From Lachnospiraceae bacterium (GTDB lineage: Bacteria; Bacillota; Clostridia; Lachnospirales; Lachnospiraceae), in contig JAGBHK010000007.1 of NCBI GenBank assembly GCA_017935565.1, forward strand, positions 29,503 through 93,502: DNA of 64,000 nucleotides, in the 5' to 3' direction. A program made the translations under genes and the position numbers. Shown one piece after another: positions 1 through 64,000 of this stretch. The notes under the pieces are model-generated. The model was given only the letters and a program-made list of their open reading frames with translations, was not told the DNA's origin and made no database searches. Every line of letters starts with the position of its first letter. Within the stretch, counting starts at the first letter, position 1.

Positions 1-1275
1 AACATTTTGTATACCTTTATTAATCTTGTCAGGCTCATTTAAAAATGTTAATGTAACCTTAGATGCATCCTTTATATCTTTTACAAACAATGATGGAACA
101 ATATCCGTCTTCTTATCAAGAACTACAGAAACTGCTGTTGCCATCGGTGCAGCAATGTCAATTACATTAACCTTAATATCCATAGAAACGCCATCTGCTT
201 CTACTGCAATACTGTATCTTCCAAGTTTATTTGTATCAACCTTTCCACTTACTAACTTCGCACTAGAAGCACCCAATTTATCAGCAATAACTTTTCCATC
301 AACTGCGCCACTTCCAAGTTCCACATTAAAACCTTTATAGTCAACTACATACAATTTTCTTTCAATAATAGTCGTATTTCCCGAAGTATCTGACACTGCA
401 ACCGAAACTAATGTTTCTTCCTTGCCAATGTAATTTGGCTTGTCCACAAAATAAATAGTTACATCATCTTCATCATAATACTTTAAGACAAATTGGTCAG
501 GCGAAATAGGTTCGCCATTTTGAATATCAGCCTTAGAAATCTCGGCATCACAACCCACAACCGTCGGTGGATTTTCATCAATTACTATAAGTTTACTTTT
601 GTAATTTTTACCATCAATCTCAATATCCACATAATAAGTACCAGGCTTATTTATCATATCAGCTAAATCAGATTTCAACTTACCAGAATCTTTATCACTG
701 AATATAAAATCTTTGGCCTGTGGCAATGCCTCACCATATCGATACTCTACATAATCCTTTACCTTCAAAACATCAACTGTCGCTGTGGCTTCTGTAATAT
801 TTCCTGACTCGTCCTTAACAACAATAACAACATTATTTCTTCCAACCTTACCAAACTGAGGCTCTTCCTTAAACTCCATCTTAACTTTTGAAGCATCCGA
901 AACCTTTACAATAAGGTCCTTAACCGTCAATGTATCATATACAGAAATGTCCATATCTCTAACTTCCACAAGTGGCGGAGTCGTGTCCTTTATCTCTATA
1001 TAAACATTTTTTTCTTTTCCGTTGTACTCAATCTTTACCTGATATTTTCCAGTTTTATTTTTGTCAATTTTTGAAATATCCGTAATATATTTTACTTCTC
1101 CATCGCCCTTTAAAAATTGAACCGCTTTAGGAAGACTTTCTCCAAGTTCAACATTAATCTTTTTATGAAGTCCCATATAATATACAGAATTAACTAAAAA
1201 ATAAATCAGCACACCTATAACAACTGCACCCACTGCGCATATACAGGCAATTTTTAGTTTCTTATTTTTCTTCAT
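1..1275 (-). CDS. Membrane-anchored surface protein with Ig/cadherin-like repeats (C-terminus outside window)
   Basis: The reading frame starts at ATG 1275, six bases after an AAGGA ribosome site, and stays open for 425 codons to the left edge, so the C-terminus is missing. Residues 1-8 are basic (MKKNKKLK) and are followed by one membrane segment at about 9-30, which predicts an N-in anchor with the rest outside the cell. The exterior is a string of repeat units of about 85-90 residues, each ending in a pattern like Gly-x-Tyr-x-Val-x-Ile, Lys-rich turn, Ile-x-Val-x-Asp-x-x-Pro-Pro. This resembles bacterial Ig-like/cadherin-like (DUF5011-type) modules. It lies 10 bases after the dihydrofolate reductase stop, so the two are probably cotranscribed. 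No catalytic domain is visible in the part seen; an enzymatic C-terminus cannot be excluded. Confidence 0.75.
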   Translation of the reverse strand, partial: MKKNKKLKIACICAVGAVVIGVLIYFLVNSVYYMGLHKKINVELGESLPKAVQFLKGDGEVKYITDISKIDKNKTGKYQVKIEYNGKEKNVYIEIKDTTPPLVEVRDMDISVYDTLTVKDLIVKVSDASKVKMEFKEEPQFGKVGRNNVVIVVKDESGNITEATATVDVLKVKDYVEYRYGEALPQAKDFIFSDKDSGKLKSDLADMINKPGTYYVDIEIDGKNYKSKLIVIDENPPTVVGCDAEISKADIQNGEPISPDQFVLKYYDEDDVTIYFVDKPNYIGKEETLVSVAVSDTSGNTTIIERKLYVVDYKGFNVELGSGAVDGKVIADKLGASSAKLVSGKVDTNKLGRYSIAVEADGVSMDIKVNVIDIAAPMATAVSVVLDKKTDIVPSLFVKDIKDASKVTLTFLNEPDKINKGIQNV

Positions 1276-1285
1276 CTATCTGTCC

Positions 1286-1768
1286 TTACTTTCTAACATA
1301 AGTCATATATGTATAAGGTATAATTTCTTCAACATATTCGTCAATGTATTGTTCAAATTCACTTTCATCAAACTCTGGAAAATAAGTATCTCCATCAATA
1401 CGAGCATGAATCTTTGTGATATACATTTTGTCAACACATTCAATAGCTTCCTTATATAACTGTTCTCCCCCTGCAATAAATATATCTTTCGTTTCCCCAA
1501 ACTTCTCTTTAGCTATATTTATAGCATCATTTAATGACATAGAAGTAGTGCAATTATCACTCTCAAAACTTGTAGTTTTCGACACAACAATAGTATATCT
1601 ATTTGGCAATGGTCTTCCAATCTCTTCGTATGTTTTTCTGCCCATTATTACAACATTACCTGTGGTAAGTTCTTTAAACCTCTTCTTTTCATTCTCTAAT
1701 GTCCAAGGAATTTTACCCTTATCACCTATAACTCTATTGTCCGAATAAGCTACAATAAGTGCTAACAT
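1286..1768 (-). CDS. folA: Dihydrofolate reductase
   Basis: A cytosolic enzyme of 160 residues that reduces dihydrofolate to tetrahydrofolate with NADPH. The family motifs are clear: the N-terminal strand and Met20-type loop (LIVAYSDNRVIG ... IPW), the cofactor strand VVIMGRKTYEEIGRPLPNR, and IFIAGGEQLY for the second nucleotide-binding stretch. The acidic active-site residue of the first helix appears to be Glu (LENEKKRFK) rather than the Asp of E. coli, a substitution seen in many active enzymes. An in-frame ATG lies upstream at 1798, but GGAGG at 1774-1778 sits five bases before ATG 1768, so that start is chosen. No thyA neighbour is visible; the surface repeat protein follows directly. 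Confidence 0.95.
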   Translation of the reverse strand: MLALIVAYSDNRVIGDKGKIPWTLENEKKRFKELTTGNVVIMGRKTYEEIGRPLPNRYTIVVSKTTSFESDNCTTSMSLNDAINIAKEKFGETKDIFIAGGEQLYKEAIECVDKMYITKIHARIDGDTYFPEFDESEFEQYIDEYVEEIIPYTYMTYVRK

Positions 1769-1858
1769 ACACGCCTCCATTATTAAATAACTATTCACTT
1801 ATTATATCAAAAACACACCTTCTTATCAACTGAACATAAAATTTTCACAAATTAAATA

Positions 1859-1887
1859 TTGTTGAATTATAAAAATAGTGCTATGAT
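1859..1887 (+). promoter_or_regulatory. Predicted sigma-A promoter of the ABC transporter
   Basis: TTGTTG at 1859-1864 and TATGAT at 1882-1887 are separated by 17 bases. The predicted transcript would carry a short stem (TTCTTCAT at 1906-1913 with ATGAAGAA at 1921-1928) before the ribosome site GAAAGG at 1935-1940. Confidence 0.5.
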
Positions 1888-1951
1888 GAATACTTGCAAA
1901 CATATTTCTTCATCGACAGTATGAAGAACACAATGAAAGGATGCATTACAT

Positions 1952-4900
1952 ATGTTAGAATTAAAAGGGATTAGAAAAGAATACCCTGCCGGTGACGGTA
2001 AGGTAGAGGCCTTAAAGGGCATTGATTTGCAATTTCGTAAGTCAGAATTCGTATCTATCCTCGGACCTTCAGGATGTGGTAAAACCACAATGTTAAACAT
2101 TATCGGTGGTCTTGATGGATACACAGACGGAGATTTGATTATCAACGGAACTTCTACAAAGGAATATAAAGACAGAGATTGGGATTCATATCGTAACCAT
2201 TCAGTTGGTTTCGTATTCCAAAGCTACAATCTCATTCCTCATCAGACTGTTTTACAGAATGTTGAGATAGCACTTACACTTTCAGGCGTTTCGAAGTCAG
2301 AAAGAAGAGAACGTGCGAAAAAAGCATTGGAACAGGTTGGACTTGGCGACCAGTTGTACAAGAAGCCAAACGCTATGTCTGGCGGACAGATGCAAAGAGT
2401 TGCCATTGCAAGAGCATTGGTTAACAATCCTGATATCATCCTTGCCGATGAACCTACAGGTGCGTTAGACACAGAAACAAGCGTACAGGTTATGGAAATC
2501 TTAAAGAGCATTTCTAAAGACAGACTTATCGTTATGGTTACACATAACCCTGACCTTGCAGAAGAATATTCATCAAGAATCATTCGTATGCTTGACGGTG
2601 AGATTAAAGATGATTCGCAGCCACTTACAGATGAAGAAATCAAAAAAGAGGCTCTCGACGCAAAAAAATTAGTTGAAGAAAGCAAAAAGGTTAAAAAACC
2701 TTCTATGTCGTTTGCTACTTCATTTATGCTTTCATTAAAGAACCTTTTCACAAAGAAAGGCCGTACAACACTTACAGCCTTTGCCGGTTCTATCGGTATC
2801 ATTGGTATCGCACTTATCCTTGCTATTTCGCAGGGTATGACAACATATATCAATGCAGTGCAGGAAACAACATTGTCATCTTATCCATTGACAATTGAAG
2901 CTACTACTATCGAGCTTTCAACATTAATGGAAACATTTATGAATGTTGCTAATGAAGACCGTTCTCACGAAAATGATGCGGTATACAAAAAGGCTGCTTT
3001 ATACGATATGATGAATGCATTTAACAGTCTTGAAGCTACCGAAAATGACCTTAAGTCATTTAAAGAATTCTTAGAGGACGAACTCGAAAAAGAAGGTACA
3101 GACCTTGAGCAGGCAATCAATGGTATCCAGTATTCATACGACCTTGACTTGTTAGTTTACACTAAAAATGTTGATGGCGAAATAATGTATTCTGACACAG
3201 AAGAAATTCTCTACGACCTTATTATGGAATATATGAAGATTGATATGTCATATATGACATCAATGCAAGAAAGCATGGGTGCTTCAACTGGTATGAATAT
3301 GTCAATGTCTATGGCACCACCACTTTGGCAGGAACTTCTTACAGGAAAAGATGGTGACCCAGTAAATGATTTATTAAGAGATCAATATGACGTAATTTAT
3401 GGAACATGGCCTAACAGTTATGACGAAATCGTTCTTGTAGTTGATAGCAACAATGAACTTGATGATATCACATTATATGCATTAGGCTTACTTCCTGAAA
3501 AGAATATCGAAGACCTTATGAATGCCGCTATGAACGGTACAGAACTTAAGGTTGAAGAGACAAAATGGTCTTACGAAGAGATCTGCGATATGGAATACAA
3601 GGTAATCCTTAATTCAGATTGTTACTCATACAATGAAACTACAGGCCTCTATGAGGATTTGAGATTGACAGACAGTGGTCTTCGTTATCTCTATGATAAT
3701 GCTACAACACTTAAAGTATCAGGTATTATCAAGCCAAACGAAGATGCTGATGCAACAATGCTTTCAGGTAACATTGGTTACACAAAGGATTTAACAGAAT
3801 ATGTTATCAACAAATCAAAGGATGCTCCAGTTATCGATGCTCAGCTTGCTAGCCAGAATATCGACGTAATTACAGGTCTTCCTTTTGATACAACTACAGG
3901 CTCACTTACAGACGAAGAAAAGGAAAAGGCTTTCCGCGAATATGCAAATAGTCTTTCAGATATGGAAAAACCAGCCGTTTACATTGGAATTAAATCCATC
4001 GCTCCAGCCGAAGAAGTTGAAGCATATGTAACTTCTGCTATGGCTAATATGAAGCGTGAAGATATGGAAGCAATGCTTATCAAAGGAATGTCTTCTCAAA
4101 TGAGTGTTAACGAAGAAGATATCAAGGCTTATTTAGAAGCAATGTCTGACGAAGAATTGACTGGATTAATCGCTATGTCAATTGAAGAACAGTACAGAGC
4201 AGAATATGCAAAAAATGTTGCTACTCAGATGATGACAACAGACCCAACACAGCTTATCGCTGGATTTGATGCAGAATTACCAACATACACAACTGCACAG
4301 TGCGCAACATTTTACGATGAACTTATGCAGTTCTCAACATCAACATACGAACTTAATTTAACAAAGATGGGTTACATTGATTTAGAATCACCTTCTGCAA
4401 TCAATATTTACGCTTCATCTTTCGAAAATAAAGACATTATCACAGCAGCAATTGCTGATTATAACGAAGATGTTGAAGAAATTAAGCAGATTGCTTACAC
4501 AGATTATTTAGGAATTATGATGTCATCGATTACAACAATCATTGATGCTATAACTTATGTACTTATTGCATTCGTTTCTATCTCATTGATTGTATCTTCA
4601 ATCATGATTGGTGTTATTACATTGATTTCCGTTCAGGAAAGAACAAAAGAAATCGGTATCTTACGTGCTATCGGTGCTTCAAAGAAGGACGTTTCCGGTA
4701 TGTTTAATGCAGAAACAGTTATTGTTGGTTTCGCAGCCGGACTTTTAGGTGTTGTGGTTACATACTTGCTTTGTATCCCAATCAACATCATCCTTCATAA
4801 GGTTACAGGCATCGGCAACTTAAATGCTATATTACCATTGCCTGCGGCAATTATTCTTATTGTTATTAGTGTATTACTTACATTGATTTCGGGTATTATC

Positions 4901-4954
4901 CCATCAAGAAGTGCAGCAAAGAAGGACCCAGTTGTAGCCCTTAGAACTGAATAG
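1952..4954 (+). CDS. MacB-like ABC transporter, ATPase fused to FtsX-type permease
   Basis: A 1000-residue fusion. Residues 1-225 are an ABC ATPase of the MacB/LolD type, with Walker A (GPSGCGKTT), signature (MSGGQMQRVAIARAL), Walker B (IILADEPTGALD) and H-loop (VMVTHNP). One membrane segment follows at about 270-290. An extracytoplasmic insert of about 540 residues comes next, then three membrane helices near 850-990 with the FtsX-type motif around QERTKEIGILRAIGASK. This is the usual MacB topology with the ATPase moved to the N-terminus in one chain and an enlarged exterior domain. Residues 424-452 are unusually rich in methionine. Likely roles are export of peptides or antimicrobials or envelope mechanotransmission; the substrate is not evident. 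No adjacent two-component system or membrane-fusion protein is present. Confidence 0.88.
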   Translation: MLELKGIRKEYPAGDGKVEALKGIDLQFRKSEFVSILGPSGCGKTTMLNIIGGLDGYTDGDLIINGTSTKEYKDRDWDSYRNHSVGFVFQSYNLIPHQTVLQNVEIALTLSGVSKSERRERAKKALEQVGLGDQLYKKPNAMSGGQMQRVAIARALVNNPDIILADEPTGALDTETSVQVMEILKSISKDRLIVMVTHNPDLAEEYSSRIIRMLDGEIKDDSQPLTDEEIKKEALDAKKLVEESKKVKKPSMSFATSFMLSLKNLFTKKGRTTLTAFAGSIGIIGIALILAISQGMTTYINAVQETTLSSYPLTIEATTIELSTLMETFMNVANEDRSHENDAVYKKAALYDMMNAFNSLEATENDLKSFKEFLEDELEKEGTDLEQAINGIQYSYDLDLLVYTKNVDGEIMYSDTEEILYDLIMEYMKIDMSYMTSMQESMGASTGMNMSMSMAPPLWQELLTGKDGDPVNDLLRDQYDVIYGTWPNSYDEIVLVVDSNNELDDITLYALGLLPEKNIEDLMNAAMNGTELKVEETKWSYEEICDMEYKVILNSDCYSYNETTGLYEDLRLTDSGLRYLYDNATTLKVSGIIKPNEDADATMLSGNIGYTKDLTEYVINKSKDAPVIDAQLASQNIDVITGLPFDTTTGSLTDEEKEKAFREYANSLSDMEKPAVYIGIKSIAPAEEVEAYVTSAMANMKREDMEAMLIKGMSSQMSVNEEDIKAYLEAMSDEELTGLIAMSIEEQYRAEYAKNVATQMMTTDPTQLIAGFDAELPTYTTAQCATFYDELMQFSTSTYELNLTKMGYIDLESPSAINIYASSFENKDIITAAIADYNEDVEEIKQIAYTDYLGIMMSSITTIIDAITYVLIAFVSISLIVSSIMIGVITLISVQERTKEIGILRAIGASKKDVSGMFNAETVIVGFAAGLLGVVVTYLLCIPINIILHKVTGIGNLNAILPLPAAIILIVISVLLTLISGIIPSRSAAKKDPVVALRTE

Positions 4955-4968
4955 TTTTACAAAAACAA

Positions 4969-4990
4969 GCGCCCCCAAATTTGGGGGCGT
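4969..4990 (-). terminator. Palindromic terminator between ABC gene and acetyltransferase cassette
   Basis: A self-complementary GCGCCCCCAAATTTGGGGGC core lies between convergent genes. Read on the minus strand it is followed by CTTGTTTTTG, so it best serves the minus-strand cassette; on the plus strand the T-tract is weak. A near-identical element in the opposite orientation lies at 5883-5914. Confidence 0.75.
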
Positions 4991-4993
4991 TAC

Positions 4994-5206
4994 TTATTTA
5001 CTTATTACATAGTTATTATCTTCTGCCACAACATCATACACTTCAAAATTCTTAAGTTCTTCTGCAGTTAGTGGTCTTCCAAGTTCTTCGGTAAGCCTTA
5101 TCGCTTCATGTAATCTGTATATTTTCTTATCCGACTCCTCTGTTAATCTACCATCTATCATATCTGTACCAAAATCATCAAACTTATCATTGTTTACTTC
5201 TTTCAT
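4994..5206 (-). CDS. Small acidic protein downstream of acetyltransferase-like gene
   Basis: Seventy residues, rich in Asp and Glu, with one clear helical stretch (HEAIRLTEELGRPLTAEELK). The start at ATG 5206 is preferred over an upstream in-frame codon at 5248, because GGAAGGTGG lies just before it and the upstream choice would overlap the preceding gene by 38 bases. The stop of the acetyltransferase-like gene is four bases upstream, so the two are translationally close and surely cotranscribed. I do not recognise the family. Size, acidity and pairing resemble an antitoxin or accessory partner, but nothing proves that role. Confidence 0.7.
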   Translation of the reverse strand: MKEVNNDKFDDFGTDMIDGRLTEESDKKIYRLHEAIRLTEELGRPLTAEELKNFEVYDVVAEDNNYVISK

Positions 5207-5210
5207 AATA

Positions 5211-5702
5211 TTAACCACCTTCCTTATCTTCGTTGAAATATTTATCAATTAACATTTTTGCTCCATACTGATCAATATATAAATTATTATAATTGATCTG
5301 CTTAGCGTTTAATATTTTCATATAATGTTCAATCAATTTCGTCTTCGCTTTAAATTGAACATATCCTTCATTTCCAACCATAAAACTATGTTTACACGCT
5401 ATAGCAAACAAATGTGCACCAACACCTTTGTACTTACCATTTTTTCCCACATTATGAGGCGCAGACTCCACAATGTCTATATGAGTATAACCTTGGTCTA
5501 ATATATGTTTTATAGCAATCATCCCTTGGATATCATCTGAATTTTCAACATATAATTCATATACTTCATATCCCATCTTTTGAGGTATGCTCCAATCAAA
5601 ATTCCACCCTTGTTCTCTTAATTTTAGAGCTTTTTCTTTTCTTATCACCTCTGTAACTAAACAATACTCTGTGTTACATCTTTCTCCTGTTAATGTATTC
5701 AC
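5211..5702 (-). CDS. Putative GNAT-fold acetyltransferase-like protein (start uncertain)
   Basis: The frame from GTG 5702 encodes 163 residues. Mixed alpha/beta character with GKNGKYKGVGAHLFAIAC resembles the acetyl-CoA binding R/Q-x-x-G-x-G/A loop and following helix of GNAT enzymes. It ends with a short helical tail next to the small acidic protein. The same frame is open upstream, and a strong AAAGGAGG at 5752-5759 precedes an ATC codon at 5742-5744 with ideal spacing, while GTG 5702 has no ribosome site. The true N-terminus may therefore be 14 residues longer. The pair is bracketed by inverted hairpins (4969-4990 and 5883-5914). Fold assignment is tentative and the substrate unknown. Confidence 0.6.
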   Translation of the reverse strand: MNTLTGERCNTEYCLVTEVIRKEKALKLREQGWNFDWSIPQKMGYEVYELYVENSDDIQGMIAIKHILDQGYTHIDIVESAPHNVGKNGKYKGVGAHLFAIACKHSFMVGNEGYVQFKAKTKLIEHYMKILNAKQINYNNLYIDQYGAKMLIDKYFNEDKEGG

Positions 5703-5882
5703 AAGACAATCCGTAAAAATATCAATAACAACACTGATTTCGATATAAACTCCTCCTTTATATTATATCATATTTTATGGAATACTGTAAAAAAATTGAA
5801 TTTGATTTTTAAGATTAAGATTTAAGATATATTCAGTATAAAATATTTATAATTAGATGTAAAACTTAAGTTTATTATACAG

Positions 5883-5914
5883 AAGCGCCCCCAAATTTGG
5901 GGGCGCTTGTTTTT
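5883..5914 (+). terminator. Perfect 26-base palindrome followed by T-tract, inverted copy of 4969-4990
   Basis: AAGCGCCCCCAAAT with its exact complement occupies 5883-5908 and is followed on the plus strand by TGTTTTT. It lies just after the ZIP transporter stop (5924, minus strand), but its T-tract faces the other way, so as a minus-strand terminator it is weak. With the copy at 4969-4990 it forms an inverted pair around the acetyltransferase cassette. Confidence 0.65.
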
Positions 5915-5923
5915 ACACTAACA

Positions 5924-6679
5924 TTATCCCATAAACACATCCATCATAAGCATCACGAAGAATCCAACCATCATTGAATATGTCGCCATTCTTTCGTATC
6001 CATGACTATGTGTTTCAGGTATCATTTCATCACTTATTACATAGAGCATTGTTCCACCGGCAAATGCGAGAGCAAATGGAAGTATTCCCTGTGCCAATGT
6101 AACTGCCAGATAACCTATAAATGTACCGATAACTTCTACCAAACCTGTACAACTTGCAAGGAAAAATGTTCTTCCTTTTTTTATTCCTGCCATAAGCATT
6201 GGTGCTATTATAATCATACCTTCAGGAACATTTTGCAATGCTATACCGACTGCTACTGTTATGGCATTTCCTACATTTTCACCACCAAATGCTACTCCAG
6301 CCGCCAATCCTTCCGGAAGATTGTGGATAGCTATAGCCATTACAAATAACAAAACTTTGTTGATGGATTGATTATTTTTATGTGTTTCCTCATCCATACC
6401 CGAAAGTTTGTGGAGATGAGGTGTAAGTTTATCCATAAGATTAAGTACAATCGCTCCCACAAATAAACCGATTCCTACAATCCATATCTTTTCTTTGCCC
6501 GTTATTTCAACTGCTGGTAAAACTAAACCGATAACAGCTGCTGCCAGCATTACACCCGCTGCAAATCCCATTATGGCGTCATTCCATTTATGAGGTATCT
6601 TTTCAAATACAAAGCCCAAAAGTGCGCCCAAAACGGTGGCTCCACCTATTCCAAGGGCTGTTAAAAAAACTAATTGCAT
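5924..6679 (-). CDS. ZIP family divalent metal transporter
   Basis: A polytopic inner-membrane protein of 251 residues with about eight membrane segments. The paired metal-site helices are plain: HNLPEGLAAGVAFG and, 35 residues later, NVPEGMIIIAPM. These are the hallmark H/N-x-x-P-E-G motifs of ZIP zinc/iron importers of the ZupT/GufA branch. A His-containing loop (PHLHKLSGMDEETHKNN) sits between helices 3 and 4, as in the family. GGAG lies seven bases before ATG 6679. It follows the lysozyme gene by 56 bases on the same strand and may be cotranscribed. Zinc is the likeliest substrate; iron or manganese are possible. Confidence 0.9.
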   Translation of the reverse strand: MQLVFLTALGIGGATVLGALLGFVFEKIPHKWNDAIMGFAAGVMLAAAVIGLVLPAVEITGKEKIWIVGIGLFVGAIVLNLMDKLTPHLHKLSGMDEETHKNNQSINKVLLFVMAIAIHNLPEGLAAGVAFGGENVGNAITVAVGIALQNVPEGMIIIAPMLMAGIKKGRTFFLASCTGLVEVIGTFIGYLAVTLAQGILPFALAFAGGTMLYVISDEMIPETHSHGYERMATYSMMVGFFVMLMMDVFMG

Positions 6680-6735
6680 ATTTCACTCCATTATTATCTT
6701 CTAATTATTATATTCGTAAAAAATTCGTCTGTTAC

Positions 6736-8901
6736 TTAATTTGTTTCATCCGCTGATGTTTCAATTTCTAAAGAACTTTCAGTTTCACCACTACCACTTT
6801 CAGTGTCACTGCTTGCATCTTCGCTTGTTTCTTCACTTTCGCTTGTTGCCTCTTCTAAAACCATGAATTTACATTCTCTATAATACAATTCTGAATCTAA
6901 TAAATTCATTGAATATTTTATAGTATAATCGTAGTTTGTTTTTACCTGCGAATTTGCAATATCAGTTAATAGTTCCTCGCTTAAAATAACATCAATTCCC
7001 TCTACATTCTCGCCAGATAAATTGCTCATCATCAACTCTTTAATATTAGCTTCATCTGCTATAAATTCTTCTGCTAATATAACTACTTGTTCATTTACAG
7101 GATAAAGCAAGTTCACCTCTAATGATGCAGTTCCTTCATAAGCCAGCGAATCCGTAACACTATATGCGAATGTGTAATTTGTCAATAAAAGCGTACCAAG
7201 TGACCAATCGGTCGGTTCTGTCAATAATACATTTGTCGTTAAATCATTACCCTCCAAATCAAACGCTGAAATCACATTGTTTTGTAGTATTTCTGACACT
7301 TTATTCTTAACAATTTCTAGGTACTGCTCGCTAGTTATTTCCGCAGAGCTTATGCTATCAAGTAAAAACAACTTCGAGTAATTTAACTGAATTTTAGGAC
7401 TTCCATCAACAATTAATTTCATATCTTTAGTTGCTGATACGCCAGTGAAATCCTTAACATAATACCTTACTGTGTATTCGCCTTTTGTTGCAATTGCAGT
7501 CTTTTTCTCAACTATCGCACCTTTAGCATCAAGAATCTCATATGTTACTTTTGATGAAATATCCTGTAATGAAGAGCTAACCGCAGTTATTCCGCTCATA
7601 AATTCAATCGATGTATTTGGTCTTATTTCTAAAGTATCCTGCTTCAATTTTACTGTCATAGTATTTGCCGGAACACCTGAACCTTCGTATGAGAAAAATG
7701 CAACATTCATATCTACATTTGTAGCGATTCCAGGCACCTTTCCAGTGCTTTTGTACTGCCACATTTGGTATGGATACTGCAATTCAGGAGTTACATCCCC
7801 TGCTTTATAATATGTTTCGCTGTACTGATATGTTGTAGTATATCTAGCGAACCATATCTTGTATTTTTCTGCAAGGCTCGTTGTATCAAATCTTTGCAAA
7901 TCGCCTTTATTTCCATACAACATTCCTTTGTAGCCTTCATTTTCCACCATAGATAAAAATGTACTAGCCATTTTTGTCATCTGGCTTACTGAAAAATCTT
8001 TGTATGTTCTTCTACCAGGCGCTGTTTCCCAGTCGAAAGTTACCGGATATGTTATATTGTAATCTTTAATAAGATTTATTACTAACGAAGCCTCTTCTTG
8101 AGCCTCTTTTTCTGTTATGGCCTGAGAAAAGAAATATATTCCAACCTGTATACCATTGTCCAACGCACCCTTTATATTTTGTTCGAATTTATCATCGATG
8201 GCTAATGCGCCAGTTTCATATCCTCTGTAACCGCATCTTATTATTGCAAATGAATATCCTGCAGCCTTAACTTGCGCCCAATTAATATTGCCTTGATGTT
8301 TTGAAACATCAATTCCTTGGGCAATTGCGCCATATTCAGCACCAGCTATCACAGGTGTATCCCAATCCTTGTTATCATCATGCTGCTCTTTATTTACAGT
8401 TTCTTCTTCCGTAGTTTCTTCTGTTGGTTTCTGTGTAGGTTTTTCAGTTGGTTTTTGCGTAGTTGTCTCAGTTTCATCGTCTTCCACGACTTCATTTCTA
8501 TCGTCTAAAACGTCTTCACCAACATCTTCACCTTTAGAAACATCCAAATCGTCCATAGGAATTACTACAGGTACCTTAGTAGTTTCTTCCTCTGTAGTCG
8601 TCTCTTCCTCTGTAGTTGTTTCTGTTTCCGTTTCAGTTTCTGTTTCAGATTCTGTTTCAGAAGTAGTCTCCTCGCTACTTGTACTCGTTTCGTCAGTTTC
8701 ATCATTTTCATACACTGTAGCTGCCACTTCAGCGCCATCTCCAGGTTCACGATTACTATTTTCAGTAATCAAATACGTAATAAATGTAACTAACAATATC
8801 AAGACTGTGAAGAAAATTATTGCAACAATCTTGCCCTTTTTCGTATTTAAAAAATCTTTAGTTTTGCTGATTATTGTCTGTATAGTTGTTTGCATTGTCA
8901 T
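6736..8901 (-). CDS. Membrane-anchored GH25 lysozyme with long Glu/Thr spacer
   Basis: A 721-residue cell-surface muramidase. A cytoplasmic start and one membrane helix (about 24-45) are followed by a spacer of about 130 residues made almost only of Glu, Thr, Ser and Lys. The GH25 domain runs from about 190 to 410, with GIDVSKHQGNINW, the acidic VTFDWETA strand and the terminal YQMWQY...VDMNVAFF. About 300 residues of Ig-like modules and a Ser/Glu-rich tail follow. It probably cleaves peptidoglycan glycan strands during wall remodelling. The start overlaps the upstream membrane-protein gene by 44 bases, which indicates translational coupling. ATG 8895 is an alternative start; neither has a strong ribosome site. 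Confidence 0.9.
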   Translation of the reverse strand: MTMQTTIQTIISKTKDFLNTKKGKIVAIIFFTVLILLVTFITYLITENSNREPGDGAEVAATVYENDETDETSTSSEETTSETESETETETETETTTEEETTTEEETTKVPVVIPMDDLDVSKGEDVGEDVLDDRNEVVEDDETETTTQKPTEKPTQKPTEETTEEETVNKEQHDDNKDWDTPVIAGAEYGAIAQGIDVSKHQGNINWAQVKAAGYSFAIIRCGYRGYETGALAIDDKFEQNIKGALDNGIQVGIYFFSQAITEKEAQEEASLVINLIKDYNITYPVTFDWETAPGRRTYKDFSVSQMTKMASTFLSMVENEGYKGMLYGNKGDLQRFDTTSLAEKYKIWFARYTTTYQYSETYYKAGDVTPELQYPYQMWQYKSTGKVPGIATNVDMNVAFFSYEGSGVPANTMTVKLKQDTLEIRPNTSIEFMSGITAVSSSLQDISSKVTYEILDAKGAIVEKKTAIATKGEYTVRYYVKDFTGVSATKDMKLIVDGSPKIQLNYSKLFLLDSISSAEITSEQYLEIVKNKVSEILQNNVISAFDLEGNDLTTNVLLTEPTDWSLGTLLLTNYTFAYSVTDSLAYEGTASLEVNLLYPVNEQVVILAEEFIADEANIKELMMSNLSGENVEGIDVILSEELLTDIANSQVKTNYDYTIKYSMNLLDSELYYRECKFMVLEEATSESEETSEDASSDTESGSGETESSLEIETSADETN

Positions 8902-10147
8902 TATTATATCCGTTCCAAGTTGTCTGTTCTGTCATATTTTGCTGGTTATAATTTTGACCACCCTGCTGTGCATAAGGATTGTTATAACCATTATTATAAT
9001 TATTATAATTTGTGTTATATGCTGCATTACCGTAGCCATTTCCATAACCATTATAATTGTTATCGTCCCTTGAACTCTTATATATTCCCTTTAAAATCGA
9101 CTTCATAATTATGCAAACTATCATAATTACGATATAAACTACACCAATGATTATAAATGGTGTAAATATAGAATCTACAAATTTATCAACAATATTTAAT
9201 ATTATATCTTTAATATTGCCATCGTATTCTTTTGCAACATCCTTTGCAACCTGGTCAAGAAGTGGCGCTGCTACAAATTTAATTGCTCCAAATAATAATA
9301 AGAAAATACCACTTACAGTAAATGGCGCTATAAATTTAGAAAATGCCCCATAAATGCCTCTTCTGTATAAAAGGATAATAATAACCATATATAATACAGC
9401 TAATCCCAACAATACAATTGAAGCAATCAATGACAATATAGATACCATTTCAAAAGCTTTATTCATAACTTTAACAGCATCATATCCTTCACTGTCATAG
9501 AATTTCTCGAGTTTTTTATCAAAATCAGCTTGCATATCAACAGTCATCTCATCTGCCTGGTCTCTTGCAGGCTTGATAACTTTATTGTCAATTTCTTCCT
9601 TAATCTCATCTTCGTATTTTTCTATCTCATCAGCATGTTGTGCATATTTGTTGAGTTCATCATAGAACTCATCGCCAACTTTAAGTGAATATGTATCAAT
9701 GATGTTCTGTACATATTTATTCTCTCTAGCATCGAAGTCTTCGCCGACATTTTCAATTTCGCCCATAACATCATCTACAAGTTTATCACTTTCTTCTTCA
9801 ACCGCGCCAATGAACATATCAACGAGATTTGCAATGTCAACCTTGTCCTTGCCTTCAATCATGACGAACATCATCTTAACCATTTCTTCTTTTATCTCTT
9901 CATAGCTCTCATTCTCGAGAATCCAATTAAGTTCGCCATTCTTCATTTCTTTCTCAATAGATGCATCAAATATTTCACATACAGAATCATATAAATCTGA
10001 TTTCTCCATAAACTTTGTGAGGCTTCCTGAGCCTAACGCTCCCATTCTAAGTGAAAGACAAATACCTCCAAGGAACAAGCTCCAAAACATTAAAAATGCT
10101 AAAAAACCTGCCAAAAATCTATGGTTACAAATCGAATTTCCATTCAT
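8858..10147 (-). CDS. Membrane protein with extracytoplasmic helical domain and Asn/Tyr/Gly/Gln-rich tail
   Basis: 429 residues. A signal-anchor helix at about 10-33 is followed by a charged, mostly helical region to about 235, three membrane helices (about 236-262, 275-300, 318-345) and a tail of about 75 residues dominated by Asn, Tyr, Gly and Gln (for example NYNNYNNGYNNPYAQQ). GGAGGG lies seven bases before ATG 10147. The gene overlaps the GH25 lysozyme gene, so the two very likely work together at the wall. The family is unknown to me. The tail composition resembles prion-like or phase-separating segments, which is inference from composition only. Confidence 0.75.
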   Translation of the reverse strand: MNGNSICNHRFLAGFLAFLMFWSLFLGGICLSLRMGALGSGSLTKFMEKSDLYDSVCEIFDASIEKEMKNGELNWILENESYEEIKEEMVKMMFVMIEGKDKVDIANLVDMFIGAVEEESDKLVDDVMGEIENVGEDFDARENKYVQNIIDTYSLKVGDEFYDELNKYAQHADEIEKYEDEIKEEIDNKVIKPARDQADEMTVDMQADFDKKLEKFYDSEGYDAVKVMNKAFEMVSILSLIASIVLLGLAVLYMVIIILLYRRGIYGAFSKFIAPFTVSGIFLLLFGAIKFVAAPLLDQVAKDVAKEYDGNIKDIILNIVDKFVDSIFTPFIIIGVVYIVIMIVCIIMKSILKGIYKSSRDDNNYNGYGNGYGNAAYNTNYNNYNNGYNNPYAQQGGQNYNQQNMTEQTTWNGYNNDNANNYTDNNQQN

Positions 10148-10187
10148 AAATAGTCCCTCCTATAAAAATAAATAAAATATTATTTAA

Positions 10188-10216
10188 ATTTTAGCACATT
10201 TTATACTTTTTTTAAA
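10188..10216 (-). promoter_or_regulatory. Predicted promoter of the membrane protein/lysozyme operon
   Basis: On the minus strand TTTAAA (10211-10216) and TAAAAT (10188-10193) are spaced by 17 bases, about 40 bases before ATG 10147. The -35 match is partial. Confidence 0.4.
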
Positions 10217-10254
10217 CCATTTTTAGTGGTATTATATATATGCGGTTTTATAGA

Positions 10255-10268
10255 GCTCAATTATGAGC
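10255..10268. promoter_or_regulatory. Short inverted repeat upstream of PfkB-family kinase
   Basis: GCTCA and TGAGC are separated by ATTA, about 40 bases before the kinase start. The position fits an operator or a 5' leader stem; five base pairs is too little to be certain. Confidence 0.3.
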
Positions 10269-10307
10269 CAAGAAATACATAAGAACAGAAAGGTTGTGTG
10301 AAATAAA

Positions 10308-11198
10308 ATGATATACACAATTACATTTAATCCAGCACTTGATTGCACATTTTATTCCAACACTATTGCACTTGGTGAGTTGAATAGAATTTCCCGTACT
10401 CAGGTATCAGCTGGCGGAAAAGGTATTAATGTTTCCATTTTACTTTGTAATTTAGGTATCGAAAACACTGCATTAGGATTTATCGGTGGATTTACAGGAA
10501 ATGAAATTAAAAGACAGTTAAATGCAATTAATTGCAAAACTGATTTTGTTGAAGTTGACGGTGATTCAAGAATTAATGTTAAGATTAACGCCGACACTAG
10601 AACTGAATTAAATGCAGAAGGCCCAACTATTACTCCTGCACAGTTTGATGAATTTATGAAGAAGCTTGAAAAAGTATCTGATGGCGATTACGTTGTTTTA
10701 TCAGGAAGCGTTCCAAAAGGACTCGGCTCTGATGTCTACGGTAAAATTTTATCCCTTTTATCGTCAAAGAAGGTTAATACAATTGTAGATACTTCTGGTG
10801 ATGCATTAAAAGAAGCGCTTGAATACCAGCCATTCCTCGTTAAACCAAACAGACACGAACTTGGTGAATTATTTGATGTTGAAATCGAATCTAGTGAAGA
10901 CGTTATTAAGTACGCTAGTTTCTTACAGGACGTTGGCGCTCAGAACGTTTTAGTTTCTCTTGACAAGGACGGCGCTATACTTTTAGATGAAAACGGTGTT
11001 TCTCACAAGGTTGTTGCTCCTGAAATCAGCCAGGTAAATACTGTTGGCGCAGGCGATTCTATGATCGGTGGCTTCATTGCTAGCTACATGCAGGATGCCG
11101 ATTATGATTTAGCTTTAAAATATGCTTCTGCTTGCGGTACAGCTACAGCGTCTATGGAAGGCATTGCTACAGCTGATGTTATTCACGTTTATTTATAA
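10308..11198 (+). CDS. fruK: 1-phosphofructokinase family (PfkB) sugar kinase
   Basis: 296 residues with the full PfkB layout. The N-terminus MIYTITFNPALD is typical of FruK/LacC, SAGGKGINVS is the first signature, and VNTVGAGDSMIGGF near 245-258 carries the catalytic Asp and anion hole. The enzyme phosphorylates a sugar phosphate, most probably fructose 1-phosphate to fructose 1,6-bisphosphate; tagatose 6-phosphate kinase is the alternative. GAAAGG lies 14 bases before the ATG, an unusually long gap, but no other start fits. No fructose PTS or DeoR regulator adjoins it. mscL follows after 23 bases and is probably in the same transcript. Confidence 0.85.
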   Translation: MIYTITFNPALDCTFYSNTIALGELNRISRTQVSAGGKGINVSILLCNLGIENTALGFIGGFTGNEIKRQLNAINCKTDFVEVDGDSRINVKINADTRTELNAEGPTITPAQFDEFMKKLEKVSDGDYVVLSGSVPKGLGSDVYGKILSLLSSKKVNTIVDTSGDALKEALEYQPFLVKPNRHELGELFDVEIESSEDVIKYASFLQDVGAQNVLVSLDKDGAILLDENGVSHKVVAPEISQVNTVGAGDSMIGGFIASYMQDADYDLALKYASACGTATASMEGIATADVIHVYL

Positions 11199-11221
11199 AA
11201 TTTTACGGAGGATGAAAACAT

Positions 11222-11611
11222 ATGAAGAATTTTATTAAAGAATTTAAAGAATTTATTTCTAAAGGTGATGTAATGAGCATGGCTGTCGGTATCATCATCG
11301 GTACTGCATTTACAGCTATCGTTACTTCAGTGGTTAACGATATTATTGGACCATTAATCGGTCTTATCCTTGGTGGAATTGATTTTAAGAGCCTTGCTAT
11401 CGAAGTATCGGATGCAAGAATCATGATTGGTAATTTCATTCAGGCAACAATTAATTTCCTCATTACAGCTTTTGTGCTTTTCCTTATCGTTAAGTCTATC
11501 AATGCTATGAAGAGAAAACCTAAAGAAGAGCCTAAGGAAGAACCTAAAGAACCAGAAATTCCAGAAGATATTAAGTTACTTACAGAGATTAGAGATTTGT
11601 TGAAGAAATAA
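11222..11611 (+). CDS. mscL: Large-conductance mechanosensitive channel
   Basis: 129 residues, the usual MscL length. The sequence begins with an amphipathic N-terminal helix, then the conserved pore helix (GDVMSMAVGIIIGTAFTAIV), a periplasmic loop, TM2 (FIQATINFLITAFVLFLIV), and a C-terminal bundle with a Pro/Glu/Lys repeat (KEEPKEEPKEPE) before LLTEIRDLL. It forms a homopentamer that opens under membrane tension to release solutes in osmotic downshock. GGAGG precedes the ATG. It ends at a strong terminator shared with the convergent NUDIX gene. Confidence 0.95.
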   Translation: MKNFIKEFKEFISKGDVMSMAVGIIIGTAFTAIVTSVVNDIIGPLIGLILGGIDFKSLAIEVSDARIMIGNFIQATINFLITAFVLFLIVKSINAMKRKPKEEPKEEPKEPEIPEDIKLLTEIRDLLKK

Positions 11612-11622
11612 TTTGAAATCAC

Positions 11623-11662
11623 AAAGAGTTTGCACTTTATCAAAAGCGCAAACTCTTTTTTT
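11623..11662. terminator. Bidirectional terminator between mscL and NUDIX gene
   Basis: AAAGAGTTTGC (11623-11633) pairs with GCAAACTCTTT (11648-11658), with T-tracts on both strands. It serves convergent genes. Confidence 0.9.
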
Positions 11663-12176
11663 ACTCCATACCAAACTTCCTATCAATCACAAACTCCTTA
11701 AGATATCTTCTCAAGTGATTTAAATACATATCCGAATAATAAACCTCCAAGAAATCCTCCTTAGAAAGCCACCTGTATCCTATAGTTTCGCCTTCTTGCA
11801 AAACGATATCATCCTTATTCATATCTGTTATGCAAAGATATCCCTGATAAATACATTCGCCACTCACTTCATGATACAATTCTGTCAACTCTGTTGCTTT
11901 TACGCCTGTTTCCTCAAACAATTCGCGTACTGCTCCCTCGTAAAATGTCTCACCCTTTAACACCGAGCCACCACCGCCCGTTTCAAACTTTCCAGGTGAG
12001 TTAGGTTTCGAAAAATCTCTTTGCATCACAAGAATATCGCCATCTTCATGCATTACAAAAACTTCTGCAACCGCATGAAAATAACCTTTAGGTATATCTT
12101 CACCCCTTACCAAATCAAACCCTGCCTTGGTTCCATCCTCATTATACGCGTCCCACAACTCTACTTTCTTCTCCAT
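11661..12176 (-). CDS. NUDIX hydrolase
   Basis: 171 residues. The NUDIX box is complete: G, five residues, E, seven residues, REL, FEE, TG (from GSVLKGE to RELFEETGV, about 70-92). This defines a Mg2+-dependent hydrolase of a nucleoside diphosphate linked to X. The N-terminal part (WDAYNEDG) and overall form resemble the isopentenyl-diphosphate isomerase/house-cleaning branch. GGAG is six bases before ATG 12176. The gene overlaps the MATE gene by 35 bases, so it is the last gene of that transporter operon. The substrate is not determinable. Confidence 0.88.
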   Translation of the reverse strand: MEKKVELWDAYNEDGTKAGFDLVRGEDIPKGYFHAVAEVFVMHEDGDILVMQRDFSKPNSPGKFETGGGGSVLKGETFYEGAVRELFEETGVKATELTELYHEVSGECIYQGYLCITDMNKDDIVLQEGETIGYRWLSKEDFLEVYYSDMYLNHLRRYLKEFVIDRKFGME

Positions 12177-13548
12177 AACCGCTCCATTTTCTTTTAAGTT
12201 TTCTTCTGATTATTAAAAAGCTTATCAAATGCGCTATAAATGTCAAAGTCCACGATATCGGATATGACAAATATATTGTTTCAATTGTATGGAATCTGTC
12301 GATTTTAAATATTGTCGCAATCCACACAAGTCTAAATGCGCAAGCACCAATAAGTGATACTATCATTGGTACAAATGAATATCCCAAACCTCTTAACACT
12401 CCAACCATTACATCCATCATACCACATAATGCGTATGTTAGCACGATAATATTTAATCTTCGTATTCCAATGGCTACAACTTCGCTACTATCAGTGTATA
12501 TTCTAAGAAGTGGTTCTCCCGCCAACACAACTGCGCCACCAAATCCTACTCCTATGGCAATTACCAACAATTCAGCTGTAATTACTATTCGATTTATTCT
12601 CTCGTACTTACCTGCACCTACATTTTGTCCGACAAACGATATCGCTGACTGATACATTGCATTCATAGCCATATATACAAAGCCCTCTATATTTCCTGCC
12701 GCTGAATTTCCCGCCACAACAGTCTCTCCAAATGAATTGATTGATGATTGAATAACAACATTTGAAAGCGAGAATAGAATACCCTGAAATCCTGCTGGCA
12801 AACCAATTTGCAATATTTTGAAAAATTTATTGTAGCTAATCTTCAACATACGCAAATCCAATCGTATATCTGAAGTTTCCTTCATAAGACATCTTACAAC
12901 CAAAATTGCTGATATAGTCTGCGAAATGGCAGTAGCTAACGCTACACCTGCAACTCCCATATTAAATACTATTACAAATATAAGGTTTAAAACAACATTT
13001 ACAACGCCCGCCAAAAGAAGATAATATAATGGTCTTTTTGTATCTCCCACCGCTCTAAGTATGGCACTACCAAAGTTATAGACCATAGTTGATGTCATAC
13101 CAAGAAAATATATTTTTATGTATCGTGTAGCTAACGGTAATACATTTGCAGGACTCTTCATAAGTTTTAATATAGCCCCAGCTCCAAATACACCAATCAC
13201 TGTCAAAATCAGTCCACTAATGATACTCAACATAATGGCAGTATGAACTGTTTCCTTCAAATCCTTTGTCTGTTTGGCTCCAAAATACCTGGCAACTAGA
13301 ACATTTGCACCGATTGACATACCTACAAAAAGATTTGTTAAAAGATTAATTAGCGACGATGTCGAACCAACTGCTGCCAATGAATTATCCCCAGCAAACT
13401 TCCCTACTACAACTATATCCGCCGCATTAAATAAAAGCTGTAATATGCTAGAAAACATTAATGGTATGGCAAACAAAAGCATCTTTTTCAAGATGGAGCC
13501 TGTACACATATCTATCTGATTTGTGTTTTTTTGCTCTTTGTCAGCCAT
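12142..13548 (-). CDS. MATE family efflux transporter
   Basis: 468 residues with twelve membrane helices in two related halves, the NorM/DinF-type multidrug and toxin extrusion fold. Landmarks are the start helix (ILKKMLLFAIPLMFSSILQ), NAADIVVVGKFAG after helix 1, and FQGILFSLSNVVIQSSIN in the second half. It should export cationic compounds using a Na+ or H+ gradient. ATG 13548 is chosen over an in-frame codon at 13587, since AAAGGA lies nine bases upstream and the longer form would overlap the symporter gene. It is third in a four-gene operon. Confidence 0.9.
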   Translation of the reverse strand: MADKEQKNTNQIDMCTGSILKKMLLFAIPLMFSSILQLLFNAADIVVVGKFAGDNSLAAVGSTSSLINLLTNLFVGMSIGANVLVARYFGAKQTKDLKETVHTAIMLSIISGLILTVIGVFGAGAILKLMKSPANVLPLATRYIKIYFLGMTSTMVYNFGSAILRAVGDTKRPLYYLLLAGVVNVVLNLIFVIVFNMGVAGVALATAISQTISAILVVRCLMKETSDIRLDLRMLKISYNKFFKILQIGLPAGFQGILFSLSNVVIQSSINSFGETVVAGNSAAGNIEGFVYMAMNAMYQSAISFVGQNVGAGKYERINRIVITAELLVIAIGVGFGGAVVLAGEPLLRIYTDSSEVVAIGIRRLNIIVLTYALCGMMDVMVGVLRGLGYSFVPMIVSLIGACAFRLVWIATIFKIDRFHTIETIYLSYPISWTLTFIAHLISFLIIRRKLKRKWSGYGEESRVVGRV

Positions 13549-13570
13549 ACCATCACATCCTTTCATAATT

Positions 13571-14941
13571 CTACTTAAAGAAGTCAATTAAACCTACAAT
13601 AAATATTACCACAATTATTATCGGAAGTACATAGGTCATATAACCTTTCATCCATTTTTTTACTTTTAATCCCTTGCCTGTATTCGCTTCCTCCATAAAC
13701 TTGTCAAAGCCCCATCCATAGCGTCTATTTACGCAGAATAACACAAAAATAAGCGAACCTATTGGCAACATAATGTTAGAAACAATGAAGTCTTCTAAAT
13801 CCATAATATTTGTATTTCCGCCAAATGGATTGAAGTTCTTTAACACATTGAATCCTAATATACATGGTATCGATAAGAAAAACATTGCAACACCATTGAC
13901 AACTGCTGTTTTCTTTCGATTCCAACCTGTCAAATCCATTGTACATGACATTATATTTTCAAACACTGCAAACACTGTAGAAAGCGCCGCAAATGACATA
14001 AATACAAAGAACAAACTTCCCCAAAGTCTTCCCATTGGAAGATGTTCAAAAGTCAATGGCAATGTTTCAAATATAAGAGCCGGACCTGCACCTACATCTA
14101 CTCCAAAACTAGAACATGCTGGGAATATAATTAGGCCGGCAGTAAACGCCACAAATGTATCTAAAATCGAAACATTTACTGCTTCGCCCATAAGCGCTCT
14201 ATCCTTGCTTAAATAACTTCCAAATATGGCCATAGAGCCAATTCCAAGGCTTAACGTAAAGAACGCCTGATTCATTGCTGATACAATTACTTTTACTATA
14301 CCAACTTCCTTCATTGTATCAAAGTTTGGTACAAGATAAAATTTCAAACCTTCTTTAGCACCATCTAATGTAACACTGTTTACTGCCAAAATAACAATCA
14401 ACAATAACAATGCAATCATCATAATTTTTGTGATTTTTTCAAGACCATTTTGTAAGCCAATAGCACAAACCACAAAGCCCATCACAACAATAATTCCCAT
14501 AAATACAATTTGCATTACAGGTTCTGATTTAACATCGCTAAAAATTTCTGATACTTTTGCTGCATCTGCGCCTACAAAATCGCTTTTTGCCATTTTGAAA
14601 AAGTACTGTAACATCCACGCTGCTACTGTTGTATAAAACATCATTAATATATAATTTGCAATCATTGCTGCATAGCCGTGTAAATGCCACTTTGTGCCTT
14701 TTTTCTCAAGTTCCTGATATAACTTTACAGGACTTTTCTGGCTAGCTCTTCCAAGTGAAAATTCCATTGTTAAAACAGGAACTCCTAAAATTGCTAAAAA
14801 CAAAAAGTATATTAATACAAATGCACCGCCGCCATTTGTTCCAACCATCCACGGAAACTTCCATACATTTCCAACCCCTATTGCACAACCAGCACTAAGG
14901 AGTATAAAACCTAATCTGCTTCCTAATCTTTCTCTTTTCAT
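13571..14941 (-). CDS. Sodium:neurotransmitter symporter family (SNF) transporter
   Basis: 456 residues with eleven to twelve membrane helices of the LeuT fold. The conserved TM1 segment GCAIGVGNVWKFPW forms the unwound substrate and Na+ site, and the strictly family-typical TMEFSLGR follows. Bacterial members (LeuT, TnaT, MhsT) import amino acids such as tryptophan or branched-chain residues with Na+. GGAG precedes ATG 14941. It lies 13 bases after one MATE gene and before another, so import and export are co-expressed; the shared substrate, if any, is unknown. Confidence 0.92.
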   Translation of the reverse strand: MKRERLGSRLGFILLSAGCAIGVGNVWKFPWMVGTNGGGAFVLIYFLFLAILGVPVLTMEFSLGRASQKSPVKLYQELEKKGTKWHLHGYAAMIANYILMMFYTTVAAWMLQYFFKMAKSDFVGADAAKVSEIFSDVKSEPVMQIVFMGIIVVMGFVVCAIGLQNGLEKITKIMMIALLLLIVILAVNSVTLDGAKEGLKFYLVPNFDTMKEVGIVKVIVSAMNQAFFTLSLGIGSMAIFGSYLSKDRALMGEAVNVSILDTFVAFTAGLIIFPACSSFGVDVGAGPALIFETLPLTFEHLPMGRLWGSLFFVFMSFAALSTVFAVFENIMSCTMDLTGWNRKKTAVVNGVAMFFLSIPCILGFNVLKNFNPFGGNTNIMDLEDFIVSNIMLPIGSLIFVLFCVNRRYGWGFDKFMEEANTGKGLKVKKWMKGYMTYVLPIIIVVIFIVGLIDFFK

Positions 14942-14954
14942 ACCTAAACTCCAT

Positions 14955-16322
14955 TTATATTTTATTTAATACATTTTTATTTACTCTTATCATAAAGAAT
15001 ATGGTCATAATAAGCGCCATTATTTCTGCTATAGGGAACGCCCACCATACTGTAGTCACGCTGCCTATCTTTGAAAGAATAAATGCAGCTGGTAGCAATA
15101 CAATAAGCTGTCTGCAGATTGATGTAATCATACTATAAACTGCACACCCAAGCGCCTGGAACATTGTACCACCAATTATGTTAAATCCAGCCATTATAAA
15201 ATGTATGCTTATTATTCTAAGGGCAGGAATACCGATTTTATACATATTATCTGAAGCATCAAATAATTTTAACATTAGATTTGGAATTGTCTGGAAAAGT
15301 ACAAATCCAACAAGCATTATGGACATTGCATACATAACGCTCAATTTAACAACTTTTAAAACTCTATCTTTCCTTTTCGCTCCATAATTATATGCAACAA
15401 TAGGAACCATACCATTATTCAGACCAAATATAGGCATAAATACGAAACTTTGCATTTTGAAATATATTCCGAATACTGCTACTGCAGTTTCTGTAAACGA
15501 GCCTAAAATCGCGTTCATACCAACAACCATTATCGAACCAATTGATTGCATAATTATCGATGGCAAACCAATTACATATATCTGTTTAATCACGCTAAAT
15601 GACGGTCTAAATCCTTTGATTGTAAAATGTATTTCTTTGTTGCACTTAAGGTTTAATACAAGTGCTAAAACACCTGCTGCAATCTGCCCGATAACAGTGG
15701 CAACAGCCGCACCTGCAACCCCCATCTTTGGCGCACCAAGTAAACCAAAAATCAATATTGGGTCAAGAATCAAGTTAATAATCGCACCTAACATCTGTGT
15801 AAACATAGTATGAATAGTTTTTCCAGTAGATTGTAACAATTTTTCAAATACAAACTGCATACATATACCAATCGATGCACAAAGCACAATAGTCAAATAA
15901 TCCACACCATATTCTACAATACGCGAATTATTTGTCTGCATCTCATAAAATGGTCTAACAGCCAATAAGCCAAGCACAAAAAATACAATATATACGATGC
16001 CCATAACGAATATACCATTCATAGCATATGCGTTAACTTTCTTTTCGTTCTTTTCTCCTAAGGCTCTCGATAGTAAAGCATTTATACCAACGCATGTACC
16101 ACCTGATAGCGCTATAATAAGCGTCTGTAACGGGAATGCGTATGATACCGCAGTCAATGCCTGCTCATCAATTCTAGCCACAAATAAGCTATCAACAATA
16201 TTGTACAAGGCTTGTACCAACATCGAAATCATCATCGGTATAGACATAGACAATAATAATTTATTCTCACTCATTACACCCATTTTATTTTCATTCATTT
16301 GTATATTCTTTTCTTCTGACAT
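14955..16322 (-). CDS. MATE family efflux transporter
   Basis: 455 residues with twelve membrane helices; a second MATE protein, only distantly like the one at 12142. Key stretches are LLSMSIPMMISMLVQALYNIVD at the first helix (quoted in part), FVARIDEQALTAVSYAFP, and the seventh-helix region GLPSIIMQSIGSIMVVG. The start at ATG 16322 has GGAG six bases upstream; the frame is open to 16403, but that extension has no ribosome site and would add Cys-rich residues not typical of the family. It is the first gene of the operon with SNF, MATE and NUDIX genes, just after the chemoreceptor terminator. Confidence 0.9.
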   Translation of the reverse strand: MSEEKNIQMNENKMGVMSENKLLLSMSIPMMISMLVQALYNIVDSLFVARIDEQALTAVSYAFPLQTLIIALSGGTCVGINALLSRALGEKNEKKVNAYAMNGIFVMGIVYIVFFVLGLLAVRPFYEMQTNNSRIVEYGVDYLTIVLCASIGICMQFVFEKLLQSTGKTIHTMFTQMLGAIINLILDPILIFGLLGAPKMGVAGAAVATVIGQIAAGVLALVLNLKCNKEIHFTIKGFRPSFSVIKQIYVIGLPSIIMQSIGSIMVVGMNAILGSFTETAVAVFGIYFKMQSFVFMPIFGLNNGMVPIVAYNYGAKRKDRVLKVVKLSVMYAMSIMLVGFVLFQTIPNLMLKLFDASDNMYKIGIPALRIISIHFIMAGFNIIGGTMFQALGCAVYSMITSICRQLIVLLPAAFILSKIGSVTTVWWAFPIAEIMALIMTIFFMIRVNKNVLNKI

Positions 16323-16395
16323 ACTAATCTCCATTCCTGTACTCATCTTAAAACACGTTGAAAAGTATATCATAGTAAAAATATTAATGCAAGAA

Positions 16396-16437
16396 AAACA
16401 CATCGCTCATACTTTTAATCGTATAAGCGATGTGTTT
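16396..16437 (-). terminator. Terminator of the 16450 chemoreceptor gene
   Basis: AAACACATCGCT (16396-16407) pairs with AGCGATGTGTTT (16426-16437). On the minus strand the stem is followed by TTC and a T-rich run, 13 bases after the chemoreceptor stop and before the MATE gene. Confidence 0.85.
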
Positions 16438-16449
16438 AGTATTTGTCAA

Positions 16450-18195
16450 TTATGATAATTTGAACTTATTAACTTCCGTGTTAAGGTTCTGTGCGATTTC
16501 GTTATTACTATGAGCATCTTTGTCAACAACACCAACCGCTTCTGTGATATCTGATGTTATAATAGTAACATTTGCGATACCATTTGTACTTTCTTCAACC
16601 GCGATATTTACTGCATTAATAGCTTCTTTAATATCATCAATATTATGTCTTAAATGTTCACTTGAAGCTGCAAACTCTTGCATCATAGCACCTGTATTTG
16701 CAACGTCATCTCTATAACTTTCGCTTGTATCAAGAAGTCTGTCATATCCTGCCATAGCAACTTCATCAAGGAATGCAACCATATTTTCTGATTCTTCCGC
16801 AAGTCTGTTAACTGCGTTAATAACAATTTCACTAACACCCTTAATCTGGTTGGCTGCTTGCGCTGAATCTGTAGCCAATTTGCTAATTTCATCAGCAACT
16901 ACCGCAAATCCACGTCCAGCTTCACCAGCTCTAGCCGCTTCAATACTTGCATTAAGCGCTAAGAGATTTGTCTGGTCAGTAATCGCAATAATATTATCTG
17001 TAAGGACCTTAATCTCTTCAACTGCTTTAGATTCTTTAATCTTTTCGTTAACATTTTCCTTCATGACATTTGCTTTTTCTGTAGCATCTTCTCTGTTCTT
17101 AACTGCTTCAGAATAAATGTCAGATGCCTTATTCATAATGTCTGCAGATTTTTCACTACCTGTTGCTGAATTTTCAGCAATCTTCATAATGGCTTCATGA
17201 ATCTGTTCAACTGCTTCATTAACACCAGCGAGCGATGCACTTGTTTCTTCCATAGCAGCACTCATCTCTTCCATAGTTGCTGATACGTCAGTTATCTTTA
17301 ATTCAGTATCTTTAAGTTGTTCAACTACGTTCTGTGAAGAAGCATTAAGTTTTACTGAACCATCAGAAATATTAAGCATTATATCTCGTATGTATTCAAG
17401 TAATGCATTTACATTGTCAGCAATAAGTTCAAGTTCATCACCTGACTTAATCTTAAGTTTCTGTGTTAAATCGCCATCACTATTTACTAAATCATAAATC
17501 TTATCATCAACATTTCTTAAATTCTTAACCATCTTTGTTACAACTAAGCCAATAACTAATAACGAAACCGCAAGACCAACAATAGCATTCATTGCTACTT
17601 TCAAAACACTTTCGTTAAGTCTCTTTGTAACCCCACTGGCATCATAATCACTACCAAGAATAGCAACAACTTCTCCAGATAAATTCTTAATAGGTTTATA
17701 TACTGTGATTAAATCGCCATATTCACTCTTATCAATATAATCCTGTACGTAAGATTCTCCTGCAAATACATCCTTTACATCGTCATATGTAACATCATCA
17801 CACTCATCACCAACTTCAGCCTGGTCCATTGAACTATCAGTATCTACGCTATAATATAATTTACCATCTTCTTCATATAAAACATAAAGATACTTAATAC
17901 CACTTAAATCCTGAATATTTCTAAGCTGATTAAGTGTATTACTATACGCGGCTGAACCATCACCAGCCTCTGGAATCTTCTCAACATCTTTACCACTGAT
18001 AGCTCCTACGGCCATATCCGCTGCCATCTCAGCCTCATCTACCCCCGCTGCGACTAAAGAATCACTAAGCTGCATATATGCACTTAATCCCATAAGAATC
18101 GCAACTAGTATAACCATCAAACTTGTAGGAACCAAAAGTTTGACTAATATACTCATCTTTCTGACTTTACGCTTTTTAGTAACTGTTTTACTCAT
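16450..18195 (-). CDS. Methyl-accepting chemotaxis protein
   Basis: 581 residues. A basic N-terminus and TM1 (about 15-36) are followed by a periplasmic-type sensor of about 165 residues with a Cache-like core ([18 protein letters not shown] and [11 protein letters not shown]), TM2 at about 205-225, a HAMP linker, and a long coiled-coil cytoplasmic domain. The highly conserved kinase-contact hairpin tip ([20 protein letters not shown]) is intact. It senses a small extracellular ligand and controls CheA. GGAGG is six bases before ATG 18195. It is monocistronic, with its own promoter and terminator, and implies that the organism is motile. Confidence 0.93.
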
Positions 18196-18240
18196 ATACT
18201 ACCTCCAAATATTAAATTTTATACACAAATCGATATATTT

Positions 18241-18269
18241 ACTTTATCACACTACAGTGAATTTTGCAA
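18241..18269 (-). promoter_or_regulatory. Predicted promoter of the chemoreceptor gene
   Basis: TTGCAA (18264-18269) and TAAAGT (18241-18246) on the minus strand are spaced by 17 bases. The spacer holds a small dyad (TTCACTGTAGTG). The pattern is sigma-A like; I do not see a flagellar sigma-D promoter. Confidence 0.55.
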
Positions 18270-18339
18270 GAATATTTCTCTTGATTTTAACAATAATTCT
18301 ATATAAAATATATTAGGAAATATAATAGGAGGCATTTTA

Positions 18340-19122
18340 ATGACTGAATTAGAAGAATATTATAATAAATTTAATGAAGAAAAACGCTTAAATTCCCGTC
18401 ACGGACAGGTTGAATTTCAAGTTTCTATGAAATATATACACGAATTTTTACCACAGGATATTGCCAATGACCAGATAAAAATTCTTGATATTGGCGCTGG
18501 TACCGGTAGATATAGCGTAGCCCTTGCAAATGAAGGCTATGATGTAACCGCCGTCGAACTTGTTAAATACAATTTAGGAATATTAAAACAAAAAAATAGT
18601 TCTGTTAAGGCATACCAAGGAAATGCATTGAAACTAAAAAGATTCGAAGATAATACCTTTGACCTTACGTTGCTTTTTGGACCTATGTATCATTTATTTG
18701 ATTATGAGGATAAAAAGAAGGCTCTATCTGAAGCAAAAAGAGTTACAAAACCAGGTGGCATAATCCTTGTTGCGTATTGTATGAACGAATATGGCGTAAT
18801 TACATATGCATTTAAAGAAAAGCACATTCTTGAATGCATGGAAGAAAATCGACTTAGCAATGATTTTAAAACACTTTCTTTCAAAGAAAATTTGTATGAC
18901 TATATGCGAATAGAAAATATAAATCAATTAAATCAGGATGTAGATTTAGAACGAATCAAAATCATTTCGCCTGATGGTCCTGCCAACTATATGCGACCAT
19001 TCTTAAATCAATTAAGTGACGAAGAATTTGAGCATTTTATTGCATATCAAATGGCAACTTGCGAGCGAGCTGACTTGATTGGTGCAGGAGCTCATACTGT
19101 TGATATACTAAAAAAGAAGTAG
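18340..19122 (+). CDS. Class I SAM-dependent methyltransferase
   Basis: 260 residues. Motif I ILDIGAGTGRYSVALA (about 47-62) binds S-adenosylmethionine, VTAVELV carries the acidic residue for the ribose, and FDLTLLFGPMYHL is motif IV. RVTKPGGIILVAY matches the post-IV strand. The acceptor is unknown; small-molecule methylation is most usual for this Methyltransf_11/25-type form. AGGAGG precedes ATG 18340. It is monocistronic, transcribed away from the chemoreceptor, and its stop codon lies inside the shared terminator stem. Confidence 0.9.
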   Translation: MTELEEYYNKFNEEKRLNSRHGQVEFQVSMKYIHEFLPQDIANDQIKILDIGAGTGRYSVALANEGYDVTAVELVKYNLGILKQKNSSVKAYQGNALKLKRFEDNTFDLTLLFGPMYHLFDYEDKKKALSEAKRVTKPGGIILVAYCMNEYGVITYAFKEKHILECMEENRLSNDFKTLSFKENLYDYMRIENINQLNQDVDLERIKIISPDGPANYMRPFLNQLSDEEFEHFIAYQMATCERADLIGAGAHTVDILKKK

Positions 19123-19140
19123 ATATAATGTCTACTTCTT
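19114..19140. terminator. Hairpin overlapping the 3' ends of two convergent genes
   Basis: AAGAAGTAGA (19114-19123) and TCTACTTCTT (19131-19140) form a ten-base-pair stem with a seven-base loop. The methyltransferase stop TAG (19120-19122) and the GGDEF gene stop (19132-19134) both lie within the stem arms. Confidence 0.85.
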
Positions 19141-20196
19141 TTCTTTACGCTGTAATTTATCCGTATACATATTCGTATCAGCCCTACCTGTTAACGCGTC
19201 TATTTCTTCATTTCCTTCTCGAATAGCTAGACCAATTGCACAACTGTACGAATTTCTTTCTATGTCATTTCTTATATTATCAATCATTTTATCTAATTTA
19301 GTAACATCAGACTTTGTATACAATATTTCAAATTCATCTCCGCCAACTCTATATACCTGACATCCACGAATCAAGTTTCTTCTGATGCACAAAGCAACTG
19401 TCATCAATGCTTTATCGCCCTCTGCATGTCCTTTTGTATCATTAAGGACCTTAAGATAATTTAAATCCAAAGATACAATAGCTGTAATATCAGCGGAATT
19501 TCGTATAATATCAACATCGTAACTCAAACGATTCAAAACTCCCGTAAGAGAATCATTTTTGTAATTTTGTGTATGATAAAATAAGTAATAAAATGTCACT
19601 GATATTGCTATGGAAACATTAATGAATCCTTCAAATTTAAACACTGCTTCAAGTAATGTTGACACAACAATAATCACAACTATTCCAATAACAATAAGTG
19701 CCTGTCTGTAGTCCTTTCGTTGAATATAATCAACTGTCGCAACGCACAAAATTATCAAATAAATAGCACTAGTCACATAGGCTGTAAAACCTAGCGGACC
19801 TCTTACAAATTCATTGGATTCAGAATACGAAAATGCAAGACCACAAAATAATGCTGAAAAGGAAACCAATGCATTTATAATTCCTGGAATCATTAACACT
19901 ATTCTTCTTTTTAAAGTATTTTTAGTAATAATAAATAATACACACAAAACACTTACCGGACGGACTGTATAACCAATAGCAGACATCCAAACCCTAAGTT
20001 TTGTAGGATAACTTAATGTTTCCGTGTACGATTCAATACTATCAACAATTACAAGAACAAGAACACTTATAATAGCTATCATAAAAAGTTTCACTGTTCT
20101 TTTCGAAAACGATACGTTCGAAAACAAAAAAACTACTAAAAATAAAACAATAAGTATAGTGGCATAATTTGCGTACACCAACCTTTGCATCAACAT
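19132..20196 (-). CDS. Membrane-bound diguanylate cyclase (GGDEF)
   Basis: 354 residues. Six membrane helices fill residues 8-205, then a GGDEF domain runs to the end. The catalytic signature YRVGGDEFEIL is intact, as is the Mg2+ loop SLDLNYLKVLNDTKGHAEGD, so it should make cyclic-di-GMP. The product-inhibition I-site (RxxD five residues before GGDEF) reads RGCQ, so feedback control is probably absent. AAGGTGA lies before ATG 20196, 13 bases after the thioesterase stop. It is the last gene of the galactosidase operon, an unusual place for a second-messenger enzyme. Confidence 0.92.
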   Translation of the reverse strand: MLMQRLVYANYATILIVLFLVVFLFSNVSFSKRTVKLFMIAIISVLVLVIVDSIESYTETLSYPTKLRVWMSAIGYTVRPVSVLCVLFIITKNTLKRRIVLMIPGIINALVSFSALFCGLAFSYSESNEFVRGPLGFTAYVTSAIYLIILCVATVDYIQRKDYRQALIVIGIVVIIVVSTLLEAVFKFEGFINVSIAISVTFYYLFYHTQNYKNDSLTGVLNRLSYDVDIIRNSADITAIVSLDLNYLKVLNDTKGHAEGDKALMTVALCIRRNLIRGCQVYRVGGDEFEILYTKSDVTKLDKMIDNIRNDIERNSYSCAIGLAIREGNEEIDALTGRADTNMYTDKLQRKEKK

Positions 20197-20209
20197 ACCA
20201 AGTCACCTT

Positions 20210-20623
20210 CTATTCCACAACAAGCCCCGCAAGTTTCTCAAAAAGAGCAGGATTTGTCTTTTTGACTGATACAAATTTGCCTCCCATGTCTAAAAAGCAA
20301 TGCTCTGAACTTCCGACAAATACCAATGTATCATCTACAACCTTTCGCATCTCATAGCCTAAAACAAGTTTGACCCCTTTAAATTCTTTTACAAAAACAT
20401 TTATGGCTATATCCTCTGGAAATGTAGTTGTAGCTTTGTACTTGCATTCTACTGAAACCACAGGTGAAGTTACACCTTCCGCCTCCAGTCTGTCAAATCC
20501 ATAGCCAATCTTTTCAAGAAAATCAACTCTCGCTTCTTCCATCCATCTTATATAATTCGAATGGTGTGTTATCATCATTTTATCTGTTTCATAATACTGA
20601 ACTTTATGTATATACGGTTCCAT
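20210..20623 (-). CDS. Hotdog-fold acyl-CoA thioesterase (YbgC/FadM-like)
   Basis: 137 residues, normal for the 4-hydroxybenzoyl-CoA thioesterase family. The N-terminal motif YYETDKMMITHHSNYIRW carries the catalytic-loop acid and His (Y-x-x-T-D-x-x-x-x-x-H-x-x-Y), and RVDFLEKIGYGFDRL is the central hotdog helix. It hydrolyses an acyl-CoA or acyl-ACP thioester in the cytosol. GAGG precedes ATG 20623, two bases after the esterase stop. The physiological substrate is unknown. Confidence 0.9.
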   Translation of the reverse strand: MEPYIHKVQYYETDKMMITHHSNYIRWMEEARVDFLEKIGYGFDRLEAEGVTSPVVSVECKYKATTTFPEDIAINVFVKEFKGVKLVLGYEMRKVVDDTLVFVGSSEHCFLDMGGKFVSVKKTNPALFEKLAGLVVE

Positions 20624-20625
20624 CT

Positions 20626-21552
20626 CTATACCTCTTTTTGATTAATCTTACTGTCAATATAATCAAACATCTGTCTCACATTGTATGGAGCAAACATTTT
20701 TATATCAGCGTGGTCACAATTTTCCAATAAATCTAATTTACACTTATCTTCACCTGCGATACTCTTAATCACGTTATACAAATAAACAGACTGCTCGTAA
20801 GGCACAACAGCATCTATAAGTCCATGCTGTAAATATGTATATGGAGCATTCTTTGTAACATGAGCTGCAGGATTTGAAAGTAAAACATTTTCCTTAACTT
20901 CGGACAAATCCACTGTCCCATAAAAATTATGATAAATCCACTCATCCAGTCTTTTTCCTAAATAATAGTTATGGCAACCGTACCATAATACTAAGACATT
21001 TACTGAACTATCGGCATTTTCTGACTCCTCTTTTAAATACCCTGTATCAGCACTATACGCCGCAAGTGCAGCCATATGTGCGCCAGCAGAACCGCCCCAC
21101 AAGGCAATTCTATCTGGGTCAATATTATACTTGTCAGCATTTTTCTTCAAATAATCAATAGCCTGCTTAACTTCCACAATAGACTGTGGATATACACAAT
21201 CTGGAGCCAATGTATAATCTAAGGACACGCAAATATAGCCCCTCTCCAAACCATATAAAAATGGCTTAAATTCAATGGAACTCTTCTGTCCAAAATACCA
21301 TGCACCACCATGAATTTCCACAAAAACAGGACACTTTTCAGTCATGTTCTCTGGAAAATAAATATCCATCTTCGCAGCGCTACTCTTTGCATATTGCACA
21401 TCTTCTATGTAGTTTTTTGGATATTCCTCATCCTTTAAAATAGTTCTCATATGAGGAATCATATCCCTAGCCGAAGCAATGCTTGCATCATTACGCAAAA
21501 CAGCTGTATTTGCAATAGCCTGCTTGATAAGTTCAGTAACATCAACACTCAT
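20626..21552 (-). CDS. Alpha/beta hydrolase, HSL/esterase family
   Basis: 308 residues. The oxyanion-hole motif HGGAW (about 84-88), nucleophile elbow GGSAGA (about 153-158), catalytic Asp in HGLIDAVVP and His in CDHADI give a full triad of the hormone-sensitive lipase/carboxylesterase type. There is no signal peptide, so it is cytosolic. Lying behind GH35 and GH43 genes, it may remove acetyl or other ester groups from imported oligosaccharides. The start ATG 21552 follows GAGG and is two bases from the preceding stop. Confidence 0.9.
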   Translation of the reverse strand: MSVDVTELIKQAIANTAVLRNDASIASARDMIPHMRTILKDEEYPKNYIEDVQYAKSSAAKMDIYFPENMTEKCPVFVEIHGGAWYFGQKSSIEFKPFLYGLERGYICVSLDYTLAPDCVYPQSIVEVKQAIDYLKKNADKYNIDPDRIALWGGSAGAHMAALAAYSADTGYLKEESENADSSVNVLVLWYGCHNYYLGKRLDEWIYHNFYGTVDLSEVKENVLLSNPAAHVTKNAPYTYLQHGLIDAVVPYEQSVYLYNVIKSIAGEDKCKLDLLENCDHADIKMFAPYNVRQMFDYIDSKINQKEV

Positions 21553-21554
21553 TT

Positions 21555-21848
21555 CTAGTCCTCTATCTTCTCATATCTATTCCAGATTTTGTCCGCACCA
21601 CAAACATGTTTCGAACCATCTGCGTCCATAATAATATAATCGCCCTCACCAATAAAAGTGTAACCACGTCTATTCTTAATGTATGGGCATACAATCGAGC
21701 CGTCAGGATTTGTTATTTTCACAAGGAAATCTGTCACAATCCATCCCTGCATAACTATCTCTGTCCACTTTTCAAAACCATCTTCCATTCCTAAACCTGG
21801 TTCATACTTTTGAACTTCTGACTCTAAACAAATTCTTTTACATTTCAT
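21555..21848 (-). CDS. Small conserved-looking protein with GDYI-type module
   Basis: 97 residues. The start at ATG 21848 is set by GGAGG six bases upstream; the frame runs on to 21911 without a ribosome site. The C-terminal half (IGEGDYIIMDADGSKHVCGADKIWNRYEKI) is quoted only in part here: GEGDYIIMDADGSKHV resembles the PGDYG module found in small bacterial proteins, with a following W-x-x-x-Y-E. No membrane segment. It lies between GH43 and esterase genes in the galactoside operon; its function is unknown. Confidence 0.7.
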   Translation of the reverse strand: MKCKRICLESEVQKYEPGLGMEDGFEKWTEIVMQGWIVTDFLVKITNPDGSIVCPYIKNRRGYTFIGEGDYIIMDADGSKHVCGADKIWNRYEKIED

Positions 21849-21934
21849 ACGCTTCCTCCATTCACTATATTTTTTTGGTTTATCACAATAAAATTTATTA
21901 TATTTTATCACATTTTGTAAAAAAACTCAACACA

Positions 21935-23725
21935 CTATAAAACTACTTTCTTTATTAATCCATCAGAATTAAATTCTATCTTTCCAAGACAAGTTTCTCT
22001 ATGGAAACCTTTCTTTCCTTCAGGATACTTTAAAAGTGGTGTTCCAAATCTGTGATATGCAATAATGTACTCGTCCTTGTTTGGCACTTTGGTAATAGAA
22101 TGGTGACCAGTACCTAAAATATTTTTTTCGGGTTTCTTTTCAAGGATTGTATATTTAAATTGGACAGGACCATACAATTCCTTTGAAACACCATAGTTTA
22201 TATGATAATTTTCACTTCCTGTATCATCACAAGACCAAGTAAAATGATACAAATCATCTCTCTTAAATACAGTTACTGCCTCTCTAAAATCATGTAAACC
22301 TTCAATATTTTTCATTGTCTCAGGAACTATATCCATACAATCATCAGTCAATTCTACAATTGCACCGTGACAATTTCCAAAGAGCAAATATGTTTTATCA
22401 CCTTCATAATAAATGGACGGATCGATTGTTTGACCCATTTTTACACCATTTGCAGCTGTAATGTCCATAGTAATTATCGGTTTATCCTTTGCTTTAAATG
22501 GTCCCACAGGACTATCTGCAACTGCAACACCTATGGCAGAGCGACCATCCGCTTCTTTTCCACAGAAATAGAAGTAATATTTACCATTTTTATGTGCTAT
22601 ACAAGGCGCCCATGCCGAGCCAATTGCCCAAGGAACATCATCTGTTGCAAGGTCTAATATCAAGCCTTCATTTTTATAATCAAATCCATTTTCAGATGAG
22701 AATACATAAAACTTTGTTCCACTCCAACCATCATATCCATCAGTGGTTGGATATATATAGTATTTTCCATCAAATATTGCAATGTCAGGGTCCGCATAAA
22801 GCCCTTTTATAACAGGATTTACTTCGCCAAATGCTAAAAGCAATCTGTCATATTCATCATCACTAATCTGAATAACTCCACCATGACGCTTTTTATATCT
22901 ATCAAAATCATACTCAGTATCATCTAATATTTTCAAATCACCGCTGGCTAAATCTGTTGTTGTAAGTGGTAAATAACCTAGTCCCGCGGCAAATCTATCC
23001 ACGATTAAACACCATGTTTTCCCATCTGGCAATAAATAACACTCCGGCCCTTCAACTCCATCAAGTTCTGCTAATACCTTCGAATCAATCAATTTAAACT
23101 CGCCATGCAAACTGTCGCAAACATCGAGGTTTACATGTTTTGTAGTCTCATCCTTTGAAAATCTGTAATACTTTCCATTATCATAAACAATGGTTGTATC
23201 AATGATATGATTATCTCTTTCAATGTACTTTTTTGCCGGCGTAAATTCTACGAAATCTTTTGTATATGAGCAATAAATTCTTTGTTTCGCTTCTGCATCA
23301 CCATCTTCTTTTACCATTGAAGCCCAAAATACAAAGAATGCTTCCTTTTCATGGTCGTAAACTGCCTCAGGCGCCCATACACATCCTGCCCCTTCTATAC
23401 CCACAGTAATAGCTCTAACATCTGACCATTTCACCAAATCCTTTGATTCCCATACAAGCAAATCCCTGCTGCCTTCATACTGAGCCACACCCCAGCCCTT
23501 TCCAGCCTCTATGCGTAAATCTGTTGCAATAAGATAATACTTGTTATTCTTCTCATCCCTTACTAAAAATGGATCTCTAGCCCCTAATTCCCCAACATTA
23601 GAATATAAAACAGGATTGCCATAATTCAAATCTTTCCAATGAAGTCCATCACGACTTATTGAAAAATACACCTGTTCTCCGTCTTTCATTTCACCAATAA
23701 AATGTGCAAATAAATATGCTGCCAT
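21935..23725 (-). CDS. Double-domain glycoside hydrolase family 43 protein
   Basis: 596 residues with two GH43-type five-bladed propellers in tandem. Domain 1 (about 1-290) has GARDPFLVRDEKNNKYYLIA, WAPEAVYD and EGPECYLLPDG. Domain 2 (about 300-596) has YADPDIAIFDGKYYIYPT, DPSIYYEGDKTYLLFG, FREAVTVF and GTGHHS. The Asp/Asp/Glu catalytic set seems present in domain 2 and probably in domain 1. No signal peptide, so it acts on imported oligosaccharides. Members are arabinofuranosidases, xylosidases and galactanases; beside GH35 and near galKTE, an arabinogalactan or galactan side-chain activity is plausible. AGGAGG is twelve bases from ATG 23725, a long gap. Confidence 0.87.
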   Translation of the reverse strand: MAAYLFAHFIGEMKDGEQVYFSISRDGLHWKDLNYGNPVLYSNVGELGARDPFLVRDEKNNKYYLIATDLRIEAGKGWGVAQYEGSRDLLVWESKDLVKWSDVRAITVGIEGAGCVWAPEAVYDHEKEAFFVFWASMVKEDGDAEAKQRIYCSYTKDFVEFTPAKKYIERDNHIIDTTIVYDNGKYYRFSKDETTKHVNLDVCDSLHGEFKLIDSKVLAELDGVEGPECYLLPDGKTWCLIVDRFAAGLGYLPLTTTDLASGDLKILDDTEYDFDRYKKRHGGVIQISDDEYDRLLLAFGEVNPVIKGLYADPDIAIFDGKYYIYPTTDGYDGWSGTKFYVFSSENGFDYKNEGLILDLATDDVPWAIGSAWAPCIAHKNGKYYFYFCGKEADGRSAIGVAVADSPVGPFKAKDKPIITMDITAANGVKMGQTIDPSIYYEGDKTYLLFGNCHGAIVELTDDCMDIVPETMKNIEGLHDFREAVTVFKRDDLYHFTWSCDDTGSENYHINYGVSKELYGPVQFKYTILEKKPEKNILGTGHHSITKVPNKDEYIIAYHRFGTPLLKYPEGKKGFHRETCLGKIEFNSDGLIKKVVL

Positions 23726-23741
23726 AATTTCAATTAACCTC

Positions 23742-25490
23742 CTATCCGATGTCTGGTTCGTCCTTCAACTCTATCGTATCCTTTACCTTACCTTCTGTTT
23801 CAAAAACGACAATCTCATTTTTTCCCTTTTTAAGTAATGGTCCTGGAATGTATAATCTCTTTTGTGGTCCAATCTCCCAATATCTTCCAATATTGAATCC
23901 ATTTACAAACACACATCCTTTACCCCATCCTTCAAAGTCAAGGAATGTATCTCCAATTTCTTCTGCTTCAAACTCAAACCTATAAAATGCAGGAACTGCT
24001 GCCTTATAGTCCTTAGAAAAATCAACTTTACTGATATCCTCAAGTGGCAATGAATACATATCCCAGTTATGATGAATATGTCCATTTATCTGAACGCAAC
24101 CATCAATGCCCTTTCGCTGGTCATCCATTCTAGGTCCAAAATTTACTCGTCCCATATTTTCCACCAATATATCAATATTTGGATTACTTGATACATCAGG
24201 TCTGTTTTCTTTTATTTCGTGCTCTACAAGTAATTCTCTGTCATATAGAGTAAGTACAGGTTGTTCATCCACTAAAATATTTGCTCTATCATTTGCCTTC
24301 CAGAGTTTGATTTTTTCAAAATTCTGCTCTTTTTCCAGTTTTGAGCGATACAAAATATAACCATAATTCTGTCCAAGTTTTTCCATACACACAGGGAATG
24401 GCGAACTTGTCTTCTCGCTTAAATTTTCAAGATTTTCGAATAAACTAGTTTTTTCTTTAACAGTCAATTTACCATAGGCAATTCTCTTAATATCTGTAGT
24501 AAATTCCACCTCTGGAATAGGTGCGTATTTTACCACAACTTCCTTGTATCTCTTATATTTTTCTGTAATCTGACCGTCCTCTGTCAAAATTCCATCATAA
24601 TCGTACGAAGTAACATCCGGTGTCAATTCATCATAATAGTTGGAACCATTCATAAATCCGAAGTTTGTGCCACCTTGGAACATATAAATATTGACATTTC
24701 CCTGACGTAACATCTCATCTAAATCTTCAACGCTTTGCTCTAAATTGCCTCGCATATGTCCACCATTTCCCCAATGGTCAAACCAGCCAACCCAGAATTC
24801 CGCACACATAAGTGGCTTATCGCCAATATGTTTCTTCAAAAGTTCAAAGCGTTCCTTTGTATGAGAACCAAAATTCCCCGTCTGCAACACACCTTCAATA
24901 CGTCCGCACACCAACGATTCATTATATGGACCATCCGACGTAATAAGAGGAACCACCACTCCTCTATCCACCATCATTTGCTTCATTTTTTCAAGATAAG
25001 CACTATCACTTCCGTAATAGCCATACTCATTTTCCACCTGCATCATAATCACTGGTCCACCGTAATTTATCTGCAATGGTGAAATAATTTCAAACAATTT
25101 GTCATAATAATCTGCAATATGATTTAAAAACGGTTCATAGCAAGTTCTAAGACGCATACCATCTTCTGCCAAAAGCCAGCCTGGAAGTCCGCCAAACTCC
25201 CATTCTGCGCAAATATATGGCGATGGTCTTAAGATTACGTATAAACCTAACTCCTGTGCAGTATTTACAAAACGCGCCACATCAAGCATTCCTTCAAATC
25301 TATATTCACCTTTTTTAGGTTCATGCATATTCCATGGAATGTAAGTTTCAACAGTATTACATCCCATAGCCTTCAATTTTTCAAGCCTATCCTGCCAGTA
25401 CTCAGGCACAACTCTAAAATAATGTATAGCTCCTGAAATTATTTTAAAAGGCTCATCGTTTAAGTAAAAAGTTTCCTTAATTTCAAACAT
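23742..25490 (-). CDS. GH35 beta-galactosidase (cytosolic)
   Basis: 582 residues. The catalytic TIM barrel has GAIHYFRVVPEYWQDRL, TYIPWNMHEP, the acid/base Glu in MMQVENEYGYYG and the nucleophile Glu in MCAEFWVGWFDHWG. The C-terminal third holds the galactose-binding-like jelly rolls ending GWGKGCVFVNGFNIGRYW. It releases terminal beta-galactose. No signal peptide is seen. ATG 25490 has AGGAGG immediately upstream; the frame extends to 25532 without a ribosome site. It is first gene of a six-gene operon with a near-consensus promoter, and the galactose it yields feeds the adjacent galKTE products. Confidence 0.95.
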   Translation of the reverse strand: MFEIKETFYLNDEPFKIISGAIHYFRVVPEYWQDRLEKLKAMGCNTVETYIPWNMHEPKKGEYRFEGMLDVARFVNTAQELGLYVILRPSPYICAEWEFGGLPGWLLAEDGMRLRTCYEPFLNHIADYYDKLFEIISPLQINYGGPVIMMQVENEYGYYGSDSAYLEKMKQMMVDRGVVVPLITSDGPYNESLVCGRIEGVLQTGNFGSHTKERFELLKKHIGDKPLMCAEFWVGWFDHWGNGGHMRGNLEQSVEDLDEMLRQGNVNIYMFQGGTNFGFMNGSNYYDELTPDVTSYDYDGILTEDGQITEKYKRYKEVVVKYAPIPEVEFTTDIKRIAYGKLTVKEKTSLFENLENLSEKTSSPFPVCMEKLGQNYGYILYRSKLEKEQNFEKIKLWKANDRANILVDEQPVLTLYDRELLVEHEIKENRPDVSSNPNIDILVENMGRVNFGPRMDDQRKGIDGCVQINGHIHHNWDMYSLPLEDISKVDFSKDYKAAVPAFYRFEFEAEEIGDTFLDFEGWGKGCVFVNGFNIGRYWEIGPQKRLYIPGPLLKKGKNEIVVFETEGKVKDTIELKDEPDIG

Positions 25491-25549
25491 AATTCCTCCT
25501 GAATTCATATATGTAATTATCCAATTTTTCACGTGGATTTCTAGGGTCT

Positions 25550-25578
25550 ATTTTACTATATTTGAGTGGAATTCTCAA
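25550..25578 (-). promoter_or_regulatory. Near-consensus promoter of the GH35-GH43 operon
   Basis: On the minus strand TTGAGA (25573-25578) and TAAAAT (25550-25555) are exactly 17 bases apart, about 60 bases before the GH35 start. The -35 overlaps a small dyad (TGAG...CTCA at 25563-25577) that could be an operator. Confidence 0.7.
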
Positions 25579-25591
25579 TATTTAAATAAAT

Positions 25592-25626
25592 AAAAGTGCT
25601 ACAACATTTAATGTCGTAACACTTTT
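25592..25626 (-). terminator. Terminator of galKTE operon
   Basis: AAAGTG-T-TAC-GACAT pairs with ATGTT-GTA-G-CACTTT on the minus strand (about 15 pairs with two wobbles), 26 bases after the galE stop, followed by a T/A-rich run. Confidence 0.8.
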
Positions 25627-25652
25627 AAAATTATTTACTTAAATATTAATTT

Positions 25653-26642
25653 TTATTTCTTATACCCATTTGGATGTGTACTATGCCACTTCCAAGCAGA
25701 TGCAATGATTGTCTCAAGGTCAGCATACTGTGGCTTCCAACCAAGTATTTCCACAGCCTTTGCGCTTGAAGCGATAAGCTTTGCAGGGTCGCCAGCTCTT
25801 CTTTCAGCCATAACAGCAGGGATAGGGTGACCTGTAACTTTTCTCGCAACTTCGATAACTTCTTTAACAGTGAAGCCTACACCATTTCCAAGGTTGAAAA
25901 TGTTGCTTTCGCCACCATCCATAAGATATTTAACCGCAAGAATATGAGCCTGTGCAAGGTCTGTTACGTGGATGTAATCTCTTACACATGTACCGTCCTT
26001 TGTATCATAGTCATCACCGAAGATTGTGATATTTTCTCTCTGATTGTTTGGCACCTTCAAAATAAGTGGAATAAGGTGTGTTTCAGGATTGTGAGCCTCA
26101 CCGATTTCACCACTCATGTGAGCGCCACAAGCATTGAAATATCTAAGGGAAACATATCTTAAACCGTGTGCCTTACTTGTCCAGTAGAACATTTTCTCCA
26201 TAGCAAGTTTTGTTTCACCATATGTGTTTGTTGGCTTGTTATTGTCTGTTTCAAGGATTGGAATAGACTCTGGCTCGCCATATGTTGCAGCTGTTGACGA
26301 GAATACAATCTTATCAATACCGTGAGCAACCATTGATTCAAGAAGAACCTTTGTACCACATAAGTTGTTATCATAATACTTAAGTGGGTTTACCATACTT
26401 TCACCAACAAGTGAGTTTGCAGCAAAATGGATTACTGCATCAATCTTTTCCTGCTCAAATACTGAGTCAATAAATGAACGGCTTCTGATATCGCCCTTAT
26501 AAAATTTTGCCTTCGGATGAACAGCTTCAGCATAACCTGTTTCAAGGTTATCCACGATAACAACATCCATTCCTCCATCAATTAATTCATAAACTGTATG
26601 TGAGCCAATATAACCAGCTCCACCTAATACTAAAATAGACAT
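25653..26642 (-). CDS. galE: UDP-glucose 4-epimerase
   Basis: 329 residues of the extended short-chain dehydrogenase family. LGGAGYIGSHT is the NAD-binding glycine loop, FSSTAATYG carries the catalytic Ser/Thr, and YGETKLAMEK is the Tyr-x-x-x-Lys pair. It interconverts UDP-galactose and UDP-glucose, completing the Leloir pathway. Two starts are possible: ATG 26642 (GGAGG nine bases upstream) and ATG 26648 (three bases), so 26642 is preferred. It is last in galK-galT-galE, eight bases after galT, and ends at a terminator. Confidence 0.96.
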   Translation of the reverse strand: MSILVLGGAGYIGSHTVYELIDGGMDVVIVDNLETGYAEAVHPKAKFYKGDIRSRSFIDSVFEQEKIDAVIHFAANSLVGESMVNPLKYYDNNLCGTKVLLESMVAHGIDKIVFSSTAATYGEPESIPILETDNNKPTNTYGETKLAMEKMFYWTSKAHGLRYVSLRYFNACGAHMSGEIGEAHNPETHLIPLILKVPNNQRENITIFGDDYDTKDGTCVRDYIHVTDLAQAHILAVKYLMDGGESNIFNLGNGVGFTVKEVIEVARKVTGHPIPAVMAERRAGDPAKLIASSAKAVEILGWKPQYADLETIIASAWKWHSTHPNGYKK

Positions 26643-26656
26643 CTGCATTGACCTCC

Positions 26657-28150
26657 TTATAATGTATTAATAAATCTCATAAATGCTTCTCTGCCTTCTT
26701 CTGTGCACTTGTACACACCAGCATCTTCTAATACGTGAACGAACACATCACCAATCTCAGCCTGGATGATGTCCATTACATTGTCATCATTGATATTTCT
26801 GTGGCGTGCAATAAATTTCTGCGCCCAATCAGCATGCTTTGCGAGAACCTCATCATTTCTCATATCTCTGCCACTGATGATACAATCAGCAAGTAATCTC
26901 ATTTCTTCTTTAAGTCTTGCTGGAAGTACTGCAAGCCCCATAACTTCGATAAGACCAATATTTTCTTTCTTAATGTTATGATACTCTGCATGTGGATGAT
27001 AAACGCCAAGAGGATGTTCCTCTGTTGTAATGTTGTTTCTTAAAACTAAATCAAGTTCGAAATCCTCGCCTCTGCGTCTTGCAATCGGTGTAATTGTGTT
27101 GTGTGGCTCACCATCAGTTTCAGCAAAAATAAATGCTGCTTCATCTGTGTAACCTCTCCACGCATTTAAAATATGTTCCGCCAAATCTACGAGTTTGTCT
27201 GCGCTCTTATGAGAAATTCTAATAACTGACATAGGCCATTTTACAATTCCTGCCTTGACATCCTCGTAACCTTTAATTGTTAATTCCTTTTCAATAGGTG
27301 AGCTCTCCATCGCAAATGTGTAATTACCGCCCTGGTAGTGGTCATGACTTAATATAGAACCACCAACAATTGGTAAATCAGCATTTGATCCAATGAAGTA
27401 ATGAGGGAAAATCGTTACAAAATCAAGCAATTTCTTGAATGTAGCTCGCTCAATCTTCATTGGTACATGCTCTTTGTTGAAGAGAATGCAGTGCTCATTA
27501 TAGTATACATATGGTGAATACTGCAATCCCCATGGAGAGTTATTTATTTCTAATGATATGATTCTGTGGTTCTGTCTTGCAGGGTGGTTTACTCGACCTG
27601 CATAACCAACATTTTCATAACAAAGAAGACATTTTGGATAACTTGACTGTGGTGCAAGTTTTGCTGCCGCAATAGCCTTAGGATCCTTTTCAGGCTTTGA
27701 AAGGTTGATTGAAATATCAATCTTTCCATAATCGCTATCTACCTTCCAACGCATATCCTTCTTAATTCTATATCTTCTAATATAGTCTGTATCCTGACTA
27801 AATTTGTAAAAATAATCTGTAGCGCGTCCTGGGTCTTCCTTGTATAAATCCCAGAACTTTTTGCCAACCTCGCTCTGTCTTGGAACAAGACAACTCATAA
27901 GTTTTGTATCGAATAAATCTCTGTATACAACACTATTATTTTCAAGCACTCCTGTTTCTGCCGCATAATCAAGAAGTTTGCCCAATATTTCTTCTAAATC
28001 TGTAATTTCTTCGGCATCTTCTGTTGGTTCATAAGAATCCTTTCCTAATACTTCGAGGATTCTGTTTGTTGAATACATAATGTCTTCTGTTTCAACAAGA
28101 CCACATCTTACGCCGTAATCTACTAAATTTTTAATAACATTATCTATCAT
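26657..28150 (-). CDS. galT: Galactose-1-phosphate uridylyltransferase, class II
   Basis: 497 residues, the length of the Firmicutes class II GalT and not of the roughly 350-residue enterobacterial type. Landmarks are NHPARQNHRIISLEINN, WGLQYSPYVYYNEH and the His-rich GGSILSHDHYQGG. It transfers UMP between UDP-glucose and galactose 1-phosphate. AAGGAG lies before ATG 28150, two bases after the galK stop. Class II GalT is one reason for placing this genome in the Firmicutes. Confidence 0.96.
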   Translation of the reverse strand: MIDNVIKNLVDYGVRCGLVETEDIMYSTNRILEVLGKDSYEPTEDAEEITDLEEILGKLLDYAAETGVLENNSVVYRDLFDTKLMSCLVPRQSEVGKKFWDLYKEDPGRATDYFYKFSQDTDYIRRYRIKKDMRWKVDSDYGKIDISINLSKPEKDPKAIAAAKLAPQSSYPKCLLCYENVGYAGRVNHPARQNHRIISLEINNSPWGLQYSPYVYYNEHCILFNKEHVPMKIERATFKKLLDFVTIFPHYFIGSNADLPIVGGSILSHDHYQGGNYTFAMESSPIEKELTIKGYEDVKAGIVKWPMSVIRISHKSADKLVDLAEHILNAWRGYTDEAAFIFAETDGEPHNTITPIARRRGEDFELDLVLRNNITTEEHPLGVYHPHAEYHNIKKENIGLIEVMGLAVLPARLKEEMRLLADCIISGRDMRNDEVLAKHADWAQKFIARHRNINDDNVMDIIQAEIGDVFVHVLEDAGVYKCTEEGREAFMRFINTL

Positions 28151-28152
28151 AA

Positions 28153-29322
28153 CTAAAACTCCTTTGGACCGTCGCCGATATCTACTACATAAAAGTCTGC
28201 TGCGTAACCAATTTTTTCTTTATATGCCTTACCTACATTTTCGATAAATGCATCAACATTTTCATTCTTTACGATACTTACAGTACATCCACCAAAGCCT
28301 GCACCTGTCATTCTTGAACCGATAACACCCTCGCATTTCCAAGCTTCTTCAACAAGTGTATCAAGCTCAATACCTGTTACTTCGTAGTCATAACGAAGTG
28401 ATGTATGTGAGTCATTCATTAATTTACCAAATTCATCAACCTTGTTATCCATCAAAAGTTGTACAGCCTTAACAGTTCTTTCGTTCTCGTAAACTGCATG
28501 CTTAGCTCTTGTTGCTTCAACAGCATCATTAATACTACTCTTTACTGCTTCGAATTCTTCGCTTGAAAGTTCACCGAGATTCTTGATATCCTTTACCTTT
28601 TGGATATCAGCTAATGCAGACTCGCACTGACTTCTTCTTTCGTTATATTTTGAATCACCAAGTCCACGTTTCTTGTTTGAACATGCAATTACAATTCTTG
28701 CGTCCTCAAGTTTAACTGGTGCGTACTCGTATTTTAATGTATTTGTATCAAGGAAAATAGCATGGTCTGCCTTACCCATTGCAATAGCAAACTGGTCCAT
28801 AATACCACAGTTTACGCCATTGTATTTATTTTCTGAATACTGACCGAAAAGTGCTAAATCAACATTTGTAATGTCGTTGTAACCAAGCATATCTCTAAGC
28901 ATATAACCTGTAACAACCTCAACAGAAGCTGACGAAGACAAGCCAGAACCATTTGGAATATTTCCGTATAATAAAATATCAAAACCTGAATTTACTTTAT
29001 AACCTTTCTGTTCAAATGTCCACATAACTCCCTTTGGATATGCAATCCAATGTTTGTCTTCAAGTGGTTTAAAATCATCCAATGTACACTGTAACATTCC
29101 AAGGTTTTCAAAATTCATTGAGTAGAATCTCAATTTATTGTCATATCTTTTTTTAGCAAGCATATATGTACCGATTGTCAATGCACATGGAAATACGTGT
29201 CCACCATTGTAATCTGTGTGCTCACCGATAAGATTCACTCTACCTGGTGCAAAATATCCCTTTACTCCTTCGCTTTCACCAAACACTTTTTCAAAGCATT
29301 CCATCATTTCCTGTTTAATCAT
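28153..29322 (-). CDS. galK: Galactokinase
   Basis: 389 residues of the GHMP kinase family. The galactokinase signature PGRVNLIGEHTDYNGG (about 30-45), ATP loop NGSGLSSSASVEV and C-terminal TGAGFGGCTVSIV are all present. It phosphorylates galactose at C1. ATG 29322 is set by GGAGG five bases upstream; in-frame codons at 29334 and 29361 are less suitable. First gene of the operon, expressed from a promoter divergent to the AraC regulator. Confidence 0.96.
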   Translation of the reverse strand: MIKQEMMECFEKVFGESEGVKGYFAPGRVNLIGEHTDYNGGHVFPCALTIGTYMLAKKRYDNKLRFYSMNFENLGMLQCTLDDFKPLEDKHWIAYPKGVMWTFEQKGYKVNSGFDILLYGNIPNGSGLSSSASVEVVTGYMLRDMLGYNDITNVDLALFGQYSENKYNGVNCGIMDQFAIAMGKADHAIFLDTNTLKYEYAPVKLEDARIVIACSNKKRGLGDSKYNERRSQCESALADIQKVKDIKNLGELSSEEFEAVKSSINDAVEATRAKHAVYENERTVKAVQLLMDNKVDEFGKLMNDSHTSLRYDYEVTGIELDTLVEEAWKCEGVIGSRMTGAGFGGCTVSIVKNENVDAFIENVGKAYKEKIGYAADFYVVDIGDGPKEF

Positions 29323-29387
29323 TGTTTCCTCCATTCCGTAGCTTACGCTTACAAAAATCATTAATAGTCTTTTGCTATTTTAAGGTT

Positions 29388-29417
29388 ATTATAATGAGAA
29401 TTATTTTTTGCAGCAAT
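29388..29417 (-). promoter_or_regulatory. Predicted galKTE promoter
   Basis: TTGCTG (29412-29417) and a perfect TATAAT (29388-29393) on the minus strand have an 18-base spacer, 66 bases before galK. Confidence 0.65.
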
Positions 29418-29459
29418 AAATATATTAACCACTTTTAGCACTATATTGAGATTTTTTAT

Positions 29460-29488
29460 TGTATTTATTTTTTGTAAGTATTATAATG
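29460..29488 (+). promoter_or_regulatory. Predicted promoter of the AraC regulator
   Basis: TTGTAT (29460-29465) and TATAAT (29483-29488), 17-base spacer, 43 bases before ATG 29531. It is back to back with the galK promoter, so a regulator bound between them could act on both. Confidence 0.65.
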
Positions 29489-29530
29489 TATTTAGTATTA
29501 TTAATTTGTAATTTAGAAAGGAATGAGCGC

Positions 29531-30424
29531 ATGCAGATTATTACTAATGACGAACAAAAGGAACTCAAATCCCATGGTGATTATGCTTTTCCAGTATATG
29601 TCAGCGAGGAAGTTTTGCACAATTATGAGCGTGGCTCATTTTTGTGGCATTGGCACCCAGAGATTGAATTAACACTTTTTACAGAGGGTGAGATGTCTTA
29701 TCAGGTTAACAATCAGGTTTATCATGTAAAGGCTGGGGATGGACTTTTTTGCAATTCTAACGCTCTGCACACAGGCGATATGATTAATGGACAAAATTGT
29801 CATTATATTTCTATTACATTTCATCCTAGATTTATTTACGGATATGATGGCAGCAGTTTGTACAGAAGTTATGTGAAACCTATAATAAAATCACAGGCTC
29901 TAGGTGCTTATCATTTTCGTGAGGAAGTTTTTTGGGAACGCAATATTTTGAGATTGATGAAGGAAATATATGAACTATATTTTTCTAAAGAACCTTTATA
30001 CGAGTTCAAAATACAAAAAAATCTTGCTGAGATATGGATAACTTTTTACGAAAACTACGTCTTAAAGGAAAGAGTTGATTTAAAGGATTCTTCCACAAGT
30101 CGTGATGTCGATAGACTCCGTACTATATTGACTTACCTTGAAGAAAATTATGCAGAAAAAATCACTTTAGAAGATATCGCTGATGAGATAGGGCTTTGTA
30201 AAGCTGAATGTTGTCGATTTTTTAAACGTTTGATGAACAAGTCTTTGTTTGACTATATTTTATATTATAGGATTGAGCGAAGTTTACCATTGCTAGCGCA
30301 AAAAAATCTTTCTGTTACAGAAATTGCCGAGATGACAGGATTTGCGAGTTCAAGTTATTATGCCAGAGTATTTCGAGCTCAGTTTGGATGCTCGCCAACA
30401 GATTATAGAAAAAATGAGGGATAG
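29531..30424 (+). CDS. AraC family transcriptional regulator, divergent from galKTE
   Basis: 297 residues. An N-terminal cupin domain (HWHPEIELTLFTEGEMSYQV, HTGDMINGQNCHYISITFHP) is followed by two C-terminal helix-turn-helix motifs: ITLEDIADEIGLCKAECCRF and LSVTEIAEMTGFASSSYYAR, then FRAQFGCSPTDYRK. The start is ATG 29531 with AAAGGA eight bases upstream. The divergent gal operon and the nearby GH35-GH43 operon are the natural targets, with galactose or a galactoside as inducer; this is inference from position. Confidence 0.92.
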   Translation: MQIITNDEQKELKSHGDYAFPVYVSEEVLHNYERGSFLWHWHPEIELTLFTEGEMSYQVNNQVYHVKAGDGLFCNSNALHTGDMINGQNCHYISITFHPRFIYGYDGSSLYRSYVKPIIKSQALGAYHFREEVFWERNILRLMKEIYELYFSKEPLYEFKIQKNLAEIWITFYENYVLKERVDLKDSSTSRDVDRLRTILTYLEENYAEKITLEDIADEIGLCKAECCRFFKRLMNKSLFDYILYYRIERSLPLLAQKNLSVTEIAEMTGFASSSYYARVFRAQFGCSPTDYRKNEG

Positions 30425-30437
30425 CCTCGCTATCCCT
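30417..30437. terminator. Hairpin at the end of the AraC gene
   Basis: AGGGATAG (30417-30424) pairs with CTATCCCT (30430-30437) around a five-base loop. The stem includes the stop codon. The T-tract is poor on both strands, so termination strength is doubtful. Confidence 0.5.
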
Positions 30438-31038
30438 ATTGACTTGAAAATTTTCTAATTCTTAAATGTACACCTATGCTATCAGCTACCTTTTGACACA
30501 TTTCCTGTGCCTCTTTTGACAACACGTCAACAATTGTAAGTTGAGTATGCGAAAAACTATCATTTGCCTCCTTGGCAAATTCAAGCATCGCCTCATATGC
30601 ATTTTCAAATTGTGGCCTTGTAACCTTATTATATTCTTCAGCTGTAGGCGCATTTAAACTAATAGATACGCTATCTACTACTTTCGCCATTTCAGGAATT
30701 ATATTCTTTTTGTTATAAAGATTTCCAAGTCCATTTGTATTAACTCTAATTTTTAAACCGTAATTTTTCTTTATGTATGCGGCTATTTCAAGCAATGTAT
30801 CCAATGCGCAAGTTGGCTCACCATACCCACAAAAGACAAATTCATCATACCCTGTGAAATCAAAGGCATCAATAGCCGCCTTTATCTCATCTACTGTAGG
30901 ATTCACCTTATGCCAAAGACTTTGTGCTTCACCGATTGCATCCTTCTGATTACGAATACAGAAGGTACAGGCACAATCACATTTATTTGTAATATTCGCA
31001 TATACCTGATTTTTATATGTATAAATAATATCTGCCAT
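30436..31038 (-). CDS. Radical SAM protein (TatD-linked type)
   Basis: 200 residues. ANITNKCDCACTFCIRNQKD has the CxxxCxxC [4Fe-4S] cluster motif, YDEFVFCGYGEPTC the GGE-like SAM-binding strand, and RVNTNGLGNLYN the following one. This short form matches radical SAM proteins reported next to or fused with TatD nucleases (TIGR04038-like); no tatD is next to it here. The start ATG 31038 shares one base with the stop of the upstream S-component gene, with GGAG six bases upstream. Third gene of the pyridoxal kinase operon; reaction unknown. Confidence 0.85.
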   Translation of the reverse strand: MADIIYTYKNQVYANITNKCDCACTFCIRNQKDAIGEAQSLWHKVNPTVDEIKAAIDAFDFTGYDEFVFCGYGEPTCALDTLLEIAAYIKKNYGLKIRVNTNGLGNLYNKKNIIPEMAKVVDSVSISLNAPTAEEYNKVTRPQFENAYEAMLEFAKEANDSFSHTQLTIVDVLSKEAQEMCQKVADSIGVHLRIRKFSSQ

Positions 31039-31535
31039 CACATACTCCTTTTTATGTTCATTTTATCAAGGGCCAATCCAAACACAACAAATGCAGCCAA
31101 GCTTCCAAATGACTGGATTGCACTACCTGTTACCGATGTGATAAACGCCACCTCGTAGCCAAACACTAAACTTTCTGCAAGAAAATATCCAGTCGCTGAA
31201 ATAAAAAACGCTAATATGCCAGCCACAATATTTCTCTTAGTGACAATTTTATTTGATTTGCTTGAAAATGCAAGCACAATCAACATTTTAATAATAACAG
31301 TCGGTAATGTCCAAGCAGGTGCCGTAAGTAAATCCGCAACTCCACCACCAATAGCTCCTACCGCCATAGCATAAGGTTTTGGAAGGACACATGCCGCCAA
31401 ATATATTAAACTATCGCCAAAATGTATATAACCTGTAGGTGTCGGTATATGAAGTACATATGCAGTCACGACTGCTGTAAGTGCTGCTAACACTGCTGCC
31501 AATGCTAAATTTTTTGTTCTTTCTTTGTTTTTCAT
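31038..31535 (-). CDS. ECF transporter S component, probably for vitamin B6
   Basis: 165 residues with five to six membrane helices. The N-terminal ALAAVLAALTAVVTAY with small residues contacts the EcfT protein in this fold, and the loop IHFGDSLIYLAACVLPKP is typical of S components. It binds a vitamin outside and works with a shared EcfAAT energising module encoded elsewhere. The start lies one base after pyridoxal kinase, which points to pyridoxine, pyridoxal or pyridoxamine as substrate (a PdxU-type role). Confidence 0.85.
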   Translation of the reverse strand: MKNKERTKNLALAAVLAALTAVVTAYVLHIPTPTGYIHFGDSLIYLAACVLPKPYAMAVGAIGGGVADLLTAPAWTLPTVIIKMLIVLAFSSKSNKIVTKRNIVAGILAFFISATGYFLAESLVFGYEVAFITSVTGSAIQSFGSLAAFVVFGLALDKMNIKRSM

Positions 31536-31536
31536 T

Positions 31537-32397
31537 TTACATTCCTTCTTTCATCAAATAGCCAAGATGTTTTTCAAAATTTATACCATAAGTGCCAGGT
31601 AAATTTTCTCCAATAGTGTCAGCGATACTCTTAAAAATGAATCTTGCAGCCAACTCCATTGCATTTTTAGTTGAATGCCCATTCATCTTCAAGCCACATA
31701 CTGCCGAAGCAAATAAGTCTCCTGTTCCTGAAAAACTCTTATCAATAGACGCTGTGCATACCTTATAATTTCCTTCATTTGTCAATGCAAAATTATAGAT
31801 ATATGTACTGTCATCTTTTTTTACTCTAATTCCTGTAATTATAATCTCCAAGTTGTCATTTGCATTTTTCTTAATAGTTTCTGCAATGTACTCAATCTGC
31901 TCAAAAAGTTTATCCTTATCTTCTATTTCCAATAACTTTCCATAATCAGCCCCCGCTAACATACAACTCTCTGTCAAATTCGGAGTGATTAAGTTTGCTC
32001 TCTTTATCAAAAGACGCATCTTATCAAGATGTTCTTCAGTAAACATTTTATAACATTCACCATTATCGCCCATAACAGGGTCAACAAGTAAAAATGTGTC
32101 CTCATTTAAGAACTCATCTAAAAATCTATTTACATAATCTATCTGCGCAGGCCCTGTCATATATCCGCTATATATACCATCAAAAGAAACTTCATTCTTC
32201 TTCCATGCGTCAATATATTCCGGCATCATATCCGTCATATCCTTGCAATAAAAATGTTCGTAACCACTCTGTGCAGTAAGAACCGCTGTTGTTAATGGAT
32301 GGCAGGAAACACCAAGAGCTGATATAACTGGAATCGCTGCTGTTAAAGAACATTTTCCAAAGCCTGATAAATCATTTATTAATGCAACCTTTTTCAT
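31537..32397 (-). CDS. pdxY: Pyridoxal/pyridoxamine kinase
   Basis: 286 residues of the ribokinase-like PdxK/PdxY family. LINDLSGFGKCSLTAAIPVI at the N-terminus, DPVMGDNGECY around 110-120, LITPNLTE and SFSGTGDLFASAVCG with the catalytic Asp are all family landmarks. It traps B6 vitamers as 5-phosphates. ATG 32397 is chosen because AGAAAGG lies eight bases upstream; the frame is open to 32439 into the terminator stem. It leads an operon with a vitamin S component and radical SAM protein. Confidence 0.92.
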   Translation of the reverse strand: MKKVALINDLSGFGKCSLTAAIPVISALGVSCHPLTTAVLTAQSGYEHFYCKDMTDMMPEYIDAWKKNEVSFDGIYSGYMTGPAQIDYVNRFLDEFLNEDTFLLVDPVMGDNGECYKMFTEEHLDKMRLLIKRANLITPNLTESCMLAGADYGKLLEIEDKDKLFEQIEYIAETIKKNANDNLEIIITGIRVKKDDSTYIYNFALTNEGNYKVCTASIDKSFSGTGDLFASAVCGLKMNGHSTKNAMELAARFIFKSIADTIGENLPGTYGINFEKHLGYLMKEGM

Positions 32398-32412
32398 TGT
32401 TTTAACCTTTCT

Positions 32413-32450
32413 TAAAAAAACTTGGTAAGAAACTTTCATTTCTTACCAAG
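32413..32450 (-). terminator. Strong terminator abutting the pyridoxal kinase ribosome site
   Basis: A perfect twelve-base-pair stem (32421-32432 with 32439-32450, loop of six) is followed on the minus strand by TTTTTTT. It ends the Rpn-like gene transcript only 16 bases before the pdxY start. Confidence 0.9.
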
Positions 32451-32476
32451 TATACGCTTCTCAAACAATTTGTCAA
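32449..32476 (-). promoter_or_regulatory. Consensus promoter of the pyridoxal kinase operon overlapping a terminator
   Basis: TTGACA (32471-32476) and TATACT (32449-32454) have a 16-base spacer. The -10 overlaps the outer bases of the terminator stem, and the predicted start point (about 32442) lies inside its 5' arm, so transcripts from this promoter cannot form the full hairpin. Confidence 0.75.
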
Positions 32477-32491
32477 GATTATTCTAGTAGT

Positions 32492-33493
32492 TTATGCACA
32501 TAGAATCGCTTTTACCTCTTCAATAGGAAGATTATAATTCTCACTTATAATCGAAGGAATCAATTCCTCATTTGTTCCTAAAACCTTTGCCATCTTCGCC
32601 GCATTTCTAACGCTTTCTGCTGTTACTTCTGCTGTTACTTTTGCTGTTACTTTTGCTGTTACCTCTGCTGTTACCTCTGCTGTTACTTCTTCCGTTACCT
32701 CTTCAATCAATAATTCTGCAAAATCACACATATCTCTTAATACCTCCTTTTCATCATCTTCTAATATTATACCAAATTTTTCTTTAAGTCTTTTTATCTT
32801 TTCTTCAACTCTAACTTTTTTTGAAAATAAAACATTTAACATTTCCGTTAATTCACATTTGTCTTCACAATTTGAATTTAAATAGACAAACACCATTACC
32901 ATTTTATCATAATTTTCCAAATTATCAGGTGTCTCCCCTACTAGTTTCTTCTTACATATACAATACTTTTCAATGGTATTCCCCATATATTCAGGTACTT
33001 TCATACATATCCATATAGAATATATCTTTTTTATTTTACCATATTCAGATTTTTTAAACTCTACACCGTACTGTGATGATATCATTCTAGCACTATAATA
33101 TACACCTCTTGTAACTAACGGATATGATTCATTGAATTTTTGTTGTGCCTCGACGTTTATTCTCAATTTTACATAATTCTCCCCTTTTGGTGCATATGCA
33201 GCAAACCTAATATCAAAAGTTGCTTTTCCCTCAAAAGGATCATTACTAACAGTATCACTTCCGTCAATTTTCTCACTCGTCATAGTATCCACAAACACGG
33301 GATATGTGCTAATTTCTGGTATACCTTCAATACAATCTTGAACTCGCTCTATAGGTATCGCCCTAAATTCGTCCGTAGTTTCTTGTAAGATCCTAGCTAA
33401 TATCTGCTTACAACTTAGAATCTCTTTGCAATAATCGTTATACATAGCCTTATCGCCTGCACGTTTTATTGCGCCTGATAAAATATTGCTCAT
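32492..33493 (-). CDS. Rpn-like PD-(D/E)XK nuclease family protein with EVTA repeats
   Basis: 333 residues. The nuclease-like core has TFDIRFAAYAPK and, one strand later, LRINVEAQQKF, the D...E-x-Q form of the Rpn/PDDEXK_2 transposase-like family. The C-terminal part is helical and Lys-rich. At about residues 264-292 a four-residue unit (EVTA/KVTA) is repeated seven times, encoded by a 12-base tandem repeat. AGGAGG precedes ATG 33493. Rpn proteins can nick DNA and promote recA-independent recombination, and recent work links them to phage defence; which applies here is unknown. It is monocistronic. Confidence 0.82.
   Translation of the reverse strand: MSNILSGAIKRAGDKAMYNDYCKEILSCKQILARILQETTDEFRAIPIERVQDCIEGIPEISTYPVFVDTMTSEKIDGSDTVSNDPFEGKATFDIRFAAYAPKGENYVKLRINVEAQQKFNESYPLVTRGVYYSARMISSQYGVEFKKSEYGKIKKIYSIWICMKVPEYMGNTIEKYCICKKKLVGETPDNLENYDKMVMVFVYLNSNCEDKCELTEMLNVLFSKKVRVEEKIKRLKEKFGIILEDDEKEVLRDMCDFAELLIEEVTEEVTAEVTAEVTAKVTAKVTAEVTAESVRNAAKMAKVLGTNEELIPSIISENYNLPIEEVKAILCA
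32619..32702. repeat. Seven 12-base tandem repeats inside the Rpn-like gene
   Basis: Units of GCTGTTACTTCT with single-base variants (ACTTTT, ACCTCT) run from 32619 to 32702, the last unit beginning TCC. Unit length is a multiple of three, so copy-number change would keep the frame and only vary the EVTA spacer length. Confidence 0.9.
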
Positions 33494-33804
33494 GCAACTC
33501 CTCCTTTTCGTATAAGCAGGAGTCCTTATTCATTTTAGATACCCCTGCTGTTTTGTTTTTGAAATAATCAGCATAGATTTCTTTTTGAATACTAAATAGA
33601 ATTTTAGAAAATTAGTAACAACGTATTTTTTTACGTCAAATGAAATATTATGCTTGATAGAATGATATCACAACTATTTCTTATTTACAAGATTATATTG
33701 CTTTATTGACCGAAATAACCTCCCATAAAATGCCGAATAAACATTTTACAAAAATAATATTTCTTTCTATAATTAAATTAAGTTATTTCGTTGGAGGTAT
33801 TTGT
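33494..33804. other. Gene-free stretch of about 310 bases
   Basis: AT-rich DNA between the divergent Rpn-like and small zinc-ribbon genes. It holds the promoters of both by position. One loose dyad (AGCAGG near 33513, CCTGCT near 33543, then GTTTTGTTTTT) could act as a weak plus-strand terminator. I see no RNA gene, riboswitch or coding frame with a ribosome site. Confidence 0.5.
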
Positions 33805-34197
33805 ATGAAAAGAATTAATTGGAGTTTGATTAGAAACATTTCAATAGGCATTGTTATTATCGCTATTCTCATATATATTGCAATGATTTTTATTCCTATC
33901 AATAATGAATGTCATGAATGTAGCAAAGAAAAATCAGGACATTTTTATGAGTACAAAAATAATGACACAAAGAAAATATATTTCTATTGTGATGATTGTT
34001 ACAAAAATATACCTGATATGAACGGAACAAAGGATACCATTTATAGCAAAAATCCTTTCAATTCAGAAATCAAGTCTATTTGGAGCATTGTTTTTGACAT
34101 AAGTTTTATTGCTTGTTTAGTTTCAATCTGTTATGATATCAAACACAAACAAGAGGTTAAATCCCTTGTAAAAGAGGCAGAAAAAAAGAAGGATTAA
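33805..34197 (+). CDS. Small membrane protein with exposed zinc-ribbon (CxxC...CxxC)
   Basis: 130 residues. TM1 at about 11-32, then NECHECSKEKSGHFYEY and YFYCDDC give two CxxC pairs 26-28 residues apart, then TM2 at about 90-110 and a Lys/Glu-rich cytoplasmic end. GGAGG seven bases before ATG 33805 sets the start; the frame is open further upstream but has no ribosome site. The ribbon resembles those of the lipoproteins at 40457 and 41047 in spacing and residues (FY/LY-x-Y, then Y-x-C-x-D-C), so the three are probably paralogues. Function unknown. Confidence 0.72.
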   Translation: MKRINWSLIRNISIGIVIIAILIYIAMIFIPINNECHECSKEKSGHFYEYKNNDTKKIYFYCDDCYKNIPDMNGTKDTIYSKNPFNSEIKSIWSIVFDISFIACLVSICYDIKHKQEVKSLVKEAEKKKD

Positions 34198-34211
34198 CTC
34201 CTTCTTTTTTT
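34181..34211. terminator. Terminator formed by two convergent genes with overlapping stop codons
   Basis: AAAAAAAGAAGGA (34181-34193) pairs with TCCTTCTTTTTTT (34199-34211). The loop TTAAC contains both stop codons, TAA (34195-34197) on plus and TAA (34196-34194) on minus, which overlap by two bases. Confidence 0.9.
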
Positions 34212-35228
34212 CGCCTCTTCCCTCTCCCTCATCATTTCCTCATACTCAGGATAGGTCATATAATCTCTATAATCCCAGTCAATATTTTCTCTAATAACCT
34301 TAGCTCTATTACCTGCAATAACAACATGGTCAGGATATGTCCCCTTTACCAAGGACATTGCTCCAACCATTGAATGCTCACCTATATCAGAGTTGTAAAT
34401 AACCGCTGATTCCATACCAACCCATACGTGGTCTGCAATTCTAACATGAACATCTTCTGCAATGTGAAGATTTACCTTTTCAGTCAAGTCAAATAAACTG
34501 TGAGCTCCACCTGATAAAATCTTTACATTCTTTGCAAACATACAGCCATCACCGATTGAAAGCTCAGTATTTTCAACACAGCACATATAAAATCCATTAA
34601 GACATGTGATATCATCACCAACAGTCAATGTTCCATCAAAATTGCTTATAAAGAAATCACTTCCTAGCCAACCATTGCCTGCGAATTTTGAAACAGAATT
34701 TTTGAGGAACATTCTACCATTATGCATACCCATACCTGGGCCAAATTCAAGGGTTGCACCGCCCTTCATACGAAGTTTAAGACCATCAGCATAGAAGTCC
34801 TTGCCAATATATAACTTGTTGTTATATCCCTGAAATTCTAGCTCAATTCCTTCAAATCTATCCTCGCAGATAATTTCATTACCACACTCGTCGCAATAAT
34901 ATCCAGGAATGTCAGTAATTATTACAGAACGCCATATAATATGCATCTGTTTTTCACCGTAATAGCCCAAACCACGAAGTTTATGAAGCATATCCTTATC
35001 ATATGCGCTTCTAATGATAAGATATGGTTTTTCATTCATTTTTTCAATATCTTCAATTGTTGTAAAACCGCATATATCTATACCATTTTCATTTAGAAAA
35101 TCTTTAATAAATTGATAATCCTTGTCATCATCTAAAACATATACCTGTTTGCCATCAATATTTCTCTTTAATTTGCAGATGTCTACTCCAGACATCCAAT
35201 TTGAAATGTAAAAACTTGGTTTCTTCAT
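34194..35228 (-). CDS. Hexapeptide-repeat (left-handed beta-helix) acyltransferase-like protein
   Basis: 344 residues. An N-terminal Rossmann-like region (YVLDDDKDYQFIKDFLNENG), a YYCDECGNEIICEDRF zinc-knuckle-like turn and then a left-handed beta-helix from about 135 to 320 with hexapeptide turns (LTVGDDITCLNG, LSIGDGCMFAKNV, VWVGMESAVIYNSDIGEHSMVGAMSLV). The last part matches the acetyltransferase coenzyme A site of surface-polysaccharide enzymes. ATG 35228 has GAAAGGA eight bases upstream. It probably O- or N-acylates a glycan; no glycosyltransferases flank it. Confidence 0.82.
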   Translation of the reverse strand: MKKPSFYISNWMSGVDICKLKRNIDGKQVYVLDDDKDYQFIKDFLNENGIDICGFTTIEDIEKMNEKPYLIIRSAYDKDMLHKLRGLGYYGEKQMHIIWRSVIITDIPGYYCDECGNEIICEDRFEGIELEFQGYNNKLYIGKDFYADGLKLRMKGGATLEFGPGMGMHNGRMFLKNSVSKFAGNGWLGSDFFISNFDGTLTVGDDITCLNGFYMCCVENTELSIGDGCMFAKNVKILSGGAHSLFDLTEKVNLHIAEDVHVRIADHVWVGMESAVIYNSDIGEHSMVGAMSLVKGTYPDHVVIAGNRAKVIRENIDWDYRDYMTYPEYEEMMREREEAKKRRS

Positions 35229-35260
35229 ACTTTTTATCCTTTCTATCATACAATATTTAA

Positions 35261-35288
35261 AGGAGCACTGTCAAATCGACATGCTCCT
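35261..35288 (-). terminator. Hairpin after the permuted papain-fold gene
   Basis: AGGAGCA-C-TGTC pairs with GACA-TGCTCCT (eleven pairs, one bulge), five bases after the stop at 35293 on the minus strand, then a short T-rich run. Confidence 0.7.
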
Positions 35289-35292
35289 CACA

Positions 35293-35835
35293 CTACATAG
35301 TTGATAAATTAGGTATCAATTCATCTAATACCCCTGTAAAACATAACAATAATCCCTGCAACTGCATATAATCAGTTGGTCTCATAAGAGAAGTTTTCTT
35401 TGGAAATTTCAATGCATTACTACGATGTAAAACCTCGCTTACAAGCTGAGAACAGAAATAATTCTTCTTTCTGTTATAAGGAATGTTCAAACGGCATAAA
35501 ATCAAACCTAAAACATTATAATGATACTCATCAGCATTATCCATAATGGCTTCAACTTCCTTTTTAGCCATCTCATATACTGCATCACTAACTTCTAATT
35601 TATATAATGCACAAGGCACATTCTTCTGTTCGCTCATAAATCCATCACGTATAGATTCAACGCAAGGACCTGCTGGAATAACTGTTCTTCCATTCTTTCT
35701 TCCAGAACTATATAATGTATGTAATTCTTTGTCAAACGCTATAGAAACATGTGTGTAGTCGTCTCCTGTAGCAAAATGAATAATTCTTGATAATACTGAA
35801 GACGATCTTGTTAATAGAATATATATCGTTTTCAT
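35293..35835 (-). CDS. Permuted papain-fold (YiiX/NlpC-P60-like) hydrolase
   Basis: 180 residues. The circularly permuted order puts the His first (GDDYTHVSIAFDKELHTLYS, His near 29) and the Cys late (KKNYFCSQLVSEVLHRS, Cys near 134), as in YiiX/YaeF C92-type proteins. There is no signal peptide. Such enzymes act on amide or ester bonds of lipids, peptides or wall fragments. AAAGGAG is seven bases before ATG 35835. It is between the EAL gene and hexapeptide gene on one strand; the specific substrate is unknown. Confidence 0.8.
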   Translation of the reverse strand: MKTIYILLTRSSSVLSRIIHFATGDDYTHVSIAFDKELHTLYSSGRKNGRTVIPAGPCVESIRDGFMSEQKNVPCALYKLEVSDAVYEMAKKEVEAIMDNADEYHYNVLGLILCRLNIPYNRKKNYFCSQLVSEVLHRSNALKFPKKTSLMRPTDYMQLQGLLLCFTGVLDELIPNLSTM

Positions 35836-35918
35836 TTACGGGCTCCTTTGTATTTACGTTACATAATTATTTAATGCTTTTTATCTAACTTTTATATTAT
35901 ACAACAAATTCTCCAATA

Positions 35919-38192
35919 TTACAAATACTGTTTTTCAAAATCTAAAACCGACATTGGTTTAGCAAAATAGTATCCCTGGAACATTTCACATCCCATTTCA
36001 GACAAGAACTCAACCTGCTCTACAGTTTCAACGCCTTCTGTTATCGCAGGCATTCCAAGTTGTTTTGCCAATGTAATAATCATCTGAAGAATCTTTTTGC
36101 TACGCTCTTCATCATTTGATTTTCTAAGAAATACCATATCAATCTTCAAAATATCAACATATAAGTCCTTAAGCATATTAAGAGAAGAATATCCACTTCC
36201 AAAATCATCTATTTCTACTATAAAACCAGCATCTCTTAATTTGCCAATAAGTTCCATCTGTCTTTTGACATCCATAACAATTGCAGTTTCTGTAATCTCT
36301 AATTTCAATGATTTTGGTGAAATATCGTACTTCTTAATCAAATCTGTAAATATCTGATAAATATCAAGGAAATAAAAATCTCTTGGTGAAATATTTACCG
36401 ATATATACAAATCTTCATGACCATTTTCGTTCCATTTCTTAATTTGCTTGCAGGCTGTCTCCCACATATACTTATCAACTTCTGCAATAAGGCCATTCTT
36501 TTCGAATACAGGAATAAATTTTCCTGGCATAATAAATCCCTGCTCAGGGTGTTCCCAACGAACCAAGGCTTCAGCACCAAGCAACTTTCCATCCTTTGTT
36601 GTCTGTGGTTGCAAATACATTTTAAGTTCTTCATTTTCAATAGCGCGTGAAAGTCCGCTGATTAATTCCTGCTCATATTTTACATTGCTACGCATAGTTC
36701 TATCATAAAATGCAACGGTATTAGTATAGTCACCTTTGATGCTGGCGATAGCCATTCTCGCTCTATCACACATTACAGATACTGGTACTTCTCTGTCTGT
36801 AATTTCATATATTCCAAGATATTTGACAATCGGAAATGATGTTTCGATTCCAGTTTCCGCGAAATATTTTTCAGCTTTATTTTCAAATAATTCTTCTGAA
36901 AAATATTCTTTTTTCATTAAAATTCCAAAAATATCATTGCCGAGTCGTCCATATACCTCAAACTTCTCAGCCATTTCATCCAACATTCCTGCGTAATTAA
37001 TGAGGACCATATCCCCAACTTTCGTTCCCAATAAGTCATTAATCATCTTGAAATCTTTAAAGTCTGTACAGATAATATATAAGTCTTCATCAGGATGTCT
37101 CTTTATATATTTCTCTGACTTTGATATAAACTGTTCTTTATTGTACACGCCTGTAAGCGTATCATGACTTGCAAGATACTGCTCTCTTTTGGCATTTTCA
37201 ATTTCTTTTGTCCTATCCTGTATTACAAAATAACCTCCCTGATGAATATTGTTTTCATCAAGCATTCTTTGTAACTGAATCTTTAATACATGCTCCTTGC
37301 CATTAAGGTAAAAACTTCTATCTTCGACAAATTCGATTTTACTGTCGCCATATTTGTCCATACACCATTTTTCAAGAGTTTCTCCCTTTTTATCTATCAT
37401 CGGTTCATTTGCATCAAACATCTTTGTTGCAAATTTATTGCAAAACAATTTATTTCCATCAATATCAAGTAGCAAAACGCCTATTTTCATATTATCTGTA
37501 ACTCTATACATAGTTTCTGGCAACAGTTTCTGTGGAGTATATACAAACGCGCAGTAATATATACATACAGCCTCTACTGCATATCCGATTACCGAAACAT
37601 CAACAGCAGATGTAACTGAAAATACATTCATAATAACCAACGCAATCATAACAATTGCAATGAGTAAATACTTATTTCGATAAAATCTAGGCGACTTAAA
37701 CGCCCTATAAAATAAACTAATCAAGCAAAATACTACTAACATAAGAACAATTGCATAATGCAAGTAAAAGAAAGGTTTTACGCTCAATTCATAAAAACTT
37801 TCTCCACCAAATAAATTAACTTCTTTTAATTCATATAAATGTTCTGTAAATGAATTAATAATAATAGATAATGAATCAGCAACTAACAATGCTATCATGT
37901 AGCCTCGCTTTACATATTGTCTAAAGTCAAGTCCAACATACTCCATCGAGAATTTAAATAAATGGTATAAAAGCCAATCCGATGCCATAAAATACATACT
38001 ATAAGCAAAATGGCACACAAATTTAGATGTAGTATATAAAGATACTACATTAAAGAAAACAATTATAAAACCAATGAACAAAACATATTTAACTGTTCTT
38101 GCTAAATTATTTTGTTCTTTATAAGTTTTATACAGACAAAAACCAATAACAATTAAAGCGAGTATTAATATCGCTCCTAATAATATTTTCAT
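35919..38192 (-). CDS. Membrane-bound cyclic-di-GMP phosphodiesterase (7TM-PAS-degenerate GGDEF-EAL)
   Basis: 757 residues. Seven membrane helices (about 1-210) are followed by a PAS-like domain (about 215-330), a GGDEF domain whose signature is GRLGNDIFGIL instead of GGDEF, and an EAL domain with LGAEALVRWEHP, EITETAIVMD and DDFGSGYSSL intact, ending in EGVET...GYYFAKPM. The GGDEF part should be inactive as a cyclase, possibly regulatory, so net activity is cyclic-di-GMP hydrolysis. ATG 38192 is chosen; a TTG at 38201 is also in frame. It is monocistronic. Confidence 0.92.
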   Translation of the reverse strand: MKILLGAILILALIVIGFCLYKTYKEQNNLARTVKYVLFIGFIIVFFNVVSLYTTSKFVCHFAYSMYFMASDWLLYHLFKFSMEYVGLDFRQYVKRGYMIALLVADSLSIIINSFTEHLYELKEVNLFGGESFYELSVKPFFYLHYAIVLMLVVFCLISLFYRAFKSPRFYRNKYLLIAIVMIALVIMNVFSVTSAVDVSVIGYAVEAVCIYYCAFVYTPQKLLPETMYRVTDNMKIGVLLLDIDGNKLFCNKFATKMFDANEPMIDKKGETLEKWCMDKYGDSKIEFVEDRSFYLNGKEHVLKIQLQRMLDENNIHQGGYFVIQDRTKEIENAKREQYLASHDTLTGVYNKEQFISKSEKYIKRHPDEDLYIICTDFKDFKMINDLLGTKVGDMVLINYAGMLDEMAEKFEVYGRLGNDIFGILMKKEYFSEELFENKAEKYFAETGIETSFPIVKYLGIYEITDREVPVSVMCDRARMAIASIKGDYTNTVAFYDRTMRSNVKYEQELISGLSRAIENEELKMYLQPQTTKDGKLLGAEALVRWEHPEQGFIMPGKFIPVFEKNGLIAEVDKYMWETACKQIKKWNENGHEDLYISVNISPRDFYFLDIYQIFTDLIKKYDISPKSLKLEITETAIVMDVKRQMELIGKLRDAGFIVEIDDFGSGYSSLNMLKDLYVDILKIDMVFLRKSNDEERSKKILQMIITLAKQLGMPAITEGVETVEQVEFLSEMGCEMFQGYYFAKPMSVLDFEKQYL

Positions 38193-38261
38193 TATATTCA
38201 ACTCTCTTCACATTCATTATAATATAAAGATTATAACACTTTTTTATGAAAATGTCCATAA

Positions 38262-38296
38262 AGAAAGGAACAGTTGTATCAAAACTGTTCCTTTCT
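38262..38296 (-). terminator. Terminator of the first sigma/anti-sigma operon
   Basis: A 14-base-pair stem (38262-38275 with 38283-38296, loop of seven) immediately after the stop at 38299, followed on the minus strand by TTATG and later T/A runs. Confidence 0.8.
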
Positions 38297-38298
38297 GA

Positions 38299-39267
38299 CT
38301 ACTCTAATACTTCCATTTTTCCATCCCAATCTTTGTCTACAATTATTTTACCATCTTCTAGTTCCACGCGATATGATTTGTTCATAGTTAAACTATCACC
38401 ATATTCAGTATCTTCAAACATTTGTAATTGCAGGTAATACCAACCATCATATCCATCCATCCAAATAATTGTTCCATCATCTTCTAAGTAACCAATTTGT
38501 ATCTGAGCTCCATATTCAGAAATCAGTTGAAAAAACACGTCTTCATACGGACCTTCGTATAAATCAGTTACATCAATATTCATTTGAGATTTTGAACTTG
38601 AAACCGTAGTTTTCTCATCATCCCATACAATATCCATAGAAAACGCTTCATCAACCTTTATATTAATAGCTGCTTCCTCATAAACAATTTCCTTGTGTTC
38701 AGGATATCTTTGATAATCAGCATATATCACCGCATTCTTTTTTTGTAAATACAAAACATATTCTGCATTAGGATGAACTTTTCTTGTGAAGGTTCCCGTT
38801 GAATCAGTAATACCTTGTCCTGGTTGGTAATTTCCTTTTTCACCTGATACAAATTCCAAATGATATGCAATATTTTTCATTGGATTACCATCGGAATCCT
38901 TAACTGTAAAAGTAACCTCAACCATATATTCAGGATTGTCACATGGAATTGTCTCGCCATTTTGCGTTGCATTATCAATAGGTTCATCTGGATCATATGA
39001 AGGTTCAACGGCCATCTCATTATGTTCTTGATGGTTGTCTTCTATCACCAGATTATCAATATCGTTTTTAACTTTATCTCCATTGTTATTTTTAGTACTA
39101 CCTATGCCTTTTGAAATCAAAACTGCAAGCATACACACTACACAAATTCCTGCAGCTACTCCGACCCATTTATAAATACTTATCTTATCCTTTCTTTTTG
39201 GTGCCGATTCCTCAATGAACTTGTCGTCTATCTCTCCAATGTTTCTTAATAACTTCTTTTCACTCAT
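38299..39267 (-). CDS. Membrane anti-sigma-like protein with extracytoplasmic sensor
   Basis: 322 residues. A cytoplasmic N-terminus (about 1-33), one membrane helix (WVGVAAGICVVCMLAVLIS, about 34-53) and a long exterior part. The exterior has a low-complexity acidic linker, a prealbumin/Cna-B-like domain (TVKDSDGNPMKNIAYHLEF ... GTFTRKV) and a C-terminal beta domain. Its start overlaps the sigma factor stop by four bases (ATGA), the classic arrangement of an ECF sigma factor and the membrane protein that holds it until a surface signal arrives. The sensed signal is unknown. Confidence 0.8.
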   Translation of the reverse strand: MSEKKLLRNIGEIDDKFIEESAPKRKDKISIYKWVGVAAGICVVCMLAVLISKGIGSTKNNNGDKVKNDIDNLVIEDNHQEHNEMAVEPSYDPDEPIDNATQNGETIPCDNPEYMVEVTFTVKDSDGNPMKNIAYHLEFVSGEKGNYQPGQGITDSTGTFTRKVHPNAEYVLYLQKKNAVIYADYQRYPEHKEIVYEEAAINIKVDEAFSMDIVWDDEKTTVSSSKSQMNIDVTDLYEGPYEDVFFQLISEYGAQIQIGYLEDDGTIIWMDGYDGWYYLQLQMFEDTEYGDSLTMNKSYRVELEDGKIIVDKDWDGKMEVLE

Positions 39268-39821
39268 ATTATTTCTCCATTCTGAAGTGTAGTTTTTAAC
39301 TTCTCTCTGGTGCGAAGTAGCGTCATTTTCACTTTGCTTTCAGACAAACCACATTGCTTCGCAATATCTTTTATAGAACATAAGTACCAATATCTTTTTA
39401 CAAAGACCTTTCTATTATCTACAGGCAATTCGCTTAAAAATTGATTCAAAATGTCCTTCAACACAATATCGTCAACCAAACCTTCAACCTTTTCCACCGA
39501 TGGAATACAGTCTGACAATTCTTCCAATGCCAATTCCACGCTACTTCCACCGCGTTTCTTGGCATTAAATTTTTCAAACATATCAAGAGCCGTATTTCTC
39601 ACAATCTTGCCAAGATATGTAGCCAAATTTTCCGGTTTATGTGGCGGTATAGAATTCCAAACTTTATAGTAAGCACTATTCACGCATTCCTTAGCATCTT
39701 CCACGTTATTTAATATATTGTATGCTATGCTTCCAGCATATCTTTTGTACTTATTTTGCATATGTGTCAAAGCTTCTTCCGAGCGCTCATAAAATAAATC
39801 TACAATCTGCTTGTCTTCCAC
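39264..39821 (-). CDS. ECF-type RNA polymerase sigma factor
   Basis: 185 residues. Region 2 (about 10-75) has AYNILNNVEDAKECVNSAYYKVWNSI and LATYLGKIVRNTALDMF; region 4 (about 125-180) has FLSELPVDNRKVFVKRYWYL and the helix-turn-helix CSIKDIAKQCGLSESKVKMTLLR. It starts at GTG 39821, five bases after AAGGAG; an ATG two bases away is out of frame. It should direct polymerase to envelope or stress genes and its own operon. The downstream overlapping gene encodes the putative anti-sigma protein. Confidence 0.93.
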   Translation of the reverse strand: MEDKQIVDLFYERSEEALTHMQNKYKRYAGSIAYNILNNVEDAKECVNSAYYKVWNSIPPHKPENLATYLGKIVRNTALDMFEKFNAKKRGGSSVELALEELSDCIPSVEKVEGLVDDIVLKDILNQFLSELPVDNRKVFVKRYWYLCSIKDIAKQCGLSESKVKMTLLRTREKLKTTLQNGEII

Positions 39822-39908
39822 ATGTACTCCTTCCCAAGCTTACGCTTTTATTTAAACTTAAGTCCTTTCACTATACTACACGGAATATTAAAGGTTATGG
39901 TCACAAAA

Positions 39909-39947
39909 ACAGAGTAATTTCTCAAATTTTTGAAGAAATTACCCTGT
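39909..39947 (-). terminator. Terminator of the 39954 zinc-ribbon gene
   Basis: ACAG-GGTAATTTCT pairs with AGAAATTACTCTGT on the minus strand, then TTTTTGTG. It lies seven bases after the stop codon. Confidence 0.85.
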
Positions 39948-39953
39948 CTATCT

Positions 39954-40313
39954 TTACACTATTTTCAATGGACAATTATTTCTCATATTCAAAGGACATT
40001 CGTATACATTTTCCTTGTCACTTTTTCCAATATATGAAATCGGACATTTTCTGCAATCGCTTCTCACGAAATCGCCTGGCACTTCAAATGTCAAAGTTGC
40101 TGTCTTGCTTCCCAATCTCTCTATTTCCTTCTTTTTTACATTATCCCATTTAAGCGACTGCTCACAAGACGGACACTTTTCATTACTCATCGCCACATGT
40201 CTTTTACATGTTGGACAGGCGTAATAATCCCTTCCTGTATCCTCTGTTAATATCACCACATCCGCTGCAAACTGCTTTATAAGCTGTTCTCTCAATTCAT
40301 CTTGTAATGCCAT
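39954..40313 (-). CDS. Small cytosolic zinc-ribbon protein
   Basis: 119 residues, no signal or membrane segment. YACPTCKRHVAMSNEKCPSC gives two CxxC pairs 14 residues apart, a rubredoxin/zinc-ribbon knuckle. A second Cys cluster follows (SDCRKCPIS and ECPLNMRNNCPL), giving eight cysteines and perhaps a second metal site or Fe-S cluster. AAGGAG precedes ATG 40313. It has its own terminator and lies between a sigma operon and a divergent lipoprotein pair. Function unknown. Confidence 0.75.
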   Translation of the reverse strand: MALQDELREQLIKQFAADVVILTEDTGRDYYACPTCKRHVAMSNEKCPSCEQSLKWDNVKKKEIERLGSKTATLTFEVPGDFVRSDCRKCPISYIGKSDKENVYECPLNMRNNCPLKIV

Positions 40314-40410
40314 AATTTACTCCTTTTTAATTAATTTCAAGTACATATACTAATACCTTGATTTTACCTTAAGAATAAATCATAGTCAAACATTTTATTT
40401 GCATTTTACC

Positions 40411-40434
40411 ATATATGTGATATATTACATATAT
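40411..40434. promoter_or_regulatory. Palindrome upstream of the zinc-ribbon lipoprotein pair
   Basis: ATATATGT and ACATATAT are separated by eight bases, 23 bases before ATG 40457. It overlaps the likely -10 region, so it may be an operator, though AT-rich palindromes arise easily by chance. Confidence 0.35.
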
Positions 40435-40456
40435 ATAACAAAAGGGGGTACAAACG

Positions 40457-41020
40457 ATGAAAAAAATACTATTGTTAATTTCTATTATTTTAATTATCTG
40501 TTTTGCATTCACAGGTTGTAAAAAAACTACAGAATGTGAGCATTGTGAAAAGACTACGACTTGCCATCTATATACATATGATACAGCGCTTACCAACGAA
40601 ACAGATACTATATATTTATGTATGGATTGTATCGAAAAAGCCACAAATCGTAATTTATATATAAATCTTAAACACTTCACTATTGCTCCATATATATTTA
40701 TTACTTTACTTATTATCATACCTCACAATATTTACTGGGGATTTAAAACCGATACCGTTGTAAGTAATAAAGGATATGCTGAAAATTGGTTTTGGAAAGG
40801 CTTTTTTCTTGGCCATTGGGCATTTGTCGAAGCTGCATCTTTACCCGATTGTTATATACAAGAAGGCTATACTGTTAACACCAAGTTACTAAAACGCGCC
40901 GAGGATGATGCGAATGAAGAAAAAGTTCAAAAAGGACTTGCATGGAAATGTAGTGAATGCAGTAAGATTAATGCTAATTATATCGGAACTTGCGCATGCG
41001 GTAGTTCTAAGCCTAGATAA
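40457..41020 (+). CDS. Lipoprotein with exposed zinc ribbon and C-terminal zinc finger
   Basis: 187 residues. Signal peptide with lipobox FTGC (Cys21), then TECEHCEKTTTCHLYTY and IYLCMDC as a CxxC...CxxC ribbon, a membrane helix at about 76-96, a WFWKGFF...LPD motif just inside, and a C-terminal finger WKCSECSKINANYIGTCACG. GGGGG lies before ATG 40457. The next gene (41047) repeats the same plan without the last finger, so the pair is a tandem duplication. No enzymatic domain is seen; metal sensing or binding at the surface is a guess. Confidence 0.78.
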   Translation: MKKILLLISIILIICFAFTGCKKTTECEHCEKTTTCHLYTYDTALTNETDTIYLCMDCIEKATNRNLYINLKHFTIAPYIFITLLIIIPHNIYWGFKTDTVVSNKGYAENWFWKGFFLGHWAFVEAASLPDCYIQEGYTVNTKLLKRAEDDANEEKVQKGLAWKCSECSKINANYIGTCACGSSKPR

Positions 41021-41046
41021 ATTTTCAATCAAGAAAGGAACCAACA

Positions 41047-41499
41047 ATGAAACAAACAAATAAATATATCTTTTTAATATTAATAATACTTATGACTTGT
41101 TTTTCTTTCATAGGTTGCAGAAAAAACATTAAATGTGATGAGTGTGATGAAATAACCTCTTGCACTTTATATACATACAACTTACACTCAAGTGGTGCCA
41201 CCAAAGTAAAACTATATTTGTGCGATGATTGTTCTGACACATACAAATATCATAGTAATTTCAAACCAGATGCTACTCCTGCACTCATAAAAATAACTAT
41301 ACTAATTGTAGTTATCGCAGTTATTTATAACGGAGTTTATTGGGGAAAGAAAACAAATGCCATCGTAAAAAGCAAAAACTATGATGAAGATTGGTTTTGG
41401 AAAGGTTTTTGGTCAAGACGTTTTGCTTACTTAAAAGCTTTGATTCTACCAGACAAACCTAATTCAAATTCAGATTCTAATTCCACTCCAAACAAGTAA
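41047..41499 (+). CDS. Lipoprotein with exposed zinc ribbon, paralogue of the 40457 protein
   Basis: 150 residues. Lipobox FIGC (Cys24), ribbon IKCDECDEITSCTLYTY and LYLCDDC, a membrane helix at about 80-100, and DWFWKGFWSRRFAYLKALILPD (quoted motif core WFWKGF...LPD). It lacks the C-terminal finger of its neighbour and ends in a Ser/Asn-rich stretch. AAAGGA precedes ATG 41047, 26 bases after the preceding stop. Together with the proteins at 33805 and 40457 it makes three copies of this fold in 8 kb. Confidence 0.78.
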   Translation: MKQTNKYIFLILIILMTCFSFIGCRKNIKCDECDEITSCTLYTYNLHSSGATKVKLYLCDDCSDTYKYHSNFKPDATPALIKITILIVVIAVIYNGVYWGKKTNAIVKSKNYDEDWFWKGFWSRRFAYLKALILPDKPNSNSDSNSTPNK

Positions 41500-41506
41500 A
41501 CTAAAC

Positions 41507-41541
41507 CCTCCTATGTTTATTTAAACTTAGGAGGATTTTTT
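41507..41541 (+). terminator. Terminator after the zinc-ribbon lipoprotein pair
   Basis: CCTCCTA-T-GTTT pairs with AAAC-T-TAGGAGG, followed by ATTTTTTTATT. It may also serve the convergent kinase gene. Confidence 0.88.
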
Positions 41542-41544
41542 TAT

Positions 41545-42111
41545 TCATCTAAACACATATTCACATTTATTTTCCACATCGAATTCTTCAAAATATTTCT
41601 CTTCTAAAGGAATCCATTTTTCTTTAAATACTTTTGCAGAAGTTTCACCATTTCGCGCGACAATTCTTCTCATTTGTTCGTCCACATCCACCGTCAAAAA
41701 TATCTTTAAATCATAAAATTCAACCAAATCCTTATGACATGAATAAGAACCTTCGACTATGTTTATACGCTTATTTTCAACCTTCGTCGGTTCCATAAGA
41801 CACATTTTACTACAACTAAATGGACGATAAGAAAAATCTTTTCCAGACTTTAGCGGCAATAAAACTTCCTCTAAAAATCTTTCATGGTCAACATTTTCTC
41901 CTGCTATTTTAAGCCTTTCTTCAGTTCGTTGCTCAGGGCGTAAGAAAAAATCATCCATGTGAAAAACATTGGCATCAAATAATTCAGCTAATTCTTGTGC
42001 CAATGTGCTTTTTCCCGACGCACATCTGCCGTCAATTGCAATTATTATATCATCTTTTTTGTGGCCCAAATCATTAATGATTCGAGCCACTTCATTTACT
42101 GTATTAATCAA
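41545..42111 (-). CDS. Uridine kinase-like P-loop kinase next to an S component
   Basis: 188 residues. Walker A DGRCASGKST (about 27-36), VFHMDDFFLRPEQRTEERL with the substrate-loop Asp-Asp, VEGSYSCHKDLVEFYDLKIFL with the Walker-B like strand, and RRIVARNG as lid. This is the PRK/uridine kinase superfamily, which also includes type I pantothenate and nicotinamide riboside kinases. It starts at TTG 42111, six bases after AAGG, overlapping the S-component stop by eight bases. That tight link to a vitamin permease suggests it phosphorylates the imported compound and not uridine. Confidence 0.82.
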   Translation of the reverse strand: MINTVNEVARIINDLGHKKDDIIIAIDGRCASGKSTLAQELAELFDANVFHMDDFFLRPEQRTEERLKIAGENVDHERFLEEVLLPLKSGKDFSYRPFSCSKMCLMEPTKVENKRINIVEGSYSCHKDLVEFYDLKIFLTVDVDEQMRRIVARNGETSAKVFKEKWIPLEEKYFEEFDVENKCEYVFR

Positions 42112-42631
42112 CTTTTACCTTCTCAATATTTATTCTGTGCATTATCATAGGAATTAATATCAATTGTAATATAATTCCTGGAATCGCATTTAAAAACGCT
42201 CCTGCAATGAACATTTGCGCCGTAAATCTGTTGCCAATTATTCCAAGTAAAACAAGTTCTGCCACTGCCCATACCACACGGCCAGCAAACATTGATATTA
42301 CAAGGGCTATGTATGTTTTAAAAATATTTTTCTTCTTAAATCTTCCGTAAATAAGTCCAATAACTAATCCATACGTCATTAGTTCAAAAGCCATTGCTAG
42401 CGCATTTGGCATCAATATCGGCATACCAAATATAACCGAACGCATAAGCGGAACCACAAATCCAACTACTGCTCCAAATTTCCAGCCGCAAATAAGTCCA
42501 CATAAGAAGACTGGTATATGCATAGGCAATAGCATATTTCCTATTTTTTGGATTTGTCCCGTAAAAAACGGTAGTATTAGTCCTATTGCAATAAACATTG
42601 CTGAAAGTCCTATATTTTTAATCGACTTCAT
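42104..42631 (-). CDS. ECF transporter S component, vitamin unknown
   Basis: 175 residues from ATG 42631, with six membrane helices. The N-terminal helix has small residues (LSAMFIAIGLILPFF), and MLLPMHIPVFLCGLICGWKFG is characteristic of S components of the PanT-like branch. It would use a shared EcfAAT module. The frame is open to an ATG at 42652, where no ribosome site is visible; AGAGG is about 12 bases from 42631, so neither start is certain. The overlapping kinase gene suggests uptake and phosphorylation of one vitamin, pantothenate being a reasonable guess. Confidence 0.82.
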   Translation of the reverse strand: MKSIKNIGLSAMFIAIGLILPFFTGQIQKIGNMLLPMHIPVFLCGLICGWKFGAVVGFVVPLMRSVIFGMPILMPNALAMAFELMTYGLVIGLIYGRFKKKNIFKTYIALVISMFAGRVVWAVAELVLLGIIGNRFTAQMFIAGAFLNAIPGIILQLILIPMIMHRINIEKVKVD

Positions 42632-42712
42632 ATTTTGTATGTTTCCTCTCATATTTGTTTAAATACACTAGGACTATTTTACCATTTAACGCTATATCAG
42701 TAAAGAAAAATA

Positions 42713-43438
42713 TTATTCTACATCCTTTAAATAGATTATTTTCCACTCGCCCTCATATTCAGCTGCATAGAGTGTTACATCTTTCTCATCTGTAAATTTC
42801 TTAAATGTTTCATCAAGATATTGTTTCATATAATCTTCTAATGACATGCCAATTTCCGCTTCCACCTGAGCTAATTCAGCTTCTGTAACTCCCATTTCGT
42901 CATAATCAATTTTCATGTTTTCATATAACATCTTCATTTTTAATGTTGCAGAACACTCATAAGCTTCTGAAACTTCGTCAAAGTCAATTTCATCATAAAC
43001 GTCTGATTTTTTCATAATATCCTTCAAATCATCAACATCAATCTCTTCAACATCGTCCATATCAGTATCAATTTTGAGGACCATATCACATTTAAAACCA
43101 CCCTCATCATAAGACACTTTGCCATCTTCAAATTCTTCAAACATTTCCATTGTATTCTTATCAAGGTCTTCAAGATCTACAAATACACATTTATTCATTT
43201 CTTTAAGGTCAAATTCTTCGTATGCCATTAAAAAGTCTTCTATAACATCTTCGGCTTCTTCTTTTCCATCTGGAATTTCTACACTTGGCTTTTTATCAGC
43301 ATCATATCTTGACTCTGTTTTCTTGTCATCATCCTTGTCATCATCGTCATCATCGTCGTCGCTAGCACATGCAACAAATGATAATGTTAAAATCACTGTT
43401 AAAAATAATAATAAAACTTTCTTTAAATTTTTCTTCAT
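42713..43438 (-). CDS. Lipoprotein with poly-Asp stretch
   Basis: 241 residues. A signal peptide (about 1-22) ends in lipobox FVAC, followed at once by ASDDDDDDDDKDDDKK, then a soluble alpha+beta domain rich in Asp/Glu. The rest, with ADVIEDFLMAYEEFD-like and WKIIYLKDVE ends, resembles DUF4878/DUF5105-type NTF2-like lipoproteins. The start ATG 43438 follows GGAG by nine bases, 18 bases after the transglutaminase lipoprotein stop, so they are cotranscribed. The acidic run could bind Ca2+ or simply extend from the membrane. Confidence 0.8.
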   Translation of the reverse strand: MKKNLKKVLLLFLTVILTLSFVACASDDDDDDDDKDDDKKTESRYDADKKPSVEIPDGKEEAEDVIEDFLMAYEEFDLKEMNKCVFVDLEDLDKNTMEMFEEFEDGKVSYDEGGFKCDMVLKIDTDMDDVEEIDVDDLKDIMKKSDVYDEIDFDEVSEAYECSATLKMKMLYENMKIDYDEMGVTEAELAQVEAEIGMSLEDYMKQYLDETFKKFTDEKDVTLYAAEYEGEWKIIYLKDVE

Positions 43439-43455
43439 ATCACTACACTCCATTC

Positions 43456-45891
43456 TTATTTTGCTTCATAAACATATACATAATTTCCTGCTGTTCTAAA
43501 TGCAAGATTTGGCAATTTATCTTCAAGTCCTACCATGTTATAGGCTTCACCGATAACATTAATAATTTCTTGTTGTGTAGGCAACTGGCACTCAAAACGC
43601 ACTGCTACATTTTCATTGCCTTCTTCTAATTCTCTTGTGAGAATGTCAACATATTCATCCTGTGACTTCACACACAAATCGTTTATATTGTAGTATTCGT
43701 AATCATCATTGTTAGAATCATATTCAGCAAGGTTACTGTTAAGTTCAAATCTGTCATCCACTGCCAAACCGATTGTCAAAGCTGTGTCTGTATCCGCATT
43801 GTATGCAAAGAATGGAACACCTGCTGTATTAAGGTTATTTGTTGAATCCAACTGATACCAAGCACCATCAAGATTTACAAAATTCCAAGCATGTGGAAGA
43901 TTTCCTGAAAGATTGCCTGTAGCAATGTCACATTCTAAACCTGCCATTCTACCTAATAATTTGAACACATGAGCATATGATTGACAAACACCAACCTTCT
44001 TTACAAGAATTCCGTATGTGTTGAATGAATCTTCAAATTCAGGATCATCAATTTTTTTGTAATTGTTTGCAGCAGCTCTTTCAAGTACAGAAAAATCGTA
44101 TTCTGTATTTTCCTCAAGATACATATAAATTGCCAACTGCTTTGCTTCATCAGACATACCCTCATCGATTATCTCGTCTAAAACTTTGTGAGCTTCATCA
44201 AAAATTTCCTGCTGACGAGCCACTAATTCCTCTTTTGAATATGCATATCCAATTTCAAGAATATTTTCATTATAATCAAATGAATATGAGTAAAGTCCTA
44301 AAATATATGGGTTCTGATTATATACTTTTTCAAGAACATCCATTAACATTTCCTTTGTCTGTAATTCAGGAAAATCTGCAATAGAAATTCTAGTTTCACC
44401 GTTAATCATATTAAGCGCAATCCATTCTTCCGCTGCACTATCCGCAAATACCAAATATCCATCCTGAGGCGCTACTACTGTATTTTCACCTGATTCATCT
44501 GGTGTGTCCACTGGTTCATCTGGTGTGTCCACTGGTTCATTTTTAGAATTATTGATATGGTCTTCAATCACACTGCCATCATCCTTAGCATCTTCAGGAA
44601 TTGTTATAATATCATTAGATGGCTGTGATGGAATATTATCTTCTGGTTTTGCAGCACCTACCTGAGAACCTTCACCGATTGTTTCTGGATACTCAAAATT
44701 AGTGTCCTCTACATCCATAAATACACAACCAGTTATAGCTGTTCCCTCGATTTTGTAAGCATATTCTGGTACCTGTTTACCTTCAAGATATGTATCTTCC
44801 ATCTGGAATGTGTATAAAACTTTTCTATTTGAAATACTCCCATCAATATTAACCACATCAAGTGAAAGAGGTAAATCCTCAACACTTGTAAATCTCTTTA
44901 ATAAAATGTCACTTTCTTCTGCAACTTTATATGGAATCTTTAATTCTGCTGTTGTAACCTTGCAAGCAAAACCGCTTTCCTTGCCATTAACAACTGCACT
45001 TACATAATATTCACCATAAACACAAGGATTCTGGCTCATTACATACTCTTTTCCACTTACATTTCTCTCAAATGTAACCTTATTTCCACCTTCACCTGAA
45101 AAATTTTCAAAACTTGTCTTGTCTCCATCAACAGTTGCAAGATAAACTAAACTTGCATTATTGTAACCATTTTTAGCCCCGTCAAGAGGTTCATTGAAAT
45201 AACCAGTAAAATTCTTTGTATGGTCAACATATGAATAAATGCGGTACTCTGTAGCACCTTCAACTGGCTCCCACTGAAGGCTAAAGCAACCTTCTGCATC
45301 AACAACGCCCTTAACTTCAGGGGCCGTAGCCTCATGTAATATTGTAAACGGAATTACAATAGGCTTATCAAGTTTTGTAAGTTCTTCTGCATTCATATCG
45401 TACCAGATTGCGATGTAATACATCGGAGCATTTCCCCATACAATACGATTGTTGTTCCAGTAATCATCATCATTTCCTTCTGTTGAAAGAATTGCACTAA
45501 GTGGCGATACTGTAAGAAGACTTCCACCGCCTTCCACCTTATCATAAACCGCTTTTGTATATATCATACTGCTTTTTTCGCAATTAATGTCTGTATGAAC
45601 TGATACCAATGAGTCTGTACCATATCCACCCTTTGTCAAATCATAAGCGAATTTAAACTCAAATTCTTCATCTGGCGCTACATTATATAAAGGTTCGATT
45701 ACATTATTTTTAGTTTCGATTGTTGCATAACGTGCTTTAATTTCAGTTAATGAAATATTTCCGCTGGCACTCTGCTCTGTTTTCTTAGTTTCCTTATTTG
45801 TTTCCTTTTCATTATTAGTTGATGCCTCTTTGCTGCATCCTGTAAATAACATTGCCGCTACAAGGGCAACTGATAAAAATTGCTTCTTCAT
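43456..45891 (-). CDS. Lipoprotein with transglutaminase-like protease core
   Basis: 811 residues. Lipobox FTGC (Cys19), a Thr/Glu-rich linker, a region with FN3-like strands (EATAPEVKGVVDAEGCFSLQ ... WEPVEGATEYRIYSYVD), an acidic Pro linker with a direct repeat of PVDTPDE, and a C-terminal transglutaminase-like domain. The triad is visible: Cys in VGVCQSYAHVFKLL, His in LPHAWNFVNLDGAWYQLDST and Asp in the same segment. Such surface enzymes are usually cysteine proteases or crosslinkers. AAAGGA lies eleven bases before ATG 45891. It leads an operon with the poly-Asp lipoprotein. Confidence 0.85.
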   Translation of the reverse strand: MKKQFLSVALVAAMLFTGCSKEASTNNEKETNKETKKTEQSASGNISLTEIKARYATIETKNNVIEPLYNVAPDEEFEFKFAYDLTKGGYGTDSLVSVHTDINCEKSSMIYTKAVYDKVEGGGSLLTVSPLSAILSTEGNDDDYWNNNRIVWGNAPMYYIAIWYDMNAEELTKLDKPIVIPFTILHEATAPEVKGVVDAEGCFSLQWEPVEGATEYRIYSYVDHTKNFTGYFNEPLDGAKNGYNNASLVYLATVDGDKTSFENFSGEGGNKVTFERNVSGKEYVMSQNPCVYGEYYVSAVVNGKESGFACKVTTAELKIPYKVAEESDILLKRFTSVEDLPLSLDVVNIDGSISNRKVLYTFQMEDTYLEGKQVPEYAYKIEGTAITGCVFMDVEDTNFEYPETIGEGSQVGAAKPEDNIPSQPSNDIITIPEDAKDDGSVIEDHINNSKNEPVDTPDEPVDTPDESGENTVVAPQDGYLVFADSAAEEWIALNMINGETRISIADFPELQTKEMLMDVLEKVYNQNPYILGLYSYSFDYNENILEIGYAYSKEELVARQQEIFDEAHKVLDEIIDEGMSDEAKQLAIYMYLEENTEYDFSVLERAAANNYKKIDDPEFEDSFNTYGILVKKVGVCQSYAHVFKLLGRMAGLECDIATGNLSGNLPHAWNFVNLDGAWYQLDSTNNLNTAGVPFFAYNADTDTALTIGLAVDDRFELNSNLAEYDSNNDDYEYYNINDLCVKSQDEYVDILTRELEEGNENVAVRFECQLPTQQEIINVIGEAYNMVGLEDKLPNLAFRTAGNYVYVYEAK

Positions 45892-45935
45892 TATTAATTA
45901 TTTCCTTTCGCTTTTTTGAGACTCTCACTAATAAC

Positions 45936-45963
45936 ACTATACAAGTTTTAAAAAGGTTGCAAA
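45936..45963 (-). promoter_or_regulatory. Predicted promoter of the transglutaminase lipoprotein operon
   Basis: TTTGCA (45958-45963) and TATAGT (45936-45941) on the minus strand with a 16-base spacer, 45 bases before the start. Confidence 0.45.
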
Positions 45964-45982
45964 ATTTTTAAAAAAATTTTCA

Positions 45983-46127
45983 AAAGTTCATCATCCACAT
46001 GTGCTTGCACATATGTGGATAATGAACTTTGTGAAAATCCACAAAATGAGCATAAAAGCGTGGCGTCAGCTACGCGATATGCGAATTTTGTGTCGGATTG
46101 CGAGAGTGCAAAGCACGTAGCAATCCG
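45983..46127. other. Three consecutive complex hairpins in a 243-base intergenic region
   Basis: Hairpin 1 (45983-46030): AAAGTTCAT/ATGAACTTT and ATCCACAT/ATGTGGAT with one mismatch. Hairpin 2 (46041-46091): ACAAAAT/ATTTTGT, a symmetric GA/GA mismatch, GCAT/ATGC, then GCGT/ACGC. Hairpin 3 (46094-46127): CGGATTGC/GCAATCCG enclosing GTGC AAA GCAC, followed on plus by TTTTATTTTA. No coding frame with a ribosome site is present. Hairpin 1 followed by a T-rich run could end the anti-sigma transcript on minus; hairpin 3 looks like a plus-strand terminator. Confidence 0.7.
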
Positions 46128-46134
46128 TTTTATT

Positions 46135-46743
46135 TTAGTTCCCCATTTCAAAAACTGTTTCAACATCTTTCAAAACCACGAATTTTTCGCCTAAAATCTG
46201 GAACTTTACAATTTCACCATCTTCAAAAACTGCCATATAATTTAATTCATCTCCTGAAATTTCTTTGTCAGTTTTTGATGCTGCAATTATTTTTTTTGTC
46301 AAGTCTTCGGCATCCGATTCTTCCATAATATTGTCCTTTGTAAATTTACTTTCTGTTGAACAATACATTTTTTCCAACTTATCATCTTTAAGCAATGACG
46401 CAAACACATCGTAAATTTCTTCGTCAGTTTTGGCATCCTTATACCATTTCTCAGTTTCCATACCAAGAACTGTATCGCTTTCCCCCTCATTGTTATCTAC
46501 ATACGCATTCATTGTATTGCCACCATTAGAATCATTATCCTTAGGTTTAGCATCCTTATGAAATCCTACTCCAATAACAACTGCAAGTATCGCCGCTGCG
46601 GCAATAACACCTGAAAATGCATATATCTTACCTTTGCTATTTTCTTTCTTTGCACTTTCCAATTGCTTTACCAAGTCAGCTTTGAATTTGTCATCTGTTT
46701 TAATATTTTCAAAATCTTTTTTATATTGGTCCTTAAAATTCAT
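46135..46743 (-). CDS. Membrane anti-sigma-like protein paired with broken sigma gene
   Basis: 202 residues. Cytoplasmic N-terminal helix (FKADLVKQLESAKKENSKG), one membrane helix (about 40-60) and an exterior acidic domain ending FEDGEIVKFQILGEKFVVL. The start ATG 46743 lies 11 bases inside the end of the sigma gene, showing coupling. The design equals the 38299 protein but with a different exterior domain. If the sigma factor is truly disrupted, this protein has lost its partner, yet its own frame is intact. Confidence 0.75.
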   Translation of the reverse strand: MNFKDQYKKDFENIKTDDKFKADLVKQLESAKKENSKGKIYAFSGVIAAAAILAVVIGVGFHKDAKPKDNDSNGGNTMNAYVDNNEGESDTVLGMETEKWYKDAKTDEEIYDVFASLLKDDKLEKMYCSTESKFTKDNIMEESDAEDLTKKIIAASKTDKEISGDELNYMAVFEDGEIVKFQILGEKFVVLKDVETVFEMGN

Positions 46744-47221
46744 AATCCGCCTCCTTCAATTTTTCTTTCAACATTGTTCTGGCTCTATGTAATCTTGATT
46801 TTACTGCTGTTTCACTTAATTTTAAGATACTGCAAATTTCTTTCATTGACATCTCTTCATAATAAAATAAATGAACTATCACTCTATATTTTTCAGGTAA
46901 ATCCTTTACAGCATAAAAAACTTCGCTTTTTTCTTCCATAAAGCCTGTCTCGTCTGCCGCTTCGTTAAGTTCTGCTCTGTGCCTTGCCCAAGCTGAAGTT
47001 ACAAAAGTATTTCCCGTATTTACCGCCACCTTTAAAAGCCATGCTTTTACATGTTCTTCATCGTTAAACTTTTTATTGGCTTTTATAAACTTAAGAAACA
47101 CATCCTGTGTAATATCCTTAGCATCCTCAACATTTTGCGTCCTTGCATAAGCTACTCAAAAAACTGTGTCCGAGTACTTACTTATTAATTCTTCTGTTGT
47201 AATATTGCTTATAGTGTTCAA
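46733..47221 (-). pseudogene. ECF sigma factor with in-frame stop in region 2
   Basis: With TTG 47221 as start (GGAGG at 47230-47234, eight bases upstream), the frame reads 21 residues (ending KYSDTVF), meets TGA at 47156-47158, and continues in the same frame for 141 codons as a normal ECF sigma: VAYARTQNVEDAKDITQDVF (region 2), then YRVIVHLFYYEEMSMKEICS and LKLSETAVKSRLHRARTML (region 4). The TGA replaces the residue usually Arg at this place, consistent with a CGA to TGA change. The intact ORF after the stop can only begin at GTG 47101 and would lack part of region 2. It may be a pseudogene, a recent mutant, or a sequence error. Confidence 0.85.
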
Positions 47222-47274
47222 AATTTCTGCCTCCTATTACTAACACTAAATATCTATCGAAAAAGTTGCATCTT

Positions 47275-48597
47275 TTATTCGAGATTTGTTTTTGAAACCA
47301 TTGATCCTTTATTAACCTTCATTATTTTGCCTTCTATACGTTCATCGCCATCCAACATAATAATATTCCCATCCTCATATACAACTTTATATTTTTTATC
47401 TTCATCTGCTACTTGCACATACAAGTCACCTTCAATAATTTCAAATCCTTCTCCATACCATTCTAAAAATTCGCAATATATTTCTATATCGTCCTTGTAC
47501 ATAACGGATATATGTGCACTACGTATTCCAGATGTTCCTCCATAGCCTACAAAGACACGTTCATTATCTCCATCATCATCTATATCAAATATGGCACAAT
47601 CTGTTGCCCTTCTCCAATAATTATCCTTATAGACACCATTATCGTATTTTTCTCTCTGCATTGCTTCTTTGTCAGATACCATAAAGTATTTGAACTCATA
47701 AACAGAATTTTCCTTATCAAGTATTATTTTATCCCCCTCTATGTCAAATACTAAAATACTTATATTATCATCTTCTCTAAGCACAAGTTTATCATCAGTT
47801 TTAACAAAATAGCCACAATAAGAATATCTCGGACTGGTAAATGTTGCAAATCTCCCACTCTTTTCGTCTATCGAAACACTAGAATTACCTTTCTCTCCGT
47901 GATATGTTATAACATTTTCATAAGGAAGATCATACATATCTCCATCTTTAGCCTTTACAGTTTGTGGGTTAGTCAAAAAACATAACGCCAATATAATACA
48001 AGCAAAACTTCCCGCTATATAGTTAAAAATTTTCTTATCATTTACCACAATTTCTTCATTATCTATATCTTTAGAATAAACTTTATACGCTAACAAAATC
48101 ACAGGATTATACCAATACACTATCGCAAAAGCTCTTCCCATCCCTTTAAAAAATTCTGGTACTTTCTTGAAATTTTCTTCATTTCTTTTGCGCTTTTTTT
48201 GTTTTACATCATAACATATATCCATTATCATACATATTGCAAACCATATTATAGAAACTATCAACAATACATTTATGTCATTTGGCTCATATCCATTTTG
48301 CACAGAGGAAACATAACCATTTATCAATATACTATTTACTATGTAATCCAAAAATCCCACACCCGAATCAAGGTACAACATTTCTTTTTGGTCTGAAACC
48401 GTTTCCACGCTAGGTACAAGACATAACGGGCATTCAAAAAACACTGGACAAACAAGTCTAATTGCAACCATCGCCCACATAATAAACTTCATAAATTTCG
48501 GAATATTCTTAAATATTTTTCGCAATATAAAAATAAACAATATCATCCAACTAGATGAAATACTCATATTTATCATTTTAATCAGTATAGTTTCCAT
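47275..48597 (-). CDS. BlaR1/M56-like membrane protein lacking the peptidase motif
   Basis: 440 residues. The N-terminal helices match M56 antirepressors (SSWMILFIFILRKIFKNIPK, MWAMVAIRLVCPVFFE), and the later YWYNPVILLAYKVYSKDID matches the segment after the active site. The stretch that should lie between, including HExxH, is missing: the chain passes from CYDVKQKKRKRNEENFKKVP straight to the latter helix. After another membrane helix, an exterior domain has FDIDDDGDNERVFVGYGG, a Ca2+-binding-like loop. ATG 48597 follows GGAGG by five bases. No BlaI-type repressor is adjacent. It may be a sensor without protease activity. Confidence 0.75.
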   Translation of the reverse strand: METILIKMINMSISSSWMILFIFILRKIFKNIPKFMKFIMWAMVAIRLVCPVFFECPLCLVPSVETVSDQKEMLYLDSGVGFLDYIVNSILINGYVSSVQNGYEPNDINVLLIVSIIWFAICMIMDICYDVKQKKRKRNEENFKKVPEFFKGMGRAFAIVYWYNPVILLAYKVYSKDIDNEEIVVNDKKIFNYIAGSFACIILALCFLTNPQTVKAKDGDMYDLPYENVITYHGEKGNSSVSIDEKSGRFATFTSPRYSYCGYFVKTDDKLVLREDDNISILVFDIEGDKIILDKENSVYEFKYFMVSDKEAMQREKYDNGVYKDNYWRRATDCAIFDIDDDGDNERVFVGYGGTSGIRSAHISVMYKDDIEIYCEFLEWYGEGFEIIEGDLYVQVADEDKKYKVVYEDGNIIMLDGDERIEGKIMKVNKGSMVSKTNLE

Positions 48598-48675
48598 CTG
48601 TACCTCCATCACTATTCTTCCGTAATTTAACTCATACGTAAACTATATCACAATTTCACAAATTTGGGTATAAAA

Positions 48676-48719
48676 AAGAGTTTGCAAAAAGGATATCTTA
48701 TTTCCTTTTGCAAACTCTT
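48676..48719 (-). terminator. Terminator of the two-component operon
   Basis: A stem of about 17 pairs (arms beginning AAGAGTTTGC and ending GCAAACTCTT) followed by TTTTTT on the minus strand, just after the kinase stop at 48726. Confidence 0.92.
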
Positions 48720-48725
48720 CCTAAC

Positions 48726-50381
48726 TTATTTCTTCATATTAATTTTGGCTACAAATTCATTTTCTTCATATTTTATTTCTAATTTGAATTTGTGTAATGC
48801 ACAAATGTTTTTAACAATTGCTAGGCCTAAACCGCTGCCAGTCTTGTCACTACGATTTTCATTGCCCACCACAAATGGTTCGCAAAGAGCGCTTACATCA
48901 GTTTCCAATGCGGTATCGCATTTATTAATAACTGACAATGAATTTTCATTTATCACAACTCTTATTGTGCTTTCTTCATTGGCATATTTAACAGCATTTG
49001 AGAGGAGATTATCAATTACATGCTCAAAAAGTGATTCGTCTATATTAAATACTCCTTCGCCCTCGACTTTCAATTCCTGTTTTTTATCTTTTCTCAGTAA
49101 TTTATAATTTTCATCACATCTGTTAACTAATTCCACCAAATTCGTAGGTTTCTTATTCAGCTTAACCTTGTTATCTTCAACTTTTCCCAAAGTCAATACG
49201 GACTCAATAATTCGATTCATATGACTTACATTTCCAATAATAGCTTGCGCATAATGGTCCTTTTTGTCGGTATTAACATTGTCCTTCAAGTTCTCTGCGT
49301 AACCTGAAATAGACATAAGCGGGCTCTTAAGGTCATGAGCCATAGTGTTCATTAAAGTTTTTCTGTAGTCTTCCATGTCGTATTGGGCTTTGAGTTTCAT
49401 ATAGGCAATTTTTGCCCAAACAAATGCTAATAGAAGGCCTGCAAAGAATACTGCTACAGCGCCGATTATAAATGGCTTACCGTACTGAACCCAACCATCA
49501 TAGTATCTTGCAACTAGAAGAACTGCTTTTTGTCCGTTTTGGAGGGTTAATACCGTACTATCAATAATATTGAACTCGTAATCTCCGTATGTCCCTTGAC
49601 TACTTCCGACTAGTGTGTGATTTTCTACACACCTCTTATATAGTTTTTCCATGTATTCATAACTTTTAGCATTCTGCACATATGGAGACAGGTCATTTTC
49701 TCTATGTCCGTATATCATCCATAAGTGCCACTCTTCATCCAAGTCCTGTTTTTCATAATCAGATGATAAATCTTTTGGTTCATCAAATTTTTGGGTAAAG
49801 ATTACTTCTTCATCATCTTTATAAATCATACCTGCTTCGGCACTTACTATAAACTCTCCTGGAATAAAATTTACCCCATTTATATAAATATGACTAATTT
49901 CCATTACATCACGCACATAATCATATTTACCCAAATGATCAGCCACTTCCTTACTATATTCATCCCATCCTTCTAAATCTTTTGTATCACATGTATATAT
50001 CAAAGAGGATTTTCCTTCTCTTTTTTGCCATGCGTACATGCGCTCTTCACAATCCGCTATAACTTCGCCTGTATCATAATCGTACAATATAGATGCAGTA
50101 CCTCTTTCCATTTCCATAGCCATTATATATTTGATGTAATTCATATGAAATTCTTCTGTCCAATCATCATTTTCCTTATTTATTGCATTAAGGATACTAT
50201 TTTGCATAGCTCTAAAAGCAAATGCTTCATGTGAGAACGCTTCATTTATAATTTTATCCCTAATAATCAAGCATGCAATAATCGATACCACCAACACAAT
50301 AAGCCATCTTACAATAAATACGCTTCTGAATTTTTTTCTTCTTGTCAGCAGCGCTACCACTGACTTTTTCTTTTTCTTCAT
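48726..50381 (-). CDS. Sensor histidine kinase
   Basis: 551 residues. A very basic N-terminus, TM1 at about 20-42, an extracytoplasmic sensor of about 260 residues, TM2 at about 300-325, a HisKA domain with the phospho-acceptor in NTMAHDLKSPLMSISGY (His near 349), and HATPase with DNLLSNAVKYANEE and KTGSGLGLAIVKNI. It phosphorylates the response regulator encoded 14 bases upstream. AGGGAGG precedes ATG 50381. The input signal is unknown, and no target operon is adjacent apart from the PadR region. Confidence 0.95.
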   Translation of the reverse strand: MKKKKKSVVALLTRRKKFRSVFIVRWLIVLVVSIIACLIIRDKIINEAFSHEAFAFRAMQNSILNAINKENDDWTEEFHMNYIKYIMAMEMERGTASILYDYDTGEVIADCEERMYAWQKREGKSSLIYTCDTKDLEGWDEYSKEVADHLGKYDYVRDVMEISHIYINGVNFIPGEFIVSAEAGMIYKDDEEVIFTQKFDEPKDLSSDYEKQDLDEEWHLWMIYGHRENDLSPYVQNAKSYEYMEKLYKRCVENHTLVGSSQGTYGDYEFNIIDSTVLTLQNGQKAVLLVARYYDGWVQYGKPFIIGAVAVFFAGLLLAFVWAKIAYMKLKAQYDMEDYRKTLMNTMAHDLKSPLMSISGYAENLKDNVNTDKKDHYAQAIIGNVSHMNRIIESVLTLGKVEDNKVKLNKKPTNLVELVNRCDENYKLLRKDKKQELKVEGEGVFNIDESLFEHVIDNLLSNAVKYANEESTIRVVINENSLSVINKCDTALETDVSALCEPFVVGNENRSDKTGSGLGLAIVKNICALHKFKLEIKYEENEFVAKINMKK

Positions 50382-50394
50382 AATTTCCTCCCTA

Positions 50395-51069
50395 TTAATC
50401 TGTAATCTTATACCCTTTCGTTATCACTGTCTTTATCTGGTCGCCAGCGTCCTTCAATGCTTTTCGAAGTTTTTTGATATGATTGTCAACTACTCTGTCA
50501 TTGCCGTCATAGTCATATCCCCAAATTCTTCTAAGCAAATTATCCCTGCTAATAACAATGTTTTTGTTTTCCATAAGACATTTTAAAAGGGCGTATTCCT
50601 TAGGTGCCAAATCGATTTGAACTTCATTTACCATAACCGTCAATTTCGACGGATTAAGCACAACATTGCCACATTTTATTTCTGGCGCAGCCACTAAGCC
50701 TTTTGCCCTCTTTAACAATGCCTGTACTTTAGCGTAAAGTTCAGCCAACGAAAATGGTTTTACAATGTAATCGTCACAACCCAAATCATAACCATATAAC
50801 TTGTCCTCTTCCCTATTTCTTGCCGTAATAAAGATAATCGGAACAATGCTATTTTCACGGATGGCACGACAAATTTCGAATCCACTTGCGCCCGGAAGCA
50901 TTACATCTAACATGCACAAATCGTATTCATTTTCGTACACTGCCTGAAGACCTTCATCTCCATCTTTTGCTATATGAAGTTCTATTTGCCCCTCACTCTT
51001 TGCCCGAAAGAAATCTTCTATGACTTCTCTAATTTGTGAGTCGTCCTCTACTAACAGTAGCCTATACAT
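50395..51069 (-). CDS. OmpR/PhoB family response regulator
   Basis: 224 residues. Receiver domain with acidic pocket (LVEDD), phospho-acceptor Asp in YDLCMLDVMLPGASG (about 53) and Lys in DDYIVKPFSLAEL; C-terminal winged helix with LAPKEYALLKCLMENKN and RVVDNHIKKLRKAL. It binds DNA on phosphorylation by the cotranscribed kinase. AAGGAAGG precedes ATG 51069. Confidence 0.96.
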   Translation of the reverse strand: MYRLLLVEDDSQIREVIEDFFRAKSEGQIELHIAKDGDEGLQAVYENEYDLCMLDVMLPGASGFEICRAIRENSIVPIIFITARNREEDKLYGYDLGCDDYIVKPFSLAELYAKVQALLKRAKGLVAAPEIKCGNVVLNPSKLTVMVNEVQIDLAPKEYALLKCLMENKNIVISRDNLLRRIWGYDYDGNDRVVDNHIKKLRKALKDAGDQIKTVITKGYKITD

Positions 51070-51152
51070 TTATTGCACCTTCCTTTTGATTATTATCTGG
51101 TTGACGATTGTATAATATAATAAGGATGTATCCTTTGTGTATCCTTTTAAAA

Positions 51153-52538
51153 TTAATTTAAATTTTGTAATTTTTCTCCGATGATGGCTTTTTGTTGGTC
51201 AGTTAATTCATTTTCCAAATCAAACTTTACTTCAACTATTATTTCATCGAACATCAACAAATAATGATTTTTACTCCATTCTCCCGCATACACTTCATAA
51301 ACTTCATTGGCATTCCATTGATTTTCATCAACTTTAACAATTTTTCTCCAATCAGCAAGTTCCTCACAGTACTCCTCAATTTCTTTATACATAGAATTTT
51401 TTACCATATCATAAACAAATGATGATTTTACTTTTACAATAGTATATTCAATCCCTTCATCTAGTTCAACATCGTATCTTGTATCCTGACTAGCTTCAAT
51501 GTACTCAATTAATAGAGAACTTTTGGTTGTACACCTAGTTGAATATTCATCATTTCTAGCATTCATAAAGTCTTCTATTCTAAAAGGAATTTCGTCATGA
51601 TATACTTCATAAGTTGTGTCTTCATACTCATATGTATACGCTGGTTTACTACGCATTGAGATACCAACTTTAAAAGTTACAATTCCTGTTACCACAGCTA
51701 TAATTATTACAAGAGTCATAAAAATCATTGTCGTTAAAATCATATTTGCTTTTTTGGACATTCCTAACTTTTTAAAGAAGCTAATCAAATATATTCTACC
51801 TACTACTATCAATATAATTATAAGAACTATTCCTAGCCCCATACAAAACAATATTTTTCCTCCTATGGATGCTATCATAAATATTCCACCTATGCATGTA
51901 ATAGCTGCAACCCAATACTGAAAATTAGTTTTGCCTGACGATTCTACAAAAATACCATCTTCCGCGCTTTTTAACGCTTTGCTCTTCCATCTAAAATATG
52001 CTATAAACTCAACAATTATCAATAACAACGCTACTATACTACAAAATCCTGAAAGTATTATATAATTATTCGATAACATTTCTATAGTATCATATATTAA
52101 CCCACTGAAAGCACTTACAACATTCCACATTGTTATCATTATAAGACAGATATATGGCGCAACAAATATTTTCTTTATAGTCTTATGAATATTATTAACT
52201 TTCATAATCGGGTCTGTTTCAAGTGGTGTCGCATACTCATCCTCTGTGCAAAAAATCTGCATTTCACCGCAAGAAGTAACAAATTTCCATCCCGTGTACT
52301 CGCATAAATCCATATAATGCTCCTGTTCTTTTGAAGGTTTCGGATCAAAATCTGTAGCCTTACTAAAATATGTCACCGAAAAACGAAGTTTCTTTGGCTC
52401 CACCTTTGAAAACTCCATAAATACGCCCGTAAACCTTTTTAACATCCAACCTTCGCTTGCCTGTTTTTCCAAATATTTTTCTATCCCTGTGTAATCATAT
52501 GCTGCGAATGTAAATAATACTTTTTTAATTTCCTTCAT
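51153..52538 (-). CDS. DUF2812 membrane protein
   Basis: 461 residues. The N-terminal soluble domain (about 1-110) has FAAYDYTGIEKYLEKQASEGW and the FSVTYFSKATDF strand, the DUF2812 pattern. Four to five membrane helices follow (about 128-290), and the C-terminal 170 residues are soluble. The start ATG 52538 overlaps the PadR stop as TGATG, with GGAGG seven bases upstream. DUF2812 genes are very often next to PadR regulators in Firmicutes, which are thought to control them; a transport or stress role is suspected but unproven. Confidence 0.85.
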   Translation of the reverse strand: MKEIKKVLFTFAAYDYTGIEKYLEKQASEGWMLKRFTGVFMEFSKVEPKKLRFSVTYFSKATDFDPKPSKEQEHYMDLCEYTGWKFVTSCGEMQIFCTEDEYATPLETDPIMKVNNIHKTIKKIFVAPYICLIMITMWNVVSAFSGLIYDTIEMLSNNYIILSGFCSIVALLLIIVEFIAYFRWKSKALKSAEDGIFVESSGKTNFQYWVAAITCIGGIFMIASIGGKILFCMGLGIVLIIILIVVGRIYLISFFKKLGMSKKANMILTTMIFMTLVIIIAVVTGIVTFKVGISMRSKPAYTYEYEDTTYEVYHDEIPFRIEDFMNARNDEYSTRCTTKSSLLIEYIEASQDTRYDVELDEGIEYTIVKVKSSFVYDMVKNSMYKEIEEYCEELADWRKIVKVDENQWNANEVYEVYAGEWSKNHYLLMFDEIIVEVKFDLENELTDQQKAIIGEKLQNLN

Positions 52539-52855
52539 CACATACCCTCCATAAAAAATCTTCTGTAATCTTCCATCTGTGCTTTGATTCTTTCATATTC
52601 CTTATTCAATATTTCGACGCCTTCACCAGTTATAATATAACTTCTTCTACGCCCCTCTACCTTAGTTTCTCGTATCCATTTAAGTTCAAGAAATTGCTCT
52701 AGCAGATTGTACAATGTTCCAGAGCCCACATTTACTCTGCCACCTGTCATACTTGGTACTCTATCAAGAATATCCATACCGTAACATTCATTTTTTAAGC
52801 ATAATAATATATAAAACATCTGCTCTGTAAGTGTTTGAAATTTTGCTCTTGGCAT
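52538..52855 (-). CDS. PadR family transcriptional regulator
   Basis: 105 residues, the short PadR-s2 type. The winged helix has LTEQMFYILLCLKNECYGMDIL, GSGTLYNLLEQFLELKWIRE and GRRRSYIITGEGVEIL. It binds inverted repeats as a dimer and is released by ligand or antibiotics. The operon promoter at 52935-52963 contains a palindrome exactly between its -35 and -10, with a second palindrome downstream, so autorepression is expected. It is cotranscribed and overlapping with DUF2812. Confidence 0.95.
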   Translation of the reverse strand: MPRAKFQTLTEQMFYILLCLKNECYGMDILDRVPSMTGGRVNVGSGTLYNLLEQFLELKWIRETKVEGRRRSYIITGEGVEILNKEYERIKAQMEDYRRFFMEGM

Positions 52856-52876
52856 ACTTACCCCATCCTTCCGTTT

Positions 52877-52963
52877 ATTCTCGAATATCGAGTATTGGAT
52901 TCAAAAAATTTTGTAGGACTTTTCCTACATCATAAATATATACTCGATATTCGAGAATGTCAA
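52877..52963 (-). promoter_or_regulatory. PadR operon promoter with two inverted operator palindromes
   Basis: On the minus strand TTGACA (52958-52963) and TATATT (52935-52940) are 17 bases apart. The spacer is the palindrome CTCGAATATCGAG within a 19-base element (52940-52958). An exact inverted copy of the 19-base element lies at 52877-52895, between the start point and the ribosome site. TGTAGGA/TCCTACA (52912-52929) forms a stem between them. One site would block polymerase binding and the other elongation. Confidence 0.85.
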
Positions 52964-52970
52964 GAAAAAA

Positions 52971-53032
52971 TTTTGGACCTTTTTTAAGATTTTATGGACT
53001 TATGTCCACGCTTTCTACAAAAAGGTCCAAAA
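52971..53032 (-). terminator. Two-tier terminator of the PilZ chemoreceptor gene
   Basis: TTTTGGACCTTTTT (52971-52984) pairs with AAAAAGGTCCAAAA (53019-53032), enclosing an inner TGGAC/GTCCA stem. On the minus strand it is followed by a run of six T, and the PadR -35 begins directly after. Confidence 0.8.
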
Positions 53033-53051
53033 TTAGGTTTAAATCATCATC

Positions 53052-55160
53052 CTATTCAGAATAATTCTGACTTACATATTCTTTTATTTCTTTGCTATCT
53101 TCAGGCATTCTACAACCAACAATAAACTGACCCGAATTGTTTGAACTTCTGATAATGCAGCCTTCCAAATCCTTGTCACCAATTACATCAAAACCTGCAA
53201 CTGAAACAATAACATTTTTTCCTCTAGGATCCTCAAAGAATTCATCCTTAACCGCAAATGCAAAACCATTGGCACTTATATTTACCATACGTCCATTGTA
53301 TGTATTATCTGTTTCTTTTACCTTGATTACACAAGCATTGGCAAGTGGCATTCTAGGATATTTTCTTCTGTTAAATACCTTTGGATTCGATACAACCACA
53401 AGCTTATAATTGCCTGGCTCTCCATCATTTGTGGAATAGATATCAACCGTTTCCCAACTATATAATACATTGTCAACAACAATACGAAGCTGGCACTTCA
53501 TCTTTCTCTTTTCAGAAATATCCTTGCTTAAAGACTTAACTGATATAAATACTTCATTGTCGCTTCTCTTAACAACCTCACCAGTGTATTCTTTTGTTTC
53601 TCCATCATCATTAAATGCAATGGCAAGTTTCATTCCAGGATTAACATCGGCAACGCCCATAAATCCGCCAACGCCAAGTTCTTCCATAAGATTCCCAACA
53701 ACATTTTCAATAGAAGTTGCACTTCTTACGCTTTCATCGTATTTGCTAAGCATTGTCTTTGTAGTAACATCTGCACCATCAATACTCTTCGTCATAACTT
53801 CCATGATTTCACATACCTGAGTCATGTTATCAACAAGAGTTTTATTTGAAGTTTCCACTTCTTTAACTGCACTGTCTACAACCTTAATATTTTCACCAAG
53901 AGTTGTCGCATCATTTGTAATATCAGTTACACTGGTATTAACATTTGCCACTTTATCAATATTAACCTGAATAAGTTCAACTGTCTCTGTAATAGCTTCA
54001 AGCATCTTTTCAGATGTCTCTTCAAGATGCGCCAATGCTTCCATAATTCTGCTTGAAGAATTCTTTGTACCACTACTAAGTTCACGAATCTCTTCAGCAA
54101 CTACCGCAAAACCACGTCCTGCTTCACCAGCTCTAGCCGCTTCAATAGAAGCATTGAGTGCAAGAAGATTTGTTTTAGATGAAATGCCCTCGATTGTACT
54201 AGTTTCATCTTTAACATTTTGGAACTCTGCCTTAAATTCAACAAGTACCTTCTCAACTTCAGCTGATAATTCAGCCATCTTATTTGTAGTTTCAACAACT
54301 TCTACAAGGTCATTTGAACTTGTATTTGCATGCTCAACCGAAGCTTCAATAAGCGTAACAACCTGCTCCATAAGTTCTGCAACATTTTTTACCTGTGTAT
54401 CGATAACTGTTGTCATCTCCATTGACGACATAGTCTTATCGTTAAGAACATTGTTATTATCAGATAGTTCTCGCATATCCTTTACTACATCATTAGCGCC
54501 TTGCTTATTTTCATCTGCAAGTTCTCTAACAACTGTAACACCATCTACAACTGAATTCGCTGCACCTTTAACCTTCTCAACAGTCTTTACAACGCGGTCA
54601 AGGTTAGCTTCTATCGACGATGTTAATGCGCCATCTGACTCAACCAAATGCTTGATAGCCATAGTTGTACATGCATAGCAACATAAAACTATAGCAAACT
54701 GCAATGCACAGTCAACGCTTGATACGAATTCCATCATATCCTTTGCCCAGCCTTTGTACAAGTTACTAGTAATAAGAATAAACAGTGTGGTCCACATCAT
54801 AATTCTAATTAATTTAGGATTCTTATACAAAATTAAAATCGAAATCAATGGAAGTACGAATACATACGATATTTCATCCATCGATGTCCATGAAATAAAT
54901 CCATAGAAGGTCAAATAACCTAATCCCAAAACCCATTTATAATTCTCATTATCCATACCTTTAATTTTCAGCATAAGACCGCCAAAAATATATTCTCCCC
55001 AACCAACTGCTGAAAAAAGTATAAACCAAGTTTTTCCAACTTCCCCTTCTGCCATCTTCGCAGCATAATAAATGGTTACAATAATCATAAGCGTAAGCCA
55101 AGTAGTTCCAGCACGCCTATTGGCTTTCGCTCTAAAATACTTTTCATCATACTGTTGCAT
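53052..55160 (-). CDS. Methyl-accepting chemotaxis protein fused to a C-terminal PilZ domain
   Basis: 702 residues. Six or so membrane helices (about 18-185) without a large exterior sensor, then a coiled-coil chemoreceptor domain with the intact tip [20 protein letters not shown] (about 337-356). A beta-rich linker (YcgR-N-like) follows from about 500, and a PilZ domain from about 590 has both cyclic-di-GMP motifs: NRRKYPRM (RxxxR) and [10 protein letters not shown] (D/N-x-S-x-x-G). It should link CheA signalling to cyclic-di-GMP. GGAGG precedes ATG 55160, 36 bases after the 55197 gene, so they are probably one operon. Confidence 0.93.
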
Positions 55161-55196
55161 ATCAAATTACCTCCGTACCAAATATATTATCATTAG

Positions 55197-55844
55197 TTAT
55201 ACTGTCTTAAACAATATTTTTCTAAACAATTCAGCCGTTTTTTCCTCGCCTAATTCTTTCTTAAACACATCTGTAGATGGACCACCATTTTTCAACAAAC
55301 CCTCAACATAAACTGAAGCCTTCTTTTTCTTTTCATCTTCATCTACATTTTCAAGTTGGCAGTTAGCATTTAAAAACGCTGCTAAATGTTCCATAGCATA
55401 TTCGTCAAAAACTCCACTTTGCTTTGTCTTAGCTTTAACCGAAATACTCTCAGCAAGCTTTATGTCATCATACCAATGCTTCCCTGGGTCCCTTAAAGGC
55501 AATTCTTTGTATTTTGTTTTTACTTCCTGCAATTTACTTAAATCACACTCTCCTAAAAGAGTATCATATAATTCTACAATAAGAGTATCATTTCCCATTG
55601 CATAAATTCTATCGTAAGAATATAACGGCAAATCCTTTTTAGTCGGATTAATAATCAATGTATCCATCTTCATAAGACCAAAAAAGCCTTTTGCACTCAT
55701 CACAGACACATGGCCCAATCCTTCTGCTTCATATGCACTAATTTCAAACTTCATTCCCTTAGCCTTAAGATTAGACATCTCTCCTATGTCTATCTCCCTT
55801 AATGGAAATGTTTTTGAGATTTCATTCATAATTCTTTTTAACAT
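55197..55844 (-). CDS. Protein of unknown function upstream of the PilZ chemoreceptor
   Basis: 215 residues, cytosolic, no signal or membrane segment. The N-terminal half is predicted beta-rich (KFEISAYEAEGLGHVSVMSAKG and DRIYAMGNDTLIVELYDTLLG, core residues only); the C-terminal half is helical with many Lys/Glu. A motif NPTKKDLPLYSYDRIY is notable. I do not recognise the family with confidence. AAAGGA precedes ATG 55844. The same strand and 36-base gap suggest cotranscription with the chemoreceptor, but that alone does not give a function. Confidence 0.65.
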   Translation of the reverse strand: MLKRIMNEISKTFPLREIDIGEMSNLKAKGMKFEISAYEAEGLGHVSVMSAKGFFGLMKMDTLIINPTKKDLPLYSYDRIYAMGNDTLIVELYDTLLGECDLSKLQEVKTKYKELPLRDPGKHWYDDIKLAESISVKAKTKQSGVFDEYAMEHLAAFLNANCQLENVDEDEKKKKASVYVEGLLKNGGPSTDVFKKELGEEKTAELFRKILFKTV

Positions 55845-55923
55845 AAATGATTTCCTTTCTATTCAGTTGTTTTTTCACAAATTGTCTATCTGTCATTATA
55901 GCATATTTTATGGTAAAAACAAA

Positions 55924-55955
55924 CCCCTAATAAGTAATAATTTACTTATTAGGGG
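55924..55955 (-). terminator. Terminator of the second two-component operon
   Basis: CCCCTAATAAGTAA pairs perfectly with TTACTTATTAGGGG around a four-base loop, then TTTGTTTTT on the minus strand, right after the regulator stop (55961). Confidence 0.93.
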
Positions 55956-55960
55956 GCACT

Positions 55961-56632
55961 CTATTCCTTCCACATATATCCCTTTTTAATTACCGTGGTT
56001 ATATAACTATTTGAATCTCCAAGTGCCGCACGAAGTTTCTTAACGTGCGTATCCACAGCTCTATCATAACCTTCGTATTCGACTCCCCAAATATGATTTA
56101 GAATCTGTTCTCTAGAAAGTATTTGATTTTTATTTTCAATAAAATATATTAATAAATCATATTCTTTAGGAGCAAGAGACACTATCTTGTCACTAACAGT
56201 AACTAATCTTCTTGCCAATTCTATTTTAATTTCACCGATTCTTAGAATACCTTTTTCAATCATTAATCCACGATATCTTTTAATCAATGCATTTATTTTT
56301 GCCATAAGAATCGGCATAGACACAGGCTTTACAACATATTCGTCTGCACCAACCTCGTACCCATTAACTATATCCTTTTCTTGATTAAGCGCTGTTAAAA
56401 AAATAACAGGAACATCGTATTTTGACCTGATATATTTGCAGACTTCTATTCCGTCCTTCTTAGGCATCATAATATCTAGAATTATTATATCGTACACATT
56501 TTTGTTGATTGCAAAAATCGCTTCTTCTCCATCATTTGCAGTATCTACCTCAAAATCATTCTGAGTTAAAAATGTGCGGACAATATTTCTTAAATTTCTC
56601 TCATCTTCAGCCAATAAAACTTTATATTTCAT
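55961..56632 (-). CDS. OmpR/PhoB family response regulator
   Basis: 223 residues. Acidic pocket LAEDERN, Asp in YDIIILDIMMPKKDG (about 52), Lys in DEYVVKPVSMPIL, winged helix with LAPKEYDLLIYFIENKN and RAVDTHVKKLRAAL. ATG 56632 has GGAG seven bases upstream and begins one base after the kinase stop. The partner kinase gene upstream is frameshifted, so the regulator may now be an orphan or be phosphorylated by another kinase. Confidence 0.95.
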   Translation of the reverse strand: MKYKVLLAEDERNLRNIVRTFLTQNDFEVDTANDGEEAIFAINKNVYDIIILDIMMPKKDGIEVCKYIRSKYDVPVIFLTALNQEKDIVNGYEVGADEYVVKPVSMPILMAKINALIKRYRGLMIEKGILRIGEIKIELARRLVTVSDKIVSLAPKEYDLLIYFIENKNQILSREQILNHIWGVEYEGYDRAVDTHVKKLRAALGDSNSYITTVIKKGYMWKE

Positions 56633-56633
56633 A

Positions 56634-58287
56634 TCATTTCTCCTGTTCAAGGTCCTTCTTCATCTCAAACCAAAATGTTGTTTTTCCGCCTTCACTGCTA
56701 CAACCATATTTTGCATTATGCAAAATAAGTATATTTTTTGTAATTGCAAGACCAAGTCCGCTGCTGCCTATGTGATGGTCGTTAGAATAGTCATCCCTAT
56801 AAAATTCATCCCATATTTTAGCTATTTTCTTCGCTTCAATAGTTTTGCCATCGTTTGTAATTGTGAATTTTATTTTTTTATTAGTTTCTAAAATATTTAT
56901 ACCTATAGTTTTATCTGAATATTTTACTGCATTTGTTATTAAATTTACAAGCACCGTTCTCATCATTTCTAAGTCTGCATTTACTAAAAACGGGCCTTCT
57001 TCTGGCTCAACTGTTACCTGCACACCTTTTTCACTAATCATTTCATGCAGTCGTTTTAAAACGCTATTAGATAAGGAATGTATATCAACACTTTCCAAAT
57101 TTATTTCCTTGGCTTTTGCTTCAAGACGTGACAATTCCAACAAATCCGTTACCATCGCATTCATATGCTCAATTTCATCAATGATTGTTTCACTGCACTG
57201 CTCTCTGTCTTTCTCATCCATATATTTCCAGTTTTCAACATAACCTTTTGTTATGGCAAGTGGTGTTTTAGTTCGTGCGCAATACCTCTTGTTAACTCAC
57301 GACGATTCATTTCATAAGCCAATTGATTCTTATACACCTTGTTAATGGCACTGCAAATTATGCAAATCATTATAATCACAACTATGGTCGAAATTATAAG
57401 CAATGGCGCAAGTTCATCTATAGCTATATTTACAGGGTGAAATACGAATACAAATGGCAATGCGTATTTTTCTCCCAAATATGAATCGCCTATATATCCC
57501 GAATTGGCCACATAACAAGTAAATAAACCATCCTCGTATCTACTATCAAGAGTATTTATATCACCTATAAGTTCCTGATAAATCACTTCGCAAATCTCTC
57601 TGGCTTCTTCATCTAGTTTTTGGTCCTGCTTTTCATCACCGTATACATCATGATTGTAATATACAAATGGATAAAATGGATAAAAAGTATATTCATTATG
57701 CAAATGTTCATCGTAAAGATTACTTCCTGCCCACTCTTCAAAGGGTATTGTTCCTTCCGATTTCACATTGTTATACTCAAATGTGTAAGTTTCTGTTTCA
57801 GTAAAACCTTCCCATTTAAGTTCATCCAAATATATAAATGTATCATCACATGTTCCCGTTATCTCCATTGAAGAAATGGCTCCAATAGCGAATTTTATTG
57901 TGCTTTCTTCTTCGTCTTTTGGAAATTCATTCCCCAGAAGTATTATTCGTTTATCTTCTTCCTCATTATCTTTTTGATTATAATAAAATTCTGAGTTTCA
58001 GCCAATGTATTACCTTCATAATCCTTAAGCATACTATAAAATCCGATATCGTCATGTCCTAAGATTTCATAATACTCCTGATACACTTGCTTTACAAGGT
58101 CCTTACCACCTTTTACTAAGTATTGCCTTGTATTATATACTAGATCCATATCATCACGCACAATCGACAAATAATCACTTCGTATGCTATCAGCCTTTTG
58201 ATAAACTAGAATACCACTGCCTACTACCAATACAAGAATCATTACCACTATAATTTTAATTTTCAACTTAAAATAATATTTTTTCAC
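56634..58287 (-). pseudogene. Sensor histidine kinase interrupted by two frameshifts
   Basis: Three fragments line up as one kinase. Fragment A begins at GTG 58287 (GGAGG nine bases upstream): membrane helix, start of sensor, to YEGNTLAETQ. The frame is lost near 57991, where one base is missing (EFYYNQKDNEEEDKRII continues in the next frame). Fragment B carries the sensor end, TM2 and the H-box start RGIAHELK. At the four-A run 57266-57269 another base is missing; restoring it gives ELKTPLAITKGYVENW. Fragment C ends with HATPase (LVNLITNAVKYSD, GSSGLGLAITKNI). Both losses fit homopolymer slippage or sequencing error. Restored length would be 551 residues. Confidence 0.88.
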
Positions 58288-58416
58288 TTAACTTTCCCTC
58301 CACATGTACTATTAAATATATCTGTTACGCAGGTTAGTATATATATTCCATGTGTATTCTTTATGTACTTATTTTTATATTATTAATTGTATCATACTTT
58401 TTTTCTTAATCAAAGA

Positions 58417-58440
58417 GAATGTGGCCCTAAAGCCACATTC
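58417..58440 (-). terminator. Terminator of the DUF11-type gene
   Basis: GAATGTGGC (58417-58425) pairs with GCCACATTC (58432-58440), loop of six, then CTTTG and a later T-run on the minus strand; 17 bases after the stop at 58458. Confidence 0.85.
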
Positions 58441-58457
58441 CCGTAAATCATATAATA

Positions 58458-59309
58458 TTAAATTGTCCCTGTAACTGTCAGTACACTTACACCCGGCTCA
58501 ACAACCCACTCGCCTGTTGTAGCATCCTGTGTGTAAGTCGCTGCTGGCACTGTAATCTGTCCTGGAACTGTTGCAAACAAGCCTGTAGTTTCATTGTAGG
58601 TATAGTTTGTAGGTTCCGTCCATGTTGTACCATTGTAAGTTACAACGATATCACTAAGAATTGGGGTAAATGTGTCAGTTACCGTAGCATTGTCAGCTGC
58701 GACCACTGGTGCATTTCCTGTGTTCTGTATTGTAAATGTGTAGGTTATTCTTCCGTTCTCTGCAACTGTTGTTGGAGAAACCGCCTTTGTAATAGACAAT
58801 CTTGCACCAGCCTGAGCAGAAACTGTTTCTGATACAGTGATGTCGGTAATGCCTTCTCCACTAATCACAGCTGTATTTGTAATCTCACCTTCCAAACTCA
58901 TCGGTGCAAATTCATTTGCAGTTACTGCATATGCTATAGTTGCTTCTCCACCTGCCGGAACAGTAATTCCACTTATAATAAGTGGTGCGCCCACTGAAAC
59001 TGCCGGTGCAGGTTGTAACACGCCATCCACAAAATACTTCACACTTCCGTCCACATAATCAAGTGGTACCAACTGTTCTGTACCAAAATCATACTCACCT
59101 AAATCATCCGTAATTGTAATGCCCGTATAGGCAGTTGTGCCTGCATTTACAATGTTTATTATATAGGTTATCTGAGAGCCTGTAGTGTAAGTGTCTACTA
59201 CTGCCGTTTTTGACGCCGATAGTACCTCAACTATTTCACCCGTTGTAATATTTGAATTTACGACGTTTCCATTATATCTTAACGTAGCCTGGTTTGTAAA
59301 AATTGCCAT
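58458..59309 (-). CDS. DUF11-type repeat protein without signal peptide or anchor
   Basis: 283 residues, rich in Thr, Val, Ala, Gly with almost no Cys, Trp or Lys-rich parts. Two DUF11-like beta modules: SQITYIINIVNAGTTAYTGI with TITDDLGEYDFG, and GRITYTFTIQNTGNAPVVAA with ATVTDTFTPIL. The N-terminus MAIFTNQATLRYNGN starts straight in the beta domain, without export signal, and there is no LPXTG or membrane segment. AGGAGG is seven bases before ATG 59309. Such signal-less DUF11 proteins recur in Clostridia, as far as I recall, without known function. Monocistronic. Confidence 0.82.
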   Translation of the reverse strand: MAIFTNQATLRYNGNVVNSNITTGEIVEVLSASKTAVVDTYTTGSQITYIINIVNAGTTAYTGITITDDLGEYDFGTEQLVPLDYVDGSVKYFVDGVLQPAPAVSVGAPLIISGITVPAGGEATIAYAVTANEFAPMSLEGEITNTAVISGEGITDITVSETVSAQAGARLSITKAVSPTTVAENGRITYTFTIQNTGNAPVVAADNATVTDTFTPILSDIVVTYNGTTWTEPTNYTYNETTGLFATVPGQITVPAATYTQDATTGEWVVEPGVSVLTVTGTI

Positions 59310-59417
59310 GCTCTTGCCTCCTTGATATTATTTGGAGCAAATATTTACTCCTACTTCATAATATGCAGGAAGGTGGGGCATCGTTAAATTAAGTTTTTAC
59401 TTTTGATGATGTCTCTG

Positions 59418-60227
59418 TTAATTTAGTTCAACAGTAGTTATCTTCAGTATCCCATTTTCTTCTTTTCTAAAAAAATATATTCTCATTCTAGATTTAGACG
59501 TATCAATCAATTTTTCCTCTATCAAATCATAACCTTTCTCAAGATAGGATTTTAGAATATCTTTTTTAAATTCAATTCCTCTTGATTCAATTTTTATTAC
59601 TTTTTCAGGTACATTTACAAATTTGCGTAATTTTTGATTAAATGCCAGTTCTATAGCTCCGACATCACCCCTATAATTTTTTGCAACAATTATTTCGGTT
59701 ATACCTTTACACTCTGTAGTTTTGTTATAAAATTCATCTCGATATAAGAATATTACTATGTCTAAATCCTGCTCTATAGCTCCAATACATCTTAAATCTT
59801 GCAATATAGGTCGGTAGTCGTCACTGTTTCTAACTACTTTTGGAAGTTGCGAAAATACAATTATAGGTATGGATAATTCCAATGCTAGTTTTTTTAATTT
59901 TTGCGTAATACTTGACGTTCTCGATTGTGCTGTCTCAAAGCCTTCATCCCATAATAATTGCAGATAATCTATAATGATTAATCCAATTTTGTCTGATTTT
60001 TTATGAGCTCTACTTTTGATTATTAAATCATCAATTGAAATTGATTCTTCCAAGCTAAAAAATAGTGTTGGGATTTTTTGATGTTCTACCACATTTTGAG
60101 CAATATTTAGAGCAAATGTGCTCTTCCCTGTACATGGGCGCCCTCCAACAAATATTAATTCAGACTCGCGCAAGCCCTTTAACAAATAATCTAAATCCCT
60201 AAATCCTGTCAATATGATATTTTTCAT
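59418..60227 (-). CDS. DnaB-like (RecA-fold) ATPase, shortened
   Basis: 269 residues. Resembles the C-terminal motor of replicative helicase DnaB: Walker A GGRPCTGKSTFALNIAQN (about 28-45), LFFSLEES, Walker B LIIIDYLQLL (about 83-92), the sensor IIVFSQLPK, LRCIGAIEQDLDIVIFLYRDE with the arginine finger region. The DnaB N-terminal domain is absent, and the roughly 80 residues that normally separate SLE from Walker B are reduced to about 20. A unique C-terminal 70 residues follows. GAGG precedes ATG 60227. No phage genes surround it; it may be a KaiC/RadA-like regulator or a degraded helicase. Confidence 0.82.
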   Translation of the reverse strand: MKNIILTGFRDLDYLLKGLRESELIFVGGRPCTGKSTFALNIAQNVVEHQKIPTLFFSLEESISIDDLIIKSRAHKKSDKIGLIIIDYLQLLWDEGFETAQSRTSSITQKLKKLALELSIPIIVFSQLPKVVRNSDDYRPILQDLRCIGAIEQDLDIVIFLYRDEFYNKTTECKGITEIIVAKNYRGDVGAIELAFNQKLRKFVNVPEKVIKIESRGIEFKKDILKSYLEKGYDLIEEKLIDTSKSRMRIYFFRKEENGILKITTVELN

Positions 60228-60240
60228 AAATATAACCTCT

Positions 60241-60377
60241 CATTCTGAAGCGTAGCGTAAGAATGGCGCAGCAGAAAGTCGCTTATGCGATTTCTGATGT
60301 CGCATCACGGCTTCTTTGTGACGCTTCGGCACAAAAAGCCGTGTGAAAAATCAGCACATCAGTGTGATTTTTCACAC
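60241..60377. other. Array of four hairpins in a 315-base gene-free region
   Basis: A: CATTCT/AGAATG (60241-60265). B: CAGAAA-g-TCGC / GCGA-TTTCTG (60272-60296). C: CACGGCTT-c-TTTGTG / CACAAA-AAGCCGTG (60306-60343) capped by GC-TTCG-GC, a UUCG tetraloop. D: GTGTGAAAAATCA / TGATTTTTCACAC (60341-60377) with an inner CAC/GTG. They lie 14 bases upstream of the DnaB-like start, so they would be its 5' leader. No frame with a ribosome site is present. Remaining bases 60378-60460 hold only AT-rich DNA. Confidence 0.75.
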
Positions 60378-60460
60378 TATACTCCTTCGCTGATGGTATT
60401 TATTTGTTAATCATATTGTAGGGGATGTGGTGGGAAATTTTTAGGGCATTGTTAAAAACA

Positions 60461-60541
60461 ATAACCCGGCAGGCTATTAATGTTGCCTGTCGGGTTATGT
60501 AGTGACTAGAAATTTTAATTCGGTCGTCACCGAACTAAAAT
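60461..60541 (-). terminator. Terminator(s) of the AraC-HD gene
   Basis: ATAACCCGGCAGGC (60461-60474) pairs with GCCTGTCGGGTTAT (60485-60498) with one wobble, followed on minus by TGTTTTT. A second stem directly after the stop (ATTTTA-TTCGGT with ACCGAA-TAAAAT around 60511-60541) adds to it. Confidence 0.88.
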
Positions 60542-60542
60542 C

Positions 60543-61448
60543 TTAAATATACCTCATTCCCAAATCATTCAATTCATCTATTAATTTGGGGTTATTTAAC
60601 TTTCTAGCCAATGGCATATACAAATCAATAGTTTCCTTTGCTTTTTCTCGCCTTTTTGATTCATCCATAAACTCTACAGTTCTCATATTATGGAGCCTTT
60701 CAGCTAACTTTATTAAAACAACTTCATCTGCTGCCTCGTTTAATGTATTATCCGTATTATTAACCGCTTGTACTATATCATATGTTTCTTTAAATAATGA
60801 ATTATTCAATTCTGTTAATGGAATAACACCTTTTTTGCTTACATCACAAAACATTCCAGCCAAAATTACATTTTCCTCTGCACCCAACTCTGTCAACAAA
60901 ATAGCAACATTGAGCAAATGTGTAATATATTCTTCGCCAGAATATCTATTCACACCTTTGTAGGCTTCACAAGCTATTTTGTATGTAGCTTGCAATTTCT
61001 CCTCATTTACTTCAATTCCATTTTCTTTTATCTTGCATTGCAACAATTCAAACAACTTTTCCTTTGTCTCTCCAATGTTTGTAGAACCTAAAAAAACATG
61101 ACTCATACCACTACCTCCTAATATTTCAATAGAAACTTTCATTGCTTTTAGAAGTGATGGTGCAAAATCAAATTCTTTTACAAATGCCTTGGTAAAGCCG
61201 CTATGAGACTGCCAGCCATATTTAAATGCTACATCTATTATCTTTTCGCCTAATAAAATATCCTCCGACGCTTTAATAAGTCTGCGTTTAATTATGTATT
61301 CCGTGACAGTTACATTCATATTTGCTTTAAACATTCGCATAAAATGATACTCTGAATATCCTGCTATTTGGGATAATTGCAAAGTTGTAAGTTGCTCTTC
61401 CAAATGCTCTTCAATATATTTAAGTACCTGATTTATATTCGATTTCAT
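60543..61448 (-). CDS. AraC-type DNA-binding domain fused to degenerate RelA/SpoT HD domain
   Basis: 301 residues. Residues 1-105 are a complete AraC DNA-binding unit with two helix-turn-helix motifs (LTTLQLSQIAGYSEYHFMRM; IIDVAFKYGWQSHSGFTKAF). After a linker, residues 155-300 follow the (p)ppGpp hydrolase HD domain: GVNRYSGEEYITHLL, LAGMFCDVSKKG, VLIKLAERLHNMRTVEF and TIDLYMPLARKL. Of the Rel metal/catalytic set, the first His (177), Asp202 and Asn254 are kept, but HD is CD (Cys201), the Glu-Asp pair is Lys-Lys (205-206) and the later Asp is Glu250. A catalytically dead, nucleotide-sensing regulator is a fair hypothesis. GAGG precedes ATG 61448; last of a three-gene operon. Confidence 0.88.
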   Translation of the reverse strand: MKSNINQVLKYIEEHLEEQLTTLQLSQIAGYSEYHFMRMFKANMNVTVTEYIIKRRLIKASEDILLGEKIIDVAFKYGWQSHSGFTKAFVKEFDFAPSLLKAMKVSIEILGGSGMSHVFLGSTNIGETKEKLFELLQCKIKENGIEVNEEKLQATYKIACEAYKGVNRYSGEEYITHLLNVAILLTELGAEENVILAGMFCDVSKKGVIPLTELNNSLFKETYDIVQAVNNTDNTLNEAADEVVLIKLAERLHNMRTVEFMDESKRREKAKETIDLYMPLARKLNNPKLIDELNDLGMRYI

Positions 61449-61517
61449 GACCTCACCTCTTTTTATTTGGTAGTTTTATTATAAGTCATGTTTTTATGTA
61501 TTTCTTTTCCTAGATTG

Positions 61518-62078
61518 CTATTTCATAAAATATCCAACAATCAACAATATAATAACCACAACAATAGTTAGAATTTTCTTAATATCCATGCCATTTGCAA
61601 GTGGATTAGAATTTTCAGTAGGTGCAGGTTGTGCTGGTGCTACTGGTTCTGGCTCTGGTGCCTCTTCCTTCTTTACCGTGCTGCCCTTCATTTTATTTAG
61701 CATTTCCTCTTGCATTGCTTCCATTCGCTTTTTGTATTCTGGATCATCATTGATGGATTGTAAATGGAATGCCTCGATTTCAACACCCACTTGTATCGTT
61801 TTCTCTTTAATGTATTTCTCTGCTTCATCTCCACACATAGGCCATTGTACCCTTGGCACTTTGGAAAGTACATCGGAAAAATAATTCATAAAAGATAATT
61901 CAACCAATTTTTTCACCTTTTCATCGGTTTCTATGGAAGCATTTACACCATTAAATATTCCTTCGTCTGCAATATTATATACAAATGAAACATTTGCTTT
62001 TACTGCTTGGTCAATAGTCATTGTCGAACCATTATTAAAAGATACTGCGTTGATTCCCATTCTTAATTCTTTGCTCAT
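61518..62078 (-). CDS. Tail-anchored protein with SPFH-like domain
   Basis: 186 residues. An alpha/beta domain (about 1-125) with MTIDQAVKANVSFVYNIADE and a long helix (YIKEKTIQVGVEIEAFHLQS) resembles the second half of an SPFH/band-7 domain; the match is by pattern only. A Pro/Ala/Glu linker (EAPEPEPVAPAQPAP) and one C-terminal membrane helix (about 164-183) follow, so it is tail-anchored facing the cytosol. AGAAAGGA precedes ATG 62078. It stands between a DUF4304-like gene and AraC-HD gene in one operon. Function unknown. Confidence 0.7.
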   Translation of the reverse strand: MSKELRMGINAVSFNNGSTMTIDQAVKANVSFVYNIADEGIFNGVNASIETDEKVKKLVELSFMNYFSDVLSKVPRVQWPMCGDEAEKYIKEKTIQVGVEIEAFHLQSINDDPEYKKRMEAMQEEMLNKMKGSTVKKEEAPEPEPVAPAQPAPTENSNPLANGMDIKKILTIVVVIILLIVGYFMK

Positions 62079-62109
62079 TGTTTTTGTTCCTTTCTGTGTT
62101 TAAATATAT

Positions 62110-62931
62110 TTAATCCTCTATATAACTAGGCGGTTTTACCATCATATTGTGAAATTCTTCGATAGTTTTCTCTTCCAGAAAAAATTGTTCTCTCGCCAAT
62201 CTTTCCAACATCTTAAAATGTACTCCAGGTGTTCCATAAACCGTAACGTATCCATCTTCTGTCGCTGTAATACGTTGTCCCATATATCCCATAATATCAC
62301 CTTTTTTCATATAAACTTTTTCACCTACAATCCACTTTTCGTTATACTCGTCAATCTCATTTTTGTAATTTTCTAGAAATATTTCTCTCGCCTTATCCAT
62401 ATCCCCCATTCTTGCATAAATAAAGGCTTCTTGCAACAAAATCAAATGACTGGATATAGTATCAAAATTCGGATACATTCTTCGATAAGCCAAAATATTT
62501 TCTCTAGTTGACAATTTATCGTATACAGGTAAAACATCTTTGACTATAGTTTTAACAATTGATTTAATAATTTTCTTTGGATTTTGACTAAGGTCAAACC
62601 ATGTGTCCCTATCGTTTTTAATTGTTCCTATTCGCGAACGAATATTACATTCATATTCTTTATAATATCTGCAATTATTATCTATATCACGATATTTACG
62701 CTCTACACATTCAGGTACTCTTATTCCTAAATTTACGCACATTTTTCCTGCCAAAATGCGTGTCCCCGTTTGAAAATTAATTACTTGTGAAATATCTCCC
62801 GACACAAATCTATGTAATGTTCTTCCGTATCTTTTAAATCCATATTGCTTTATTACGTCGTAAACTCCATTTTCAATTTCATCAACAACAGTTTTAGAAT
62901 CTATTTTTTTCTTTTGCTTAATTAAAAACAT
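62110..62931 (-). CDS. DUF4304-like protein
   Basis: 273 residues, cytosolic. GFKRYGRTLHRFVSGDISQV and INFQTGTRI with CVNLGIRVPE are the hallmark strands of DUF4304, a small domain of unknown function. The C-terminal 110 residues are helical with a TPR-like pair (LQEAFIYARMGDMDKAREIF) and an extra beta segment. GGGGGA precedes ATG 62931. First gene of an operon with a tail-anchored protein and AraC-HD regulator. DUF4304 is often found next to immunity or toxin loci, but no toxin is seen here. Confidence 0.78.
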   Translation of the reverse strand: MFLIKQKKKIDSKTVVDEIENGVYDVIKQYGFKRYGRTLHRFVSGDISQVINFQTGTRILAGKMCVNLGIRVPECVERKYRDIDNNCRYYKEYECNIRSRIGTIKNDRDTWFDLSQNPKKIIKSIVKTIVKDVLPVYDKLSTRENILAYRRMYPNFDTISSHLILLQEAFIYARMGDMDKAREIFLENYKNEIDEYNEKWIVGEKVYMKKGDIMGYMGQRITATEDGYVTVYGTPGVHFKMLERLAREQFFLEEKTIEEFHNMMVKPPSYIED

Positions 62932-63074
62932 TTAGCTATCCCCCACATTTAACTGATGATATTTAATTTTAACACAAACATCAAAAATCTAAAAGGTAAT
63001 TTTATAGATTGGTTAGTTGTTGTATGATATAATTACTATAATTTGAAACTTATGTTGGTAAGGAAGCAGTTATT

Positions 63075-63836
63075 ATGAATGAATATTTAAAAAATTTAAA
63101 TCGTCTAGAATTTGTCGTTACAATGGCCTGTACCGGTCGCTGCAAGCATTGCTCCGAGGGCGACCACAGTGGTAATAGCGAGCACATCGACGGTGATGTG
63201 GCTGCCAAGGCTATTAAGGAAATTTGCCAAAATTACAATATACAGTCATTAATGACATTTGGTGGCGAACCTTTGCTATATCCTGAAGATGTATGCAAAA
63301 TTCATAAAGCCGCAAAAATTGCAGGCATACCACAAAGAGACCTTATTACTAATGGTTTCTTTAGCAAGGATGAAACTCGAATCAAGGACGTAGCCCATAT
63401 GTTAGCCATTAGTGGCGTAACTGGCGTTATGGTTTCTGCGGATGCATTTCATCAGGAAACTGTACCTCTTGAACCTGTTAGATTCTTTGCAAATTGTGTG
63501 AAAAATGAAGGGATTAATGTTCGCGTTCATCCAGCTTGGCTCGTGAGCAAAGAAGATGATAATCCATACAACGTAAAGACTAGGGAAATCTTACAGTGTT
63601 TTATACAGGATGGCATTGAAGTTTCTGACGGAAATGTTATTTTCCCTAGTGGAAATGCAATAAAATATTTGGGCGAGTACTTTAAGGATGATGTGGAATA
63701 TGTCAATCCATATGAAGAAGACCCTAGAGATGTACGCGCAATTTCATTTAATCCTAATGGCGATGTGCTTAATGGAAATGTGTATGAGATGGGGATTATG
63801 GAGATTTTAGAGGGGTATAAGGTAGACGGTAATTGA
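63075..63836 (+). CDS. Radical SAM protein
   Basis: 253 residues. VVTMACTGRCKHCSEGDHSG has the CxxxCxxC iron-sulfur motif, LMTFGGEPLLYPE the GGE motif for SAM, and DLITNGFFS the following strand. The end (ISFNPNGDVLNGNVYEMG) resembles the start of a SPASM-like region but lacks a Cys cluster, so either it is a short class or its C-terminus was shortened; the insertion sequence begins about 25 bases further. AAGGA is ten bases before the ATG. Such proteins modify peptides or act in cofactor synthesis; no precursor peptide gene is seen nearby. Confidence 0.85.
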   Translation: MNEYLKNLNRLEFVVTMACTGRCKHCSEGDHSGNSEHIDGDVAAKAIKEICQNYNIQSLMTFGGEPLLYPEDVCKIHKAAKIAGIPQRDLITNGFFSKDETRIKDVAHMLAISGVTGVMVSADAFHQETVPLEPVRFFANCVKNEGINVRVHPAWLVSKEDDNPYNVKTREILQCFIQDGIEVSDGNVIFPSGNAIKYLGEYFKDDVEYVNPYEEDPRDVRAISFNPNGDVLNGNVYEMGIMEILEGYKVDGN

Positions 63837-63869
63837 TAATGAAAAGCCTATGGCATTTTGTGATATGTA

Positions 63870-63902
63870 CCCTCTTTGCTGGACAAAATCCAGTAAGGAG
63901 GG
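63870..63902 (+). promoter_or_regulatory. Hairpin sequestering the transposase Shine-Dalgarno
   Basis: CCCTC-TTTG-CTGGA (63870-63883) pairs with TCCAG-TAAG-GAGGG (63889-63902): fourteen pairs with two G-U wobbles and a CAAAA loop. The ribosome site AAGGAGGG (63895-63902) is wholly inside the 3' arm. Confidence 0.75.
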
Positions 63903-63910
63903 TTATTTTT

Positions 63911-64000
63911 ATGAGATACTCTTATGAGTTTAAAAAAGAATGTGTTCAACTATATCGAGAAGGGAAATGGCCTGAAACACCACCCGGAGTTAAGGAACAC
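63911..64000 (+). CDS. Transposase, N-terminus only (truncated by window)
   Basis: Thirty codons are visible from ATG 63911, eight bases after AAGGAGGG. The start MRYSYEFKKECVQLYREGK, followed by WPETPPGVKEH, matches the first helix of helix-turn-helix transposase subunits (IS3-type OrfA or similar). Nothing more can be said about catalytic residues. Confidence 0.75.
   Translation, partial: MRYSYEFKKECVQLYREGKWPETPPGVKEH

Follow-up and report, generated by a model that had tools for sequence, protein, structure and literature searches.

The question raised by this locus is what a gene does that joins an AraC-type DNA-binding domain to an HD domain of the RelA/SpoT type, and whether it makes one protein or two. 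The gene lies on the minus strand of the window, which here means the whole stretch of 64,000 nucleotides that was analysed; a plus-strand reading of 60543-61448 was discarded, being interrupted by stops throughout. We favour a TipA-like one-component regulator, in which a full-length protein would be accompanied by a free, non-hydrolysing HD domain that binds a nucleotide, and we give this reading a probability of about 0.5. The gene, its domains and the elements around its first start are located as follows.

60543-61448, minus strand: full-length AraC-HD gene, 301 amino acids and a stop, supported by relatives
61134-61448, minus strand: AraC-type DNA-binding domain, residues 1-105, with two helix-turn-helix motifs (Pfam HTH_18 and HTH_AraC; fold match)
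61095-61121, minus strand: linker, residues 110-118, pLDDT below 50 in the model
60546-61070, minus strand: Rel/SpoT-type HD fold, residues 127-301
61451-61459, minus strand: ribosome-binding site of the full-length protein, GAGGTGAGG, a 5/6 match to AGGAGG at spacing 7
61446-61490, minus strand: inverted repeat CATGAC...GTCATG, -9.3 kcal/mol, folding z-score -0.99

The first-pass annotation had described residues 1-105 as a full AraC unit with two helix-turn-helix motifs, and Pfam and the fold matches agree with it; the N-terminal part has the roughly 100 residues and the two motifs of an AraC/XylS domain, and its matches in the structure comparison are 3oio, AdpA, MarA and STM3175. The annotation had also read residues 155-300 as following the Rel hydrolases, and the comparison of predicted structures that it had called for returns a Rel-type HD fold, which starts at residues 122-130 in most Rel rows and is matched by the HD_4 profile as well. 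The protein ends with this domain at residue 301 and has no synthetase, TGS or ACT domain, which sets it apart from the long RSH proteins; the spoT_relA profile scores 86.3 bits against a cut-off of 499.2. Between the two domains, residues 110-118 are probably disordered according to the model. A scan for sigma-70 promoters returned a single site, within the gene, which is fewer than in shuffled sequences. The inverted repeat spans the first ribosome-binding site and the start of the gene and could be a hairpin masking the full-length start, or an operator, a weak lead only.

The fusion is real and belongs to a conserved family. Fusion genes were gathered from several genera, 40 in number, which rules out a chance fusion or an assembly join and answers the first-pass annotation's call for a profile search for other AraC-HD fusions. 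Of the 397 genomes searched in the window's bacterial family, 22, counting the one from which the window comes, have a match to the protein at E <=1e-28. Twenty matches span almost the whole protein (one of them, L042, with an internal stop), while L051 runs off its contig (residues 6-255) and L052 ends early (residues 8-169). At the level of the class, 2 of 291 genomes matched at 1e-32, both in the window's bacterial family, and at the level of the phylum only the window's own genome among 299; for the order (392 genomes), nine of the listed matches extend across the AraC part and beyond, and all nine fall in that bacterial family, with one AraC-only match outside it. In these searches scoring was confined to a few top candidates from each genome. 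In one genus the gene is present in 17 of 24 genomes. Loci L133-L135, L137 and L139-L141 were excluded from the counts, as L133-L135 and L137 repeat places already in the set, L139 and L140 correspond to L177 and L175, and L141 repeats L052.

A scan of genome contigs with the protein matched 599 stretches; the best 80 of them were matched by the HD part, with query residues from 42 or later and mostly from 110, and no AraC-HD fusion was apparent among these 80 listed matches. The Rel hits tentatively suggest that the genomes with the fusion are kin to Lachnospiraceae. Among 50,697 phage and 72,556 plasmid records, none had a single place covering 80% of the protein. An unverified phage contig from human faeces (MT839143.1, L268) carries at 9-317, its extreme edge, a 53% match to HD residues 156-266, and this contig may be bacterial DNA. 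No neighbour gene is common to more than 4 of 21 AraC-HD loci; an operon partner was discarded as a candidate, since no gene cluster beyond the fusion itself recurs in more than 4 of those 21 neighbourhoods.

The linker of the gene also carries what appears to be a ribosome-binding site followed by a start, a conserved element of the domain junction that the first-pass annotation had missed.

61114-61119, minus strand: candidate internal Shine-Dalgarno sequence AGGAGG, in codons Leu110-Gly111-Gly112, read from the sequence
61104-61106, minus strand: internal in-frame ATG, Met115, 7 bases past AGGAGG, read from the sequence
60543-61106, minus strand: predicted second product, the HD domain alone, 187 amino acids, the frame covering the whole Rel-like fold

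The AGGAGG-7-ATG element (61119-61104) sits within the linker predicted to be disordered, so placed that a second in-frame start with a ribosome-binding site precedes the ligand domain, as in a TipA-like gene. Open frames of at least 200 codons on either strand of the window, which are not all genes, contain 395 ATGs, and Met115 alone among these has AGGAGG 5-9 bases upstream. Eight AGGAGG-N5-9-ATG sites occur in the window: five are first starts, one lies two codons past a first start, one is in a frame leaving the window end and one is the Met115 site. The internal start does not stand out for an open RNA structure (z 0.86).

Across the family, a junction ATG is preceded by all six bases of AGGAGG in 18 of the 40 genes and by five in 16, so that 34 of 40 have at least five; 3 genes (L046, L047 and L176) have four of the bases and 3 have three. 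Among the other internal methionines of these genes (n=265), none has six bases and 6% have five or more. Codon choice was followed in a set of 17 genes that was chosen after the motif had been seen and left out L046, L047 and L051 of the same tree branch; L036, a near copy of L002, was dropped from all codon tests. Met115 is kept in 17/17 of this set and the Gly111 codon is GGA in 17/17, which has the smallest p among the 78 codon columns that could be tested, with a chance of about 10^-7.5 from each gene's codon use. When the three omitted genes are restored, GGA is found in 19/19 genes that have Gly there (P 3e-9), L046 being without it. The base before the Gly111 codon is A in 16/17, across Leu, Ile, Gln and Gly codons. 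In a second branch, whose genes are close kin, GGA is used in 18/19 (P 3e-6); the signal there is weaker, with AAAGGAGA at other spacings, and L164-L166 are without the junction ATG. Only the joint tests are strong, and they treat related genes as independent; single-gene tests with synonymous codons gave p from 0.014 to 0.57 in the 40 genes, since a Gly-Gly pair by itself fixes a large part of the motif. The codon choice at Gly111 points to selection on the RNA, which would explain why Gly-Gly and Met are held in a disordered linker, and from these patterns we consider it quite probable that the gene gives two products.

The best surviving alternative is that the gene makes one protein only, and that the internal AGGAGG-ATG is either a relic of the fusion of two adjacent in-frame genes or a pause signal for domain folding. 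Pausing at internal sites that resemble Shine-Dalgarno sequences has been proposed, the element lies exactly at the domain border, and the three members without the ATG also speak for a single product. A pause, however, needs neither an ATG nor a fixed spacing, yet both the ATG and spacing 7 accompany AGGAGG in 17 of the 18 genes of the first set. Nor would a relic be expected to keep the Gly111 codon and the base before it at protein identities that drop to 0.36-0.76 (median pairwise identity 0.45 in the tested 17-gene set). The AraC part is present in all 22 matches (E <=1e-28, 397 genomes, five candidates per genome scored), and thus a close HD homologue standing on its own was not seen within those five candidates per genome. 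We regard a single product as unlikely.

The same signal was sought in other regulators of this kind. The controls were 40 AraC genes from related genomes, drawn from a list of matches, several per genome in some cases, in which the DNA-binding domain comes first and another domain is C-terminal; seven AraC genes with fewer than 100 amino acids after the domain were left out. In a preliminary group of 7 control genes, 1 had all six bases. A junction Met is present in 33/40 controls and the internal start signal in 26/40, and at least five of the six bases precede 26 of 44 junction Mets versus 5 of 233 other Mets (Fisher 5e-20). A phylum-wide set of AraC-GyrI genes (n=29, all those passing 1e-40 in 149 genomes, three of them sharing one genome) has the internal start in 27/29; by methionine, five or six bases stand before 27/46 at the junction versus 10/143 elsewhere. 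When these AraC genes are pooled, G-x-x-x-M occurs at the junction in 51/69. The Gly codon is GGA in 41/51 (33% expected, P 6e-13), the next codon begins with G in 48/51 (Gly 31, Asp 6, Val 5, Ala 4, Glu 2; P 2e-20) and a preceding Lys codon is AAA in 28/35 (P 0.03), P values that all ignore shared ancestry. Two further genes (L025 and L180) fuse AraC to a kinase-like domain and have AGGAGG before an ATG at the junction, the kinase-like domain carrying an HRDPNPSN motif of the APH type; in L197 a short domain that by eye resembles glyoxalases comes after the AraC domain, and an in-frame ATG at the junction has AGGAGG ten bases ahead of it.

The internal start is a stronger and broader result than the idea of an alarmone sensor. 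The phylum's AraC-first regulators might even form a large, unrecognised two-product class with a start at the junction, whatever the sensor (GyrI-like, kinase-like, glyoxalase-like or pseudo-HD), with the window gene as its case of a dead alarmone hydrolase and the first receptor of the AraC type known to us that would respond to an alarmone or another purine nucleotide; we put this forward tentatively, at somewhat under even odds.

The HD domain itself departs from the hydrolases at several of the residues on which they depend. Rel numbering is used beside that of the window protein.

60945-60947, minus strand: Arg168 (Rel R44, guanine contact), 38/38
60918-60920, minus strand: His177 (Rel H53, metal ligand), 38/38
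60843-60848, minus strand: Cys201-Asp202 replacing His-Asp (Rel H77-D78); position 77 is H in 20, C in 16, W in 1 and S in 1
60831-60836, minus strand: Lys205-Lys206 replacing the catalytic Glu81-Asp82; Lys at the second position in 20/38
60699-60701, minus strand: Glu250 replacing the metal ligand Asp144; D in 20, E in 15, G in 2 and Q in 1
60687-60689, minus strand: Asn254 (Rel N148, guanine contact), 38/38

These counts come from 38 genes, since two of the 40, L042 with one stop and L052 with a short frame, lack the HD motif in the frame read and were left out. The pair Glu81-Asp82 is incomplete in 38/38 members, with Asp82 lost in 38/38 and Glu81 kept in 7/38. All four Rel metal ligands (H53, H77, D78 and D144) are kept in 20/38 and read H, C, D and E in the window protein, which has neither the ligand set nor the catalytic pair of a (p)ppGpp hydrolase. 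In the Rel HD domains of related genomes, H53, H77, D78, E81, D82, D144, R44 and N148 are intact in 18/18. Of the changes listed by the first-pass annotation, the loss of the Glu-Asp pair thus extends to every member, while Cys201 and Glu250 turn out to be only one of several states in the family; of the residues it had reported as remaining, Arg168, His177 and Asn254 are kept in 38/38.

Positions 77 and 144 co-vary (H-D 20, C-E 15, C-Q 1, W-G 1, S-G 1; n=38), and the metal pattern is broken in L037, L043 and L045, which have W-G, S-G and C-Q. The co-variation could reflect a re-tuned metal site in which the two positions are still metal partners. A tree of 56 HD domains places the 18 Rel sequences on one side of a branch (100/100), and a single origin of the fusion HD domains is therefore possible; the inner order of the fusion domains is unsure, and long branches meet.

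The base pocket is kept throughout. R44, S46 and N148 are present in 38/38 and T151 in 37/37 with a letter there, so that the guanine pocket appears complete in the residues present, and L037 and L043 keep all four despite the loss of the 77/144 pair; Rel K45 is Tyr in 24/38. In the structure of RelSeq with pppGpp, guanine is held by the main chain of Lys45, Ser46 and Thr151 together with Asn148 and Arg44, R44 and N148 contacting the base through their side chains, and manganese is held by H53, H77 and D144 (PMC13299517). The letters at S46 and T151 are only indirect evidence, because their base contacts, in that account, are made by the main chain (PMC13299517).

The control for decay of the pocket is E. 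coli RelA, aligned with the family at 14 positions, where it reads H P D A L R F P D A E R H E; other letters stand at R44, S46, N148 and T151. Its hydrolase domain is dead. It resembles the AraC-HD proteins in having an HD domain without hydrolysis and Glu at 144, and differs from them in that the guanine pocket is also lost. In the AraC-HD family the catalytic pair is lost and the pocket residues are kept, so binding kept and cutting lost fits the sequences, and the domain looks like a binding site from which the cutting tool has been removed. The first-pass annotation's proposal of binding without hydrolysis is borne out in part, namely in the incomplete pair of 38/38 members and the retained R44, S46, N148 and T151, which are features of sequence.

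From this pattern we lean towards an HD domain that binds a purine nucleotide. (p)ppGpp is the natural first guess, and the idea of an alarmone sensor is plausible and better supported now; that (p)ppGpp itself is the ligand is possible, and we hold it with some doubt. Lys206 falls at Rel position 82, where 20/38 members have Lys and which we take to be the counterpart of Asp66 in MESH1. NADPH is a rival ligand, as proteins of related fold act on it and human MESH1 D66K, a catalytically inactive variant, was crystallised together with it (PMC9894426).

Three other functions were weighed against nucleotide binding. The HD domain might be a metal or redox sensor, in which His53, Cys201, Asp202 and Glu250 bind zinc or iron, or in which the cysteine of the window branch is oxidised; His, Cys, Asp and Glu are all possible metal ligands, and positions 77 and 144 do change together. 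That change, however, largely tracks two branches of the tree, so that it represents few events, and R44, S46, N148 and T151, which a metal site does not need, are kept even where the metal pattern of L037 and L043 is broken. We judge this function unlikely as well, and have rated it slightly lower because E. coli RelA, with its dead HD domain, likewise has Glu at 144. A module for dimerisation or packing that binds no ligand would agree with the loss of the catalytic pair, and dead HD domains can persist for structure, as in E. coli RelA, but the base-pocket residues are selectively retained against a background of about 45% identity, whereas the RelA domain has lost them, and such a module seems improbable. 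An active hydrolase with other chemistry, that is, a DNA-binding enzyme, is very improbable, since Asp82 is absent in 38/38 and K206 resembles the inactive MESH1 D66K, provided that the two positions correspond, even if 20/38 keep H53, H77, D78 and D144 and 7/38 keep Glu81.

In the TipA-like regulator that we prefer, a flexible linker would tether the AraC DNA-binding domain to an HD domain of the Rel type, which would have lost hydrolysis and would still grip a purine nucleotide. The full-length protein would sense the nucleotide and act at promoters. Translation from the linker ATG, behind its own ribosome-binding site, would yield a second protein of 187 amino acids that consists of the HD domain only. 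Since this short form has the same pocket, it might act as a buffer for the ligand, or associate with the full-length protein and tune its response.

The closest known arrangement is that of TipAL and TipAS, which one Streptomyces lividans gene produces from two start codons (PMC7762955). A full DNA-binding regulator and a free C-terminal ligand domain, shown for TipA in that account, are predicted here by analogy; TipA, as described there, is of the MerR type with the antibiotic-binding TipAS domain, whereas the present protein combines an AraC-type domain with a Rel-type HD domain. No sign of TipA descent was found, neither a MerR nor a TipAS domain being in the Pfam listing at E 1. The AraC-GyrI regulators (E. 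coli Rob and Salmonella STM3175/YgiV) likewise have an N-terminal AraC domain and a C-terminal ligand domain, which is GyrI-like instead of HD, and the solved structures related to the AraC part include both STM3175 and Rob. For STM3175, the ligand domain alone gave drug resistance and the full-length protein apparently more, and the main text describes variants without the DNA-binding domain and makes no mention of an internal start, an isoform or a truncated form (PMC10414762).

Among the HD proteins, SpoT (7qpr) and Rel (6s2t) share with the AraC-HD protein the HD_4 fold and R44, S46, H53, N148 and T151; they differ in the Glu81-Asp82 pair, incomplete in 38/38 AraC-HD members, in the His-Asp motif, which has become Cys-Asp in the window protein and 15 other members, and in the synthetase, TGS and ACT domains that the fusion lacks. 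MESH1 and the small alarmone hydrolases stand alone in their genes and are active enzymes with an intact Glu-Asp pair; the predicted short product would resemble them as a lone HD domain of 187 amino acids, and the dead HD domain of MESH1 D66K, crystallised with NADPH, offers a further likeness. The first-pass annotation knew of no described regulator of this design, and none combining AraC with a pseudo-HD domain was found in the full texts of open-licence PMC papers. If the preferred reading is true, evolution has made a Rel-type hydrolase into a transcription switch that senses a nucleotide directly, and a stress nucleotide would reach promoters by a route separate from RNA polymerase and GTP pools. 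By the AGGAGG-7-ATG rule, many regulator genes that annotation would list with one product are expected to give a second protein from the junction, and sensor domains made separately would alter the modelling of such switches.

Some observations concern the genes around the AraC-HD gene. Directly upstream on the same strand, 61518-62078 (minus strand) encodes a 186-aa protein with a hydrophobic C-terminal end and a weak Band_7/SPFH match that lies under the curated cut-off. The short gene at 59418-60227 (269 aa) has only a DnaB_C (RecA-like) domain, matched in two pieces, and its product is perhaps a shortened helicase-like ATPase. At 58458-59309 a 283-aa protein with DUF11 matches is encoded, and a perfect AGGAGG lies 7 bases ahead of its start. 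At 63911-64000, AGGAGG stands nine bases before an ATG that lies 26 codons into an open stretch leaving the window end, and this site is probably a gene start.
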